Positions 1 through 64,000 of a stretch of DNA of 64,000 nucleotides are shown piece by piece. A model generated the notes under the pieces. It saw only the letters and a program-made list of their open reading frames with translations. It was not told the origin of the DNA and ran no database searches. The DNA lies in the NCBI GenBank assembly GCA_903813345.2, contig CAIIXF020000002.1, forward strand, positions 224,001 to 288,000. The letters run 5' to 3'. Source of the stretch: Owenia fusiformis. Its lineage: Eukaryota > Annelida > Polychaeta > Sabellida > Oweniidae. The position numbers and the translations under genes were made by a program. Every line of letters starts with the position of its first letter. Within the stretch, counting starts at the first letter, position 1.

Positions 1-212
1 GCTCTACGGTTTTCTGTAGGCGAAGTACCAATTTGTAAAATATCCCCAACTCAATTATTACAAAACCATATTGAATACAATACAAAAAGCTGATATATCG
101 CCAGCCAAAAAGCGTGACGTTTTTTTGGGACACCCTATGTTATTTTGTTTTTATATTTATTTAAGTCATTTATTTTTTGAAGACAACTACATATGTTTTA
201 CTTTATTTTCAG

Positions 213-252
213 AGACCCGGATGTACAATGAAGAAAAATTTGACATATCACG
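213..252 (+). CDS. Candidate 40-nt internal exon
   Basis: A short exon-like block lies between a good acceptor (pyrimidine-rich tract ending TTTATTTTCAG) and a near-consensus donor (ACG followed by GTAAGT). In the only frame open on both sides it reads TRMYNEEKFDIS, starting at phase 1 and ending at phase 2. No domain is recognised. The phase fits the candidate exon at 2309-2451, where the split codon would be CGC. The rest of any such gene would lie upstream of the window. The evidence is splice signals and frame only. Confidence 0.28.
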
Positions 253-2060
253 GTAAGTTTCCATTGCAACAAGTAAGTACACAAACCATTCGCCGAAAAT
301 ACAATAGATGACGTTTTCATGAATTTCATAAATATCGATTCTATGCCAGTTTCATGTACGTACGTTCGGATTGAATTGATAAAGATATTATCCAGTAATA
401 GACCCTTGACGATGCAGATTACCAAATAATAATATTACACGACAATTTGAATCGATTTCTTCAAAAATTCGATTTCGCACTAATCTAGTATCTGGTGTTT
501 AGCAAGCCTTATTCAACCTTTTGTTTGTTTTCCATGCATAAACGATTGTATAAATCCTATCAATATTTCATTACGGCGACATGTAAAGTACACTTCGTCA
601 AGCATTCTTGAAAATGACTAAATAATTAATTCTTAAAATAAATTGAACAATCTAGGGTAAGCCAGGGAAACAGTCGAGTTTTGCCACTGTATTTGATAAG
701 AGTTGATGGCAAATAATATTTTTTATTTTTTTGTAAGAAACACATGGACAGGGGTACAAAATTTTAACAAAAGTTTACGGTGGCTCATATTAAAAGAAAA
801 ATACACTACCCTCAATGTATTCGTCAGCCAGAACTTTTATTTGACAGCATATCAAAGTATGCCAATGCTCAAATCAGAATTCTATTCTGAAAGAAGTAAA
901 AAAATTATTTTTTTCTAAATCACCATGAATAAACAGACTTTAATACAACTGATCCAAAAAATGATTTCATGTTGCCAAATGTATACAGGGGAGTGTAGAT
1001 AACAAAAGGCAATTGCAGGATGGTTGTTTAAGAAAATATATTGTTAAAAAGACAAGTCTCTTTGTATTTCCTAGAGAATTAAAACAAGGGTTTTCAGGAT
1101 CTCTTACAAGGTCAAGGCAAAAGCGTAACTTAACATACATTTTACTTGCATAACTTCGCAATGGGGAAGTGATTTTAAATTTCTTTACATCTATTTATTT
1201 TTATTTATTTCGAAAAAATATATGAAATGATAACACGTGATAGATATTGTCAAGTCTCAAAATTGTATCTTCAATAAAACCGTTAAGAAAGCCGGTACAA
1301 TCTCACGACGTATTTATGAATTAATTATTCATTCTAGGCACATGAGAAATATAAAACGTGTAATTTTAGAAATAATCGGAACATACGAAGAGGCTTATAA
1401 AGACAATGAATTCGATCAATGCGTTGTGTTGTAAAGTTTGCTATTACGTAGTGTAAGAACGTGAACAGCTCTCGGGCGTGTCAATAAATATTTATTTTTT
1501 AGTCCATTATCTAATTATTTTCCATATATTCGATCTATCGTTGTGAATCAAAGTTATTTTAAAGTGTACAGATTCAAAGCAATAACGCGAATTTATCTCC
1601 TGGCTTTTTGGAAACTTGTAACGACATGATGTTAAGTGAAATATGACGATGTTAGTCATTTTTACCTGTTATTTTTTGTCATGTATGTCTAGAGGGGTAT
1701 GGATCTGAATGAGTATTAGTGTCACGTTTCTTTGACTGAATGGCAACTCTATGGGCTCATTTTTTTAAAAAGCACATCTTCATTGATGTGAATTTCTGTT
1801 ATAATGATAAAGAAAATGATATACAGACCTTTGAAGTGACACTAGCCCAACAAAATAAATATGTTTCGTTTCAATATGAAATCGATTTAAATACCTCAAG
1901 TGTGATTCAGAATAGCGTAAGTTTCTAAATTTATTGTCCTATACAACCGGAAGTCTAACTTAAATATGGTTGGAAAACATAATATAATTTTGGTCGCAAT
2001 TGTATTCCTATCAAACGTCAAAAAGCACCGCATTATTTAATATAATACATTGAAATAAAT
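253..2060. other. AT-rich intergenic or intronic DNA
   Basis: No gene, RNA or clear repeat is visible. The open frames here are short, have no recognisable protein signature and look like chance in AT-rich DNA. Confidence 0.5.
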
Positions 2061-2345
2061 CCTATTTTGACATTGTATTGTCAGTCAGTTTTCCTGTATC
2101 AGTCAACAATATCGTCACACTCATATTTCTACTCTCTTACCATTGTTGTATTCCTGAACTCTAATCCTATTCTGTCATTGTATTTTCAGCCAACTTTCCT
2201 GTACTAAGATCAACAATATCGTCACACTCCTATTCCTAAACTTTAATACTCTCTTACCAGTGTTGTTTATTCCTGAACTCTAATCCTATTCTGTCATTGT
2301 ATTTTCAGCCAACTTTCCTGTACTAAGATCATCAATATCGTCAGA
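2061..2345 (+). repeat. Minisatellite of three 105-120 bp copies containing a 3' splice site
   Basis: Three direct copies begin near 2063, 2168 and 2288, each with the string CATTGTATT(T/G)TCAG followed by a block ending in AATATCGTCA. The second and third copies are nearly identical and the first is more diverged. Each carries a possible acceptor, and the last copy leads into the candidate exon at 2309, so the duplication seems to have multiplied an intron-exon border. Confidence 0.7.
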
Positions 2346-2451
2346 TTCGTACTCCTGAACTTTAGCCCCGGCCGGTCCCCTGCTTGTGACAACCTTGCGG
2401 ACAACAAACCAACAAATCAACTTTCAATCAATTGCGAACTCAGTGGGGTCG
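2309..2451 (+). CDS. Candidate 143-nt exon, unknown product
   Basis: The block runs from an acceptor (ATTGTATTTTCAG) to a strong donor (GTCG then GTAAGA). One frame stays open for 47 codons, starting at phase 2 and ending at phase 1, and contains SPACDNLADNKPTNQLSINC. Three cysteines suggest an extracellular protein but no domain can be named. The start phase matches the exon at 213-252, and the phase 1 end would suit most secreted-protein exons, including exon 2 of the gene at 10.4-16.2 kb. A chance open frame cannot be excluded. Confidence 0.22.
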
Positions 2452-2499
2452 GTAAGAGGGCAGAAACTAAAAACAGTCATGTATTTAATGATAGCTGCA

Positions 2500-2800
2500 A
2501 AATTCTACAGGATTCTAGCTATTTGTGGAGTGTTTTAAAATGATAGCTTTCAAGAATTTACAGGATTTTAACGGTACGAAGAACGTTTTAAAATGCTGTA
2601 AAAAATGCAAAAATTGTACGAGGGACGTCATAGATGTGAAATGACAGAGATGGAATGAATTTACAGGATTTTAACGGTACGAAGAACGTTTTAAAATGCT
2701 GTCAAAATGCAAAAATTGTATGAGGGACGTCATAGATGTGAAATGACAGAGATGGAATGAATTTACAGGATTTAAATCGTAGGAAGAACGTTTCAAAGTA
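2500..2800 (+). repeat. Tandem repeat, about 103-bp unit
   Basis: Direct copies start at about 2554, 2657 and 2759. The first two are almost identical (shared blocks GGTACGAAGAACGTTTTAAA and GGGACGTCATAGATGTGAAA); the third is partial and diverged. A weaker related block precedes them near 2503. Confidence 0.8.
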
Positions 2801-3191
2801 ATAGCTGTTACAAATTTACAGAATTGAAGAAGTAGTGGGTCACTCAAACAAGTCAATGGAATTGATAATATGATATAGCTTACGTAAACAGGCAATAACT
2901 GCTAAACCCAGAACATGTAAATTGAGAGATTGTTGGCGGAGGTAGCTGCAAAGTCTGTAAGAACTATGATACAATGTGGCACAGTTGATGAGTCTCTAAA
3001 AAACTAATAATCTTAATAATCCTATAGTCTTAAAGGACAACTGAAATAGCTTTTCTCAACTTGCAGCTACAAAAATGCGGTTTTCTCCATTGTAAGCCCA
3101 ACGTAGAGTTCTTGCGATAGCCATTATAAAATAAATGTTAGATAACTGCTAACGCTCATAGATAACGAAATAAAACTAACTGATCAAACAC
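2801..3191. other. AT-rich DNA, nothing recognised
   Basis: No coding signature or clear repeat is seen between the tandem repeat and the following MITE. Confidence 0.4.
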
Positions 3192-3386
3192 ATTGGCCCC
3201 CACGTGATTAGTAACGTCATACAAAATATAGCTTTAGTTTATTGGTTCCTTAGTAATCACAACGTCACGGCAACCATAGGATTGTTGTGTAAACAAATAA
3301 CAATACATTTTGGCATTATGACGTTATAATCTAATGGACCAAAACGGGCCACATGGGGACCAGTGAGAGATCACGTGGGGGCCAAT
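3192..3386. mobile_element. MITE with perfect 17-bp terminal inverted repeats
   Basis: The ends are perfect inverted copies, ATTGGCCCCCACGTGAT at 3192-3208 and its complement at 3370-3386. The 195-bp interior is AT-rich with no open frame. Target duplications are not obvious, so the superfamily is not assigned. The arms each contain the palindrome CACGTG. Confidence 0.65.
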
Positions 3387-3904
3387 AACGTCACAACCAA
3401 TTCGAATATTGCTTATTAAGCAGCTATAACGATCGTTAGAGTGAAATAGTTTTCACACAACTGATGAGAAAACATGTCCAAATACATTTATCAAAAAAAT
3501 ATATTGATTCCTTTAGGTTAAAAATACCATTTCATATCTGCTTTAAGAATGTACAGGAAAAAAAGGTGACCACGCAGACCTAAAAGAAGGAGATTTACTT
3601 AACTAGACTGGTTCGAAGGATCGTATATGGTAGGAGAAGATAGGTGACACGGATGCTCCCTATATGTATTTCATACATTTTCTGATAAGAATATACTAGA
3701 AGGAACCGTTTGGATGCTTTGACGGGATCTTGCAATATAGTATTTAAGTTCCGAAAACAACGGGATTTTGGGATATACATATACTGTGCCATTTTTAAAC
3801 GCATCGGTATGTTCTTAGCCTTAACACTTGTACAGTGAATGTTTCATTTAATTCAAGGAATGAGAACTTATCAACATATGAAGCTATAACAAAGTGTTAT
3901 AGCA

Positions 3905-3990
3905 CTGACTCAGATGTACTCAATGTGACCCTCAATATGACACGAATTTACTCAATATGACCCGTATGTACTCAATATGAACATGATGTA
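3905..3990 (+). repeat. Short tandem repeat around TACTCAATATGA
   Basis: Four or five degenerate copies of an 18-24 bp unit containing ACTCAATATGA occur in direct order. Confidence 0.6.
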
Positions 3991-4915
3991 CTCAATTTAC
4001 TACAAGCAATTGTGTAGTTATATACTATACTTACTCAATGCATTGGATGCATACAAAGGCTGTGACTTTTACATTTATATATTTAATTGTACTTACGTGT
4101 TTGATTATATGTCTGATGTACATAGTAATGAATTGTATAGTGAATGATAGTAACTTGAGCTTTTACACACTGTGTATTGTAGACAATCATGTAATGGATG
4201 TGATATGTGAAGCTGTTCGTATAATTTTTCACGGGAGGGTCTATCCATAAATCCACAGGGTGTACCTTTCTTAGACTCCTTACACCGTTCTTTATTCCTC
4301 ACATCCCCATCCCAATTTGACTGGGACATCTTATAATTTAAACGAGGACTCGAACTTACGATTTTCTGTATCGCAGGGCAACCTGGAGTGTGATGAGTGC
4401 AAAAAGTATGATAGGAATTAGTATATATTCGATAGACCCTCTACCAAAATTGTAAGAGTATTCATTAATTGTCACCTTTGTATATTCGGCAATATATGTT
4501 ATATCATCCTGATATCCATCGCATTTTCGTTTTTCAACTAGAATTACATTCCTAGAAAGGAACTAGATAACCTTGATTCCCATGATGGTGTTAAGTCATG
4601 AAACTCAGTGCATTGTGGGCTGATTATCATTCCTCAAAGGGTCGTTTCAAACTTTGCACGAGATGCGTAGCATTGAGTGCCAATTTTAAGGAAAAACTCG
4701 CTCGAGTGGAGTAAATCAGTCAAAGTGCACTGACTATTGGGCCTAAGTTCTTTTCGCACATTGCAAAATAGTTTATACAATATCATTTTTAAATATACGA
4801 AATGACTTAAAAGAGCATATTTTCAAGGAAACTTGCAAGGGTCAAGTTATTATCACCTTGACATCCATTCAACACTTACCATTTGAACAGCAGAAGCATT
4901 TGGCTTGTTATCCTC
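3991..4915. other. AT-rich DNA, nothing firm
   Basis: No gene is seen. Around 4340-4360 the minus strand has a B-box-like string (AGTTCGAGTCC), but no A box or cloverleaf could be built around it. Confidence 0.4.
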
Positions 4916-5651
4916 TATGATACTATTTACAAAGGTCCATGTGCAGTATGGCAAGTGATTTTAGACAGTCATATTTTTCACCATAAGTACTTTCTGGATA
5001 TAGATACAGTGTTTTACAGTGTTAAAACAATATGTTTTCTTTAAAGTGAAGTCCCGATGATAGTAAAATATCAATCAAACTCTCTGAAAAATTATGGATT
5101 AGGACCCCACCTTGTCACTTTTTATAAATGTAAGGCTTATTTTCTAAAAAGAGGATCTTGTTTTTCTCAATTTTAATATATCAAAAGTTTCTTCTGCACT
5201 ATATTAATAACTTCTGAAAAGAGTTTGGGTATTGAAATGCGAATGTTAAAAACGACATTTCCCATGTTATTTTCCCATAGGGAAAACTCATGCTATCCAT
5301 TGTTTTCAGCATGATTTTGGTCACCGAGAATTGATATCTTCAAAACTATACTTTCAATACCATTTTACTTTTGAAGATGCTTTAACCCCTTGTTGAATAA
5401 TCTTTTCGAGCAATAAAAATCAGAAAAAGAAGATCCTCTTTTGAGCAAATAAATTCAAAAGTGGGGTCCCTATTTATAATTTTTCGAATTGTTCGATCGA
5501 TATTTTTATCATCATGGGGACTTCAATTGAAAGAAAACATATGGTTTTGATAAAAGCCACTGTATTTGTGCCCAGAAAGTACTCATGGTTAAATATATCG
5601 CCATCTAAAATCACTTGCCATACTGCACATGGACCTTTTTACTCTATCATA
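4916..5651. mobile_element. 735-bp foldback element (near-complete palindrome)
   Basis: The left half from about 4916 and the complement of the right half ending about 5651 align over most of their length. The outer block GGTCCATGTGCAGTATGGCA at 4935 is found inverted near 5615-5635, and inner blocks (AAAGAGGATCTT, GGACCCCAC) are likewise paired. The centre is at about 5278, where TTTCCCATAGGGAAA is itself a palindrome, so there is almost no spacer. The arms have diverged by substitutions and small indels. There is no coding capacity, so it is a non-autonomous foldback element. Confidence 0.8.
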
Positions 5652-6510
5652 AAATTGATCAGCTTATCGTAGTTTCACTAGAATCTAAAAATCATCTTGG
5701 ATGCATTAGAGTAACTTATATTGCAATACAGTTTTATGAAATATGGTGTTCTGATTGGCTGGAATTGGACACACCTTGCCTATCTTTATATATATTGTAT
5801 ATACGAGTATATACGTCAATATATGTTATGTTACATAGTATACTATTATGCATCTGGTTGTAGGGCAAATGCTTTGTGTTATTTAAATAAAATTTCAATT
5901 ATTGAATATTACTTTAATTGAGTAGATATATTAATAAAATGATACTATGGTAGTAACACAGTTAGAAAATGATAATCGTATCACTATGAATTAAAGATAT
6001 TTTAAAGGCTATTAGGATGACAATAACAGTAATTTTACCTTAAATTCCCTTAGCAAGATGAGGACGTTTTTAACTCAATTCCAATAACAGAGGTCGAAAA
6101 TAATTCGCTTTACCTATGCCCTATTATTCGTTATGCCCCCTTACCCGGCGGATCAACGGGAAATTTTCAATTTTAGTTGACGTTTTGATGACGTCAAATC
6201 AAAGCGTGGATACCCTCTCAGTTCCAAGAAATAGTTTTGACAATTAATCAATGGGATCACACATATTGGCAATCTTATCAAAAATGCTTTGCTTGAAAAA
6301 TTAGAATGTCGCATACACTTGGCAAATCTGCAAAATCATAGCTAGCAATAAAATTCTAAATAAGAGGCAAAACTACAGCATTGGATGGATCTGCCATACT
6401 CTTGACCTAGATGTGCTACTATGTTGTTTTTAGTTTCTCCACCAGGTGGCTTATTCGGGTCAGATGACATTGTATATGGGACAGCATCTTTTCCAATCAA
6501 TCGAGGTTGG
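5652..6510. other. AT-rich DNA, nothing recognised
   Basis: No supported gene or repeat. A CRE-like palindrome TGACGTCA occurs near 6190 with no promoter context. Confidence 0.4.
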
Positions 6511-6560
6511 GCCATGCAGCCGAAGGTAAGCCATACAACCGAAGGTAAGCCTTACAACCG
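6511..6560 (+). repeat. Three 19-bp tandem copies
   Basis: The unit GCCATACAACCGAAGGTAA occurs about 2.6 times in direct order with few differences. An open frame crosses it (6421-6768), but opposite-strand frames are just as open and no domain is recognised. Confidence 0.7.
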
Positions 6561-7600
6561 AATTTTGCCGATTCAATCTGACGGAGAATGCCGAGCCTCT
6601 ATTTTTGACCAATTAGAGACGTCCTCTTCACATTCGTGGTATCCTCGGCCAACTTCGTTTGCAGAGAAAAGCTTCGGCAATCTCCGGCTTTTCTTGAGGT
6701 ATCTTCGGTTGATTGCCAAAAGTCGACACCCCATTGCATATATAGTAAAAAGTTCTCCTCAACTTTGATATCCGTCAGCCAAGTCTTACTTGACGAACGC
6801 CAACGCTGGTCATATGAACAATGGGTCAAGCCAGCAATGTCACCATTTCCCTAAGTGACAGTGACAAAAAATGAAAGGATTGCAAAATACTAAGATGTGC
6901 TCCATAAAACTTTAAGACCAATCATTCAAAGGAAATATAGATCGTCTCGCATAAAGTTGATTCGCAAGAATCTCCCAAATCAAATATCAAATAGCAGAAT
7001 GAGTCAACACATTTTATTGAATATCCATATTTGATGAATTACAGCTAACACCTCAAGTAGGCAAAAACAAATCCCTAATCTAGCCAATGATCGAGATATG
7101 GAGTGATCTGTCCCTGGAGATTTTGACAAATGATGAGATTTGCAAACTTCTGTGTTCGATTGATAAAAATATTGATTGATATTTGTAAGCCACTAAATTG
7201 TTTGGTATCATTGTTGAATACAAAATTCAATAAAGTGGAATAGCTAAACCACAGCTGTATTTATTTAAGGCTGAATGCTGTATTATATAATTAATCACGA
7301 TCATATGCTCGTGTTACTAATATAACATCGTAGTTGGTGTTAATTAGATAAATGCCACAAATTATACTCGTTGATCATCTACTTGAAATATTTGCCACCA
7401 TTGCCTGGCTCTCTAACTATATTTTCTTTAACGTAACCATTACAGATATTTTATTTGTCTCGAAGAAAAGCAAAAATGACCGTATTGAATTGATACGCGC
7501 TTTTCTCCAGATCTTACCAAGTATTTAGAATATTGTATTTTATAAGAAATGCTATACAATATTTAGATATTTGGAGGATTCCTTTTTTGGGATACAATAT
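6561..7600. other. AT-rich DNA, nothing recognised
   Basis: No gene or repeat could be supported. Confidence 0.4.
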
Positions 7601-7692
7601 TGTTACAATATGATTGTTATTATATTGTTACAATATTATTGTTATAATATTGTTACAATATTATTGTTATAATATTGTTACAATATAATTGT
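7601..7692 (+). repeat. 25-bp AT-rich tandem repeat, about 3.7 copies
   Basis: The unit TGTTACAATATTATTGTTAT plus ATAAT is repeated from 7601. The two central copies are identical and the first and last vary at a few bases. The unit is close to palindromic. Confidence 0.85.
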
Positions 7693-8795
7693 CATTGATA
7701 ACTTTCATTATTTCAATTGATTTCAGATCTAGTTGAAGTTGTAAAATTGTATACAATACGTACATTCAATAATATATTCGACCAATGCGATGTACATTGT
7801 TGGATATCAAATATTATTAATAAGGACAAGTAATACCAACAATATCAACTCATTTTAAATACGTGGATATGCGCGTTTTATTAGGAAAATAAAGAACCTA
7901 TTAATTGCTAAAACAGAAACGTTTACATAATTGTCCCAGAGGAGATTACAATGTACAATATTGACTAATGCGACATCTTTATTGCTAGATATGTTTGTTC
8001 AACTGTTCAACTTTCTATTGATACCAAAATAATAGGCAGTTACAATAAAGCCTGCCATCTTTTGTTTATCAAAGATGCAAAGTTTTAGATAAATTGGTCA
8101 GCTAATGATTGTAGAACGTACCACCGGTGAGCACTGGGCTTTCAATAGCAGGGGGCAAGTGTCCGAAATCGCAGTTTGTTTTCGATAATTCAGGGAAGAA
8201 TGCATTTCAAAATTTTAGTTCTCATTGAAACCAATGGTACAATACTATTAAAAACATAATATGTAATCATTCTTTTAACCTGTTTAGACAGTCCACATTG
8301 GTTTTGGTCGCAAAATATTTTCGATATGCTAAAATATTGGATTGGCACATCAGATATGACATTTTATTATTGAAATAGTGTGTCCTTTGTTCAATCTTTA
8401 TACTGGTGTTAAAAAGAGAATATTTTCTTGCACTGTATACATAGTGAAATAATTGATGAAATAAAAAAAATTATTTGAAAAATGGCGGAGAATTTCAAAT
8501 TTGAGAAATTAAAAGCTGACAACTTTTCTTTCAAAACTTTTTTTTTCAAAAATCTCTAAAATAAATTTCAAAGTCATGACAAATAGAAAATAAATGAAAC
8601 TCTCAAATGCTACATGGGGACTGTACAGTCAGCAGATGCTTTAAACTTTCAATGCACATAGATATATACAGCTTGCATTTTATATTAAAAGTGTTCAATT
8701 CAGTGGGTTATTATGCATTTATGAATATGTTTACACTTAGCTCTGATGTTGACGGGAGTCGGATGACCATGTTTCGTGTAAAGATCGAGGTTTTT
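7693..8795. other. AT-rich DNA, nothing recognised
   Basis: No coding or repeat signal beyond short A and T runs. Confidence 0.4.
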
Positions 8796-9172
8796 ACTTT
8801 CCACATGCATACTTCATTCAATTATCTTTATTTTAACAACTTGAAAATGTAAGATTGCGTAATTTGATTCTTAAGACAATACGTATGGTATAATAATTAG
8901 TGCTAGTTTTTTTCCGATTTTGTCTCTAGGAGCTGATGAAAAGATCATGATTAATCAATAACAAATTAGTAAAAGCTATGTTCAAGGACATTCAAACTTT
9001 CCTCTATACTTTATTCAATTATCTACAACTTGCTGCAATGAATTTAATGACTTTGATAATGTAAGATTGCGTAATTTTATTCTAAGCGCAACATTTATGG
9101 TAGAATGAGTGTTAGGTTTTGCCAATTTTGTCTATTGGAGCTGATGATTACATCATAATAAATCAATTACCT
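8796..9172 (+). repeat. Diverged tandem duplication of about 200 bp
   Basis: Two direct copies share ordered blocks TTCATTCAATTATCT or its variant, ATGTAAGATTGCGTAATTT (about 8847 and 9059), then GGTA(T/G)AAT, TTTTGTCT and GGAGCTGATGA. The identity is clearly partial, so the duplication is old. Confidence 0.65.
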
Positions 9173-9310
9173 TATCTACAATGTTGCTGATTGTTTAAGA
9201 AAACATTTGATATATCTGTAGCTCCAGCTACTGTAAATTTGAAGATCCTACCTGATGCAAATGAAAAGTTATGCGGGAAAAAATTAACAGTTGGGGTTGA
9301 CCCCCCAAGG
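9136..9310 (+). repeat. Dispersed repeat, second copy at 35718-35850
   Basis: The string from GGAGCTGAT through CATCATAATAAAT, GATATATCTGTA, AATTTGAAGA and CTACC(C/T) is found again in the same order near 35718-35850. Both copies end in a C-rich stretch. Family unknown. Confidence 0.5.
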
Positions 9311-9855
9311 GCTTCTAGGGTTAAAGCTTTTCTAGAATTGAAGTTATGCATTTTCAAAGATAGCAGGTATCGAGAAATCCCATTGAAATTAATGTAATGT
9401 GAAAATGAATATTTCAATTAACTTGTTTTTGTCTTTAGCATTCACTTTTCAATATGTACAACAAACATACCAATTGAATCAGTGAATTAACAAGGAGATA
9501 ATGAAAAAAACAATGTTTGTTTGTGTTGTTTCTGTTAAATGTATAGCTTCTTTGAATTAGCGGAATGGTAAGCTAAAACACATTTTCCCAAAGATGTAAT
9601 GATTGAGGTTCTGATCATTAAAATATCCATGTAGCGTGTTAATATAACAATGTTCCTATTTAGGGATTTGTTGTTGTATATTAATCAATTGCTTGACATT
9701 GTTTTTGGTTTCATCATTCTGAATAATTCATCAGTTTTATTGCATGCAAATATTTAATAATATTTCGAAATGAAACTAAAAGCATTTTTAGTATCAAGGG
9801 GTTATATTTATATAAAGTGTAAATGCAATAAAGACCCCAAAACCGATTAAAGGCA
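9311..9855. other. AT-rich DNA, nothing recognised
   Basis: No gene or repeat supported. Confidence 0.35.
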
Positions 9856-10146
9856 TTAGATTCTTATCTGACCCCTAAAGATAATAACGTTTGGTGGGCG
9901 ATAATAGAGTAAAACTACTCTCTCAATTTTCCGAAGAATCCATTTTAATTGATCTAGGCTGTATTTATTCAAAATTCTGTGTATCTCGGGAATAAACCCC
10001 TTCTGAGAAAGGGCCGTCTCATTTAGATGTAGTCTCTTAAGAAATACTTGTTTCGCCAAATGTGTATGCTTCAGATGAAGGCGTCCTAAAAAGAGTAATC
10101 TTTTACTTTCTATCATTGATTCAATGTTGTTTATTTTACAATACAT
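9856..10146 (-). pseudogene. LINE (non-LTR retrotransposon) reverse transcriptase tail, fragment
   Basis: A minus-strand frame of 96 residues contains ESKRLLFLGRLH early and GFIPEIHRILNKYSL later. This spacing and wording match what I know of the last part of the ORF2 protein of several LINE groups, after the polymerase domain, where an S(R)KLLFLGRL block is followed by a FIPEI..IL.KY.L block. Only this piece is present: no polymerase core, endonuclease or tail repeat is visible, so it is a 5'-truncated remnant. The clade cannot be set. Confidence 0.5.
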
Positions 10147-10399
10147 TTACATTAACATGTAAATTATGTTAACATCTCTTTGTCATGTTTCACTAAAAAC
10201 GTCGGTTTTGGAAGATATACAAATATAATAGAAATCTATTATGTATTCATGAGTAATGAGCAGTTGCAGAGCATGACATCCCTGTTGTTTAGTTTATCAA
10301 CGTTCTATTGGCTGACGTATTTAATTTAATAGCTTATAGGATAAACATATCTGACAGCAAATAGGAATTCGAGAGAATTTGACCAGTCGAGAATTTACA
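10147..10399. promoter_or_regulatory. Upstream region of the PAN/F5-8C gene
   Basis: An inverted CCAAT box lies at about 10306-10312 (TATTGGCTGACG) and AT-rich TTTAATTTAATAG follows at 10320, roughly 75 bp before the chosen ATG. These are consistent with a promoter but are weak on their own. Confidence 0.25.
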
Positions 10400-13300
10400 A
10401 TGAAAGGCACGCTCCTCTTCAATCTCCTTCTTTCCTCGTTCTCCATAAACGTCATCAATGCATTTGTTACCAAGCAAGGACTGTTCGTTAGAGTGCCCAG
10501 TGCCATGAAGAATGGAAACATAACAAAGACATTTAGAGACCGTACTGCAACTGAGTGTGCCATCCAATACTTAATCAACGACAGGATTTGTAATTCTTTT
10601 AATATAAGAAGAGATGTAAAAGTTTGCGAGTTAAATGGAGAAAACTCCGGGCTAATTGTAAAAAGTAATCTTTCAGACCATTTTTGTCTTGGGCCAGGTA
10701 AGATTTTTCGAATGGCTTTGTATGATTATTTCTATTTCATTATATTATAGTACTATGTATATTATAGGGATGTCACGGTTTCCCGATATTGTTCCGTCCC
10801 TCAGGACTTTGGTCTTGGGACGGGACAACCTCCGTGTACCGAAGATTTTGGTCCATGTTCAGGATATACTATTTCTCCTGTATATGACCCTAAGACTTCC
10901 CGAATGCACGATAAATATGATCTAAACTAGAATCATTTCTTTCGTTTTTACAACTTATCTGCCGGATTACGTTCATGTGTAAATGCCATCTAGTGGCGGT
11001 TTTAATAAACGAAAATACATGCAGTTTTATCGACAGCAGTGTGTCCTTTTGAAATATGCTTTAATTTAAACAATAACAAAGAACTTCATCGGCGAGAAAG
11101 GTAACAACTTAAAAGTAATCTCAGACTATTCGCATATAGTTTAGCTTTCTATGACGTTATATATATACGTATCTATGTCAGAGCAGCAGACGGTAGAATT
11201 CTTATTGACCAAACTGTTGATGGGGTTCTATAAAATGATGGGAATACAATTCATAAATGCGAATAGTTGTGTTTCTTGTCTTTTAACCATATTAGAATCG
11301 CAACAAAGACCTCGATTTTATGATTTATGTCGAATATATGACCCCAAAGTTTATTCAGGCCATTGCCAAAGACCTCAATTGCTAGGCGATCTCGGTCTTT
11401 TAACGATGATCAGAATAACATTTTCGGTCATATATTTAAGGAATAAAGACCGAGACTTTATGCTTTATGGCGTTATATATGACCAAGAATTATATTCTGC
11501 TTAAATGGTAAAATAAGTGAACTTTGATTCCGGGGAGGCTTTTAAAAAATAAGACACATACTGAAATAGAGAATGTTTTACAATCGAGTATTTTTGAGAA
11601 TTTCATATTAATTTATGAAATATATCATGTACATAAATAAAGGACCAGATTTAATAATTAAAAAAATATTCATTCCAGATTATAATAATTCCTCTTCATT
11701 CTGATTAGTTCAGAAAAAACAATTGTTGCTAATGAAAACAATATTAACAACAAACCACGCATTATATCGGCATAATAAACGCACGAGACTTTGTTTTTTA
11801 CATTTATTAGACTCGCATTGCAATTGACACAGCGGAACACAAATATAAAGTAGATTGTTCTATGAAAAAACTAATAATACTAAAAGCATTTATGAGCACA
11901 GTAACTGCAGTATACAATGTTGGGTGGTGCCTTTCACATTTCAAACACATAATTGAGTGAAATGTGTGTGTATAAATTACTAATTTTTTCATAATTTCAA
12001 ATCGTGATTAAAAAAAAAGATGATCGATGAATCCCAAGTTTCGTGACATTTTTGTATTCGATTCCAGACAGGAGGTACACTATTAAGAGGCGATAACCAT
12101 ACATATCATAATACACTCGAATGCATATTTCAATGTTGTAGATTCATCTGCATGCATCAAAAATCCAACAACGATCTTAGACGAACAGTCGACGACGCCC
12201 ATGCCAGGTTAGACATTAGGCTTCTTTGAGAATTTTACCGGTATAGTGATAGTATCTTATAGAACGAGAAAGCAACATTATACAAATACATGTTAACAAT
12301 GTCCTGATCTAGCTTAGTATGTTACTGTAAGTTTCTTATCATTTATCTCCTAGTATAACGCAATGTAAATAATATAATATGTTGAAAACAGATTTGTAGT
12401 TTGTATGGTCTTGAATGTAATGTAACTTCAATGTAATAAAGTAATATCATACTAATGTCCGATCATAAGTTCGAATTATAGTTGTGTTTCAAATATTAAT
12501 TGTTTGGCATGCGAGCCTTACTATTTCGTTGCAGTTTTATCTTTACATCGTAATTTCCACCGCCATCACTTTTCAAACGAGTTAACTTGAAATATCAATA
12601 CGTCAAGGTATTCTCATACTTATAACTTTTTATGTGAATTCCATTCACCATTTATTAAGCAGTAAAAATCAATTTGCTTCGTGGGTGACAACATGTTTAT
12701 GGTTTCCCTGTGAATGTCGAGTCTTGCATCATACGAAATCAATGTAATTTTAAGCGGTCTCTCTGCATGGGGTGTAAAAGCAAAAATATTAAATTAACAG
12801 AAATGCACACATTATGTACAAGTACCCTGATATATTAGAGAGATTAAGTTTTAAGAGAAGCTGTACGCAAGCGGGTTATAAATGACCCCCGGGATTACCT
12901 TCCCACTCTCAATTCACGTCCCTAGGGACCAAATTGCACATATACGTGTAAACCCCATTGGCCTATTTACACTACAAACTGGAAAACAAATCAATTGCAA
13001 AAGTTTGTATTGCATATGGAATTATTACACCAAAAGTAGTGCGGAAATGGCCTTTTCACGTGTTGGCAGTTTTGATGACACTTAAAGACATAGTTCCTCT
13101 TTCACCTATATCATCTCATGGAAATGGGCATACCAGGGCAAAGATCTTTGTTCCGTGGTGAAGAAAAGCCATCAAACATTGTCTGAAGAGCAGATTTATC
13201 TCCGTAATTCTACTTTTAACATGGCGACCTTGACCTTGAAAAAATATAGCCATTTGGGCGATAATAGGTGATTCAAAAGTGAAAATGAGTGCTTTTTTCG

Positions 13301-16226
13301 TAGTTTTACTTTGACCAAGCCTAGAAAAAATTGAAGTGGTAAACCTACCCCCAATTTTTGATATTTTTGTTGTCTAGAAGTGTCCTAGATGATATCAAAG
13401 TTTAAGAAAATTTGTATGTCTAGAAATATTTTATAAATTAGTGCCAATATGGTGGGTTTGGGTGCTTTTTTGCTCTCATTTCTTACCCCATTTCTACGGT
13501 TGCCATGGCAACTATTAGGCTTTGGTAACCATGCCAACTTGATTTTTGAAGGACATCCACTTGATAGTAGTTGGGCCAAGTTTGATGGAAAATGGGCCTG
13601 GTTTGATATGATGGCAGTGAGGTTGATTGTGGCATGTAGTAAAACGGCAAAACAATGGTGGAGTCATACCATTATGCAATAAAATACTGTCTAAGCATAA
13701 CATATTTATAGGATATCCTATGATTTTGAGGAATATCATTTTTATCTACGAGGTGATATTGATATCTGCACGAGAGAGCGAAGTAGATTCAAATGATATT
13801 CTGAAAAAAATCATAGGATGTTCTTATTATCCTACACTTACAAGGAGTGTACTAAATGTATAATATCATTGCAAAATGAATTCCATGCCAAATGGAGTCA
13901 ATTTGGCGGGAAATCAACAAGTGGAGTATATCGTCACAATATCCTCCGCAAATTGGGTTTTCCGGAGTATATCGTCACGATATCCTCCGCCCGGAGTATA
14001 TCGTTACGATATCCTCCGGATATTCATTTTGCCAATAAATATCAAAATTATTTTTTAATGTTATTATACATTTAGTACACTAAGTGTAGGATAATATAAT
14101 CTATGTGATATGATGAAGTATAGACGTGTTTTAGCTAAAATGTCAAAAAGGAAAGGATTCAAATAGCATACGTTATAGTTTTGTTTTAATTAATATTGAA
14201 GATATGTAGTTATATTAATTTAAAGTGTGCGCCAAAGTTTAAAACTGCGCAGGCGCACCGCTCTCGCTAAACTATATAAAGAGATTACCGAGTACACGAT
14301 TCAGAGGTAAGCCAGGAAGGCGAACGATCTTCGTCTCGTGATGATTTCCCATATAATCGTAACCAGGGAAGTTTCACCATTGAAATTGAAAATTACTATA
14401 AGATATACTTTGTAGATGTTATTTATGAAGCTATTTAGTGTTTGCATCAATCAAATGGCTCATTTTGAACATATAAAAAGTATTTGTGTTTTGTTTCCCC
14501 AGGGAATTGTATTTGTATGTAGTACACACATAAATAGTGTACATTATACAGTACTTGAATAGCCTGGTTTACATAATATTGAAGGGCATGCTGATTACAT
14601 GCACACGAGTACATGAATGAAGGCCTAATATTGATATTGCTTGCATACCTAAATAAAAAATAAACTCTTCTAATCCCCTAATGTAAACACGGCGGTATAC
14701 GTAGCCCGATTTATCGGGGACTTTAAGAGCGAAAAAATCAAACTGTTTTGATATTTATATATTTCTGACAATATTTTGCGCAATTTTTAATATACCGCTG
14801 TTGTTTTGCAGGCATCTGCACACACATGCTGATATCTGGGGACATTTATTACGTTAAGGATGAAAACATTACTGCATCTGGGGCTCGTGATAACGATCAC
14901 CTCCCGGAAAAATCTAGACTAGATTCATCGTACGTATAGTACACATAAGGATGCATTGTAATTGGTCAGACACATACGCACGTTATATGTATGAGCAAAA
15001 TGACAGTACATGACAGTACTCAGACTTCAGCTTTCAATAATAATATATCGTCGACATCGGTATCATCAATAATGTAACAACATAACAAAGATAAATGGTT
15101 CAATTTTGCATTTTAATCTTCGTTTACTATAATTAACAAATACAGTCCCACACTACATAGTATATTATTAATTAATGTATCGACAGAGTCACAAAACTTT
15201 AGCAAAACTTACATATGTAAAGCAAATAAATTACACAAGGCATCAGAGCGAGCAACAATAGTGATCATAATTGTATCCATGTAGGCTTATATGTATTAAT
15301 TCCAGAGGTGTCTGGTCTCCTAGTGCAAATGATGTTAACCAGTGGATACAAGCAGACCTTGGTGAAGTCATGATTGTAACAGAGGTGGTAACTCAAGGGC
15401 GGCAAGACTCTAATGAAATGGTTTCCTCATATAAACTCCTGTATGGTGAAACTGATGATAATTTGGAAGAGTATGGTCAGGTATTTGTATTTCGTATCGC
15501 AACATCTTGGCTTTGCATGGAAAATGCTGAAAAATGCATAAAATCCCATTTACGTTTGTTCGGATGCCAAATTCATGCAATGAATTGCATTCTAAGCAAA
15601 ACATTGATACAGACGATAACGTTTATCAGTCCAAAACAGATTATGCATTGTATATATATTCGAAAAACAGATCACTCGTTTTCAAAACTGGCTCCAATTT
15701 GGAGTCAGTTTACAGACCCGCTCCCTCCATTTAACACAGGCCAGAACAATCTAGCAAATGGAAATCAATGGATACTGTCTAGTGATTATGTTGATGTGTG
15801 GAAAGCAATTCAAAGTTTTGGCATCAAGTAATATTTTGCAAAAAAACAAATATGACGTTACTTCAGTTCTTTTACCATTTTTTTTTATTTTCAAACAAAT
15901 TACAATAGCATAATATGCAAAACGCAGCTAGTTGAGTAGTAGATATAATGTGTTTTAATGATTTACTTTTCCGTCTGTAAAGATGTCAGTTTCTCAGTAG
16001 GTTATGCTTTTTTCAAAATCATACTACATTTGGCAAACAACATGAATCAATTATAGCACTTTATTTTTATTTCTCTTCTCAGATCTTACCGGGAGGTACA
16101 GATATAAACGACCGTATTGCGAACTTGATAGAACCACCTGTGTTGGCCAGGTTTGTCCGCATCAATCCTCAAACTTGGAACATTGCGATATCCATCCAGT
16201 TCGATGTCGTCGGATGCCCTAAATAG
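10400..16226 (+). CDS. Secreted PAN/apple-like plus F5/8 type C (discoidin) domain protein, five exons
   Basis: Exons: 10400-10697, 12142-12207, 14812-14929, 15306-15480 and 16083-16226. All junctions are GT-AG with phases 1, 1, 2 and 0; the total of 801 nt gives 266 residues and TAG. The ATG at 10400 is chosen because it opens a signal peptide (MKGTLLFNLLLSSFSINVINA). Residues about 22-98 are PAN/apple-like, with TATECAIQYL, CNSFNIR and VCELN and cysteines 53, 64, 76 and 96. Exon 2 is a Thr/Pro linker. Residues 124-264 form an F5/8C domain bounded by its usual cysteine pair, with ENITASG, DVNQWIQADLG, TQGRQDSNEMVSSYKL and ARFVRINPQTW; the 141-residue span fits the family. F5/8C domains bind cell-surface glycans or lipids, and PAN domains bind proteins or sugars, so a secreted adhesion or recognition role is inferred. 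Introns carry MITEs. TAG is followed at once by a donor, GTAAGA. Confidence 0.82.
11302..11485 (+). repeat. Diverged 40-bp direct repeat in intron 1
   Basis: Blocks at 11302-11342 and 11445-11485 share AAAGACC, (A/C)TTTATG(A/C)TTTATG and ATATATGACC in order. Part of an old repeat of unknown kind. Confidence 0.4.
12208..13714. other. Intron 2 of the PAN/F5-8C gene, 5' part
   Basis: No exon was found here that keeps frame between exon 2 and exon 3; those two join directly in phase 1. Open frames around 12.9-13.7 kb have no recognisable domain. Confidence 0.4.
13715..13819. mobile_element. 105-bp hairpin MITE
   Basis: The sequence folds back on itself: ATCCTATGATTTT and GAATATCATTT at the left pair with AAATGATATTC and AAATCATAGGAT at the right, and inner ATCTAC pairs with GTAGAT. 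The loop is about 35 bp. It lies six bases from the next element. Confidence 0.65.
13826..14095. mobile_element. 270-bp MITE with three internal palindromes
   Basis: Terminal inverted repeats of about 30 bp (ATTATCCTACACTTA at the left and TAAGTGTAGGATAAT at the right, followed inwards by AGTGTACTAAATGTATAAT and its complement) bound the element. Inside, at about 13922-14020, are three consecutive 25-bp units of the form GGAGTATATCGTCACGATAT plus CCTCC, each nearly a perfect palindrome. No open frame. Confidence 0.7.
14245..14310 (+). promoter_or_regulatory. Promoter-like patch inside intron 2
   Basis: An exact NRF-1-type palindromic site (CTGCGCAGGCGCAC, 14245-14258) is followed 15 bp later by a TATA box (TATATAAA, 14273-14280), and then by a strong splice donor (CAGAG then GTAAGCC) at about 14309. 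It sits about 500 bp upstream of the first F5/8C exon, so it could drive a shorter transcript lacking the PAN exon. The motif matches are seen; promoter use is inferred. Confidence 0.35.
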
Positions 16227-16367
16227 GTAAGACTACATCTTGTCGTGTAATTTACTGCTTTGTAAATATTCCCTTCGAGGACTAAAACAAAGAAAAGATC
16301 ACGTGGTGTCATAGATATTATTAATCCAGCTGAAGAGACAGACCAAATTATTGATACATTTTATATA
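16227..16367. other. Start of a possible 3'-UTR intron
   Basis: The stop codon TAG is followed directly by GTAAGAC, a good donor. No AATAAA signal lies before the mariner-like element. A possible acceptor is TTTTATTTTCAG ending at 18978, which would give a terminal exon opening with AATAAAG. Confidence 0.3.
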
Positions 16368-17444
16368 CAGGGCGTTCATAAAGTTCTTGCAAAAGTGCTC
16401 TAAAATTTTTATATTTCAGTCAAACTAGCTGAAATTTTCACTCAGTATACCTACACTATTCACACATTGAGATCCTAAGTAATAATTAATAGGTCCTAGA
16501 GGAAAAAAAGTTATGGTTGCTATAGTCACATGAGTCAGGGGTAGGCGGAGCAGGCAAAAAAAGGATCTGTTTTGTTTGAATATTCAAATTTTTTTTAGCT
16601 TGTTCTATTTACTTTAATAACAGTATCCAGAGAGTATAGGTGTTCAAAATAGTGTCCATCATGATCTGCACACCTCTGCTGTCTTACTTACAATTCCTCA
16701 AACAGATGGGGGAACCCATTTGGAAAATTTATTGCAATTAATCTTTTTATGGATGGCTTTCATCAATGTCATCTGATCCTCACTGGATTTCGTTCTTGGA
16801 CGGCCTAATCTAGCATTGTTCTTACCATTTGTTCTCCAATCAGTAAATGTCATAGTCATTTTTGTAAATGGTTCTTTTGGCCATAGCCTCCTTCCCATAC
16901 ACCTTATGAATATCTTCAAGTGTTTGTTTTCTTGAATTTCCAAGTAAAACATACATACGAATGCTACTGAATATTTGTAATTGCAAATCATCATCTTTTG
17001 CTGATTTTGCCGCCATTTTCACAAAGATAAAATTGACGCTGCCTTTCACAAAGTCGCGATGTCATCAACCAATATAAGTCACAATGATACCATGAGTGAT
17101 GTCATGAATCAAAGAAATTTCAACTATGAAGTCATCATGTGACATCATCTAGTGTTGAATGGCAATATTAGCTTGTTTTGTATTTTCAAGGATACTTTAA
17201 AGTATGTTAAAGTTACCTCTTACCCATATTTTTTTCTTAATTTTTCTTTTTTTCAATGCTGCTCCGCCTACCCCTGACTCGTGTTACAATAGCAATCATA
17301 ACTTTTTTTCTTCAGGGACCTATTCATTATAATTCAAGTATCAAATGTATGAATAGTGTAGGTATACTGAGTGGAAATTTCAGCCATATTGATTGAGAAA
17401 CAAAAAAATTAGAGTACTTTTGCAAGAACTTTATGAACGCCCTG
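16368..17444. mobile_element. Tc1/mariner-like element, 1077 bp, with TA target duplication
   Basis: Ends are inverted copies of CAGGGCGTTCATAAAGTTCT, flanked by TA on both sides. The inverted repeats extend to about 190-200 bp with scattered differences and include CTCAGTATACCTACACTATT and GTCAGGGGTAGGCGGAGC. The interior keeps only the N-terminal part of a transposase on the minus strand, so this is a deleted, non-autonomous copy. It lies 140 bp after the stop of the PAN/F5-8C gene. Confidence 0.8.
16698..17049 (-). pseudogene. Transposase N-terminal helix-turn-helix remnant
   Basis: Two overlapping minus-strand frames together give the start of a mariner/IS630-type transposase: one has SRKQTLEDIHKVYGKEAMAK, the other continues with FTDWRTNGKNNARLGRPRTK. 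The GRPRTK box matches the GRP-like linker known between the two DNA-binding modules of mariner transposases. A frameshift separates the two frames at about 16.84-16.9 kb. The DDE catalytic domain is absent, so the copy cannot mobilise itself. Confidence 0.6.
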
Positions 17445-19679
17445 TACACGGTGATATAGGTTCAGGAAACGGGAAGGTAAGATATATCTGCATTGCTATA
17501 CTACACATATTAACAAAAAGACGTGTCGATCCCATGAAGACTCAACACCATCGTTCAGCATTGAATTTCATAAAGTTTTTTTTTATATCACATTGATGAA
17601 CATTTCTACATATGAACATAGGGATCGGAACAAGTCATAGTTTTCTCCTGATGACTGTAATGTTGTTATTATCTTGTTTAACACTACCTTGTTGACGCCT
17701 ATCTTGGGTTCTGGACATTATGACGAGGGGCCCCTTTAATGCTCTCGCTAGATCCGGCAGTTGTCGATTATTTCAGTCTCTTATTTGGTTCTTGGTTCAT
17801 TTGTACAACGTTATGTTCTTATTTCTTATTTTACATATTCACCTAATAAATATTTACATGTTGATACTTTGACTTCTCTTTGTGAACTGACTGTTCTTTT
17901 CAAATTTCATAATTGGCTTCTCTGATTGCACTTTCAGTTTTTGAGTCAAGTTTAGTATACTCTAGTGCCATCTTTTGATCAACTTTAAACTTTTAGTTCC
18001 ATATATTACAATGACCATTGTGAATTATTATGTTTTACGGACTGACGAAGGCTCTTAGAACATGTTTTTAAACCTTGAGACTCGATTTCGTCTACCCAAC
18101 TTCGTTTTTGACTAATTTTTTATGAGTGCTATATAAAGTATCTACAACTATTTTGTTATTAGTATTGGCTATTAATTATTTTTATATTTCCTTCACCATG
18201 TATTATATTGACTTTAGTATGAATGAAATGCCCCTTGGTGTTCCGGTGTAAAAGGGTAGGTGGTCCTCTCAAATGTTGGTCCTATTCTCTATTGATTTAT
18301 TTGGTGACCTAATTACAATTATTTTCCTTATTATTTATTCACAGTCAGGGCCAGTAAGGGCCGTTAAGAAAGGGGATCATCATCCCCGGGGACCATCATT
18401 TCTTTCACACCGGTCCTGGTCTTTGGTATTGGTTTTCTATTGAAGGGGGGGGGGGTTGATATTATACATTATATCTTTTCCCGTTAGACCATGGTTAAGG
18501 GATTCGTAGGGTATATGTTTTTCTTATAACAGGTATACACATAGAAAAACTAAGTGCTGTTGTTGTAGCAAACTTCTTATATAAAATTCTTCCTTCGTAG
18601 TTTAAAATACAAATATTACTTCACCGGAATGTTGACTTAAATTCGAAATGTATTTGAAGTTATAGAACCTCTTGTTTAGTCGTTGTTCTTATCCTTACAA
18701 AAATGTGCTCCGAATAAGAACCCCGATGAGGTTTCCCGACAGATACTTTCCTAACATCCTTACAACTTGAAGTCATAGTATTTTACAAACGCTAAAATTG
18801 AGTTTCTCAACACATTTTGCCTATATGTATAATTACCTCCTCATCACTCCCCCAAAATCAGTTGTGAGTGATATTCTATAATGTTTATGCCTCGTTGGAT
18901 GATTTCTCTCATTCGTATTCTCAATAAATTTTGTTTGTTTTATCAAGATAATGAGGTTGATTCGATTTTATTTTCAGAATAAAGATGCAGTTTTGTTACA
19001 GATGCCACAAGTGCAAATGAATCTAAGTATGACATCAATTGGTCTAAACAGGAACAACATGCAAACGATTTATTGTTATGGGTGAGGTTTTACAGAAGTT
19101 GTGACACCATAACAATACAGTTTTTATGCGTATCGAATCCACACTTTGACGAGTTTCAATGTGCAATTAAATCAACGCTTATTAGGAATGAGCTAACACA
19201 GACAATAAATACGAGAATATATGTTTCAAAAGGCATATCCAGAACTAGTAAATTAAAGCTAACAAAAAGTTCTAAAAATCTATCCAAATGTCCTGTTTAA
19301 GAACCCCATTCTTTTTACTTGGAGTCTACAGCACGAATGTTCTCTACAAATATTCCGCTTGTTTTGCTTGTCAATTTGAGATTTTTTAGATAATGGAGAT
19401 TTCATCAGCAGAGTATTGACTCTACATTAGGGTATACAGTATTGCCTGAACAATGGCATATCCTCACAGATGCAAAATCTTCGTTATCATATGAGTACTC
19501 AATTTGATCGAGTCTCAAAAAGAAAGAATACGGGACATAAAAATTAACATATTTCGTCATACCAGCACATTAAAAAAACAACAACACAGAACCCAGTTCC
19601 ACGAGAATTATCTATTGAGGTTGGAATAATAGCAAACGTAGAATATTCATGTAAAGCCGATACCTCGTATTGTGTTATA
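17445..19679. other. AT-rich DNA; possible 3'-UTR exon near 18979
   Basis: No coding gene is supported. A possible acceptor ends at 18978 (see the 3'-UTR intron). An 11-base G run sits near 18447. The frame at 19073-19300 has no recognisable domain. Confidence 0.35.
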
Positions 19680-20423
19680 CAGGGTGTCCGGAAAGTAAAG
19701 ATACAAATATTCTAATTTTAAGAGATTTAGTCTTTTTGTGATGAAATCGCTACAGATTGTACAGCAACTATATAACAATACATCTACCAACTTTTATAAC
19801 GTATAGTCTAAATGTGTTAAAGTTATGGTTGTCATGGTTACGGTGGTGAGGGGTATGTGGAGCAGTTCCAGGATGTCGCTAAATTGTGATAAATTGCTAA
19901 AATATAACCATTTGAAATACTGTTTATCATTGTATTTCTTGTCAGTTTTTGCTTTGTTCAATATTGTATTCTTGCTGCCATAGTATTCTCTTTAGTATAA
20001 CGATATCATTGATACATATCAGAACTATGTAATGTCACAAGTATAATCAAAGAAAGGGGGTATATAAGTGCTCAGAAAAAGGGTCCCTGGATTAATAGGA
20101 AAGTCAATAGTGCACCTCCACAGTCAATGCTCCAATGCATAAAGTAAAGAAAACAAATCTTACAATTGAATGTCTCGACATTTACCTTTTTTGTACAATG
20201 GCCCATATTTCCCTGGTAATGTCCCGTTGGACTTCTACATTAATGCATATGTTAAAGCAATTTGTGAGAAGTTCAACATAAAAATGAGACTCGGCTGGAA
20301 GCCAATGTTATCAGCAATCTTAGAGACTGACAGCAAAGGTTTTGTCAGGTCTTTGAATCTCCGGTCAAAATGCACCAAGAATATTAAGATAAAGGTGGAA
20401 AATACATAATACTGGATAACAGT

Positions 20424-20602
20424 TGTTACATATATACTAAGAAAACAGACAAATCCAGTTTAGGAAATTCACGTGTATTCTTCAATCATCGGCCATTACT
20501 AAAAACCTATACAAGTGCGACATCTATCTTTAGATGTAAAAGTTTATGTGCTTAAGGAGCTACTTAGATTTATGATTACATACATGTACATATAACATAA
20601 CA
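20424..20602 (-). repeat. Downstream (3') LTR of the Gypsy element
   Basis: 179 bp, from TGTTACATATATACTAAG to ATAACATAACA on the plus strand. Identical to the copy at 24874-25052. Confidence 0.95.
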
Positions 20603-20867
20603 TTACCTCCTCTGTTAAAAGAGAAATAAAGTTGCTTATAACTATATGAACATTTAACATTATGCTTTAATTACTCTGTTCAATACCAAGTTTGAACTCC
20701 AATAAACTTGAGTTTCTATGAGACATGTATTTGCTGAACTTTAATTTTGTTCTTTTTGATGTTTTAAAACTATACTGTTAACATGTCACTATACTATTAA
20801 AGTCTTGATAACATAATGATTAAAGTCACTAATACACTATGATCATAGTCTCTACTTGAATAACAAG

Positions 20868-23800
20868 CTACCAATTGTATCTATCTGGAGGTTTCCTTTG
20901 TCTCTGTGGATACCTAGCTTTCACTGTAGTACTAGGTTTAGGACTGAATACAGCTGTGTTTTTAGGCTTGCTTACAGCTGTGACTTTGGGTCTGGGAGCA
21001 GCTGTGTCTTTAGGGCTAGAGACAACTGTGGCATTAGTATCTGGGACAGTTATGATACTAGTATTTAAGGCATTTGAGTCTGTTGCCTTTGGCACAACTG
21101 TTATGGGCACTATGGGTATATCAGCTGTTTTTGGTGTATTGTGAGGCATTGAAGAGATATCTTGGCTAGGCTGATCAAATGGTGTAATATCAATGGGGCC
21201 TAGTCCACCACTTTGAAGCTGATCTACATGTCTGCGCCATCTCAGACCATTGTCGACCTCCACAATGTATGTCAAGGGTCCTAGTCTGGAAATCACTATG
21301 GCTTCAGACCATTTCTTACCATGCCCTCTATAATCCCGAGCAAGTACATGATCACCTATGTTGAACTCTCTATAAGGTCCAAGTTGTAGAGCTACCCGAG
21401 TAGTTTGGCGTTGAATAACTTCATTTTTCAAGTTAGGCTTTACAAGTGATAAGCGAGTTCTCAGGTTACGTTTTAGAAAGAGTGAAGCTGGTGTTTCATT
21501 TGTAAGGGCATGAGGGGTATTCCTGTAACTTAACAAGAATTTACACAGTTTCTGTTGAGTATTGCCCTTCTCATACTTCATGCATTTGAGAGAATGTTTA
21601 AATGACTGGACCATTCTTTCTGCTTGGCCATTGGTGGAAGGTTGCATTGGGGCACTAGTGAGATGACGTATACCATTGGCTTTCATGAAATGTTCAAATT
21701 CATCAGATGTGAATTGAGGTCCATTGTCACTCACAAGCTGTTCAGGGACACCATATCTTGCAAATAATGGTCTTAACAGTTCAATTGTGGCAGTTGATGT
21801 AGTAGATTTTGTACTAAGTACTTCAGGCCACTTTGAATATGAGTCCACAATAATCAAGTGCATACTTCCAAATATCGGTCCAGCATAATCAACATGGATA
21901 CGTTTCCATGGTGATTCTGGCCATTCCCATGGATGTAATGGGGCTTTTCGAGGCATTCTTGCATGTTCAGAGCAACCATGACAAGATTTAGTGAGTGATT
22001 CGAGATCCTTGTCTATATTGTACCAATGAACATGGCTACGTGCTAGGGCTTTCATTCTGACTATACCCAAGTGTCCTTGATGTAATTCCTCTAGAATAGA
22101 TTGTTGTAATTTGTGAGGAATAACGACTTTAATCCCCCACAAAATGCATCCATTTTGTATTGTCATATCATGTCTCTTTAAATAGTATGAATATAGTTCT
22201 TTATTGTCTTTATCAACATTTCCCCATGTATCTGTATGTAAGGCATTGTAAACAGTTGAGAGAACTGTATCACGGGCAGTTTCCTTGGCAACTGATTTTG
22301 CATCTACAGGGAGGGCTTCAATCTGTGAGATATTGAATACAGATTGTGTGTCCATCTTAGTGTCCATATCTGGGAGTGGAAGACGACTAAGTGTGTCTGC
22401 GTTGGTATGATCCTTGGTATTGCGATATTCAATATTATATGTATATCCTTGTAGAAATAACGACCATCGCTGTAGTCGTGCAGCAGCCATGACTGATGTG
22501 GACTTTGAGGGGTTAAATAAACTGATCAAGGGCTTATGGTCTGTAACAATGGTGAATTTACGACCATAGAGATACATATTGAATTTCTTCAGAGCCCAGA
22601 TGATTGCGTATGCTTCTTTATCCACCATACTATAATTCACTTGGTGCTCATTTAGGCTTTTGGAAGCATATGCAATGGGGCGCTCTGATTTATCAGGCAT
22701 TATATGAGATATCACTGCACCTACTCCAGACATTGATGCATCTGTATCCAATTTAATGGGGAGTTTGGGGTCAAAATGAGTGAGCACTAGATCAGATGAT
22801 AGATATTCCTTACATTTCACAAATGCTTGCTCACACTGGGCATTCCAATTCCACTCTGCATCTTTGTGAAGTAATCCATTGAGTGGGGCTATGGTAGAGG
22901 CCAGGTTTGGAATGAATTTGTTGTAATACTGGAGTTTGCCCAGGAAAGAGCGGAGGCTTGGAATATCATAGGGTCGGGGTAATTCCAATATGGCTCTCAC
23001 TTTCTCAGATGATTTATGTAGGCCATTTTTATCTATCACATGACCTAGATACGAAACTGATTTTAGCATAAAGCAGCATTTGGCTTTATTTAATCGGAGA
23101 TTGTGATCCTGTAACACTTGTAGCACTTTATCCAAATTCTGCAGGTGTTCTTTATCATCGCGACCTGTTACAATTATGTCATCCATGTAACACTGAACAC
23201 CTGATAGGGGTCGCAGAAGTTGATCCATAGCGCGTTGGAAAATCGCTGGCGCCACCTTTGTTCCATAATTGAGACGATTGTACACATATAAGCCTTTCGA
23301 CGTGTTTATTGTTGTATAGGCTTTGGTTTCATCAGATAATTCGATCTGATTAAAGGCATTACCCAAATCGAGGGTAGTAAATTTCTCACCGCCTGCTAAA
23401 TTAGCATAAATATCTTCGATCACTGGCATTGTGTAGATGTTATCCTCTAATGCGGGGTTAAGAGTTCCCTTATAATCACCGCATATGCGCACGGATCCAT
23501 TTGATTTTAGAATCGGGAAGCATGGTGTAGCCCATTTACTATTTTTCACTGGAGAAATTATACCCATATCCTCCAATTTGTCTAGTCCTGTTTCCATCTT
23601 TTCCTTCATTGCATATGGAACAGGATATGGTTTATAGAATTTAGGCATTTCATCACCTTTTGGTCTAAATTCAGCCTTAAATCCTGATAAACAACCAAGC
23701 TCGTCTTGAAAAAGTTCTTTATGAGACTCAAGAATTTTTCCCAGTTCAACAGGTTGACTTTGCACATTGTTCACCTGTTTAATTTTATTCCAGTTCAGCT

Positions 23801-24857
23801 GAAGCTCATGCAGCCATTCTCTTCCCAGGAGGGGTGGACCATTTGTAGGAACAATTAACAGGCGTAACTTCCTGTCTTGAGCATCCATTTCAGACATAAG
23901 CGTAAATGCTGATCCTGTATCGATTTCAAAATTCACTTTACGATCATTTATCGACAACATTTCCTTCAGAGGTTTCAATCCTTTGCTGTTTACATTTTTA
24001 ACATTGATGTAATACAGACTATCACTTTCACTTGAGTCACTATCTGATTGATACTCTGCTTCCAAGGTTTTCACTTTGCGTCCTTTGCCACGTTTCTTTT
24101 CCGAACGTTTTCCAGCCTTACTTTTCTTGCAGGCACGTTTAATATGACCTTCCCGATGGCAGGAATGGCACGTTTCATTCTTGTAGAAGCATGTATCTGG
24201 GGTGTGACCTCGTCCAAGACAGCGAAAGCACTGAGCTGTCTGCGGTTTTGGGGCTTCCTGTTTAGTGTCAACTCTATTTACAGCGGGAGTACCCTGCATT
24301 TCCCGGAGGTTTTTAGACGTTAATTCCATAGTAATTGCTTTCTCATATGCCGTTGCGAAATCCATATCATCGTTCATGAGACGTTTCTGTATATAATCGT
24401 CACTGATTCCGCACACAAGTTTATCTCGGAGGGCTTCTGGCAAAAAGGTACCAAAATCACATTTATCAGCCATAGATTTTATCACAGACGTATACTCAGC
24501 AATAGATTCACCTGCTTGCTGCTCTCTCTTGTAAAATTTGAAACGCTCTGCAATGACAAGAGGTTTTTGCGCAAAATGTCTACAGAGAGTGTTCATAACT
24601 TCATCAAATTGCAGCTCATGAGGACGTCTTGGCGTTGATAAGTCTCTAAGGGTTTTATATGTCTTAGGCCCTATAAGCGTGAGCGTAATCGCAACTTTAC
24701 GAGTGTCATCATCTTTTATTCCCATGGCCTTGAAATACTGAGTCAGTCTTTCAAAGTAAATGTCAATCGTTTCGACTTCCTCGTCGAAATTGCTGAACTT
24801 CAAGTCACAACGAAAGTCACTTTCTGAAGCTCCGTGTTCAGGGTTATGATTATCCAT
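20868..24857 (-). CDS. gag-pol: Gag-Pol polyprotein of the Gypsy element
   Basis: A single minus-strand frame of 1329 residues. The ATG at 24857 is taken as start; a TTG five codons earlier would be unusual in an animal. Parts in order: retroviral-type gag (about 15-180), two CCHC zinc knuckles (about 207-241, CFRCLGRGHTPDTC and CHSCHREGHIKRAC), an aspartic protease region with DTGS, reverse transcriptase (about 410-620, catalytic YMDD near 557), RNase H (about 700-820), integrase with an HHCC zinc-binding end and a DDE core (about 900-1130, with DNGPQFTSDEF), and a C-terminal tail rich in Pro, Thr and Val. This layout and the gag type match Mag-lineage elements usually annotated as K02A2.6-like. 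It encodes copy-and-paste transposition of the element, not a host function. Confidence 0.93.
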   Translation of the reverse strand: MDNHNPEHGASESDFRCDLKFSNFDEEVETIDIYFERLTQYFKAMGIKDDDTRKVAITLTLIGPKTYKTLRDLSTPRRPHELQFDEVMNTLCRHFAQKPLVIAERFKFYKREQQAGESIAEYTSVIKSMADKCDFGTFLPEALRDKLVCGISDDYIQKRLMNDDMDFATAYEKAITMELTSKNLREMQGTPAVNRVDTKQEAPKPQTAQCFRCLGRGHTPDTCFYKNETCHSCHREGHIKRACKKSKAGKRSEKKRGKGRKVKTLEAEYQSDSDSSESDSLYYINVKNVNSKGLKPLKEMLSINDRKVNFEIDTGSAFTLMSEMDAQDRKLRLLIVPTNGPPLLGREWLHELQLNWNKIKQVNNVQSQPVELGKILESHKELFQDELGCLSGFKAEFRPKGDEMPKFYKPYPVPYAMKEKMETGLDKLEDMGIISPVKNSKWATPCFPILKSNGSVRICGDYKGTLNPALEDNIYTMPVIEDIYANLAGGEKFTTLDLGNAFNQIELSDETKAYTTINTSKGLYVYNRLNYGTKVAPAIFQRAMDQLLRPLSGVQCYMDDIIVTGRDDKEHLQNLDKVLQVLQDHNLRLNKAKCCFMLKSVSYLGHVIDKNGLHKSSEKVRAILELPRPYDIPSLRSFLGKLQYYNKFIPNLASTIAPLNGLLHKDAEWNWNAQCEQAFVKCKEYLSSDLVLTHFDPKLPIKLDTDASMSGVGAVISHIMPDKSERPIAYASKSLNEHQVNYSMVDKEAYAIIWALKKFNMYLYGRKFTIVTDHKPLISLFNPSKSTSVMAAARLQRWSLFLQGYTYNIEYRNTKDHTNADTLSRLPLPDMDTKMDTQSVFNISQIEALPVDAKSVAKETARDTVLSTVYNALHTDTWGNVDKDNKELYSYYLKRHDMTIQNGCILWGIKVVIPHKLQQSILEELHQGHLGIVRMKALARSHVHWYNIDKDLESLTKSCHGCSEHARMPRKAPLHPWEWPESPWKRIHVDYAGPIFGSMHLIIVDSYSKWPEVLSTKSTTSTATIELLRPLFARYGVPEQLVSDNGPQFTSDEFEHFMKANGIRHLTSAPMQPSTNGQAERMVQSFKHSLKCMKYEKGNTQQKLCKFLLSYRNTPHALTNETPASLFLKRNLRTRLSLVKPNLKNEVIQRQTTRVALQLGPYREFNIGDHVLARDYRGHGKKWSEAIVISRLGPLTYIVEVDNGLRWRRHVDQLQSGGLGPIDITPFDQPSQDISSMPHNTPKTADIPIVPITVVPKATDSNALNTSIITVPDTNATVVSSPKDTAAPRPKVTAVSKPKNTAVFSPKPSTTVKARYPQRQRKPPDRYNW

Positions 24858-24873
24858 GATTCTCGTCGCCAAT

Positions 24874-25052
24874 TGTTACATATATACTAAGAAAACAGAC
24901 AAATCCAGTTTAGGAAATTCACGTGTATTCTTCAATCATCGGCCATTACTAAAAACCTATACAAGTGCGACATCTATCTTTAGATGTAAAAGTTTATGTG
25001 CTTAAGGAGCTACTTAGATTTATGATTACATACATGTACATATAACATAACA
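24874..25052 (-). repeat. Upstream (5') LTR of the Gypsy element
   Basis: 179 bp, identical to the copy at 20424-20602. It precedes the gag-pol frame on the minus strand and so should contain the element's promoter. Confidence 0.95.
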
Positions 25053-25397
25053 ACAGTAGTAATGTCAAATGATTAAATAATGTTACAGTACTAATCCCTT
25101 TGCTGTTGTGGTACATAATTTGATGCATAATTGCAACAGACGATGGAATGTCAAGATGAAATGAACAGGAGAAAGGAATTAAAAACATAATTATAAAACA
25201 TAATTGTGACGTTGCTCCACATACCCGCGACTCCTGTTACCATAACAACCATAACCTTTTTATTTTGAAACAATTTGTCATGACAGTTTCAGGATAAATT
25301 GTTACAATGTCATTCTACAATCTGTAGCAATTTCATCTCACAACAGGTAAATCTAATGAAATTAGAGCATTTGTATCTTTACTTTCCGGACACCCTG

Positions 25398-26144
25398 TAG
25401 AGTCCATACTTAATATTAGATGTGCTGTAAAATTTATTTTCAAATTATATGCTATATAAAACATAGAATCATAGTGATATCGAAAACATGGATTCAACAA
25501 TCGCTGAGTAATTTCTGAGTGCTATGACTAAATCTCAAACTGAGTGAATGAATTCAAGTATGTGTAAAATATTGTGTTCAATATTTTTCCACTCGGGACA
25601 CGTATCTCCTTAATTCCAACAAATGGTATTTTACGTGGCTGAATCCTCAGTCAATATTTAGTAGAAAACTTAACTTCAGTTAATCCTGCTAAATGAAGTT
25701 TAGTTTTGTAATTTCTGTTTACTCACTTGGTAATAGAGTTTAACCAAAATTTAGCAAAAGCAATTTGAAATGTAAAAGTTCTATCTTGTGTATGATTCAA
25801 AATGCTTATACAAGATCTGTAACGCATTGACTGCTATTTACTATGTGCTATATACAGTTTGACATTGATCACGTATTAAGAGATACTCTGCCTCGGCGAT
25901 ATATTACATGTTTCCTGTCAAACCTTTATTGCAAGTCATGAATATAACTTGGAATCATTATATAATATAGAAAACAAAGATGCAAATGCTTTAGGTTTGA
26001 AAGTTCTGACCTTTTCAAAAATGAAAATACCACATATTGTAGAATGACATCGTGACAAATACTCCAATAGTTTGACATACATATTCTTAAATAAAATGAT
26101 AAATATATTAATTATAACTTTTTACAATTTGATGGAATTAAATT
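25398..26144. other. AT-rich DNA, nothing recognised
   Basis: No gene, element border or tandem repeat is visible. Confidence 0.4.
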
Positions 26145-27590
26145 GTGCTTGATGTCGCACATATAAAATATCATTTAAATGGTCAATTCATCGTGTAGCT
26201 TTATATATCGGGTAAATAAACGATTTGATTTAAACAGTAAATAAATGGTTTGATTAAACATATAATTAAATTGTGCTAGACGTCATTCGTATGATATATC
26301 ATTTAAATGGTAAATTCAGGGTGTAGCTTCATATATGAGTAATGAATGGTTTGATTAAACATATAATTAAATTGTGCTAGGCGTAAAACGTATGAAATAT
26401 CATTTAAATGGTTAATTCATCGTGTAGCTTTATATATGAGTATTTCAATGGTAGGATTAAACATGTAATACAATTTTGCTAGACGTCACATGTATGACAT
26501 ATAATTTAAATGGTAAATTCATCATATCGCTTTATATATGAGTAAAAGAATGGTTTTATTTAACATATAATTCAATTATGTTAGACGATACACGTATGCT
26601 ATATCATTTAAATGGTTAATTCATCGTGTAGCTTTATATATGAGTAAATAAATGGTTTGATTAAACATATAATCCAATTCTTATAGACGTTACACGTATG
26701 ATATATTATTTAAATGGTAAATTCATCCTATAGCTTTATATATGAGTAAATAAATGTTTTAATTAAACATATAATAACATTGCGCTAGACGTCACACGTA
26801 TGATATATCATTTAAATGGTAAATTCATCATATAGCTGTATATATGAGTAAATAAATGGTTTGATTAAACATGTAATTCAATTGTGCTAGATTCACACGT
26901 ATGATATATCATTTAAATGGTAAATTCTTCATGCAGTTTTACATATGAGTAAAAAATGGTTTGATTAAACATTTAATAAAATTGTGCTAGATGTCACACG
27001 TATGGTATATCATTTAAATGGCAAATTCAGCGTGTAGCTTTATATATGAGAAAATGAATGGTTTGATTAAACATATAATTAAATTGTGCTAGACGTAAAA
27101 CGTATGATACCTGTATATCATTTAAATGGTTAATGTATCGTGTAGATCTATATATGAGTAGTTAAATTGTTAGATTAAACATGTAATAAAATTTTGCTAG
27201 ACGTCACATGTATGACATATAATTTAAATGGTAAATTCATCATATCGCTTTATATATGAATGAATAAATGGTTTGATTAAACATATAATTCAATTGTACT
27301 AGACGTTACACGTATGCTATATCATTTAAATGGTTAATTCATCGTGTAGCTTTATATATGAGTAAATAAATGGTTTGCTTAAACATATAATTTAATTGTA
27401 AGAGACGTCACACGTATGGTATATCATTTAAATGGTAAATTCATCATACAGCTTTATATATGAGTAAATAATTGGTTTGATTAGACATATATTTCAATTG
27501 TTATAGACGTTATACGTATATAGCTATATCATTTAAATTGTTAATTCATAGTGTAGCTTTATATATGAGTAAATAAATGGTTTTGTGAAA
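26145..27590 (+). repeat. Satellite-like array, about 14 units of about 102 bp
   Basis: Each unit carries, in order, ATTGTGCTAGACGTCACACG, TATGATATATCATTTAAATG, GTAAATTCATCGTGTAGCTT, TATATATGAGTAAATAAATG and GTTTGATTAAACATATAATT. The ATTTAAAT core recurs near 26173, 26301, 26403, 26504, 26606, 26708, 26809, 26911, 27012, 27118, 27221, 27324, 27425 and 27521. Variant units recur about 718 bp apart (seven units), for example CACATGTATGACATATAATT at 26487 and 27205, which indicates higher-order structure. No frame is open across units. Confidence 0.93.
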
Positions 27591-28835
27591 CAAAAAAAAA
27601 CTATGGAAACGCCACGGGTTATCTCTATCAATTCATATTAAATAATATGTTATCCATATTAGAGTACACATTATAAGTTGAGCTAACATTTTGACAGAAA
27701 TATATTTTCTAAAAGATCCAGGATGTATTATGAATAGGTGGAAGTTATAAAATTCACGGTGCAAAAAATGGGGGACACGTTTAGTTTAAAATATTCAAAG
27801 TAATAAAAATGGTAACACTATTAAAATAGTTATTAATCTAAATCATACATCCCATACTCATTAGAATTTCAAATAGGTTAACGTATACGTAACACAACAT
27901 TTGACGAATTGTCATGTGAAAATTGTAAACCTTTTTACGAAATTACAATCATGTATATTAGTTTTATGGAACACTGTCACACGCGACTGACATAAACTTG
28001 TTAAATTTGTTATGCCATTATCCAAATTAGTTATGATTATCTGAATGGATTACTTGTTGTCGAAAACTTACAATTGTTGTACACATTAATGTTTACTCAC
28101 GAGGTAAGGGTGTTCAGTTAATACATAACAATGCAATTGAATACATATTGTTTGATATAGAATACCCCTAAATCTGGACAAACAACTCCACATAGTACCA
28201 GGACATACAGTACACCTTTGATGTGTCTGGTCTCTTTAGCAGATTCCAGTATGCGATGATGAGCAGAGTCAGTCATAAATGCCAACAAGAATTATTTATG
28301 TAGAAGATTCGTTTATGAGTGGCGCTGTATTGTTTTAATAGACACAAATTGAGTAGTGACAAAGGTATGTCATATCAAATGTTAAATCTTCCCTTTACAA
28401 GTATATATATACCCAGGGAAAGAAAGTTGAGTACATACAGATGATACATGAGATTCATTAATAAAATGCACCTGAATTTTTTGGGACAGTTTGCTGATTT
28501 TGAACATTTAATGTGCCAAAACCTCCCACACTGCTAGAATATTTACTCCTGTAAATCATTATTACCAGAATAAATGTCTCAGAGGCATACCTATATCAGC
28601 GTATGGCGTAAACACGGGGATCTACTTTTCAAATGGTAGCCATTGTTTTTGTAGCGTCAAACAAAAAAGAAAACTGTTCAATTTGTATATCTGGTATACA
28701 CATATTTAATTGTATTGTATCGATTGATTAAAAAAGACATAAAATATAAGGTTATATAATTATTAACGTTGTGTAAGTGGTTAGATGTTATTCTAAAATG
28801 GATTGTTGTCGAATTATTTTTGAGACCATACACAT
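27591..28835. other. AT-rich DNA, nothing recognised
   Basis: No supported gene or element. Confidence 0.4.
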
Positions 28836-29230
28836 ACTCTTAAAAATGAATTACTTGAGTATTTCCCAAGTATAAAAATTACTTAAAGTTCAATACTTAG
28901 TTTTACTTCATTTTACTTAGGTTTTACTTATATTGTCATTTTGAGTTCTTTAATTGCTTAATTATGTAAATGAGTATTACAATTACTACAGTAAGTATTT
29001 CAATTTCTCTCCTTGCATTAGTAAATTCACCATAAATTCAGAGTGCCTGTGAAGTCATTTTTTTTTAAATTAATATATTTATCATTGTTTTAAATTACGT
29101 ATAATTACTTGTAATTACTTTGAATTACTTAAAAATTATTCAGTAGTTCAAGATTATTTGTAATTTTTTACTTAAAATGAGTAGTACAAGTTCTCAATAA
29201 TAGGAAATCCAAGTAATGTTTTTTAAGAGT
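28836..29230. mobile_element. MITE of about 395 bp
   Basis: Inverted ends ACTCTTAAAAATGAATTACTTG and its near-complement (CAAGTAATGTTTTTTAAGAGT) bound a stretch enriched in ATTACTT and its variants. The arms match for about 20 bp and then weakly for another 30. Non-coding. Confidence 0.6.
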
Positions 29231-30551
29231 GCTATTATTTCCAAAGATGGAGGGCATTTAACATGTGGAAATCGCTTAAAATTGTTAAGATCCCAATGGT
29301 CATTATGGACACAATTCAACTATATTTGTAATTTCCAGGACGGAGAAAATGCAGCACTCAATTCCCCGGGGTAAGAATGTATTATTTTTGTGACAGAATG
29401 TATTTCCGAAACTGATAGTACTTATTTATGAATCTGACTGTACGTAGTGTACCTATTTAGCCACCCTACTCTAGATATTGCTCGGGCTGAAAATATGAAA
29501 AAATGATTAATGTATCACATGAAACGTGATTTGTAAACTATTTATTTCTGCATTCCCGGGCCTCAGTAATAATCTAAAACTAATTCAGATATGGTGTATA
29601 TTTGTAGTTGCCAAAATGATTACATGACATAAACATGTCATAGCATTACATTACCTAGATTAATTACAACCCAACATGGAGATCTTCGCACGCTCCGGTC
29701 TTCACTGCGTTCATCGACCGACGGGAGCCGAGTGAACGAAGATGTCGCATGGACATGGTGGAATCATTTGTGAAGATGCTGCATAATGTGACCGGTCATT
29801 ATGTATTACAAAACATGCAATAACTGTTGATTATATTGATATCCCTTTGTTTAAGCATAAATGTATTTTATTTGGAAATTAAATTCAAGCTTAACCATTA
29901 TTTATTTAGTCGTCCATCTGATTAGCTAGCAACATATCCGTTCAATAAAATGGTTTATTTAAGCCGCTCGTCTAATCTGCTAGTGCATCGTGAAATACAA
30001 ACGTTATCGGAAAGAATATTTTCTGTATTTCACTCAAAGCATTGAATAACCTATAGTATTCCAACATAATTTAAGTTCATGGTTTTGCCTAGCAATTACA
30101 GAGGAATGAAATATTAATCGATGAGTGAAATTGAAATTATATCCAAAATTTTATAATTATCATTATGATTCTGATACCGCTGTTGCATAAATATTCTAAA
30201 ACATGCAAAAAAGGATATGTAACAATTGACTATCTTATAGATTTAAAAAGGTAAAATACAGCTAATAGATAATTATTCGCGAATCGCATTTTTTAAAAAA
30301 TAATTCAAACATGACCGTGCTCTATTCGAATTTCTCAACCAATCAGAATGCAGCATAGCCAATATAGAACGTTCTCTAATTCTCCATAGATGCACGACCA
30401 TGCTCTATTCAATCTGCAATTTGCATTGTTTTGAGTGACGTCACATCTCAGCTGCACATCTGGGGCTCTGTCCGGGGATAGCTGTTCTTTTTTACTCCCT
30501 CCTCCCTCTATATTTATTTTTATTTTATCAACACCCCATGTTTGCATACTC
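29231..30551. other. AT-rich DNA with a GC-rich patch near 29.68-29.76 kb
   Basis: No gene. A GC-rich patch near 29680-29760 contains short imperfect inverted repeats but no recognisable RNA. Confidence 0.35.
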
Positions 30552-30705
30552 GTTGGACAGAATGTTAGTACAAATGCACTCACCTTCGGTTCGTGCTTTG
30601 TACAACATTCTGTCCAACTCGTGCTGAATTTCACCATATTGAATGGCCTATCATTATTTATTCCTTAAATATTGAGTGGCCTATCATTATTTATTCCTTA
30701 AATAA
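30552..30705. repeat. Perfect hairpin (67 bp) followed by a 31-bp tandem pair
   Basis: GTTGGACAGAATGTT at 30552 pairs with AACATTCTGTCCAAC ending 30618, and inner GTACAAA with TTTGTAC; one extra base lies in the left arm. Shortly after, TTGA(A/G)TGGCCTATCATTATT is repeated twice in direct order (about 30637-30705). Confidence 0.65.
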
Positions 30706-30783
30706 ATACCTTAAACTTGATAATTGCATGTTACTGCATTCTCTTTTGTTCAGTTTTGAAACAATATTAATTTGATAATTAGA

Positions 30784-30910
30784 CCGCATTTAACTCTAAT
30801 GCGGGCGGCGGCATATTTTCTCCCGGTACTTTTCTGCCATAAAATATTTCTCCGTAATCGTAGTGTTAGTGTTATGGCAAATATGTTGTCTGCATTAGGG
30901 TTAAACATGT
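30784..30910. mobile_element. MITE-like inverted repeat, about 127 bp
   Basis: GCATTTAACTCTAATGCGGG at the left pairs, with mismatches, with CTGCATTAGGGTTAAACATG at the right, and inner GGCATATTT pairs with AAATATG. Non-coding. Confidence 0.5.
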
Positions 30911-32005
30911 TTTCTGTTTTCCCTTTCCAACATCATAATATTGTGACTTAATAAAGCATTTGATCCTCTGTCAAATATCATAAATGTGTTCCATTCGGGA
31001 AACAACGATTGTCCTTGGCTAATCTCGGCCGATTGTAAATCAGAAAAGAAGGATGGTACTCGGTTGTGATGACTTACTTTACCGAAAAAAGTCCACTTGT
31101 CTTTTACTGATAAATGCCCATTTTTAGCAATAATGTTCCCGTGCATAGGTTTCGTTGACATTAAAAAGCATGGAAACTCCTTTGAGAGAAACGAATGTAT
31201 CACTTTTTCAAATCAATTGTTCCTAAAATCGGCTGAATGAGTCCTTATCGGTTCTGAATGATTAAGGATAATATATACTACGGGTCAAAATGGTAATATA
31301 CTGTTGACATGATTATCTTTGAATCGAGAAAAGTTGGGGGTAAATTGGTAATGTTGGTAAATCCCTTTCCTATAGATCTTGTAATATTGTCCACTTTTGC
31401 AATTTTTATATCTGTCCAAATCTTTTATGGATTTCGGCTAGTCGTGTTTTTCAGCAATTCTGTACATTCATTTAATCTAATTGTATAGCGCATGCTTAGT
31501 ACTGATTAAAATGCAATTATGGATAATGCACTGAATGCATTACCGGGATTAGTTTATTACTCGCACACGTAAATAGTCAAGACTAGTCCTAAATGAGTTA
31601 TACGCATACCACTCAAGCCACGTATTCCTTTCATTATAACGAATTTTATGTAACATGACAATATGTTTTTATTCCACTATTTAATATTCGCTCTACCATG
31701 AGTATTTGGTATCAAATTAAACGTCTCTTATTCCTGCAAAATATCATTTAGTTTTTATCTCAGGGTTATAAAAGCTGAACGCATTATCAATCGTCGAACA
31801 TTCCAAACGATCATTTTTTGCCTTGTAACCGATCACCCTTATGTTGATTGACAGTAACTTTTTTATATTCTCAAACGTATTTTGTTATAATAATTGACTA
31901 TTTCATCACAAAGACTGCATCGTATCTATTGTACGTTAGCTGGAATTAATTTATTTGCTAATTTACTATTGGAAAATCGACATTAAGTATGTGTAGCCCT
32001 CGAAG
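30911..32005. other. AT-rich DNA, nothing recognised
   Basis: The minus-strand frame at 30901-31203 has no recognisable domain and is probably chance. Confidence 0.35.
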
Positions 32006-34254
32006 GCACCATCATCGACACCATGCTTGAAATCAACAGTGTCGAGAAGCCTCTGCACTATTCATGATAATTCCTCGTTTACTTCTTTGAAATATAAATT
32101 GCCTTATTAACGGATGTAAAACATTTTCACAATACATTTGAATATAACATATTTAGCTTGTTACGTATTTTTCGACGTAAAGTACTATTTTTCAAAATCA
32201 TCATCGACTCTACAAGTACGTTGTCTTTGCACTCTGCTTTCAATCAAAATCAGGTTTCAATGTTAAGTAATGGTGTTGACGGTTTGTTTCAATATATATT
32301 GATAATATAAAAATACGCTTTATTGATGTTATTCTTTGACCACGTAAAGATTGAGATATTTACGACCATCAACGACTCCACCACATACGACTCCAAAATA
32401 CTATCCACATATTAAGTAGGTCACATGTATAATCGAACGCTATATATTTGTTGAATGAACCTACATTCATTAAATGACTATTTTGTTGTATGTGTAGCAT
32501 TTTACAGTGATACCGAGCTAAGGATTTAGAGCATATTGTTCATTGTAATTACAACGTATAGTGATAAGTAAAATTGAATCTATTAAGCAGATCATGTTAT
32601 TTACTTATGATGCATATTCTGTTTGTCTTGAAATGCTAAGGTAATGTGACACAAGAATTGGGATGATTGAGCAGTTCATAGTCTTATAAAATCACTGACA
32701 AATATAGATGCACATTCCCCGATATTTCTTAATTCATAAACGTTTCGTTCAGTGTACCACTAGACGAAATGTATTTCTTGCCATTATTGTAAAACAATAG
32801 ATATTTCGTTGGGATAATCAGTTTTGTGACATTTTATTAATGTGCATAACTTCCCACACTCTCATTAGTATATCTGTCTTACTTATCAGACCTTTCTGAT
32901 GATATAAGAATATGGCACTCACCAACGCCGAGAAGTGCCGTCGTTCCCTACAGACTACAGTGCAGGGAGAGAAAGAAAAAGAAAGATATCAAAGGCTACT
33001 TAGAGCAAGAACGTATACACCGAGAAATAACCTGTCTGCTGAAGCTCTTCAACAGATCAGAGAAAAGAACAACAAAGCATCCCGGGAATACAGGGCACGC
33101 ATACGCCAAGTGTAGGCCTATATAGAAACAATCAAAACACGCCAGACTGAAGGGAACGCTCAGAGTCTAAAAGTGAAACTGCCAGGACACAAATGAAAAT
33201 CCAAGAAATCCCAGAACGCATTATTAAAACATTGAAGATAAGGCGACTGGACTTAAACCAGTAAGCTTACCAAGTACCTTTCGAATCAATGCTGTGAGAG
33301 GGGTTTCCGATAATATTGTTGAAACGCGAGAATTATCGTGCTATTGTGGCGCATGCAGGACAGATACGTCATCCTCGCCCTGTTGTTGGCAAAGGAACAA
33401 CCTTATTACCGTTAGGAAGAACCAGCAGGCAGCTAAGGTGGTCACCGAGCAACCATTTTTAAAACCAAAACGGACCACACGACGAGCACACCCGACACCC
33501 AGTACGTCAAGTAAAGCATCGACGCCCTATGACGTTTCCACTCTTTCAACCACATTGAAGCGTCAGCCTTTAGTACCCCCGAAATACAAGTTCAAAGTCT
33601 TCAGAAAGAAGAAGAAAAGGAGAGGCCCGATAAAAAGAACAGACACTGTAGATATTTGCAAGGCATGCAGTGTCAACTATTCTTCGTATTTACAATCGCA
33701 TTTCGAATGGATCAAGTGCTCTAAATGCCACGACTGGTTTCATGATTCCGGGAAATGTTCTCGTGTAAAGGGGATACTCATTGGAGAAATATTTACATGC
33801 TTTAATTGCAATAAAATACGACCTTAAATGTGTAAATTATGTAAACGTTATTGTTTAAAAACCTAAGCGACCATCAGCGACACTGTTAAATAACACTTAA
33901 TATCACAAGGAGGAGTGATTGACCTATTCGTAACAATGTTGTATTTTGATGTAAGAAGACACGTGTGTCTAATTTGTACATTCATTTTGTCGATTGACGA
34001 ATTGACTTGGCATATTATTTAGCTTAGAAAACAAAATCTTGAAATTAATTACCTTTAGGGAAACTCAAAACAATGTATTTCAATAATTATCTTAATAAAA
34101 TTCTCTTGTTAAGATAAACAACAACTATTGCAATTTATTTTTGTTCATGTGATTAAATAATTCAAACTTAATACATTAGTTCATCTTTAAACTCAAAATT
34201 AATTTTGAAACATGAATCAATGTAAGCCTATGTATGCACCATCATCGACACCAG
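32006..34254 (+). repeat. Five spaced copies of a CCATCATCGACACC motif
   Basis: The motif occurs in the same orientation at about 32006 (GCACCATCATCGACACCAT), 32196 (AATCATCATCGACTC), 32364 (GACCATCAACGACTCCACC), 33867 (GCGACCATCAGCGACACTG) and 34236 (GCACCATCATCGACACCAG). The outer two also share their upstream flanks. Three copies precede and two follow the PHD-finger frames, so the motif may belong to the ends of a mobile unit that carries them. Confidence 0.5.
32912..33827 (+). pseudogene. Basic N-terminal domain plus PHD-like zinc finger protein, broken or spliced
   Basis: The first frame (32912-33112) starts MALTNAEKCRRSLQTT and is rich in Arg, Lys and Glu; it resembles the basic start (NAEKCRRYRE type) of a repeated invertebrate family I know only as uncharacterised. 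A second frame (about 33217-33827) holds RELSCYCGAC, a basic, Ser/Thr-rich middle (KYKFKVFRKKKKRRG), and a C-terminal C4HC3 finger: CKAC, CSKC, DWFH, C and CFNC, as in PHD fingers that read histone tails or end some transposases. The two frames differ and a stop closes the first, so either a short intron (CAA, GTGTAG donor; AAG acceptor near 33242) or decay separates them. Full members of the family are, as I recall, much longer. Confidence 0.5.
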
Positions 34255-35433
34255 CAATTTAAGAGTATATTTACGTTTTGATGCACAATCAAGTAATTGT
34301 TTAAAGGGTAATACAAATATTTTGAGAAACGCTTCTTAAACCCCTTGGCTAATGGTATATGCATTTATATCTCAATCTAAAATTACATTTTTTCAACTTT
34401 TATATTGATCAAATGTGAAAGAGATTCGTGGCTTGACTGATACGTGAGTACGCTGTAAATGAAAGGTTTGAATAAGAGACTTCACAGGATGCAATCATTG
34501 CGTTAACTTCGTACAATAGTGGAAAGAGAAAGAATTTGACATCGTTTCGTTTAAAACAATAATCATTAGTCTTGAACTCTTCAAACTAATCACAGAAACG
34601 AATATGTCGGAACTTTGAAGGAACGATTTTGCCTTTTTTCTTATTTCACGAGTTGAAAGCAGAATCTCCTCAACATTTTTATTACGAACGTGTGTTAGAA
34701 TTATATTTTTAAAGAAACTCTTCAAGTTTGCGAACTAATAGTTCATAAGAAGACATAACTGCTATTACTGCGTAAACGGGGCCGGGTTACAAGAGCAGAT
34801 CTTAACCATTTTGAAGATAAGTTTCGGTAACTAGTTCGAAGAGTGGAGAACCAGTGAATAATTCAACAATAAAAAACGATGCAGGTACTTCGAAGCATTG
34901 AGCAATCGAATCGATAACCGAATCATAAGTGAACTTTTGATTTGGCAATTTCAATAGCTCATCCGAATGTTTGTTCCGTATATGATGCAATCGGAGAAGT
35001 GTTTTTGTTCTCCACGACAACCAATCCTGGTAAGTATTTTTAAATCAGTTATATGGTCTTAAATTTAACTTTCTCAGTTCATTCTCTATTTCAAATATCA
35101 TAGATCATAACATTTATTGCAATTTCCAATTGCCAATTGTCTAAAATGGACTAATGGTGCTATGAAAATAGCAAGACGCGAATTAGGTCTGCTTTGATAA
35201 GTTAATTGATCGCTTAAGCTGAAAAAAGCGTTGGTGACAAGTACATAAGTAGGAATCGATACCATTACTTGAAACAAACCATCAATGATTCTACATATGT
35301 ATATGTCATTAAGATCCTGTGAATTTACTTGATAAACAAATTTAAAACCATTTTGATTATTTGTAGAATTTGGTTTAACGTCCAAATCTCATGAACAAAA
35401 TCGACTTCCAAAGAGCGCAAAAGCAACTACATC
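34255..35433. other. AT-rich DNA with a possible 5'-UTR exon ending at 35030
   Basis: On the plus strand a strong donor (CCTG, GTAAGTAT) lies at 35031, about 400 bp before a signal-peptide start codon, so the preceding stretch could be a non-coding first exon. Minus-strand frames at 34495-35385 have no recognisable domain. Confidence 0.3.
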
Positions 35434-35497
35434 ATGGATGCTGTTTTCCAATTGATGTTTTCCATCTTCGTTTTGGCGGAAATAATTACAACAGAAG
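35434..35497 (+). CDS. Candidate signal-peptide exon of a secreted protein
   Basis: ATG at 35434 opens MDAVFQLMFSIFVLAEIITTE, a short N-terminal stretch with a hydrophobic core typical of a signal peptide, and runs into a consensus donor (GAAG, GTGAGC) in phase 1. Phase 1 is usual for first introns of secreted multidomain proteins. No acceptor is certain just upstream, so this may be exon 1 or 2. The only downstream coding block found with a matching phase is the vWA exon at 56292-56428, across a 20.8-kb gap. Linking the two is inference; chance ORFs of this size exist. Confidence 0.42.
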
Positions 35498-38176
35498 GTG
35501 AGCACACCGATATTATTTGAACATTAAGAATACACTGAGCAATGTTTTAACATATCGTCTGTCAACACGTTCATTTGAAGTATGCACGGCACTGAGAGAG
35601 CACGTGCTCATGATTGTTAACGTGGTCACATCCTGCAATTTAATTGAACATCAGATAATTTGGGATCTCCGAATACGATAGAATATGAAAGAGTTATGGG
35701 ACCTACTCACGTCTTCTGCATTGGAGCTGATTTTTGCATCATAATAAATGAATTATTGTGCTATATCTGTATATATAATTTGAAGAGTCTACCCTATCCT
35801 TGTAAAAAGTTTTAGATAGAAACTTAACTTTAAAGTGCCCCCCCCCCACCTTAGAGCTTGTATGATTAACACTTTACACAGGGAAATAACAATTGACTGC
35901 TATTATGGTAAGGGGTTAAGAGTACTATTATGTCTATTCTTTGACCGTCACAAAAATGGATGTCGGGATATACAAGTGTCAAGACAGTTTCTGGTCCATC
36001 ACAGCTATTAATCCATGGTATGAAATCTCTAGGACGTCTAATAAAGGAGCTGGTAGCACACTATAGCGCAGCGATATTTGACCTAACATTAACGTACTCA
36101 CATATGTTCCCTTATAACCGTTTAATATGCTTCCGGCTTTAAGGCTGGATTTTGCCTGAATAAAATCATAATTTTTCCGAATTTAGAGTACACAATGTAA
36201 CAGAAAATAATACAAAATGATTTTAAATATATGATTTAGGTTTCTAAGCTATAAATTTGAGGTTCATTTTCTTATCAATACCAAAAAATTATGTAATCAG
36301 TGTATCGACATTTTGTATTGTTTCTCAGGTATTAATAAGATAAAATTTGCAAATGAATCACTTTTATATTAGAATGACAAATGCTTAAATTGTGCTAGTT
36401 TTTCGCAAAATGGGTCTCAATACGTTTTGAGACGGACTTTTATTCAGCGGTGAACATTATCAATAAAGGAGGGCATACTGCTCTTCCTTGACTAATTGGG
36501 ACTACAGCTAAAATTATATTTCTCGTAGTTAGATATAGCTCAGTTGCTTATAAAACAACGATCAAGACTTGGTCGAATTCATGAATAATTGAGAAAAATC
36601 GTTATCATTATCTTCCTAAAATCTGTATCCAGCGGTAAGGTCAAAGAAGAAACGACCATCAGAAAACTTGATGATAGCGCCTCGGAAGAATTGAAAGGCG
36701 TCGTTCGATTGCATATGACTCTAATTGATTATTACACATGCCCTTGGAATATACGAGCATTCCAATACCTCTGTAATATTTAATTAGATCTTACTTATTT
36801 GTTATTGTATTACGTTTTATAAAACATGAACAATTATTTGTTGTTAGACCCATTGCGATTATATGGAAAAATTCTGGTAATAAAGTGTTTTAAATGGCAA
36901 GAAAAATAATATGTTCCCAATCATAAATTACCTTAATATTCCACATGATTTTGTTGAATCGGCTTTGCTCATATTTGAAAAATCAAACAAAATCTGAAAA
37001 ATACACTTGCTAAATTACACTAATTAAACACCGACATCTACAGTATAGTATATTTTTACATCATGATAATTTCTTTGTTCGCATGCTTAGAATAACGGTC
37101 TGTGTCTTATAAAATGTATAAAAGTTCGAATCAAATTATTTAAGTTTTTTGACCCCTTGTGATGAAAGGCATTTTCGACCCGAAACCCGGAACTTTTTTC
37201 AGCAAATGGTATTTTAAAAGAATCAAGACATATACAGCTTCATATATAAATATTGCTTCAAATGTTGCTGCACTATAGTGTGCTACGGATGCCTCATATT
37301 CGGAAGTCATACCATGGACTATATCTCACACCACTTCATAATGGGATATAACTTGGAATCCCAAACACCCGGATGTATTATGTACAAATTGTTCGCCGTT
37401 ATGGATCTCTGTGCACGGTTCGAGAAATATGTTTGGAGACAAGGCAATTGAGCAAACCGTTGTTCCCGCTTCCAAATTAAGAGGAGACGCAAATGTTCCT
37501 TATGGGGATTTTAACATATCTTTTAAGCATTATATTCGTTTATATACCCGTACGAGAGCAAAATTATCAGAAACGATTGATCTCTTAATTATTAATCTTA
37601 ATAAAACATATATTTTTTCATTATATTCGTGCATAGCGTGAGGAAAACTTTGATTGAAAAGTGAGAAAATATTCCGAAAGATATGGCCAAGTGATCAGTT
37701 GCTAGTTTCCATATTAGAAAAAACAATTCCGTTCGACTTACAACACTTTCATGCCAATCTTACCGCACTACAAACTCCAATATCGATGCAACAACTGAAT
37801 AAAAGTACTCATCTTTAAATAACATTATATAGTTACGTTGAAACCCACATATGTACAACAGTTCACCAAAGGAGACGCTTCACTTTTATCTAGGTAAATC
37901 TGTTCAGTGGTTCGAAAGCAAATCTATTGTGCTCGTTTCCGAATTATGTTGTTCAATCTTTTATTGATTAAACTCGGTATATTGACTATTAAAGCAATGA
38001 CAAAGAATAATACTTCTGATGGTGTCATCGCTTTATATAGCGTGCTGGTGTAAAAACAAATTTGCGTAATTAGTTTGATTTAGAACTTCCAGGTCACGCA
38101 AATAGCTACGCGAAATGCATCGTGAGAATATATTGACCAATCAGATTTAGTTCCTTTTGAGTGCATATTTGCTCCA
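35498..38176. other. AT-rich DNA, one dispersed repeat copy
   Basis: Contains the second copy (35718-35850) of the repeat at 9136-9310, ending in a ten-base C run. Otherwise no gene or element is supported; the small frames at 36589-36783 and 37411-37641 lack any recognisable domain. Confidence 0.4.
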
Positions 38177-39772
38177 TAGGCCAAAATGCCCTAATACGTC
38201 ACTTCCGCTGAATAGAAAAAAGTAGTATTCAAAAATAAATGTAGTCCCAACACAATTGTGATCATGACGAGTCAGTAAGCTAGTATGTAGGCACATTTGT
38301 AATCTTTTTGCAATGACAACATGCCATTTCTTCTGAAAATGCGTTTATTTGGGTTATCTGAAGGAAAATTTCGAGTCAAGTGGCGTATTAATTTTGCCTT
38401 CATTTTTGTGAATTTCAATTTGTGTCTGCAGAGAGAGGGGGTAGTGTCACAATTGACCAATTATTTCAAAAAGTAGATGGTTGGCCCTTATTGAGTTTCG
38501 TGTCAAGATGTAGCTTAGACATAGCTTTAGAACCTCAGATAGGCCAGTGAGGCCACATAAATCCATAACTCGAGATAAAAAGTCAGGCGTTTGCCCTTTT
38601 GCCCATTGACTAGTATGGTGACGTGAATTAGGGCAGTTTTGCCTATTAGTCACATGTGAAAGTGACCAAAATTTTTTAAAACTACTCAGAATCACCCAGA
38701 ATTGAAGTTTATTAGTGTGAAACATATTTTGGACGGAGGCAAAAAGGGGAATTTTCATGAACAAATTTAATGTTTTTGCTGAATCAGCAGTTTTCGCTTT
38801 TTACCCAAAAAACCACTAATTTGGACGATATTTGGCTACAATTTTGTCCTTAGTGACCCCTAAATGTCATATGTTGTCGTAAATGGGGAAGCCAACGAGT
38901 TGCTATTCATAATAAAGATTGAATTTTCCATCTTATGGTTTCCAGTATAGAAAGAAGGTACATATCGGGGGTGCAGTCAGAAATTGGTGAGTTAAGTGTC
39001 AATTTTTGATGTATTTGTTCACTCTGAATGACTACATTCAAGCTAAAAAATATCTCAAAAGTCCCAATTCTCTAGGCCAGAGTCAAAACTGATCAAATTT
39101 GTCATCATTTTTCAAATCAGGAGGTTGTTGAATGGAATAAAGTATGAAAAAGTGATGATTTTAGTAAGATTTTGCCAAAAAGTAGGCCAAATTTGTCCAA
39201 TTTTCTGGTTCACGGTTCAGTGATTTTGGCTAAAAATCGCAATATGCAATAAAATACCCAATTTCTTGACACGATAATGAAAAATGTCACCATCAGGCAG
39301 TGGATTTCATGATGTAAATGAAAAACTAGTCAAATTTAAAGGAAAACCATTGGGTTCTTGGAAAAATGACCCCAGGGGTAATGAAGTAGCCATATTTTTC
39401 TTAATTGCTGTCAGAATATTCTTAAACTGCACAAAACTACTTGAAAAACTCTAGTAAATTGGAAAAACGCAATTTAAAGCCAGAAATCATCCAACCATGT
39501 GGCTATTAGGCCAAAATGCCCTAATACGTCACTTCCGCTGAATAGAAAAAAGTAGTATTCAAAAATAAATGTAGTCCCAACACAATTGTGATCATGACGA
39601 GTCAGTAAGCTAGTATGTAGGCACATTTGTAATCTTTTTGCAATGACAACATGCCATTTCTTCTGAAAATGCGTTTATTTGGGTTATCTGAAGGAAAATT
39701 TCGAGTCAAGTGGCGTATTAATTTTGCCTTCATTTTTGTGAATTTCAATTTGTGTCTGCAGAGAGAGGGGGT
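38177..39772 (+). repeat. 1330-bp direct tandem duplication (1.2 copies visible here)
   Basis: A 266-bp block at 38177-38442 is repeated base for base at 39507-39772, 1330 bp downstream, with 1064 bp between. The ends are not TG...CA and no open frame lies inside, so it reads as a tandem duplication and not as LTRs. The second monomer is interrupted after its first 266 bp by the unit at 39773-55886 and resumes at 55887. Confidence 0.85.
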
Positions 39773-40256
39773 CACTGCATCAAATGTGGAATTTCTAGTA
39801 ATTTCTAGACGTGCTTAGTCGGTCTAGGAACTCCGTGTATCTAGAGATTTCTAGGCGTGCTTAGACGTGCTTAGAGCTGGCGTGGACAGAGCGTGACTAG
39901 AGTCTAGAAATCTCTAAGCACGCCGTGGTTAGACACAAGACAAAATTAGTCGTTATTAAATTGCCATGTGAGATTTTGCGCTGTATATGGAAACATTTAA
40001 ATTATAATTTACCGCATGTGTTAATATTTCGTGTTTTGCTTGAGCTAAATACGGGATATCAAATCAAAAAGAGTATGTTTTCACTTTATATCCGACTTGA
40101 GTCACGAAAAGTACATCGCAACATGGCTTTTTAATTGTTTACTTGTTATAAATTAAGAGGGTCTGTTTAAATGGGTATTTCCACTAATCAACACCCATTA
40201 TTTCGCATTGACAAGTACCAGGGCCGAATCCAGCATTTGCTAAGGGGATGACTTTT

Positions 40257-40540
40257 GAATTATTCCAGGGGTGAGGTCACATTTGATATTTGCTAAAAAA
40301 TTACACGAAAACTGCTCAAAATGGTGAAAGAATTATTGGCCATGGGATACAGTATTATTTTAAACTAGACATCTCTATCGGCGAGGGGGGGGGCTAACTT
40401 ATTCCAGGGGTGGGGTCACATTTGATATTTGTTCAAAAATCACACGAAAACTGCTCAAAATGGTGAAAGAATAATTGGCCGGTGGATGCAGTATTATTTT
40501 TAACAATACATTACTGTCGGCGAAGGGGAGGGGGCTAACA
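40257..40540 (+). repeat. Tandem duplication of about 140 bp
   Basis: Two copies of a block containing TATTCCAGGGGTG(A/G)GGTCAC, ACTGCTCAAAATGGTGAAAG and GGCGA(G/A)GGGG stand in direct order. Related fragments (CTGCTCAACATGGTGAAA and relatives) recur near 42110 and 53905. Confidence 0.75.
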
Positions 40541-42423
40541 TATAGTTGAAATTACAGAATACGCTACCTTAATTTTTGATGATCTATAAACATAATCTTG
40601 TCATAAACAACTACTGATTTATATATGTGAACGGATATTTGTAAATTTGGTTTAAAAAAGAAACTGAATATAGGGTAAAATGAGGGAGACACAGACGTCG
40701 GAAGAGTGTGGATAAAATCTAATCAACACTAAGCTGAGACAGAATGAGAATCATATGTCTGGACTCACAAGATTTTCATAAACATATTTGTTGATTGCTC
40801 ACGAAAACAAAAACAAATTTCAGGGTTTATTGGCATCACACAATATTTGCAAAATGGGGGAGTGCATTTTCCCAGGATTTAAAAAAATGCTTTACTTTAA
40901 ATGTCGCCCCTCATACTAGCATACGCTTTAACTATCAGATTCAGTAGCACCCTGCCCTTGATATATTAATACATAGTTTTCTTGTACTCCTTTTCAAAAA
41001 TACAACGAACTAAATACATAGTAATAATGATCTTGGAATTGATTTCTTAGATCTGTAATCTAGATCACACAATAACTAATTAACTGTCACAACGAGAAAC
41101 ACTATATAATAAACATCAATACGACGAGATAATAGATTTATTATCCAAATTGAATAATAAATGATAAGATCGGGTACTGTTGAATAATATTCTGCCCGGG
41201 ATTTGTTATTAATCATATAGAAATGTCTTATCCGAACAGCTTACATGTACGTATTATCCGTTGCGGCCATTAACAATTTTACATATCTAATAAGCTAAGT
41301 AAATAAACATGCGTCGACACAGTCGCAGTTGACTATGAAAAGTTCAATCATCAATCTTATTTTTATTTTCTTGATTTATTGTGTTTAAAAAAGAAAATGT
41401 TTGATTTTTAAGTTCAACCTTTAATTCTTATTATCAAGAACGCGCATGCAAATTTGCCAACCATGTACATTGTTTGCAGTCTGCGCAATTTAATGTAAAT
41501 CATTGTACATTTTTCGATATACTGTAATACTATTCATTATTTGTAAAATTGAACCGAATATAATCTAAAATTAATCAGCTTTAAATACAATGATTACATG
41601 TCATAAAAGTTGCCTTAAAACAATACAATTCGTGCGTTTGTAAATGCTCTAAAGCCCCGCTAGTATATGAACGAATCCTAAATAGAAATGAGTAAAATTC
41701 GTTCCCATTAGTGTGTACACGTTCTACACCGAGACTTCTCCTTTAAATCAAATCAGTCCACTAGTATGAGTTAAGAATGGACAGAGGGACGGATGGCTTC
41801 ATTCAATGGGATAATTAAGATATTTCAAAACCAGTGTCATTCTTCTATGCATACATCACTCCAATCATAACATAAAACAAGCTGTTTATTTTAAAACTAT
41901 TCTTTACGAATTGATGATAAGTGTATAATGTTCAATCATACAAATCGCAGTCAGTGATTGTTCTCCACACTCACCCCTCCCCCTTCCTGACATGAACTAT
42001 TTTGTAAAACCATTGACAGTGTGGAAAGGATTCTTACACTCGAGTGTCAAGGGGGGGGGGCAGTTACAGAAATATACAAGGCGATGGTTCAAATTGGACA
42101 ATTTTCAAAACTGCTCAACATGGTGAAAACTTCACTTTTTTAAAGAATGCTTGCCCGGCGAGTGGTTTGCTCTGTATTGCGAGAGAACAAAAACTTTGAG
42201 TTAGGATTTTTCCTAATACTATCATTAATCTTAACAACTTTTTAAACCGTCTCTGACTTCATATCATGCCAATTAATACCATTATTGTGTTGACAGGATT
42301 AAATATGATATCTATGGAATTATAATTTAATGAACTCAATAGTCTAAATGATAATAAGTTCATAATTTAGTCTTGGCTGACTAGTCTTGCTTCATCAGAG
42401 TTGGATTGCAAATACCTCCCTAA

Positions 42424-42718
42424 ATCAAATATTTAAAATTTACAAATTTACTAGTGTACGGGTTGGGGAAACAAGTCTCCATCCAACCACTAAAGTTTAA
42501 AAGGAAGACTATAGTGTCCCGTGAATTCATTATAATTATCTTAGACAATAGTGAAGCGGTACAATCCTTGGAGTGTTAATTACTCGGAATGCAAGTTTGA
42601 TTTAAAATAACTCATTTGGATCAAATATTTAAATTCTACTAGAATGCGGGGAGTAGAAACAAGTCTCCATTCAAGCACTAAATATCAAAAGAAAGATTTC
42701 AGTACCCCTTAACTTCAC
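42424..42718 (+). repeat. Diverged tandem duplication, period about 197 bp
   Basis: TCAAATATTTAAA and AACAAGTCTCCAT(C/T)CAA occur in order in both copies (about 42424-42530 and 42621-42718), with further partial matches. Confidence 0.6.
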
Positions 42719-44139
42719 TCCCGGACTTCACTATTCACCACCACCCCTCCCCTTCCCCAAGTATCCCTTATGACCCCAGAATGTTCGTTTCTGTGCCCCC
42801 CCCTGTCCATGGCCAGTAAGTAATCTATGTGTATATTGGCTCCCTCCCAAAGGTGGGAAAACCAGATGCAGGCATAGACATTGACAAGGTAAGGGGATTT
42901 AAATATAAAAATAGTCTTGTTTTTGGCTCCGACTTATATATTTTGGCACTGTTTAACGGAGCCGGTTTAAGGAATGAGAGGCAGAAATAATTCCTAGAAA
43001 TAAGACGGCCTCATCGCGATAGCCGCGACCCCTTTGTCTTTATCCTTCCACAATCGGCAGATAAGAGTGGCTCTGGCATACCAGAATGAGATGGCCTGTC
43101 TTTACTGTAATCAAGATATGGTACCTAACCGCAGTTATTTTGGTTTTATAACGGGGATATTGCTCGACCTTGAATAACAAATAAAAGGCATGTTCTTATT
43201 TCTGTATTTGACCTTTGATTGTGTATTAAGTTGAGCTGCATGCCAAACGTTAAGATTGTTAAAACGCTTAAAATAAAACTTTATTCCTCTCAATTTACAT
43301 AAAAATGAAACCGATTAGATTCGAATCTCAGTCACACCAGCACCACTGGTCAAAGGAAGTACAAATATCTATATTTTTAATCAAATGTCTGGGAATTTGA
43401 TAACTGTCTGGGATCCAATGTTAATTTTATTGAAGCAAACTAAGAAAAGTATAAAGATGAATTTTAAACGTTTAGAGGGAAAAGTCAAATATGCATTGTA
43501 ACCCTAAAAATAATTCATTAAAGTGTCGTACACATTTTATAACATTTATGTAAATAAAACAAATAAAGCACAACCCTAATGCCCTATAATGAATTCATAT
43601 CGGCGCTAAACGGCCCTTGCAATAAAAACGCATCGAAGCAGGGAATGCTTGGAAAATTCTTCCGAGACTGACTTTTGTTATTTCAAAATTGAAATATGCC
43701 TAATTCCTATGAACACGCGATCTTTTTCCCTGGGTTTTACTCTATTTTAGATTTACTAGAAAAATGTTCATATGATGATTGCGTTTGCTTCTCACGAGTT
43801 CATTGAAACGTTCAGTCGTAAAACTTTAGAGATCAAAAGACTAATTAGGCACCTGATTGCGAAAGTTTGATTGCATTTCGATCGCCGGGATTTTACAAAC
43901 GTATTGTTTAAGTAGCGATCGTGTTCTTGGGATCTTGATAACTTCCTATTTTAAGTTTTGGGTTGAAAGCAATGAGTATGTCGGACTTTCTCAAGTCCAC
44001 ATAATGAAACAATAACCCTTTATATTAGTCCAATCGGAATTTGCATAAGCATACCAGTTTCATATTGCAAAAAGAACTGTAATTAATAGCCTACATAAAA
44101 GCATCATGATAAATAAAACATTAAAGCATATATAAAGCC

Positions 44140-44192
44140 TATCGTTATCGCACCCCCCCCCCCCCCCCCCCCCCTCCTGGCTACGCCTATGG
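44140..44192. mobile_element. Half copy of a GGCGTAGCC-type MITE
   Basis: A C run of more than 20 bases is followed by TCCTGGCTACGCCTATGG, matching the right end of the full copy at 47762-47999. The left end is not found. Confidence 0.45.
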
Positions 44193-44879
44193 ATATTTTG
44201 GCAACTTTCACGTTTACCCCGCCCCCTAATAATTCTTGCGCCCCCTCTAAATATCAGACCCGTCAGGCGTTGAGGCATGGATCAGGATACCCTGACTCCC
44301 AAGCTGTGCGACTTCTGGCAACCGCTACACCTATATTCCCGGGGAAAACGCTTTTAGAAAAATTGTCAAATATGGTCGTGTGTGGGCAAACACGGAGGAG
44401 GAGGAGAGGGGTGCGTGCATTGTGTGCGACCCTTCATCAGTTGTGTACCTTATTTTTTGTATGAATTTCTTCCGAATAGTTATGCTAGAGGGGTTCTGAT
44501 ATTTATTTCTGTTTTCAAATGAAATAATTTCACCCTTGCCCGACTGACTTGTAGATAATGCACGAATCAAATAGCATGGAGATCAGATAATCAGGTTGAT
44601 TCGTATTTTCGCAATCAGATGAATTAACTTATTGTTTTCTCTGATTAAAAAGCGGTTTGGAGCTACTTTTACAGGATTTGTAAATTCGCAATCAGACTGG
44701 CTTATTTTAATATTTAGTCAGTGAAAGAGGAGGGGACTATAATGTAGAAAATTGTTTTGATTTCGACACTAACTGAATAATTTATCACAATTGTTAAATA
44801 AGCAAACAGAAACAGGTTTAAAAATGAGAATAGAGGCAAAAAAGTCTATACATAAAATGTAATTAAAACCCGGGAATTT

Positions 44880-46030
44880 AAAGCAATTTTAGACTGTTAG
44901 ATGATCTCTTCTGTAATCAAGGTGATGTTGGTACACTTCCGCCGTTAGAAAAACAAAGACTAACACCCCAGTCACATTTGTCGCACGGCGGCCGCAAGTC
45001 GACCGCAGAACAATTAAATCGGTGAATTTCTGCGGCGAGCGTAGAAAAACTACGCTCGCCTTGCGGCCTCCGTACGGCGAATGCAGATTTTTACAGGCCG
45101 CAGGGAAGGCGTAGAAATTATAACTCGGAGTTATAATAATTGTTCATTTCTGAGGTCCCCGTAAAAAGCAACTGGCTCAACAAGATTGAATCATTATTTG
45201 TCAATGTTTCACGATCACTTTTATTTGATATTACATCCTAGCACTATGAATAACATTTATAAATTGTCCTGATGTAAATAAAATGAAAAAAGTATTATTT
45301 ATCAACAGAAATTTAAAATTCACCGTGCGGCTGCCGTGGGAAATGTGACTGCAAAAGTATGAGAGCGCAGAAATTCTGCGGCGAGCGTAGAAAAGCAACT
45401 GGCCGCAGAAATGATAGACCGCACGGCGGCCGCAGGAAATGTGACTGGGGTGTTAGACAAAGACTACATAGCAATTAATCCTTTTGTAATCATTAAATGT
45501 TAGATTCTTATTATTTTGTTGGACAATGTTCAGACTTCTGACCAAGATTAAATCATTTATGTTTGTATTTAAAAAATAGTATTTCAATCAGACAGACGTT
45601 CTAATGAGTTAGAAAAATACACTTGTCCATTTCCTCTCAAGAAGTTTTCAAAGGTAATCAAGTCGATTTGTTTGAGTGTTTAGCATTGTTTTTCATAACT
45701 TGAGGCTTCCATGAACAGAATGACTTTGAAATGAGTTTTTATAATTTTAGCTTTTATACGGACATGCTTATTGTATATTTCTATATGAACGTTGTGGTTA
45801 TGTGATGTAACATCGCCCCCCCCCCAAATTACAGGTATACAAATTTTGGTCGGAATGCATTAACTTGCAATTAAAAGCAATTTTAGACTGTTAGATGATC
45901 TCTTATGTAATCTAGGTGATGTTGGTACACTTCCGCATTTAAGAAAACAAAGACTAAAACAAAGAGAACTAAGCAATTAATCCTTTTGTTATCATTAAAT
46001 GTTAGATTCTTATTTTTTTATTGGACAATA
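44880..46030 (+). repeat. Duplicated 155-bp segment, one copy holding a MITE
   Basis: The block from AGCAATTTTAGACTGTTAGA to TTAAATGTTAGATTCTTATT occurs at 44880-44962 plus 45454-45528, and again uninterrupted at 45875-46020. The first copy is split by the MITE at 44963-45453, so the second serves as an empty site. Confidence 0.8.
44963..45453. mobile_element. 491-bp GC-rich MITE with TA target duplication
   Basis: Ends ACACCCCAGTCACATTT and AAATGTGACTGGGGTGT are inverted copies, followed inwards by GCACGGCGGCCGCA-type blocks; TA flanks both sides. Comparison with the empty copy at about 45952 fits insertion at TA. It is markedly GC-rich at both ends with internal hairpins (GGCGAGCGTAG pairs with CTACGCTCGCC). 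Confidence 0.8.
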
Positions 46031-46322
46031 TTAAGACTTCTGTCTCCGATTGTTATGCAGCTATGTGTATAAAATCATGTGAACAACATTATCGTGGAAA
46101 CTCCCATATTCATTCTCATAATGTCTTACAGCTATTTCGCAAATGACATAATCCTAAACAACATATGGACATAATATTGCAGAACTGAGCGAAAAGAAAG
46201 GTGGAACAAATCAGATTAAGATATTTTATTTTTGAAATGCACAAAGGGCAACAGTTGAAGAACAAAAGTTAAAGGCGTTGTGAAATAGATCGTGCTTTTA
46301 TATGATTCCCTTTTATAGTGCC

Positions 46323-46407
46323 CTACCCTTTGCATTTGTTCGACTTCACTTCTTAAATGAGAGTTTCGTCTTCTCGTAGTTTATAATTAGACTCTGCACG
46401 CAGCGTA
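46323..46407. mobile_element. 85-bp hAT-like mini-MITE, copy 1
   Basis: Starts CTACCCTTTGCATTTGTT and ends CTCTGCACGCAGCGTA. It is flanked by a perfect 8-bp duplication ATAGTGCC (46315-46322 and 46408-46415), the size typical of hAT transposases. Non-coding. Confidence 0.82.
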
Positions 46408-46465
46408 ATAGTGCCCCTATTATCCATGTTCATGTTCTTATTCGATTTTTCATCAGTTATGACTT

Positions 46466-46593
46466 GGTAACATTTGCTCAGATTTTCATCACGGCGCCCG
46501 GCCGATTGAGTATTTTGTTCAGAATTGAATACAATTTTGAACAAAATACTCATCGGCCGGGCGCCGGTGCTGAAAATCTGAGCAAATGTGACC
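46466..46593. mobile_element. 128-bp foldback MITE
   Basis: Arms of about 57 bp pair almost completely: CATTTGCTCAGATTTTCA, CGGCGCCCGGCCGA and GAGTATTTTGTTCA on the left mirror the right side. The loop is about 12 bp. The same short peptide frame appears on both strands because of the symmetry and is not a gene. Confidence 0.8.
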
Positions 46594-47440
46594 ACAGCAT
46601 TATAAAAGCATACTCTTTAATACACGAACAGATTCAAAATGAGACTTTATCTATCAGAGAAATAAAATGGAAAATTTGTATTATGAAAATATTAACTGAT
46701 GCATTGTTTAGTATTAAATATTAAGTTTTACAGTCGGAAACCTCAAGGGGCGGGAAATTTGATTAAACAAAACGCCGGATTAATATGTGGACAACTTGCA
46801 AATGAAATGTAAGTAACATGACAGAACGAGTATGTACGCCCAATAAATACTTTTATAGTTTTAATTTGCATTCAAAGGACCCCGTTTGTAAAATTGATAG
46901 AAATGAATAGTTTTACTACCGGAAAAAAAACTGAGAAATATCTACCCGATTCGACAGAATAGTCATCATCATATCAGTGCGAAAAATTAGCTATATATAT
47001 TTTCTATGCGATATACACCTGATATTGATAGCCTTCCACGATCATGGTCCGTTGACATCATCAACCTTGTGATTTGCCATAAGTGATTAACCAACATTTT
47101 TTGATTAAAAGTCGGGGTTGACGTTTCTTGACTTTTCACACTGACATCAAAACAAAACATAATGTGAAAATAAAAGGCATAAAATGGCCATTAAAAGTAC
47201 ATTTTTTAACAAAAGTATCAACTTATATTACACTGCACGCAAATACAAAGTGAAAAGAACGTCTTCCCGGAGATTGAAATACGGATCGGTAAGTCAACAA
47301 AACTATCTGTTAAATAAACAAGCTTAGCCTATGTCTGCGATTGTTTGTCTGAGTGGCCAGATGTTATCCGTTTCGGATAATAAATTTCTGAGAATACTAC
47401 TGATATCTAGAATACATCTTCCGTGATATTTTTCATAAAA

Positions 47441-47523
47441 CTACCCTTTGCATTTGTTTGACTTCACTTCTTAAAAGAGAGCTTCGTCTTAGTGTAGTTT
47501 AACCAGACTCTTCACGCAGGGTA
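47441..47523. mobile_element. 83-bp hAT-like mini-MITE, copy 2
   Basis: Starts CTACCCTTTGCATTTGTTTG and ends CTTCACGCAGGGTA. It is flanked by the perfect 8-bp duplication TCATAAAA (47433-47440 and 47524-47531). About 85-90% like copies 1 and 3 by eye. Confidence 0.84.
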
Positions 47524-47761
47524 TCATAAAACAGGCATCTTAGCTGCAATTTTGAATAATAGCGTAATTCATAGCACAATATAAATTAACCCGCCTCTGT
47601 TTAATTCAAATATGCATTACCCTTAAGATTTATATACTTAGACACCTTTTCATTCTTGATTCGAATTTTTATCTTGTCTTCATCTAAATTTGTGGATTAA
47701 TAACAGTTTTTAGTATACAAATTGAACATACAAAATGTAGCGTATTGATTACACGTTACAG

Positions 47762-47999
47762 TGGCGTAGCCAGCTTTCAGTCGGGGGAGGGGGGGGGGTG
47801 CGATCGTGGCATAAAAAATGTTTTTGAAGATTTGTTTTGAATTTTACAAAAATTGGTGCAACTTCGTTCAAAATCGAGCTAGAAGCTTCAAATAAAAAGC
47901 ATTTTATGACTTTTTTCTTCTATCTAATGGTTCTATTTTCATTGGTTATGGAGGGGGGGGAGGTGCGATCGCACACATCACATCCCCCTGGCTACGCCT
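47762..47999. mobile_element. GGCGTAGCC-ended MITE, full copy
   Basis: TGGCGTAGCCAG at the left and CTGGCTACGCC at the right are inverted. Just inside each end lie a long G run and GTGCGATCG. The interior includes TTTTACAAAAATTGG and TTCTTCTATCTAATGGTTCT. Relatives or parts lie at 44140, 50443, 53529 and 55093. Confidence 0.7.
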
Positions 48000-49394
48000 A
48001 TGCGCTATATTAATATAACAAGGTTATCATATCATGCCATTAGTTAGATGGTTAACTAATATTAACACAAAATAATAATACACGATAATTAAAAAAATAA
48101 ACCTCGGTATTCGGGCCTAAAATCCAAGGATACGTGTACCATTACTTAAGTGTAAGCTGCAATACCATATCGAATACCTGTACCATTACTCAATAATAAG
48201 CACTAGTAAGACCATAATAACAAGCTTAATAACTAGCTTATCGCAAGTTATTCCATACGATTTTGTCTTGTGTGTTTGATTGCGTTTTTGCTTCTTCAAA
48301 GACGGGATATCCCAAAATTACCTTGATTACAGCATTGGCTTTCAAGAGAGTCCATGATTGCAGTCTACATGGTCTATAGGCTATTTTTAATTCCTCGTTA
48401 TTTTAGTTGTGTATCTTTGAATCTGATTATCATATACAATTTACTTTAACCAATTTTACCCGTTTTTTGAACTTCAAAACTGTCACATACATATTGGGTG
48501 TCCCTAATCATAATAGGACCAATAACAAATAACATAATTAAAACTGGAAAACATACAATACAGTCATATTCATCATATCTCATCAATTTCTCCGGTTTGT
48601 ATCTCCCGGTAATCTTTATGCCTTGAGCCACCCCCCCCTTACAGATACTTTAGATACACTTATTTTGACGCTACTTAATTTGACGAATTTGCTCAATTTC
48701 AAATATTGGCGGCTATTTAATTTGGCGGAATCAGGACTGTTTAATTTTTGTCTATGTTTATGCATGGGCTATCAAAAGATTCTCTTGAAAGCCCATGGTT
48801 TATGTCATTAGGACGGGTATTTACTAAGATATTTTCTGTATTTCTTTTGGGATAATGTATGACATGTTGATGACATGCTCAGTTGACAGGAAAAGGGGCC
48901 CCACAAGTTTAATTTCTGAAGTGCATTTGACAAAAATTCCAAACTGAAATTTGACGGATTTTAATTTGGCGGATTTTCTGACTCCGTCAATCCGTCTAAT
49001 TAAAACGGGAGCCAAATTAAGAATCTTCAGTTATATCAATATTATTTTGTATCTATCTGACATTATAATTTCGAAGAGAGATTCTCCTGGCCGGGGACAT
49101 TCGGGATTTCGAACATAATAAACTTAATTTGAAATTGAATCTGAAATTCTGTCAGAATGGAATACATGGACCTGGTTACATGGTTTATCTTATTCTAAAT
49201 GGACAAATAAGATCGCAGGGGCAGGAAACTCCCCCGTAGTTGACATTTTGTTCATATAAAAGGCATTTGCATTAATCCTTTTGATAACTTTCTTTCGTAG
49301 TTGGTCTCTTGACCCGAAACATTCTGGCTACAACAATACAATTGAGTTTTAGAGAAAAAATTGTGACTAACCGCCCTAAGAAGAACGTTGGAGC

Positions 49395-49705
49395 TTTTAA
49401 AGACCACATTAAGCCCCTACTTTAACTAACATCCTAACCCATGTTAAAGCCAAGCTTTTCCAGGATATCTTCAATCAATCCTCAACCCCTGTTAAAGACC
49501 CATTTTACAGGGTGTCTACACCGGGGCCTACCCCCTTGACCCTCGTTAAAATCCTACTTTTGAAGGTAACATACCCCTTCAACCTCCCTTCAAAACCCTA
49601 CTTGTACAGGGTACCTCATCCTAAATCCCATGTTAAAGCCCTTATATTTGCCGGGTACATACACACCCCCCTCCCTCTCAAGCCGTACTTTTGCTGTTCC
49701 CCAAA
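49395..49705 (+). repeat. Degenerate minisatellite, about seven 45-52 bp units
   Basis: Units share TTAAAGCCCTACTTTT, then CAGGGTA(C/T) and a CCC-rich tail ending ATG or CTG. They have diverged well beyond simple slippage, so the array is old. Open frames in it reflect the low stop content of the C-rich unit. Confidence 0.65.
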
Positions 49706-50442
49706 GCTGAATTCATTTGTGAACTATTATTTTGCTATAATGAATCCTGGTGGATGTGATATCTGTAAAATATACAAAATGTACATTATATATGCGGTCT
49801 GGGGTGTGAGGGGGTTCACTTTAAAAAAAATTTCAGTGGGGGGGGGGTCTCACTCACAATGTAAATATACAATTTACAATTCAATACATAATTTGCACGA
49901 GTCTTAGGTTTGAATGAATTAAAATGACGTAAGCTAAGTGTAAAATTTTTGAAAAAAGCCTATCAAAAGACGAATTGTTTTTTGAAAACCTTGCGAGGAA
50001 ATCAATATTGATGTACCGTATTGAAGTCATAAACAACAGCTTCGAGATGTCAGTCCGAAGACTATCTCCCGGTTGTCATGTTTATCTAGGAAACTGGTGG
50101 TTGTAATCATAATGATAATAGGACACACGGCAAAAAATGTGTATCAAAATCCGTTGAAACCTGCTTACAGGTAATACATTTGTATTATCAAAAATACAAT
50201 CTTGTTCTGACCATCGTGAATCCTGAACATTCCAAAAAGGGCATATTTTGTATTCACCTTGTAACTGTTTAACTGTGTCTAGGTGATCTTCAGTCATTGA
50301 CAGTTGTAGAGACTAGTTGCAACTTTAAAAAGAAAAAAAATTAAAAAGAAAAAAGACACTAGTTGCAACTGGTGATGTTTTCCATGGAAAGCCGTGAGCA
50401 CGCTTTGCAAACTATCTCTGGACTCTCTCTCTCTCTGGACGG

Positions 50443-50680
50443 CAGAGGTGGGGGGGGGGTTGCGACGAGTGCGAAGGCACCCCCCCCCCCAAAAAAAAAA
50501 GCTTATAAAAACATAACCATTAGATAGAAGAAATAAGCTTTCAATTTTTTTATTTGAAGTTTTAATCTCATTTTTGAAGAATTTTGAAAGATGCATCAAT
50601 TTTTGTAAAATTCAAAATAAATCTTAACATTTTTTGGGCTCGCTTAATAAGTTATGCCACGATCGCACATCATGACATCT
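50443..50680. mobile_element. Decayed relative of the GGCGTAGCC MITE
   Basis: Flanked by G and C runs, with the shared interior words GATGCATCAATTTTTGTAAA and TTCAAAATAAATCTTA and a terminal CCACGATCGCAC. Clear terminal repeats are lost. Confidence 0.45.
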
Positions 50681-51528
50681 TATTTCTTCTCAGTCCTGAG
50701 ATGATGTTTCAGGTTAAACAGAAAGATGCTATGAGTATCAGAATGGGATCGCACCACATGGGGAGTAGTTTCCAGAAAGATTAGAATAGGGTGAATGTGG
50801 TAGCCTTGCCCAAGTCGTATCTTTTTCCTATCTTGATTTCTATTATTCAGATAAGTAAAAAGCTCTTTGAAAGTGTTCAAAAAATGATGAAAACTGCATG
50901 TGATTGAAATTTTGGCCAGTAAGAGTTCCAGCCCCCCCCCATCTACCCTTGGCTTTTACCATGGACATGGAGGAAATTTAGGAGTCATTTTCAAATGCCC
51001 GATTACAAGATTACAGTGATTTATTTCCGCCCGATAACAGTGTTGTTGGTGGGCAGAGGAAATCGAGTATGTATTGATCTAGTTAATTAGTGATTACAGA
51101 TAGATTAAAGGAAAAGTGACTTGAAAGTGAATTCTCAAAATCGAGAATTCTGATTGTAATCAAAACTATATGAATTGATACTAATCGCATGGACATGGAC
51201 TAGTATTTTGAATCATTTCATATCCTATCCAACAGCAAGTGAAATCAAATGATCAAGCTACATTATTTATTGAAACTTAAATAAGGGAAATATTTTTTTA
51301 CCTTTTATGTTAGTCTCAGATGTTGCTTGCAATTTTTTTGAGTTTTTGAGGCGTACTTATGGCCACTTGTGTAATCATTAGAGTTTTTAGTCATTGAGGT
51401 ACATTCTAAAATTGTCTCTGTTTATCAGGTTTAGATTGGTCATTTTGACTATATATAATTGTTAAGTTTTAAGCGCAGTTTTGGTCTATATGCTTATAAT
51501 AGAAAACTTTAAGATGATTTGGTCTACG

Positions 51529-51611
51529 CTACTCTTTGCATTCGTTTGACTTGTAACTTCTTAAAAGAGAGCTTCGTCTTCGTAGTTTAACTAGACTCTG
51601 CACGCAGGGTA
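51529..51611. mobile_element. 83-bp hAT-like mini-MITE, copy 3
   Basis: Starts CTACTCTTTGCATTCG and ends CTCTGCACGCAGGGTA. It is flanked by the perfect 8-bp duplication GGTCTACG (51521-51528 and 51612-51619). Confidence 0.84.
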
Positions 51612-52230
51612 GGTCTACGCCATAACAAAACCTTTAAAAAGAGGCATACTATTGGTCTAGACCTGAGAGTAAGGCGTATTAGAGGTATACTTTAAGTTCA
51701 AAATCCTATCAAAACGTAATTTGAATAAATGAACGTTTTATCCTCTTTATGGAACATTAGACCTTAATAACTCAGTTACCATATTCGGGTGGGGTACATC
51801 TTTTACTTTTTACATTTTATATTGATCATATTTTTGCAAAGTCCGATTACTGGTACAGAGAAATAGAGCCCAATCTAGAAAATAAAAGATGGAATCATAA
51901 CCCCCCCCCCCATACATTCACTATAATTAAGTCGTTGGTGAGTTCGGATGTTTTTCAAGTTTAGGTTTAAAAAGTACTTTTATGTAGATATATATCTCCG
52001 ATATCTATACATTTCCTGTAAGAATGTTGCAACGAAAATGGGGCAACAAGACCTGGGCCTAATGCATTTCTAGTTATCTGTTTTCCTGGTTTGTTTGACA
52101 CAGAGACATGTTTGAAGTGGGTAAACATTGCAATCGGTATGTTTCAAGGAGGCCTCGGGGGGAATGACGACCCATGAAACCTAGAACCTAGAAAATCATG
52201 TTTATAAATTATAGACCAAGATATAATATT

Positions 52231-52393
52231 TTCAGGCCCGTAGCCAGGATTTACCAGGGGAGCGGTTTTACCATGGGGGGGGGGAGGGTTGCCAAGGGAG
52301 TGGGTGAGGGGGCTTTTGACAGTTTTGGCAAACATCATTTGGCCAGGAGGGGGAGCGTTCGCTCCCTCCGCTACCCTTGGCTACGGGCCTGAA
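52231..52393. mobile_element. 163-bp MITE with TTCAGGCCCGTAGCC ends
   Basis: TTCAGGCCCGTAGCCAGG at the left and CTTGGCTACGGGCCTGAA at the right are inverted. The interior contains a G run and no coding frame. The ends resemble, but are distinct from, the GGCGTAGCC family. Confidence 0.75.
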
Positions 52394-53528
52394 TTTGGAA
52401 AGCAGCTAAAAGGTCGTCGTTTTGTGAAGAGGGGATGGGTGATTAGAAGTCGAACGAATGCAAGGGTAGCCATAGACCATAATGTAATTATGCTAAATCA
52501 TGTCATCTTATACATTGGTACACTTACAAAATAAGGAAATAAATTGTTCAATCAATCACATTACTTTTTGCTATCATCTAATGACGCTACAGAACAAAAT
52601 AATACATTTGTCTCTGGAATTACTGGAAGTTTTAATAACATGTACAATTTCCTGGGAACGATAGATGTATGTGCAATGTCCGAATAAATGATTGTGGTAA
52701 AGATTGCGATTTGCTAGATTCTGATTTTGGAATTTCTTTGATCAAATTGTACCTCACACGCAATGTCAGAAGTGAGATTGAATGTCCAAATAGCATAGTA
52801 AGAGCCCGACTAAGATTCATATCTTAAAATCTAAAGTCGAGTTTAGTCAGAGATTATAATTTCATTGGTAAAATGCAATCAGAAAGAACCTTTAGTAATA
52901 GTTGTTTTATTTTAATGAGAGATTGATAAATTGGAACTAAAGTTGTAGCCACCATTTCCAAATCACAACCACAGTCTATTTTTAATTAAAACTCTTTCCC
53001 TATCCTATAATGAAAATAAATATAATTGGAGTGAATTGCATGCATTTCGAATGAAGTTATCATATTTTTAGTATTTTATTAGTTCAAACAGGTTAACATA
53101 AGATGCATAAATGTGACAAAGGGAAACATTTCCATTTCTAACTCTACAATTGTAATCATACATGTACATACCAGACACATGTATACATGTGCATCATCAG
53201 GATCTTCACTGGACATTATAAACATGAGCGAATAGGGAAGGGGGGGGGGACTTGGATTACGTCCTTTAGAATGCAGGTTTAGAAAACTGCAATAGATGCC
53301 ATTTTTCATGATAGGGGGGTTATGAAGGAGCTTGTTCGTGAACGTGCAGAATTATGGTCCTCTTGGAAAGGGATTTTTGTTATGCTTTGAATGGAACAAG
53401 TTTGAAGAAAAACGGTGCAGTATGAGACTCGTAATCCTTGATTTTCAAACATCCGATAGGCCAAAAATTAACGGTCGAAGTTAACACCGCGTGTTAATGT
53501 CCTGTTTAGAAAACAATAGGCGTTACCA

Positions 53529-53771
53529 AGTGGGGGGGGGTAGGATGGGTGCTATAACCAATAAAAAATAGAACCATGAGACAGAAGAAGAAAAGGGTAA
53601 AATGTTTTTTATTTTGAGCCTCTAGGTCAATTTTGAAAGAAGTTGCATCAATATTTGTAAAATTCAAAATAAATTTATTGGTCTGTTTTAGCCACAATGG
53701 TACCCCCCTGACTGATAACCGAAATTCGTTTGGGCATCACCCCCCCCCCCCCCCGACTGAAAACTGGCATG
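53529..53771. mobile_element. Relative of the GGCGTAGCC MITE
   Basis: Bounded by an eight-base G run and a 15-base C run, with shared interior words (AACCATGAGA, TTGTAAAATTCAAAATAAAT, ACTGAAAACTGG). Terminal repeats are worn. Confidence 0.5.
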
Positions 53772-54984
53772 ATTGTACCTTTTGAGATTCGATCAACTTG
53801 AGTTCTTCTGGGAAAATGAGGAGTCTTCAATGGTGCATCGACATAACATGGACTGGTGAAATACATGATGGTATCCCGATCATTGGAATGGTTAATGGTG
53901 TATTTGAAAAGTGCTCACAATGGTGAAAAGCTGCACGCTTTAGAAAGATCTAGACTTTTTGGCCGGGGGGGGGGGACTTTCACCAACCCTTCCAAAGGGA
54001 CACGATATATTTCTCGAGGGCTCAGAGGGCCAGAGGTTAATATCATGTTGTCACAGGGTATAAAACCATAGGCCATATTCAATTCCGATCATGATATTCC
54101 TAACTCTCTTCAATGAAATCTGAAGTTCGAAGTCCATATCTAAACTTTGTATGATGAAACAAAACCAGAAGTCTTATATCATAAGTCTACAAAATATCCG
54201 ATGGCTTAAAATGACATTTTGAAATATAAAATTTTATTGAATAATATAAGCACACCAGCATAAAAAAATCAACGAAACAATATATCAGCGACCAAACAAA
54301 ATCGCTTGTTGCCCAGATGTCTATGACTTTAACTGTGTGAGAGCATGATGATGATATTACCATTCGTCTGTGTTTAATAGGCTCAAACAGAGCTTCATAC
54401 TCCTTTCGTTTCAAAATCTCTTAATTTTCAAATGGGAGACGAATTCAATTTTTGTTAGCAAGTTTTGAGGTGAATGCGATTTTTATGAGAGAGATTGGTC
54501 AGGACAATGCGATTTTCTTTTCGAGCGATGGACGATGGGCGGTAAACACAATATTGCGTCTTCATTACGTACCCCTTCCATTAGATTGGCAATCGTGTGT
54601 TTTCATTTCGAAGCATATCAATATTTAAATCTAATTATTTCCTCAATTGCAATGCTAGATCTAGTAGTTCAGTTATTTGTGATATTTGACGAATTTATCT
54701 AAATCGCCAATCATAATCAGGCTTTGATTAGATAGGTGGCCGAAAAAGGGATCCTGTTACTAATTTTATGGAGGGGGGGGGGTGTATGTAATATCGACCA
54801 ACGTCCAAACAATTATTTCCTGCACTATAGGAGAAAGTACTCTTTAAAAAGGGTTTCAAAAAACTATTTTGAATCATCGTTCTGTAATTGTGCAAAGGAG
54901 TTTTTGTTTTTAGCGTAACGTACACTGTATTTTAATTCTTGTTTGCTTAATAAGATTAATTTCAATATGAATCGCAAGTATGAT

Positions 54985-55886
54985 CACTGCATCAAATGTG
55001 GAATTTCTTGCAATTTCTAGACGTAGGATGGTCTAGAAACTCCACGTATCTACCGGGAGAGGCAACTTAAATGAATATGCCAATTGCGTCCATAGGCGAA
55101 GCAAGGGGGGGGGGTGCAATAAAGATAAAACCATGAGAAAGAAAAAGCTCAATTTTGAAGAAATTTTTGTAAAATTCAAAATAAATCTTATTTTTATGGC
55201 TTGTTTATGCAACAATCGCAACCCCGTGACTGAAAACCGAAAAGGTTTTGGCGATCGCACCCCCCCCCCATCCTGAATGAAAGCTGGCTTCGCCCCTGCC
55301 CTATATCAATTAGTTATGATACATTGCATACACAATATGAACACATAGTTTTTTCATCCATTTGGTCAGACGCACAATAATGATACTATTCTAGTCTCTT
55401 GCTTGATACCCAGGGTTTGATGTAACAACTTGAAAATTATTTTTACAAGTTATCAGTACAGCTTGTTTGGTATTTTACAAGCTTTAAACAGTACGTGATT
55501 TATTATTCAATCATATATGTAAAACGTCATGTGAACAGTTCGTTATACAAAATAATAAATAAAATAGATAAAAGATAAAAAGAAATTAGTATATTTCAGT
55601 GAAAATATGTCTAAATTATGAATGTTGATCATAATTGCTTATAACAATATACATTCACCTGATTCGATAATTACTTCATTCTATTTAGTCTCAAGGCGTG
55701 CCAAGACTTTTCGTCACACTCTAAGCACGTCTTTGCACTGCGTGTGCTTAGACGTGCCTAGAGATGTCTAGAGTTGGTTTCATCGCGTACCTAGACGTGT
55801 CAAAACTAGTCACGCCTAAGCACCCGGCGTGCTTAGACTTAGTTTCTAGACGTGCTTAGTCTAGAAATTCCATTTTTCACGCAGTG
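54985..55886. mobile_element. Second CACTG end: 0.9-kb CACTA-like copy inside the composite unit
   Basis: CACTGCATCAAATGTGGAAT recurs at 54985, followed by TTTCTAGACGT and TCTAGAAACTCC. Together with the end at 55886 it forms a small CACTA-like copy with subterminal repeats at 55683-55870. Its left flank (GAT) does not match the right flank (GGT), so this copy did not insert here alone. Confidence 0.6.
55093..55297. mobile_element. GGCGTAGCC-type MITE nested in the CACTA copy
   Basis: TAGGCGAAGC at the left and GGCTTCGCC at the right are inverted variants of the family ends. G and C runs lie just inside, and AAACCATGAGA and TTGTAAAATTCAAAATAAAT are shared with the copy at 53529. Confidence 0.6.
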
Positions 55887-56089
55887 GGTAGTGTCACAAT
55901 TGACCAATTATTTCAAAAAGTAGATGGTTGGCCCTTATTGAGTTTCGTGTCAAGATGTAGCTTAGACATAGCTTTAGAACCTCAGATAGGCCAGTGAGGC
56001 CACATAAATCCATAACTCGAGATAAAAAGTCAGGCGTTTGCCCTTTTGCCCATTGACTAGTATGGTGACGTGAATTAGGGCAGTTTTGC
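55887..56089 (+). repeat. Resumed 1330-bp monomer, first 200 bp of its interior
   Basis: Identical to 38440-38642, starting at the GGT target duplication. It ends at 56089, where sequence unlike the monomer begins. Confidence 0.85.
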
Positions 56090-56291
56090 CATATTTGCGA
56101 ACGTTCCGATTCAAAAAGGGAACTGCGAAATGGACTGCGAAGTGGTGCGCGTTTAAATAGTCCACGTCCGTTGTGTAAGAATCGTGGTGCGAGTGCAAGG
56201 AACGTAGTTCGCGGTATCAGAACTGATGTTCGCGTTGTTGATAGCAAAGGGGGCCTGAAGAATGGCAGTGACTTTGTGTTTTAACTTGCAG

Positions 56292-56428
56292 TACCATGTG
56301 GTGTTGATATCGTGGTAATTGCGGATATATCGTGTAGTTACAATCCTGCAAACAAGGTGCTATTGCACTCGTTCCTGGAGAGCTTTGGCGCTAGCTTGGA
56401 TATTGGACCTAGCGACGACAAAACTCAG
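56292..56428 (+). CDS. von Willebrand factor A domain exon
   Basis: A 137-nt exon lies between an acceptor (TGTTTTAACTTGCAG) and a donor (ACTCAG, GTAACA), phase 1 to phase 0. It reads PCGVDIVVIADISCSYNPA and then an amphipathic stretch ending SLDIGPSDDKTQ. This is the start of a vWA fold: a cysteine, the first strand (VDIVVIAD), the metal-binding MIDAS motif DxSxS (DISCS), helix 1, and the DIGP block before strand 2. vWA domains bind ligands through a divalent metal and occur in many matrix and adhesion proteins. The second half of the domain was not found downstream, so either the next exon is beyond recognition or the copy is incomplete. A stop lies in frame just upstream, so the acceptor is needed. 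Confidence 0.62.
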
Positions 56429-58057
56429 GTAACATTGTAATTTAATATATTAAATAACAATGGATTCTTCTTTCACGACACGATAACGAACACACATTTT
56501 TGACACCAATAATTTTGTCGAGTTAAATGACTAAGAAAGGCATTGCAACAGATTTCAGACACTCAGATGTTGGCTTTTGACTATTTTATAAGGATTTGAA
56601 CAGGTGCATATCACTATTTCACAGCTGGATGACTCTTTCTACAGCTGGTATAATTCAATATGGTGGCCAAAACTCTTTCCTTTTTGATAAACCGACGATT
56701 TCAGGTAAATAAGCTGAATCTGGATTCCAAATGTTTCGCCATGAGCAACAATTGTGGGTATGTGAACGTTTTCTTGTGGCTTTTTACAATCATAGCTTCA
56801 CTAGTGTGCATTAGTGAGACAGATTTAGGGAAAATACCACCAGAACGTTTCAAATTGTGATAGAAGCGTAAATTTTGGTACAGAGTTTCATTAGAGAGTT
56901 TTAAAAAAATTGATCCGTGGCCGCAAGAAAAATTGTCACTTTTTGGTCCCAAAATTCAAGATGGCCACCAATATATCCGACGATCTTTCCAAATGTTAAT
57001 ACAAATGAAAAATATAATCATGTATTAAGCTACAAGTGCTAGATTTAAGTTCAAATGAAACTTTTATGTCTCTTGAACCTCAGCAATCATTTTAAATGCA
57101 TTATGTGCTCACTAAGGGAAGAAAATAGGTGTAAAACAAGGATCGGCACTATTACCATTATGTTTTTTATGCGAATTAACATAAACATGTTCATATTATG
57201 CTTAGATGGTTATGTTGTAGATCAGATTCTCTCTCAATCACATATGTTCAAACATATATAAGGGTGTGAATTCAATATCAGTTGCTTAATAGAAGAAAAC
57301 ATAGCATGTGTCACTGGTTGTGCTCCAGATTGTGCTGGCACAATCAACGCAATTCTTAGTTTTAAGAGAACTACTGCTACTGTTGTGATTCATTGACTTT
57401 ATTCACCTTAATATGCATTCTTTCTTCAGAAAAAACTTCAATTGGAATTGAAATGATATTAATGTATCCATAAATGAATAAATGGTATGTGCTTTTGAGT
57501 GGACTGTATGAATCTGTATGATGAGATAGCAATTAACAGACATTATTTTCTATTTTAATGATTATATTACAATTTTGGTTGTTCAGACTTTCCTATTTAG
57601 ATTAAACCAACAATGAACCAGTTGAACAACTTTTACTGTAACTCTGAGTTTGATGAAGTTTCATTAATTGAATATGTGGTGTGTCACAGAGTTCTCCAGT
57701 AAGGAGATAGGAAAAGTTGAGAAACTGTGAATTATGAATCTAACATCTATTTTGTCAATCTAACTGCAAAATGTATATTACCAAAGTATTACATTACTTA
57801 ATACACATCAAGAAATATGTATACTCTAAACACTGCATCTAAAAAGTTATATTTGTTATTAAATGATTAGCCTATACCAGATGTTTTAGCACTGGTAAAT
57901 TCTCTTCATCTTTAAGCATTTTTCAATACTGCTAAAAAGTCTGTGAGGCAGTGGTTTTAGTAGTTTTAATTTCTTGATTTGACCCAAGTAGTGTGAATAC
58001 GTTTGTAAAGAAATGAACTATGATCATAAAATAATGACAAGTGCTTCATAAGTAAAT
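56429..58057. other. AT-rich DNA, nothing recognised
   Basis: No further vWA exon could be recognised. GGTGGCCA-type inverted words occur at 56660 and 56955, too short to call an element. Confidence 0.35.
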
Positions 58058-58850
58058 GTGGTGATCTGTTAGGACTATATCTTGCTAAGACCATGGAGCA
58101 AATAAATCTGAGAAAGACCATGGAGCAAATAAATCTGAGAAAGACATTATCTGGAACAGATGTGTTTTATGTCAGGAAGTAAAAGATGAACCTCTAAGAT
58201 GTCCGGTAAACAATCCCATATAAAGTAAAGGACATACGTATGAGGTACTGGCTACCAATCTTGAGGAGTTCCATGAATTGAACTGTTGCCTCTGGGATCA
58301 TGCCAATATTCATTGAGGACTCCAAGTCTCCAGCCATGCTTTGCTGAAGCATAGTATGGACATTATCAAAATTGCTGTGAAGACACTCAATCCCAATCAA
58401 GTCCCAGTTATTGCAGCTGATCAACTCCTGTATTCATTGCTTAAGCAAATCCAATGGTCATATAGAGCAACTCATGATGACTTTGGTGGCCTCCATATTG
58501 AGGCAGCATTTGAATGCACTATTGGTAACTGGCTCAGAGACAGTGGGTGGACCAATGCTTTAACTCAAGCTAAAGTTGCTACCAGTGGGACAGCTGACTC
58601 CTTTCTGAAGGCATCCCACATAACCCGCACAAGATGGGCCCATCAAGTTTCAGCATGCGCTTTGTATAATTTGATGAAAAGAGCTCATGCTATCTATCTT
58701 CAAGTAACATAACTTGCTGATGAAGACCCTTTGTCCTTTGAAAACTGGCAGACAAAGATGAAACAGGATCTTAAGAGGTTCTGGACAAATCATTTGATTC
58801 TGGACTTGACATATTTTTTTTCCAACGAAATCACATCCAAGGGTTGAATT
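58058..58850 (+). pseudogene. Fragment of a repeated uncharacterised animal gene family
   Basis: Two parts in order. About 58126-58250 reads WNRCVLCQEVKDEPLRC and TYEVLATNLEEFHELN. From 58341 a 123-codon frame reads TLNPNQVPVIAADQLLYSL, KQIQWSYRATHDDFGGLHIE, GWTNALTQAKVATSGTADSF, LKASHITRTRWAHQVSA, then continues past a stop with PLSFENWQ. These strings match a high-copy family seen in cnidarians, fishes and invertebrates and annotated only as uncharacterised protein; its function is unknown to me. The middle of the protein is missing between the parts, and stops interrupt it, so this is a broken copy. A 28-bp tandem pair (ACCATGGAGCAAATAAATCT) sits at 58092-58147. Confidence 0.6.
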
Positions 58851-59505
58851 TTTATTGGATATTTAGAGAGCGAGTCCTGTATTGATTTCAATAAAAAGGT
58901 TAAAATAGAACGCTATTTGAGAGTTAATCTTATACTTTCATTACATTGATAAATTAAGGCAAATTCTGAAAAATTTTAAAGTGCATTTTTTATGAAATAT
59001 TATCCAAGTATTTAGATGAAACGGTCTTATTTAAATACAAATCATAACATGATGATATTTTTTCATAAAATATTTCTTCAAGAAATTCAATTGAAGGCTC
59101 AAGATAAAACGAGCTAATTTAGGTGAAAACCCTTACATGATGATGTGTTTTCATGACTTCTTTCATAAAATTCCATCAAGGGGTGAAAATAAAATGATCG
59201 AATTTAAGTGATTTAAGGATCACGAGGATAGGTTTTCTTGGATATTTTCTATGAAATCCCATCCAGTGGTCAAGGTAAAAATTTTATTTGGTATATTTGG
59301 TCACGTGTTCGAACCCATAGAACCATATAGGAACGTCATTTTGAATGTTACGTGATAAATCCATATAAGGCTTTTAGAACAATGTGGGGAAAGATGAGGG
59401 GAAACCCCTGACACCTGTTCACGATTTTATCCGAACGTTCATCGGATCATTTCGGTTTTTATGCACTTCATTATTTTACCAAAGTTTGCCGATTCGATTC
59501 GTCGT
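58851..59505 (+). repeat. Degenerate repeat, about 90-100 bp, with a copy set at 60306-60425
   Basis: TTTTCATAAAAT(T/A)CCATCAAGG, GGTGAAGATAAAACGATC and ACATGATGATGTGTTTTCAT recur at irregular spacing from about 58990 to 59290, and again at 60306-60425. Confidence 0.5.
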
Positions 59506-59850
59506 ATTTCGGAATATTGGGGACAATTTTATACTCCATTGGGAGTATTTTTAATCTACTTCTTATTACGAAGATTCCCGAACCTTGTTCGGATTAATCC
59601 GGATTTTCTGACCTACTTCATCTACCGAGATTTAACGAGTTTACATTCGGCTCATTTCGGAATCCTGGTGACAATTTTATACTCCATTGGAGTATTTTTG
59701 ATCTACTTCTTATGACGAAGATTTCCGAACCTTGTTCGGATTAATCCGGATTTTCTGACCTACTTCATCTACCGAGATTTAACGAGTTTACATTCGTCTC
59801 ATTTCGGAATCCTGGTGACAATTTTATACTCCATTGGAGTATTTTTGATC
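59506..59850 (+). repeat. 148-bp tandem repeat, about 2.3 copies
   Basis: Units start near 59506, 59654 and 59801, with ATTTCGGAAT, GACAATTTTATACTCCATTG and CCGAACCTTGTTCGGATTAA. The last two are almost identical. The unit length is not a multiple of three and the frame changes from copy to copy, so the open frame across it is not a gene. Confidence 0.85.
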
Positions 59851-60305
59851 TACTTTTTCTGGATTTTGCCCTACTTATTATATCTTTACAACAAGCAAAT
59901 CAAAAAATTCGCCATGAACGGGTCTCGATCGACTAACCTAGAGCATGGAAGCTAGGCACGTTAGCCATGAGGCTAACGTGCAACCGATACGAAAGGATAA
60001 AAGTATTATATATTTATACCGAGCGTCAATTCAAAATGATCTTCACTTTTGACTGCACGTAAATACAACTCGTCAGTTGTATCCAGAATAGATGAACGCC
60101 TATGGTACTAGTGAATAACCAAGTCCCAGGCGAGTGGTTCGCACCCCACCGTGATATGTTGTTTTTGCTTTTTTAATACGACAGAAAGGAGCAAGGTCAC
60201 TGGCATGTAGCGGTCCTGATATCGATACATTCTACACGCAATAAAACCAGATACCTGCGTGTGATTAAAACTACATGTTAGAGCGTCGATATCCTACAAA
60301 TCCTA
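59851..60305. other. Possible tRNA-derived SINE scraps
   Basis: B-box-like strings occur near 59920-59935 (minus strand, GATCGAGACC) and 60135-60155 (GTGGTTCGCACCCCAC). A hairpin GCACGTTAGCC/GGCTAACGTGC lies at 59957-59983. No complete tRNA can be folded. Confidence 0.3.
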
Positions 60306-60425
60306 TTTTTTCATAAAAATATTTTTTCATGAAATCCAATCGAAGGGTGAAGATAAAACGATCTTTTAGGTAAAACAGCTTTACATGATCTGGTGATGTG
60401 TTTTCATAACTTTTTTCATAAAAGA

Positions 60426-63241
60426 CCATTCTCGGTTTGGAGAACAAAGTTCGTCACTCTAATTGAGCGTTATCCCTGCTTCGGACAAATTTGATTTTTT
60501 TACATAATATAGATTTGAATGTCTTCTTTTGAATAGTCATAGTTTAATTTGGGTAATATTTCTAGATTTTTCATATAAAAATTACTAGTGAAACACCCAA
60601 CGTCGCTTTTATGATTCGTACCACTTTTTTAACTTGGTGTATTGCATATTTCCGTGGGTTGATTTGAAAAAAAGACAAACAAGGTATACATGAATATGTC
60701 ATAAGCATATAGTGAGATAATTGTTAGATTAGGTTTGCTATAAGTGACTTTAAAACAAAAAAATAAAAAACATTAGTTCACGTGTTAAAGTCCCATTGAC
60801 CACGACATCAAGGAAAATTGAGCTTTTTGTCATCAGACATCTTTATAGCTGTGACTAGCTATGTACTACATTTTTAAATACACTCACATTGTACATGTAG
60901 CTGTAATATCTAAGATGTTATTTTTATTGATGAAAAGATTCTTACATACTAAAGTTACATTAAAATATCAATTGCAATAGCCACCTGTTTTTAACATCCC
61001 TTTGTCACTCATCCCTTAATTATCTCTGTGTATCTTAAACGTGTGTGTGTTCGATGTTGATAGCACCCGAGTGCAACCTAAGGAGCACATACAATACATT
61101 TTGTGTATGCCCAGTCTGGCCGCCTTATATCTGCCTGCACCGAGAAATGGGCGCAGCTTTGACAATTAACGAATGATATAACGATATCACGGATTTCACT
61201 GAATGTTATTCATCCCTAAATAGCTTTTTTATTTAGTCTTATGATCCGACTGATGTTTCAATTTTTTGCAGTGACTCTGAAATTGCTGCGCCAGATATGA
61301 CATCACAGCGACTCATTTTCCTACATTTAAATCACTAAACTAAATCAATTGAAACATAATCATTAAAGAATGAGGACCTTGTATTTTACTTTGGACGAGG
61401 GTAGTGGCCATGTCTTGGCATGGCTAGTTGTGCATTAACGTTTGATACTGTTGTGCGGATAAAAATAATGAATATATGTTAAAGTAGCACTAAACAGATA
61501 CTTTTAAAGTTAAAAGAATATAGTTACATTTAAAGAATGGGCCCAACGAATAGATATTGAATATAGGACTCGTTTGATGAAACGTTCGTTCTTTTAATTC
61601 TAATAAACCTAGAAATCAATCAACGATTAAGTAAATTGACAAGACTTCATGTTCAAGTTGGCTGAATTTCGTGTAACTTAACTCTGTTATGTTTCTAGAT
61701 TTTACATATGGAGAACAGAATTCGAAATCATAATCACAATCGTATTTTAAGGCAAATAGGCCATGAATATGCTTTTAGTTACACGGTGGATGATCAAATT
61801 AACACATTTTGGATGTTGAATTTCATTTCAAGTTCATTCGAATTTACGCATTATCGTGGGAAAGCCCATGGCATTATCCAATAAAATTGATATATATACT
61901 GTCTAGGCTGAGACTAACATATATAATGTTATTTAATGTATTTAATATACAGGATATATCTGAGAAAGTTATGCAATATATCTACACGAGAAATAGTAGG
62001 GACCGAGGGTTGATATATTACCTTTACCTGTCGAAAATCGAGTATAAACTATGAGGATTAGATACGCATTGAATGTAATGGAACCGTCATGTAATAATTA
62101 GAAATGATAATCACAATCAAATCATGAATATTTTATCTAGATTTAAAGTGCTTAAGATTTATTTTTAAAACTCAACCGAACTATTAACATTTAAAAGCAC
62201 CGAACGAATTTTCTGGGGATTGCTGATGAGCGGGTGGGATGGGATGGGAGGGATAAAATGAAATACTAGATAAAATATTGATACCTTTACGCATGTCAAT
62301 CTCAAATTAGAATGCATATATCATTATCTCTTTTATTCTTCTGTATTGTAATACGATAGTCTGATTATTGTCAATATCCTATACATGAAATAATGTACAA
62401 CGTGTATTCTACATTGAATAACAAACGAAATAAAACTCATCTTTGTACGAATTTATTTTTCATATGACACAAAGTAACATAACATTGTTATATGTTGCAT
62501 TTACGACTACTACAGCAAATCAGAAAATTCGTACAATATCAAACGTAAGAGTTGTTCACAAATACATTGGTATTTTGATATGAGTATCATGTAGTATTAA
62601 AATATTAAAATCATATGATCAGCAAGTTTATAAGCTTAATATTGTATTGTTTTTTATTTAAGTGTCGCATGCTTAATTTCATACATATACATCTGTACAA
62701 TCATCCAAAAAGCCTCGAGCCACCAATGGCTAATGAGACACTGCTAATCAAAATAAATCATATAATATTATATAATAAGATGCATAATATGAGTCAGTTG
62801 CAGAAATAGGATTATGAATAAAGCAAAGTTCATGACCTCTATTACGAACATTGTTTGATGAACTCGATCACTCAGTCAGTTGTTGAACATATGCAAATGT
62901 GGTCAGGTTATAAATATAAGTACAATTTAAGTCCATGATATTTTCACATATTGAACATAACACTCAGTTCACAAAGAGATGTATACAAATCTAATCCACA
63001 AGTAGAAATGATTGTTTCATGCTGTTTATGCATTGTGTATAAACTGTAATCCAAAACATGAATAAAGTGGGCAAGAGGTGGTTGTATGATGGCCCATAAA
63101 ATCACATTATGTAACACCGGCACCCTGGTTCAATATAGTGCAGTGGCCCATGTTTGATATACGTACATCAAAACTCATGTTTTTTCAAGGAAAGAAGCTA
63201 GATTAGTGATATATTGAAAAATCAAACTACTATACCCCAAT
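60426..63241. other. AT-rich DNA, nothing recognised
   Basis: No gene or element is supported. A possible acceptor (TTTTTTGCAG) near 61271 leads into a 22-codon open stretch ending in TAA, too short to call. Confidence 0.4.
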
Positions 63242-63461
63242 ACTGTAGCCCGTATTTCTTTAAAAGGAATACAGGCTACAGTGAAGTTGCAAATGGAGGA
63301 CCTTTGTTTATTTCCATAGTTCTGGAGGAATACTAGATTTTACATTGTATAGATTCATCGAGCAGTTTGCAACGCACTATCACCAGAAAAGTCCTATGGA
63401 AAAGGACAAAGAATACCCGCTCTATTTGCAACTTAACTGTACCCTGTATTCTTTTTAAATG
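63242..63461. mobile_element. Compound foldback MITE, about 220 bp
   Basis: AAAAGGAATACAGGCTACAG near 63262 pairs with CTGTACCCTGTATTCTTTTT near 63455, and GTTGCAAAT with ATTTGCAAC further in, giving arms of about 60 bp. In addition the left edge is its own palindrome (ACTGTAGCCCGTATTT against AATACAGGCTACAGT), so the terminal motif is present three times. Confidence 0.65.
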
Positions 63462-64000
63462 TGTTCACGTGGTAGGGTAGTGTGATACTCCCTCTGCCTA
63501 TGCCTACATCGTTCAATCTTTTTTTCATAGTATAACGCCTTATTAATACAACAGTTATTGAGCTGTTAAGAAAACATACTAACAAACAAACCACCGAGTC
63601 TAGAGTAAGACATATACATGTATTGTTCTATTATCAAATCATATATTGTGTCCCAATTCTAAAACGTTAACAGTTTATGGTGTACAATAAAACTATTACT
63701 ATTAACCACTTTAATATATTTAGACATAAAATATCAAGTTACTCATCAGCCAACAAATCTCAAAATATCGAAAAATGAAAAATACGAGATACTTGTTCAC
63801 TCAAATCTCGGAGTCAATTGGTAATGTGTACCTATAGATAGTTCTCAAAGTAAATGAGCAAAAGCGTAACATTTGTATGTAGCATGCTTCATAAAACACT
63901 AAACTTAGCCCAAAAAGTAAGCGTGCATTTTGTTCCTGGCACTGATTGGTTAATAAGTGAATACAATTCGTTGAATGCACGATGCACTCAAAAGATTAGC
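63462..64000. other. AT-rich DNA, nothing recognised
   Basis: No gene, RNA or repeat is supported to the end of the window. Confidence 0.4.

Follow-up and report, generated by a model that had tools for sequence, protein, structure and literature searches.

A 16-kb CACTA-type insertion within a MITE-bounded composite element of Owenia fusiformis

The insertion and its host element

The window, by which we mean the whole 64,000-nucleotide stretch of Owenia fusiformis DNA that was analysed, contains a unit of 16.1 kb which interrupts a dispersed host element and is itself interrupted by a second transposon (Table 1). The CACTG...CAGTG ends of this unit and the GGT duplication flanking them, both noticed in the sequence-only reading, proved exact to the base. 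Over their outermost 23 bp the two ends are inverted repeats of each other at 18 of 23 positions, and the subterminal GTGCTTAG/CTAAGCAC motifs lie, in the window copy, only in the outer ~150 bp on the left and ~170 bp on the right; in all three copies counted they are restricted to both ends. When the flanks are joined after dropping one GGT, they reproduce the other repeat copy at 467 of 467 bases. The unit is a single clean insertion and, as the same reading had proposed, younger than the repeat arrangement it interrupts. No gene was detected inside the unit, an Rfam search returned no match, and neither did a Pfam scan of 5 of the 28 listed window ORFs.

Table 1. Features of the insertion and of its host (positions in the window)
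Feature	Position	Strand	Remark
Host target duplication ATA, left	38176..38178	.	
First 465-bp MITE-like copy (R1)	38179..38643	+	
865-bp middle (M)	38644..39508	+	
Second MITE-like copy (R2), first part	39509..39772	+	broken by the CACTA element
Left target site duplication GGT	39770..39772	.	
CACTA-type non-autonomous transposon	39773..55886	+	16,114 bp; CACTG...CAGTG ends; colinear with 12/13 copies fetched from elsewhere
Left end (LE), subterminal GTGCTTAG/CTAAGCAC repeats	39773..39921	+	motif positions
Nested second transposon	41088..48272	+	7,185 bp; CACAA...TTGTG; TGT duplication at 41085-41087 and 48273-48275; ends recur genome-wide
"Spacer", E04 junction point to LE'	53928..54984	+	
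Internal left-type end (LE')	54985..55052	+	83% identical to LE over 71 bp; 14/14 copies
Right end (RE, type A), subterminal repeats	55721..55886	+	motif positions
Right target site duplication GGT	55887..55889	.	
Rest of R2	55890..56090	+	
Host target duplication ATA, right	56091..56093	.	

The unit measures 16.1 kb instead of about 9 kb because the nested element of another family lies inside it; minus this element and one TGT, 8,926 bp remain. The corresponding site is empty, at the same base, in 11 of the 13 other copies fetched from the genome (E04 and E13 could not be scored), and the nested element is absent from E06, so that it would have inserted into the window lineage after the split from E06. 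Its ends were scored in 40 of 181 left candidates and 40 of 2,325 right candidates: among the others scored, 30 of 39 left-end matches start no more than 1 bp from 41088, and 35 of 39 right-end matches finish no more than 2 bp from 48272.

The surroundings of the unit had been read as a young tandem duplication comprising two 1,330-bp monomers, and this part of the reading has to be replaced. What recurs at 1,330-bp spacing is a stretch of 467 bp, and the whole arrangement, a 1,795-bp element in which two identical 465-bp MITE-like copies (R) flank 865 bp of other DNA (M), is dispersed over the genome, for which reason we rejected a local tandem duplication. An exact 3-bp duplication surrounds the whole host in 8 of the 9 copies examined (7 of 8 others and the window), the exception, L043, having a duplication of 2 or 4 bp (TATA). 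The MITE R is also found alone and in an array (on C8): among five candidate single copies that were fetched, three stand singly between matching 3-bp flanks (ATA, TTA and TAC) and the remaining two adjoin M. The host R-M-R is the real composite at this locus: R occurs alone with its own duplication, and a duplication encloses the whole. Independent histories of the two R copies, a further mark of a composite, were not found; the R copies inside one host element are nearly identical and have common private variants, which indicates either homogenisation of the ends or a common template from which both were copied.

Family A in the genome

Elements of the CACTA/En-Spm group have inverted ends starting with CACT(A/G), a 3-bp target duplication of free sequence, subterminal repeats and many dispersed copies. 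The genome contains 116 occurrences of CTAGACGTGCTTAG, against one of the reversed control, which is far beyond chance; among the matches listed (the first 100 places) this sequence often forms same-strand pairs 8-22 kb apart. From 27 pairs picked out of these 100 places, 13 further copies were fetched, and the family, here called A, is present in dozens of copies. CACTG...CAGTG ends with their own identical 3-bp flanks are found in 13 of the 14 copies (the window included), the exception being E13, in which the outermost bases on the left are lost. The target triplets of these 13 copies comprise eleven different ones, plus AAA twice. The interior is colinear with the window in 12 of the 13 other copies, blocks longer than 150 bp being ~72-99% identical, and the nearest fetched relative of the window copy is E06, with 96 mismatches over 8,172 aligned bases. 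The CACTA-type hallmarks pointed out from the letters alone hold for the family, which in its terminal repeats, 3-bp duplication, subterminal motifs and dispersed copies resembles non-autonomous CACTA/En-Spm members. It differs from them in that its right arm contains a second left end at a constant place, in that no transposase was seen in it, and in length, the shorter among the fetched copies measuring about 8.5-11 kb.

These observations bear on the central proposal of the earlier reading, namely a recent composite that took the left end of one small CACTA copy and the right end of another and carried ~15 kb of unrelated old DNA. A left-type end does lie 902 bp from the right end, at the place where it had been noticed, and the identity of the two R copies makes both host and insertion look young. 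However, 12 of the 13 other copies carry this interior enclosed by the same pair of outer ends, at sites with their own target duplications, and all 13 have the internal left end. Furthermore, small LE'-RE copies standing on their own were not encountered; three seemingly spacer-less places (C509, C9:3504979 and C10:30432284), on reading, retain part of the spacer adjoining LE'. A recent composite is therefore extremely improbable. The supposed repeat-laden cargo is the family's own interior with one nested 7.2-kb transposon, and DNA outside any family, such as a macrotransposon would enclose, was not found between the ends. The 16-kb unit is almost certainly a single member of a family of long, non-autonomous CACTA-type elements and no new composite of two small copies. 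The macrotransposon idea thus falls for the unit; it fits the host, copy E04 and perhaps the founder of the family.

Autonomous CACTA/En-Spm members encode a Transposase_21-type transposase. Matches to PF02992 were found at 14 places in the genome and at none on the window contig, C2, hence none within the window; by eye, and among the matches listed, none is close to a CTAGACGTGCTTAG place. One near-identical pair of these places was examined with its flanks: its right side ends in ...CGCCGGGG, not CAGTG, and its left end lies beyond the stretch. Within this scope, no autonomous partner with family A ends was found. In the mechanism we propose, a CACTA-type transposase made elsewhere would bind the repeats under both outer ends, move the element and join it to a target cut with a 3-bp stagger; LE' would have travelled as a passenger and not been used.

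The internal left end, family B and copy E04

The distance from LE' to the right end is 825-1018 bp across the 14 copies. Since LE' is present in all of them, it is a property of the family and gives no sign of a recent composite event at the window locus. A second family, B, has the left arm in common with A up to about 3.3-4.3 kb (nested element excluded), a different right arm and no internal left end; on the relative age of A and B, two trees were weak or root-dependent. A census of ends drew on 100 of 297 left ends and 100 of 189 right ends, in both cases the first ones listed, leaving aside the left ends C3:1263519, C3:1573199 and C3:7127117 and the right ends outside types A and B. Among the matches listed, 42 are type A right ends: 25 have a left end within 1.2 kb, and an outer left end lies within 25 kb of 30 and of none of the other 12. 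The right-end pair C9:3504979/3509420 was considered as a composite and rejected, since it is a copy in tandem, flanked by the same sequence.

Two origins of LE' have to be weighed. It is quite possible, if somewhat short of probable, that the family was founded by a macrotransposon, in which one element's left end was co-mobilised once with the right end of a small element (LE'-RE, ~0.9 kb) lying close to it or nested in it, the fused unit then spreading to 30 or more copies. LE' is indeed a left end of CACTG type whose place is constant in 14/14 copies, right arms are exchangeable, as family B testifies, and E04 has the expected structure with both inner ends retained. On the other hand, no inner right end was found in A copies outside E04, either by BLAST (13 copies) or by motif (4 copies), the postulated stand-alone LE'-RE element was not encountered, and inward copying could also yield LE'. 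In the latter case, gap repair or template switching would have copied the left end into the right arm without any composite stage. The confinement of the LE'/LE similarity to about 71 bp and the same lack of inner right ends would suit such copying, but LE' starts exactly at CACTG and is preceded by sequence unlike the outer flanks, as is expected of a real terminus; we consider it possible, though rather doubtful.

Copy E04 (L014) has in common with the window only the outer left part and the right 2 kb. It retains both inner ends of the two elements joined in it within an outer TGA duplication, a structure that fits a true macrotransposon. Recombination of an A copy with a diverged element nested in it, by deletion between two left ends, would likewise keep the outer TGA, and the left end of E04 is nearer A at the tip than further in (92-99% in 50-bp steps across the first 200 bp, about 54-88% over 201-600). 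Yet the other A copies among themselves are also most alike near the tip, from 99% falling to 76%, and the first 100 bp of E04 are already unlike A (92-94%, against 98-99% among A copies), with no A-like tip followed by a sharp switch. This left-end profile moved our assessment of recombination from a fair possibility to unlikely.

Composite formation and known systems

The 16-kb insertion is in itself ordinary, a long CACTA element with no detected gene and another transposon nested in it. The layers around it form a natural series of composite DNA transposons in one genome, from the single MITE to MITE-spacer-MITE, triple and array, together with E04, and in this series the target duplications make it possible to tell where ends of different copies were used. 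We tentatively propose that family A may have been founded by macrotransposition, LE' being the fossil of the second element, that the same free pairing of ends would also have made family B, E04 and the MITE-865 bp-MITE host, and that composite formation in this genome would be a repeated route to new transposon families.

Several known systems offer comparisons. PMC6431247 mentions En/Spm families of 16-20 kb in a red alga, which carry 4-5 ORFs, whereas no gene was detected in our 16-kb unit. In the maize Ac macrotransposons (PMC9910405), Ac ends surround other DNA, and the entire structure is excised or reinserted as a unit, with an 8-bp duplication; they are a model for the host R-M-R and for E04, but belong to another superfamily, and the 16-kb unit is not such an event. 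The Anopheles gambiae AgaP2-P12MITE combines ends of two related subfamilies, one from each, for which its authors (PMC1562414) suggest as a possible origin the macrotransposition of two neighbouring copies with deletion between them; it is a short P-superfamily MITE, whereas ours are long CACTA elements whose origin we only infer.

The host MITE resembles Xenopus Xstir and miDNA4, MITE-related satellite arrays treated in the review PMC12628747: it too occurs alone, in composites and in tandem arrays. In Xstir/miDNA4, according to that review, the MITE contains the repeat unit internally or has captured it, whereas in the host complete MITE-like copies take turns with 865 bp of other DNA. An LTR retrotransposon was rejected for the host, whose repeats finish in the inverted repeats GGCCAAAATGCCC/GGGCAGTTTTGCC and whose duplication is 3 bp; by eye, neither a primer-binding site nor a purine tract was seen in it. 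The near-identity of the R copies inside one host element does recall LTRs.

Boundaries and interior of family A

The boundaries proposed for the 16-kb unit, a non-autonomous CACTA-type transposon of family A, were retained: CACTG stands at 39773, CAGTG ends at 55886, and GGT lies on each side. The outermost 23 bp match as an inverted repeat at 18 of 23 positions, and the subterminal motifs GTGCTTAG/CTAAGCAC are confined, within the unit, to the vicinity of both ends. The subterminal 14-mer occurs at 116 places in the 498-Mb genome (one for the reversed control), often paired on the same strand 8-22 kb apart. Among the first 100 of the 116 places listed, 27 pairs were picked, and 13 further copies (E01-E13) were fetched. 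CACTG...CAGTG with identical 3-bp flanks was found in 13 of the 14 copies, window included (GGT in the window; GGA, ATG, TAT, TGA, AAA, GCT, ACG, CTA, AAA, CGA, TTG and ATA in the others); in E13 the outermost bases on the left have been lost. A tandem duplication of the family A right end plus flank was seen at L038 (G000:C9:3504700-3509700), and a 139-bp tandem pair, 87% alike, lies in the left arm of the unit (40260-40543).

The sequence-only reading had regarded the interior as older, repeat-laden cargo, a view that the alignment does not sustain: the interior is colinear with that of the window in 12 of the 13 other copies, E04 matching only an outer stretch on the left and the rightmost 2 kb. 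Since it is common to these 12 copies, the bulk of what the ends of the unit enclose belongs to the family itself and was not picked up by chance. The closest of the fetched relatives is E06, with 96 mismatches over 8,172 aligned bases.

The nested element (see table), which starts with CACAACGAG and finishes with TCTTGTG, is absent at exactly the same point in all 11 of the 13 other copies in which this point could be scored (E04 and E13 being the two others), and a single TGT is found there versus two in the window. Of the other scored matches to its ends, 30 of 39 on the left begin no more than 1 bp from the boundary of the element, and 35 of 39 on the right finish no more than 2 bp from it. 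At least 40 matches to each end and 135 genome matches to a 5-kb interior query were obtained, and about 20 same-strand pairs of end matches, 5.6-9 kb apart, were counted by eye among the matches listed. The nested element belongs to another family that is dispersed in the genome and has CACTA-like ends; its 3-bp duplication is known from the window copy (n=1).

Coordinates of the component elements
Feature	Coordinates	Reference	Length	Ends
Nested element	41088-48272	window	7,185 bp	CACAA...TTGTG
E04 inner ends	7282-7349 and 8378	element positions, L014		
Host composite	38176-56093	window		

Open reading frames of at least 130 aa are few in the 14 elements and reach at most 171 aa, apart from one 1,226-aa frame in E08 (L020 3728-7405) carrying RVT_1 (E = 7.4e-34) and endonuclease domains, which by its domains is a nested LINE-like retroelement. 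A Pfam scan of five window frames gave no match, and none of the 14 genomic matches to PF02992 lies on the contig of the window. Nine of these places (L030-L032 and six more) have equal scores, each with an open frame of 608 aa that contains Transposase_21; two of the stretches, when compared, show 99.99% identity across 7.5 kb. The nine are therefore probably a very young family. The right boundary of the compared stretches is not CAGTG.

The internal left end, joined elements and family B

The internal left-type end at 54985 (LE') shares 83% identity with the true left end across 71 bp, and is present in all 14 copies at 825-1018 bp from their right ends; it is a fixed feature of family A. 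The genome was searched with the 901 bp from LE' to the right end (best 40 of 1,459 candidates scored) and with the 1,058-bp spacer preceding LE' (best 40 of 240). Compared by eye, the two matches adjoin at most of the places scored in the first search and lie 2-13 kb apart at a few (e.g. C2:19336779, C10:16933460, C11:8384663, C6:21930435); C509, C9:3504979 and C10:30432284, which had no listed spacer match, carry part of the spacer directly before LE' when read. No stand-alone small element running from LE' to the right end was found among these places. In passages of PMC9910405, PMC12628747, PMC1562414 and PMC6431247 no CACTA family was seen to be described in which an internal end is fixed, a weak negative, as most subscription literature and the repeat databases lay outside the scope.

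In E04 (L014, G000:C2:13359200-13369190) a diverged left end is paired with an A-type right end, and TGA flanks the element on each side. The element contains a complete inner right end at its position 7349, directly followed by the segment that leads up to LE' in other A copies. Its inner junction is unique genome-wide at up to 2 mismatches. E04 is distant from all other copies in the left-arm tree and groups with E01, E02, E07 and E13 in the right-arm tree (support 88, midpoint root). With these features E04 is probably a true macrotransposon, in which two elements moved together. The rival explanation is recombination between two left ends. In 50-bp steps, the left end of E04 is 92-99% like other copies in its first 200 bp, and further in the likeness is about 54-88%. 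The other copies are likewise more similar to each other near the tip, and the profile shows no A-like tip that ends in an abrupt change. In L042 the right arm is 78% similar to the right arm of the left element of E04, and the flank is a different one.

A second right-end type, searched as exact GGAATTCCATTTTTCACGCAGTG, occurs at 21 places and marks a sister family, B, whose members have an A-like left arm but lack an internal left end. Among the left ends listed, one of the same type lies within 25 kb at 19 of the 21 places, and within 1.2 kb at none. Four B elements (B1-B4, L033-L036) measure 5.4-7.2 kb and have duplications AAT, AGT, TAC and ATA. The nested element not counted, they match the left arm of the window to about 4.3 kb (B3, B4) or 3.3 kb (B1, B2), with main blocks at 85-98% identity; of the right arm, the last 200 bp are shared at 76%, and an 80-bp repeat is also common to B1, B3 and the window. 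The trees do not resolve the relative age of A and B. Variable internal tandem repeats are apparent in B2-B4, as many shifted self-type matches.

The host element

What had been taken for a tandem duplication around the unit is an arrangement R-M-R, in which two 465-bp MITE-like copies (R) flank an 865-bp middle (M), and which recurs at at least 14 loci (best 14 of 402 candidates scored), two of them with one extra unit. R has inverted ends GGCCAAAATGCCC...GGGCAGTTTTGCC. An exact 3-bp duplication surrounds the whole R-M-R in 8 of 9 copies (window and eight others), and one of 2 or 4 bp in the remaining one. Within these nine elements, the two R copies differ at 0, 1, 0, 0, 0, 2, 0, 0 and 0 of 465 positions, and in L048, which is R-M-R-M-R, all three comparisons give 0; between elements 0-7 differences are found. 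R copies are more alike within one element than between most elements. Variants private to an element are common to its R copies, the exceptions being a single base in L043 and two bases in L047. The cut-and-paste of two independent MITEs would not yield such near-identical R pairs with private variants in common. Gene conversion would, as would excision out of homogenised arrays or copying by way of a circle. Contig C8 carries an array of 25 R copies within 42 kb (G000:C8:34746457-34788860), 17 of its 24 spacings being 1,326-1,329 bp; M continues on either side of both outermost R copies, and the array is therefore longer than its matches. Arrays are favoured as the source of R-M-R, by an excision that is hypothetical.

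Of five R copies chosen as candidate singles, three stand alone between matching 3-bp flanks and two form part of longer units. The host takes several forms in the genome, namely single MITE, MITE-865 bp-MITE, triple and 42-kb array (L043-L050, L053-L059; C8). Elsewhere in the window, a 147-bp tandem repeat pair, 97% identical, lies at 59542-59835.
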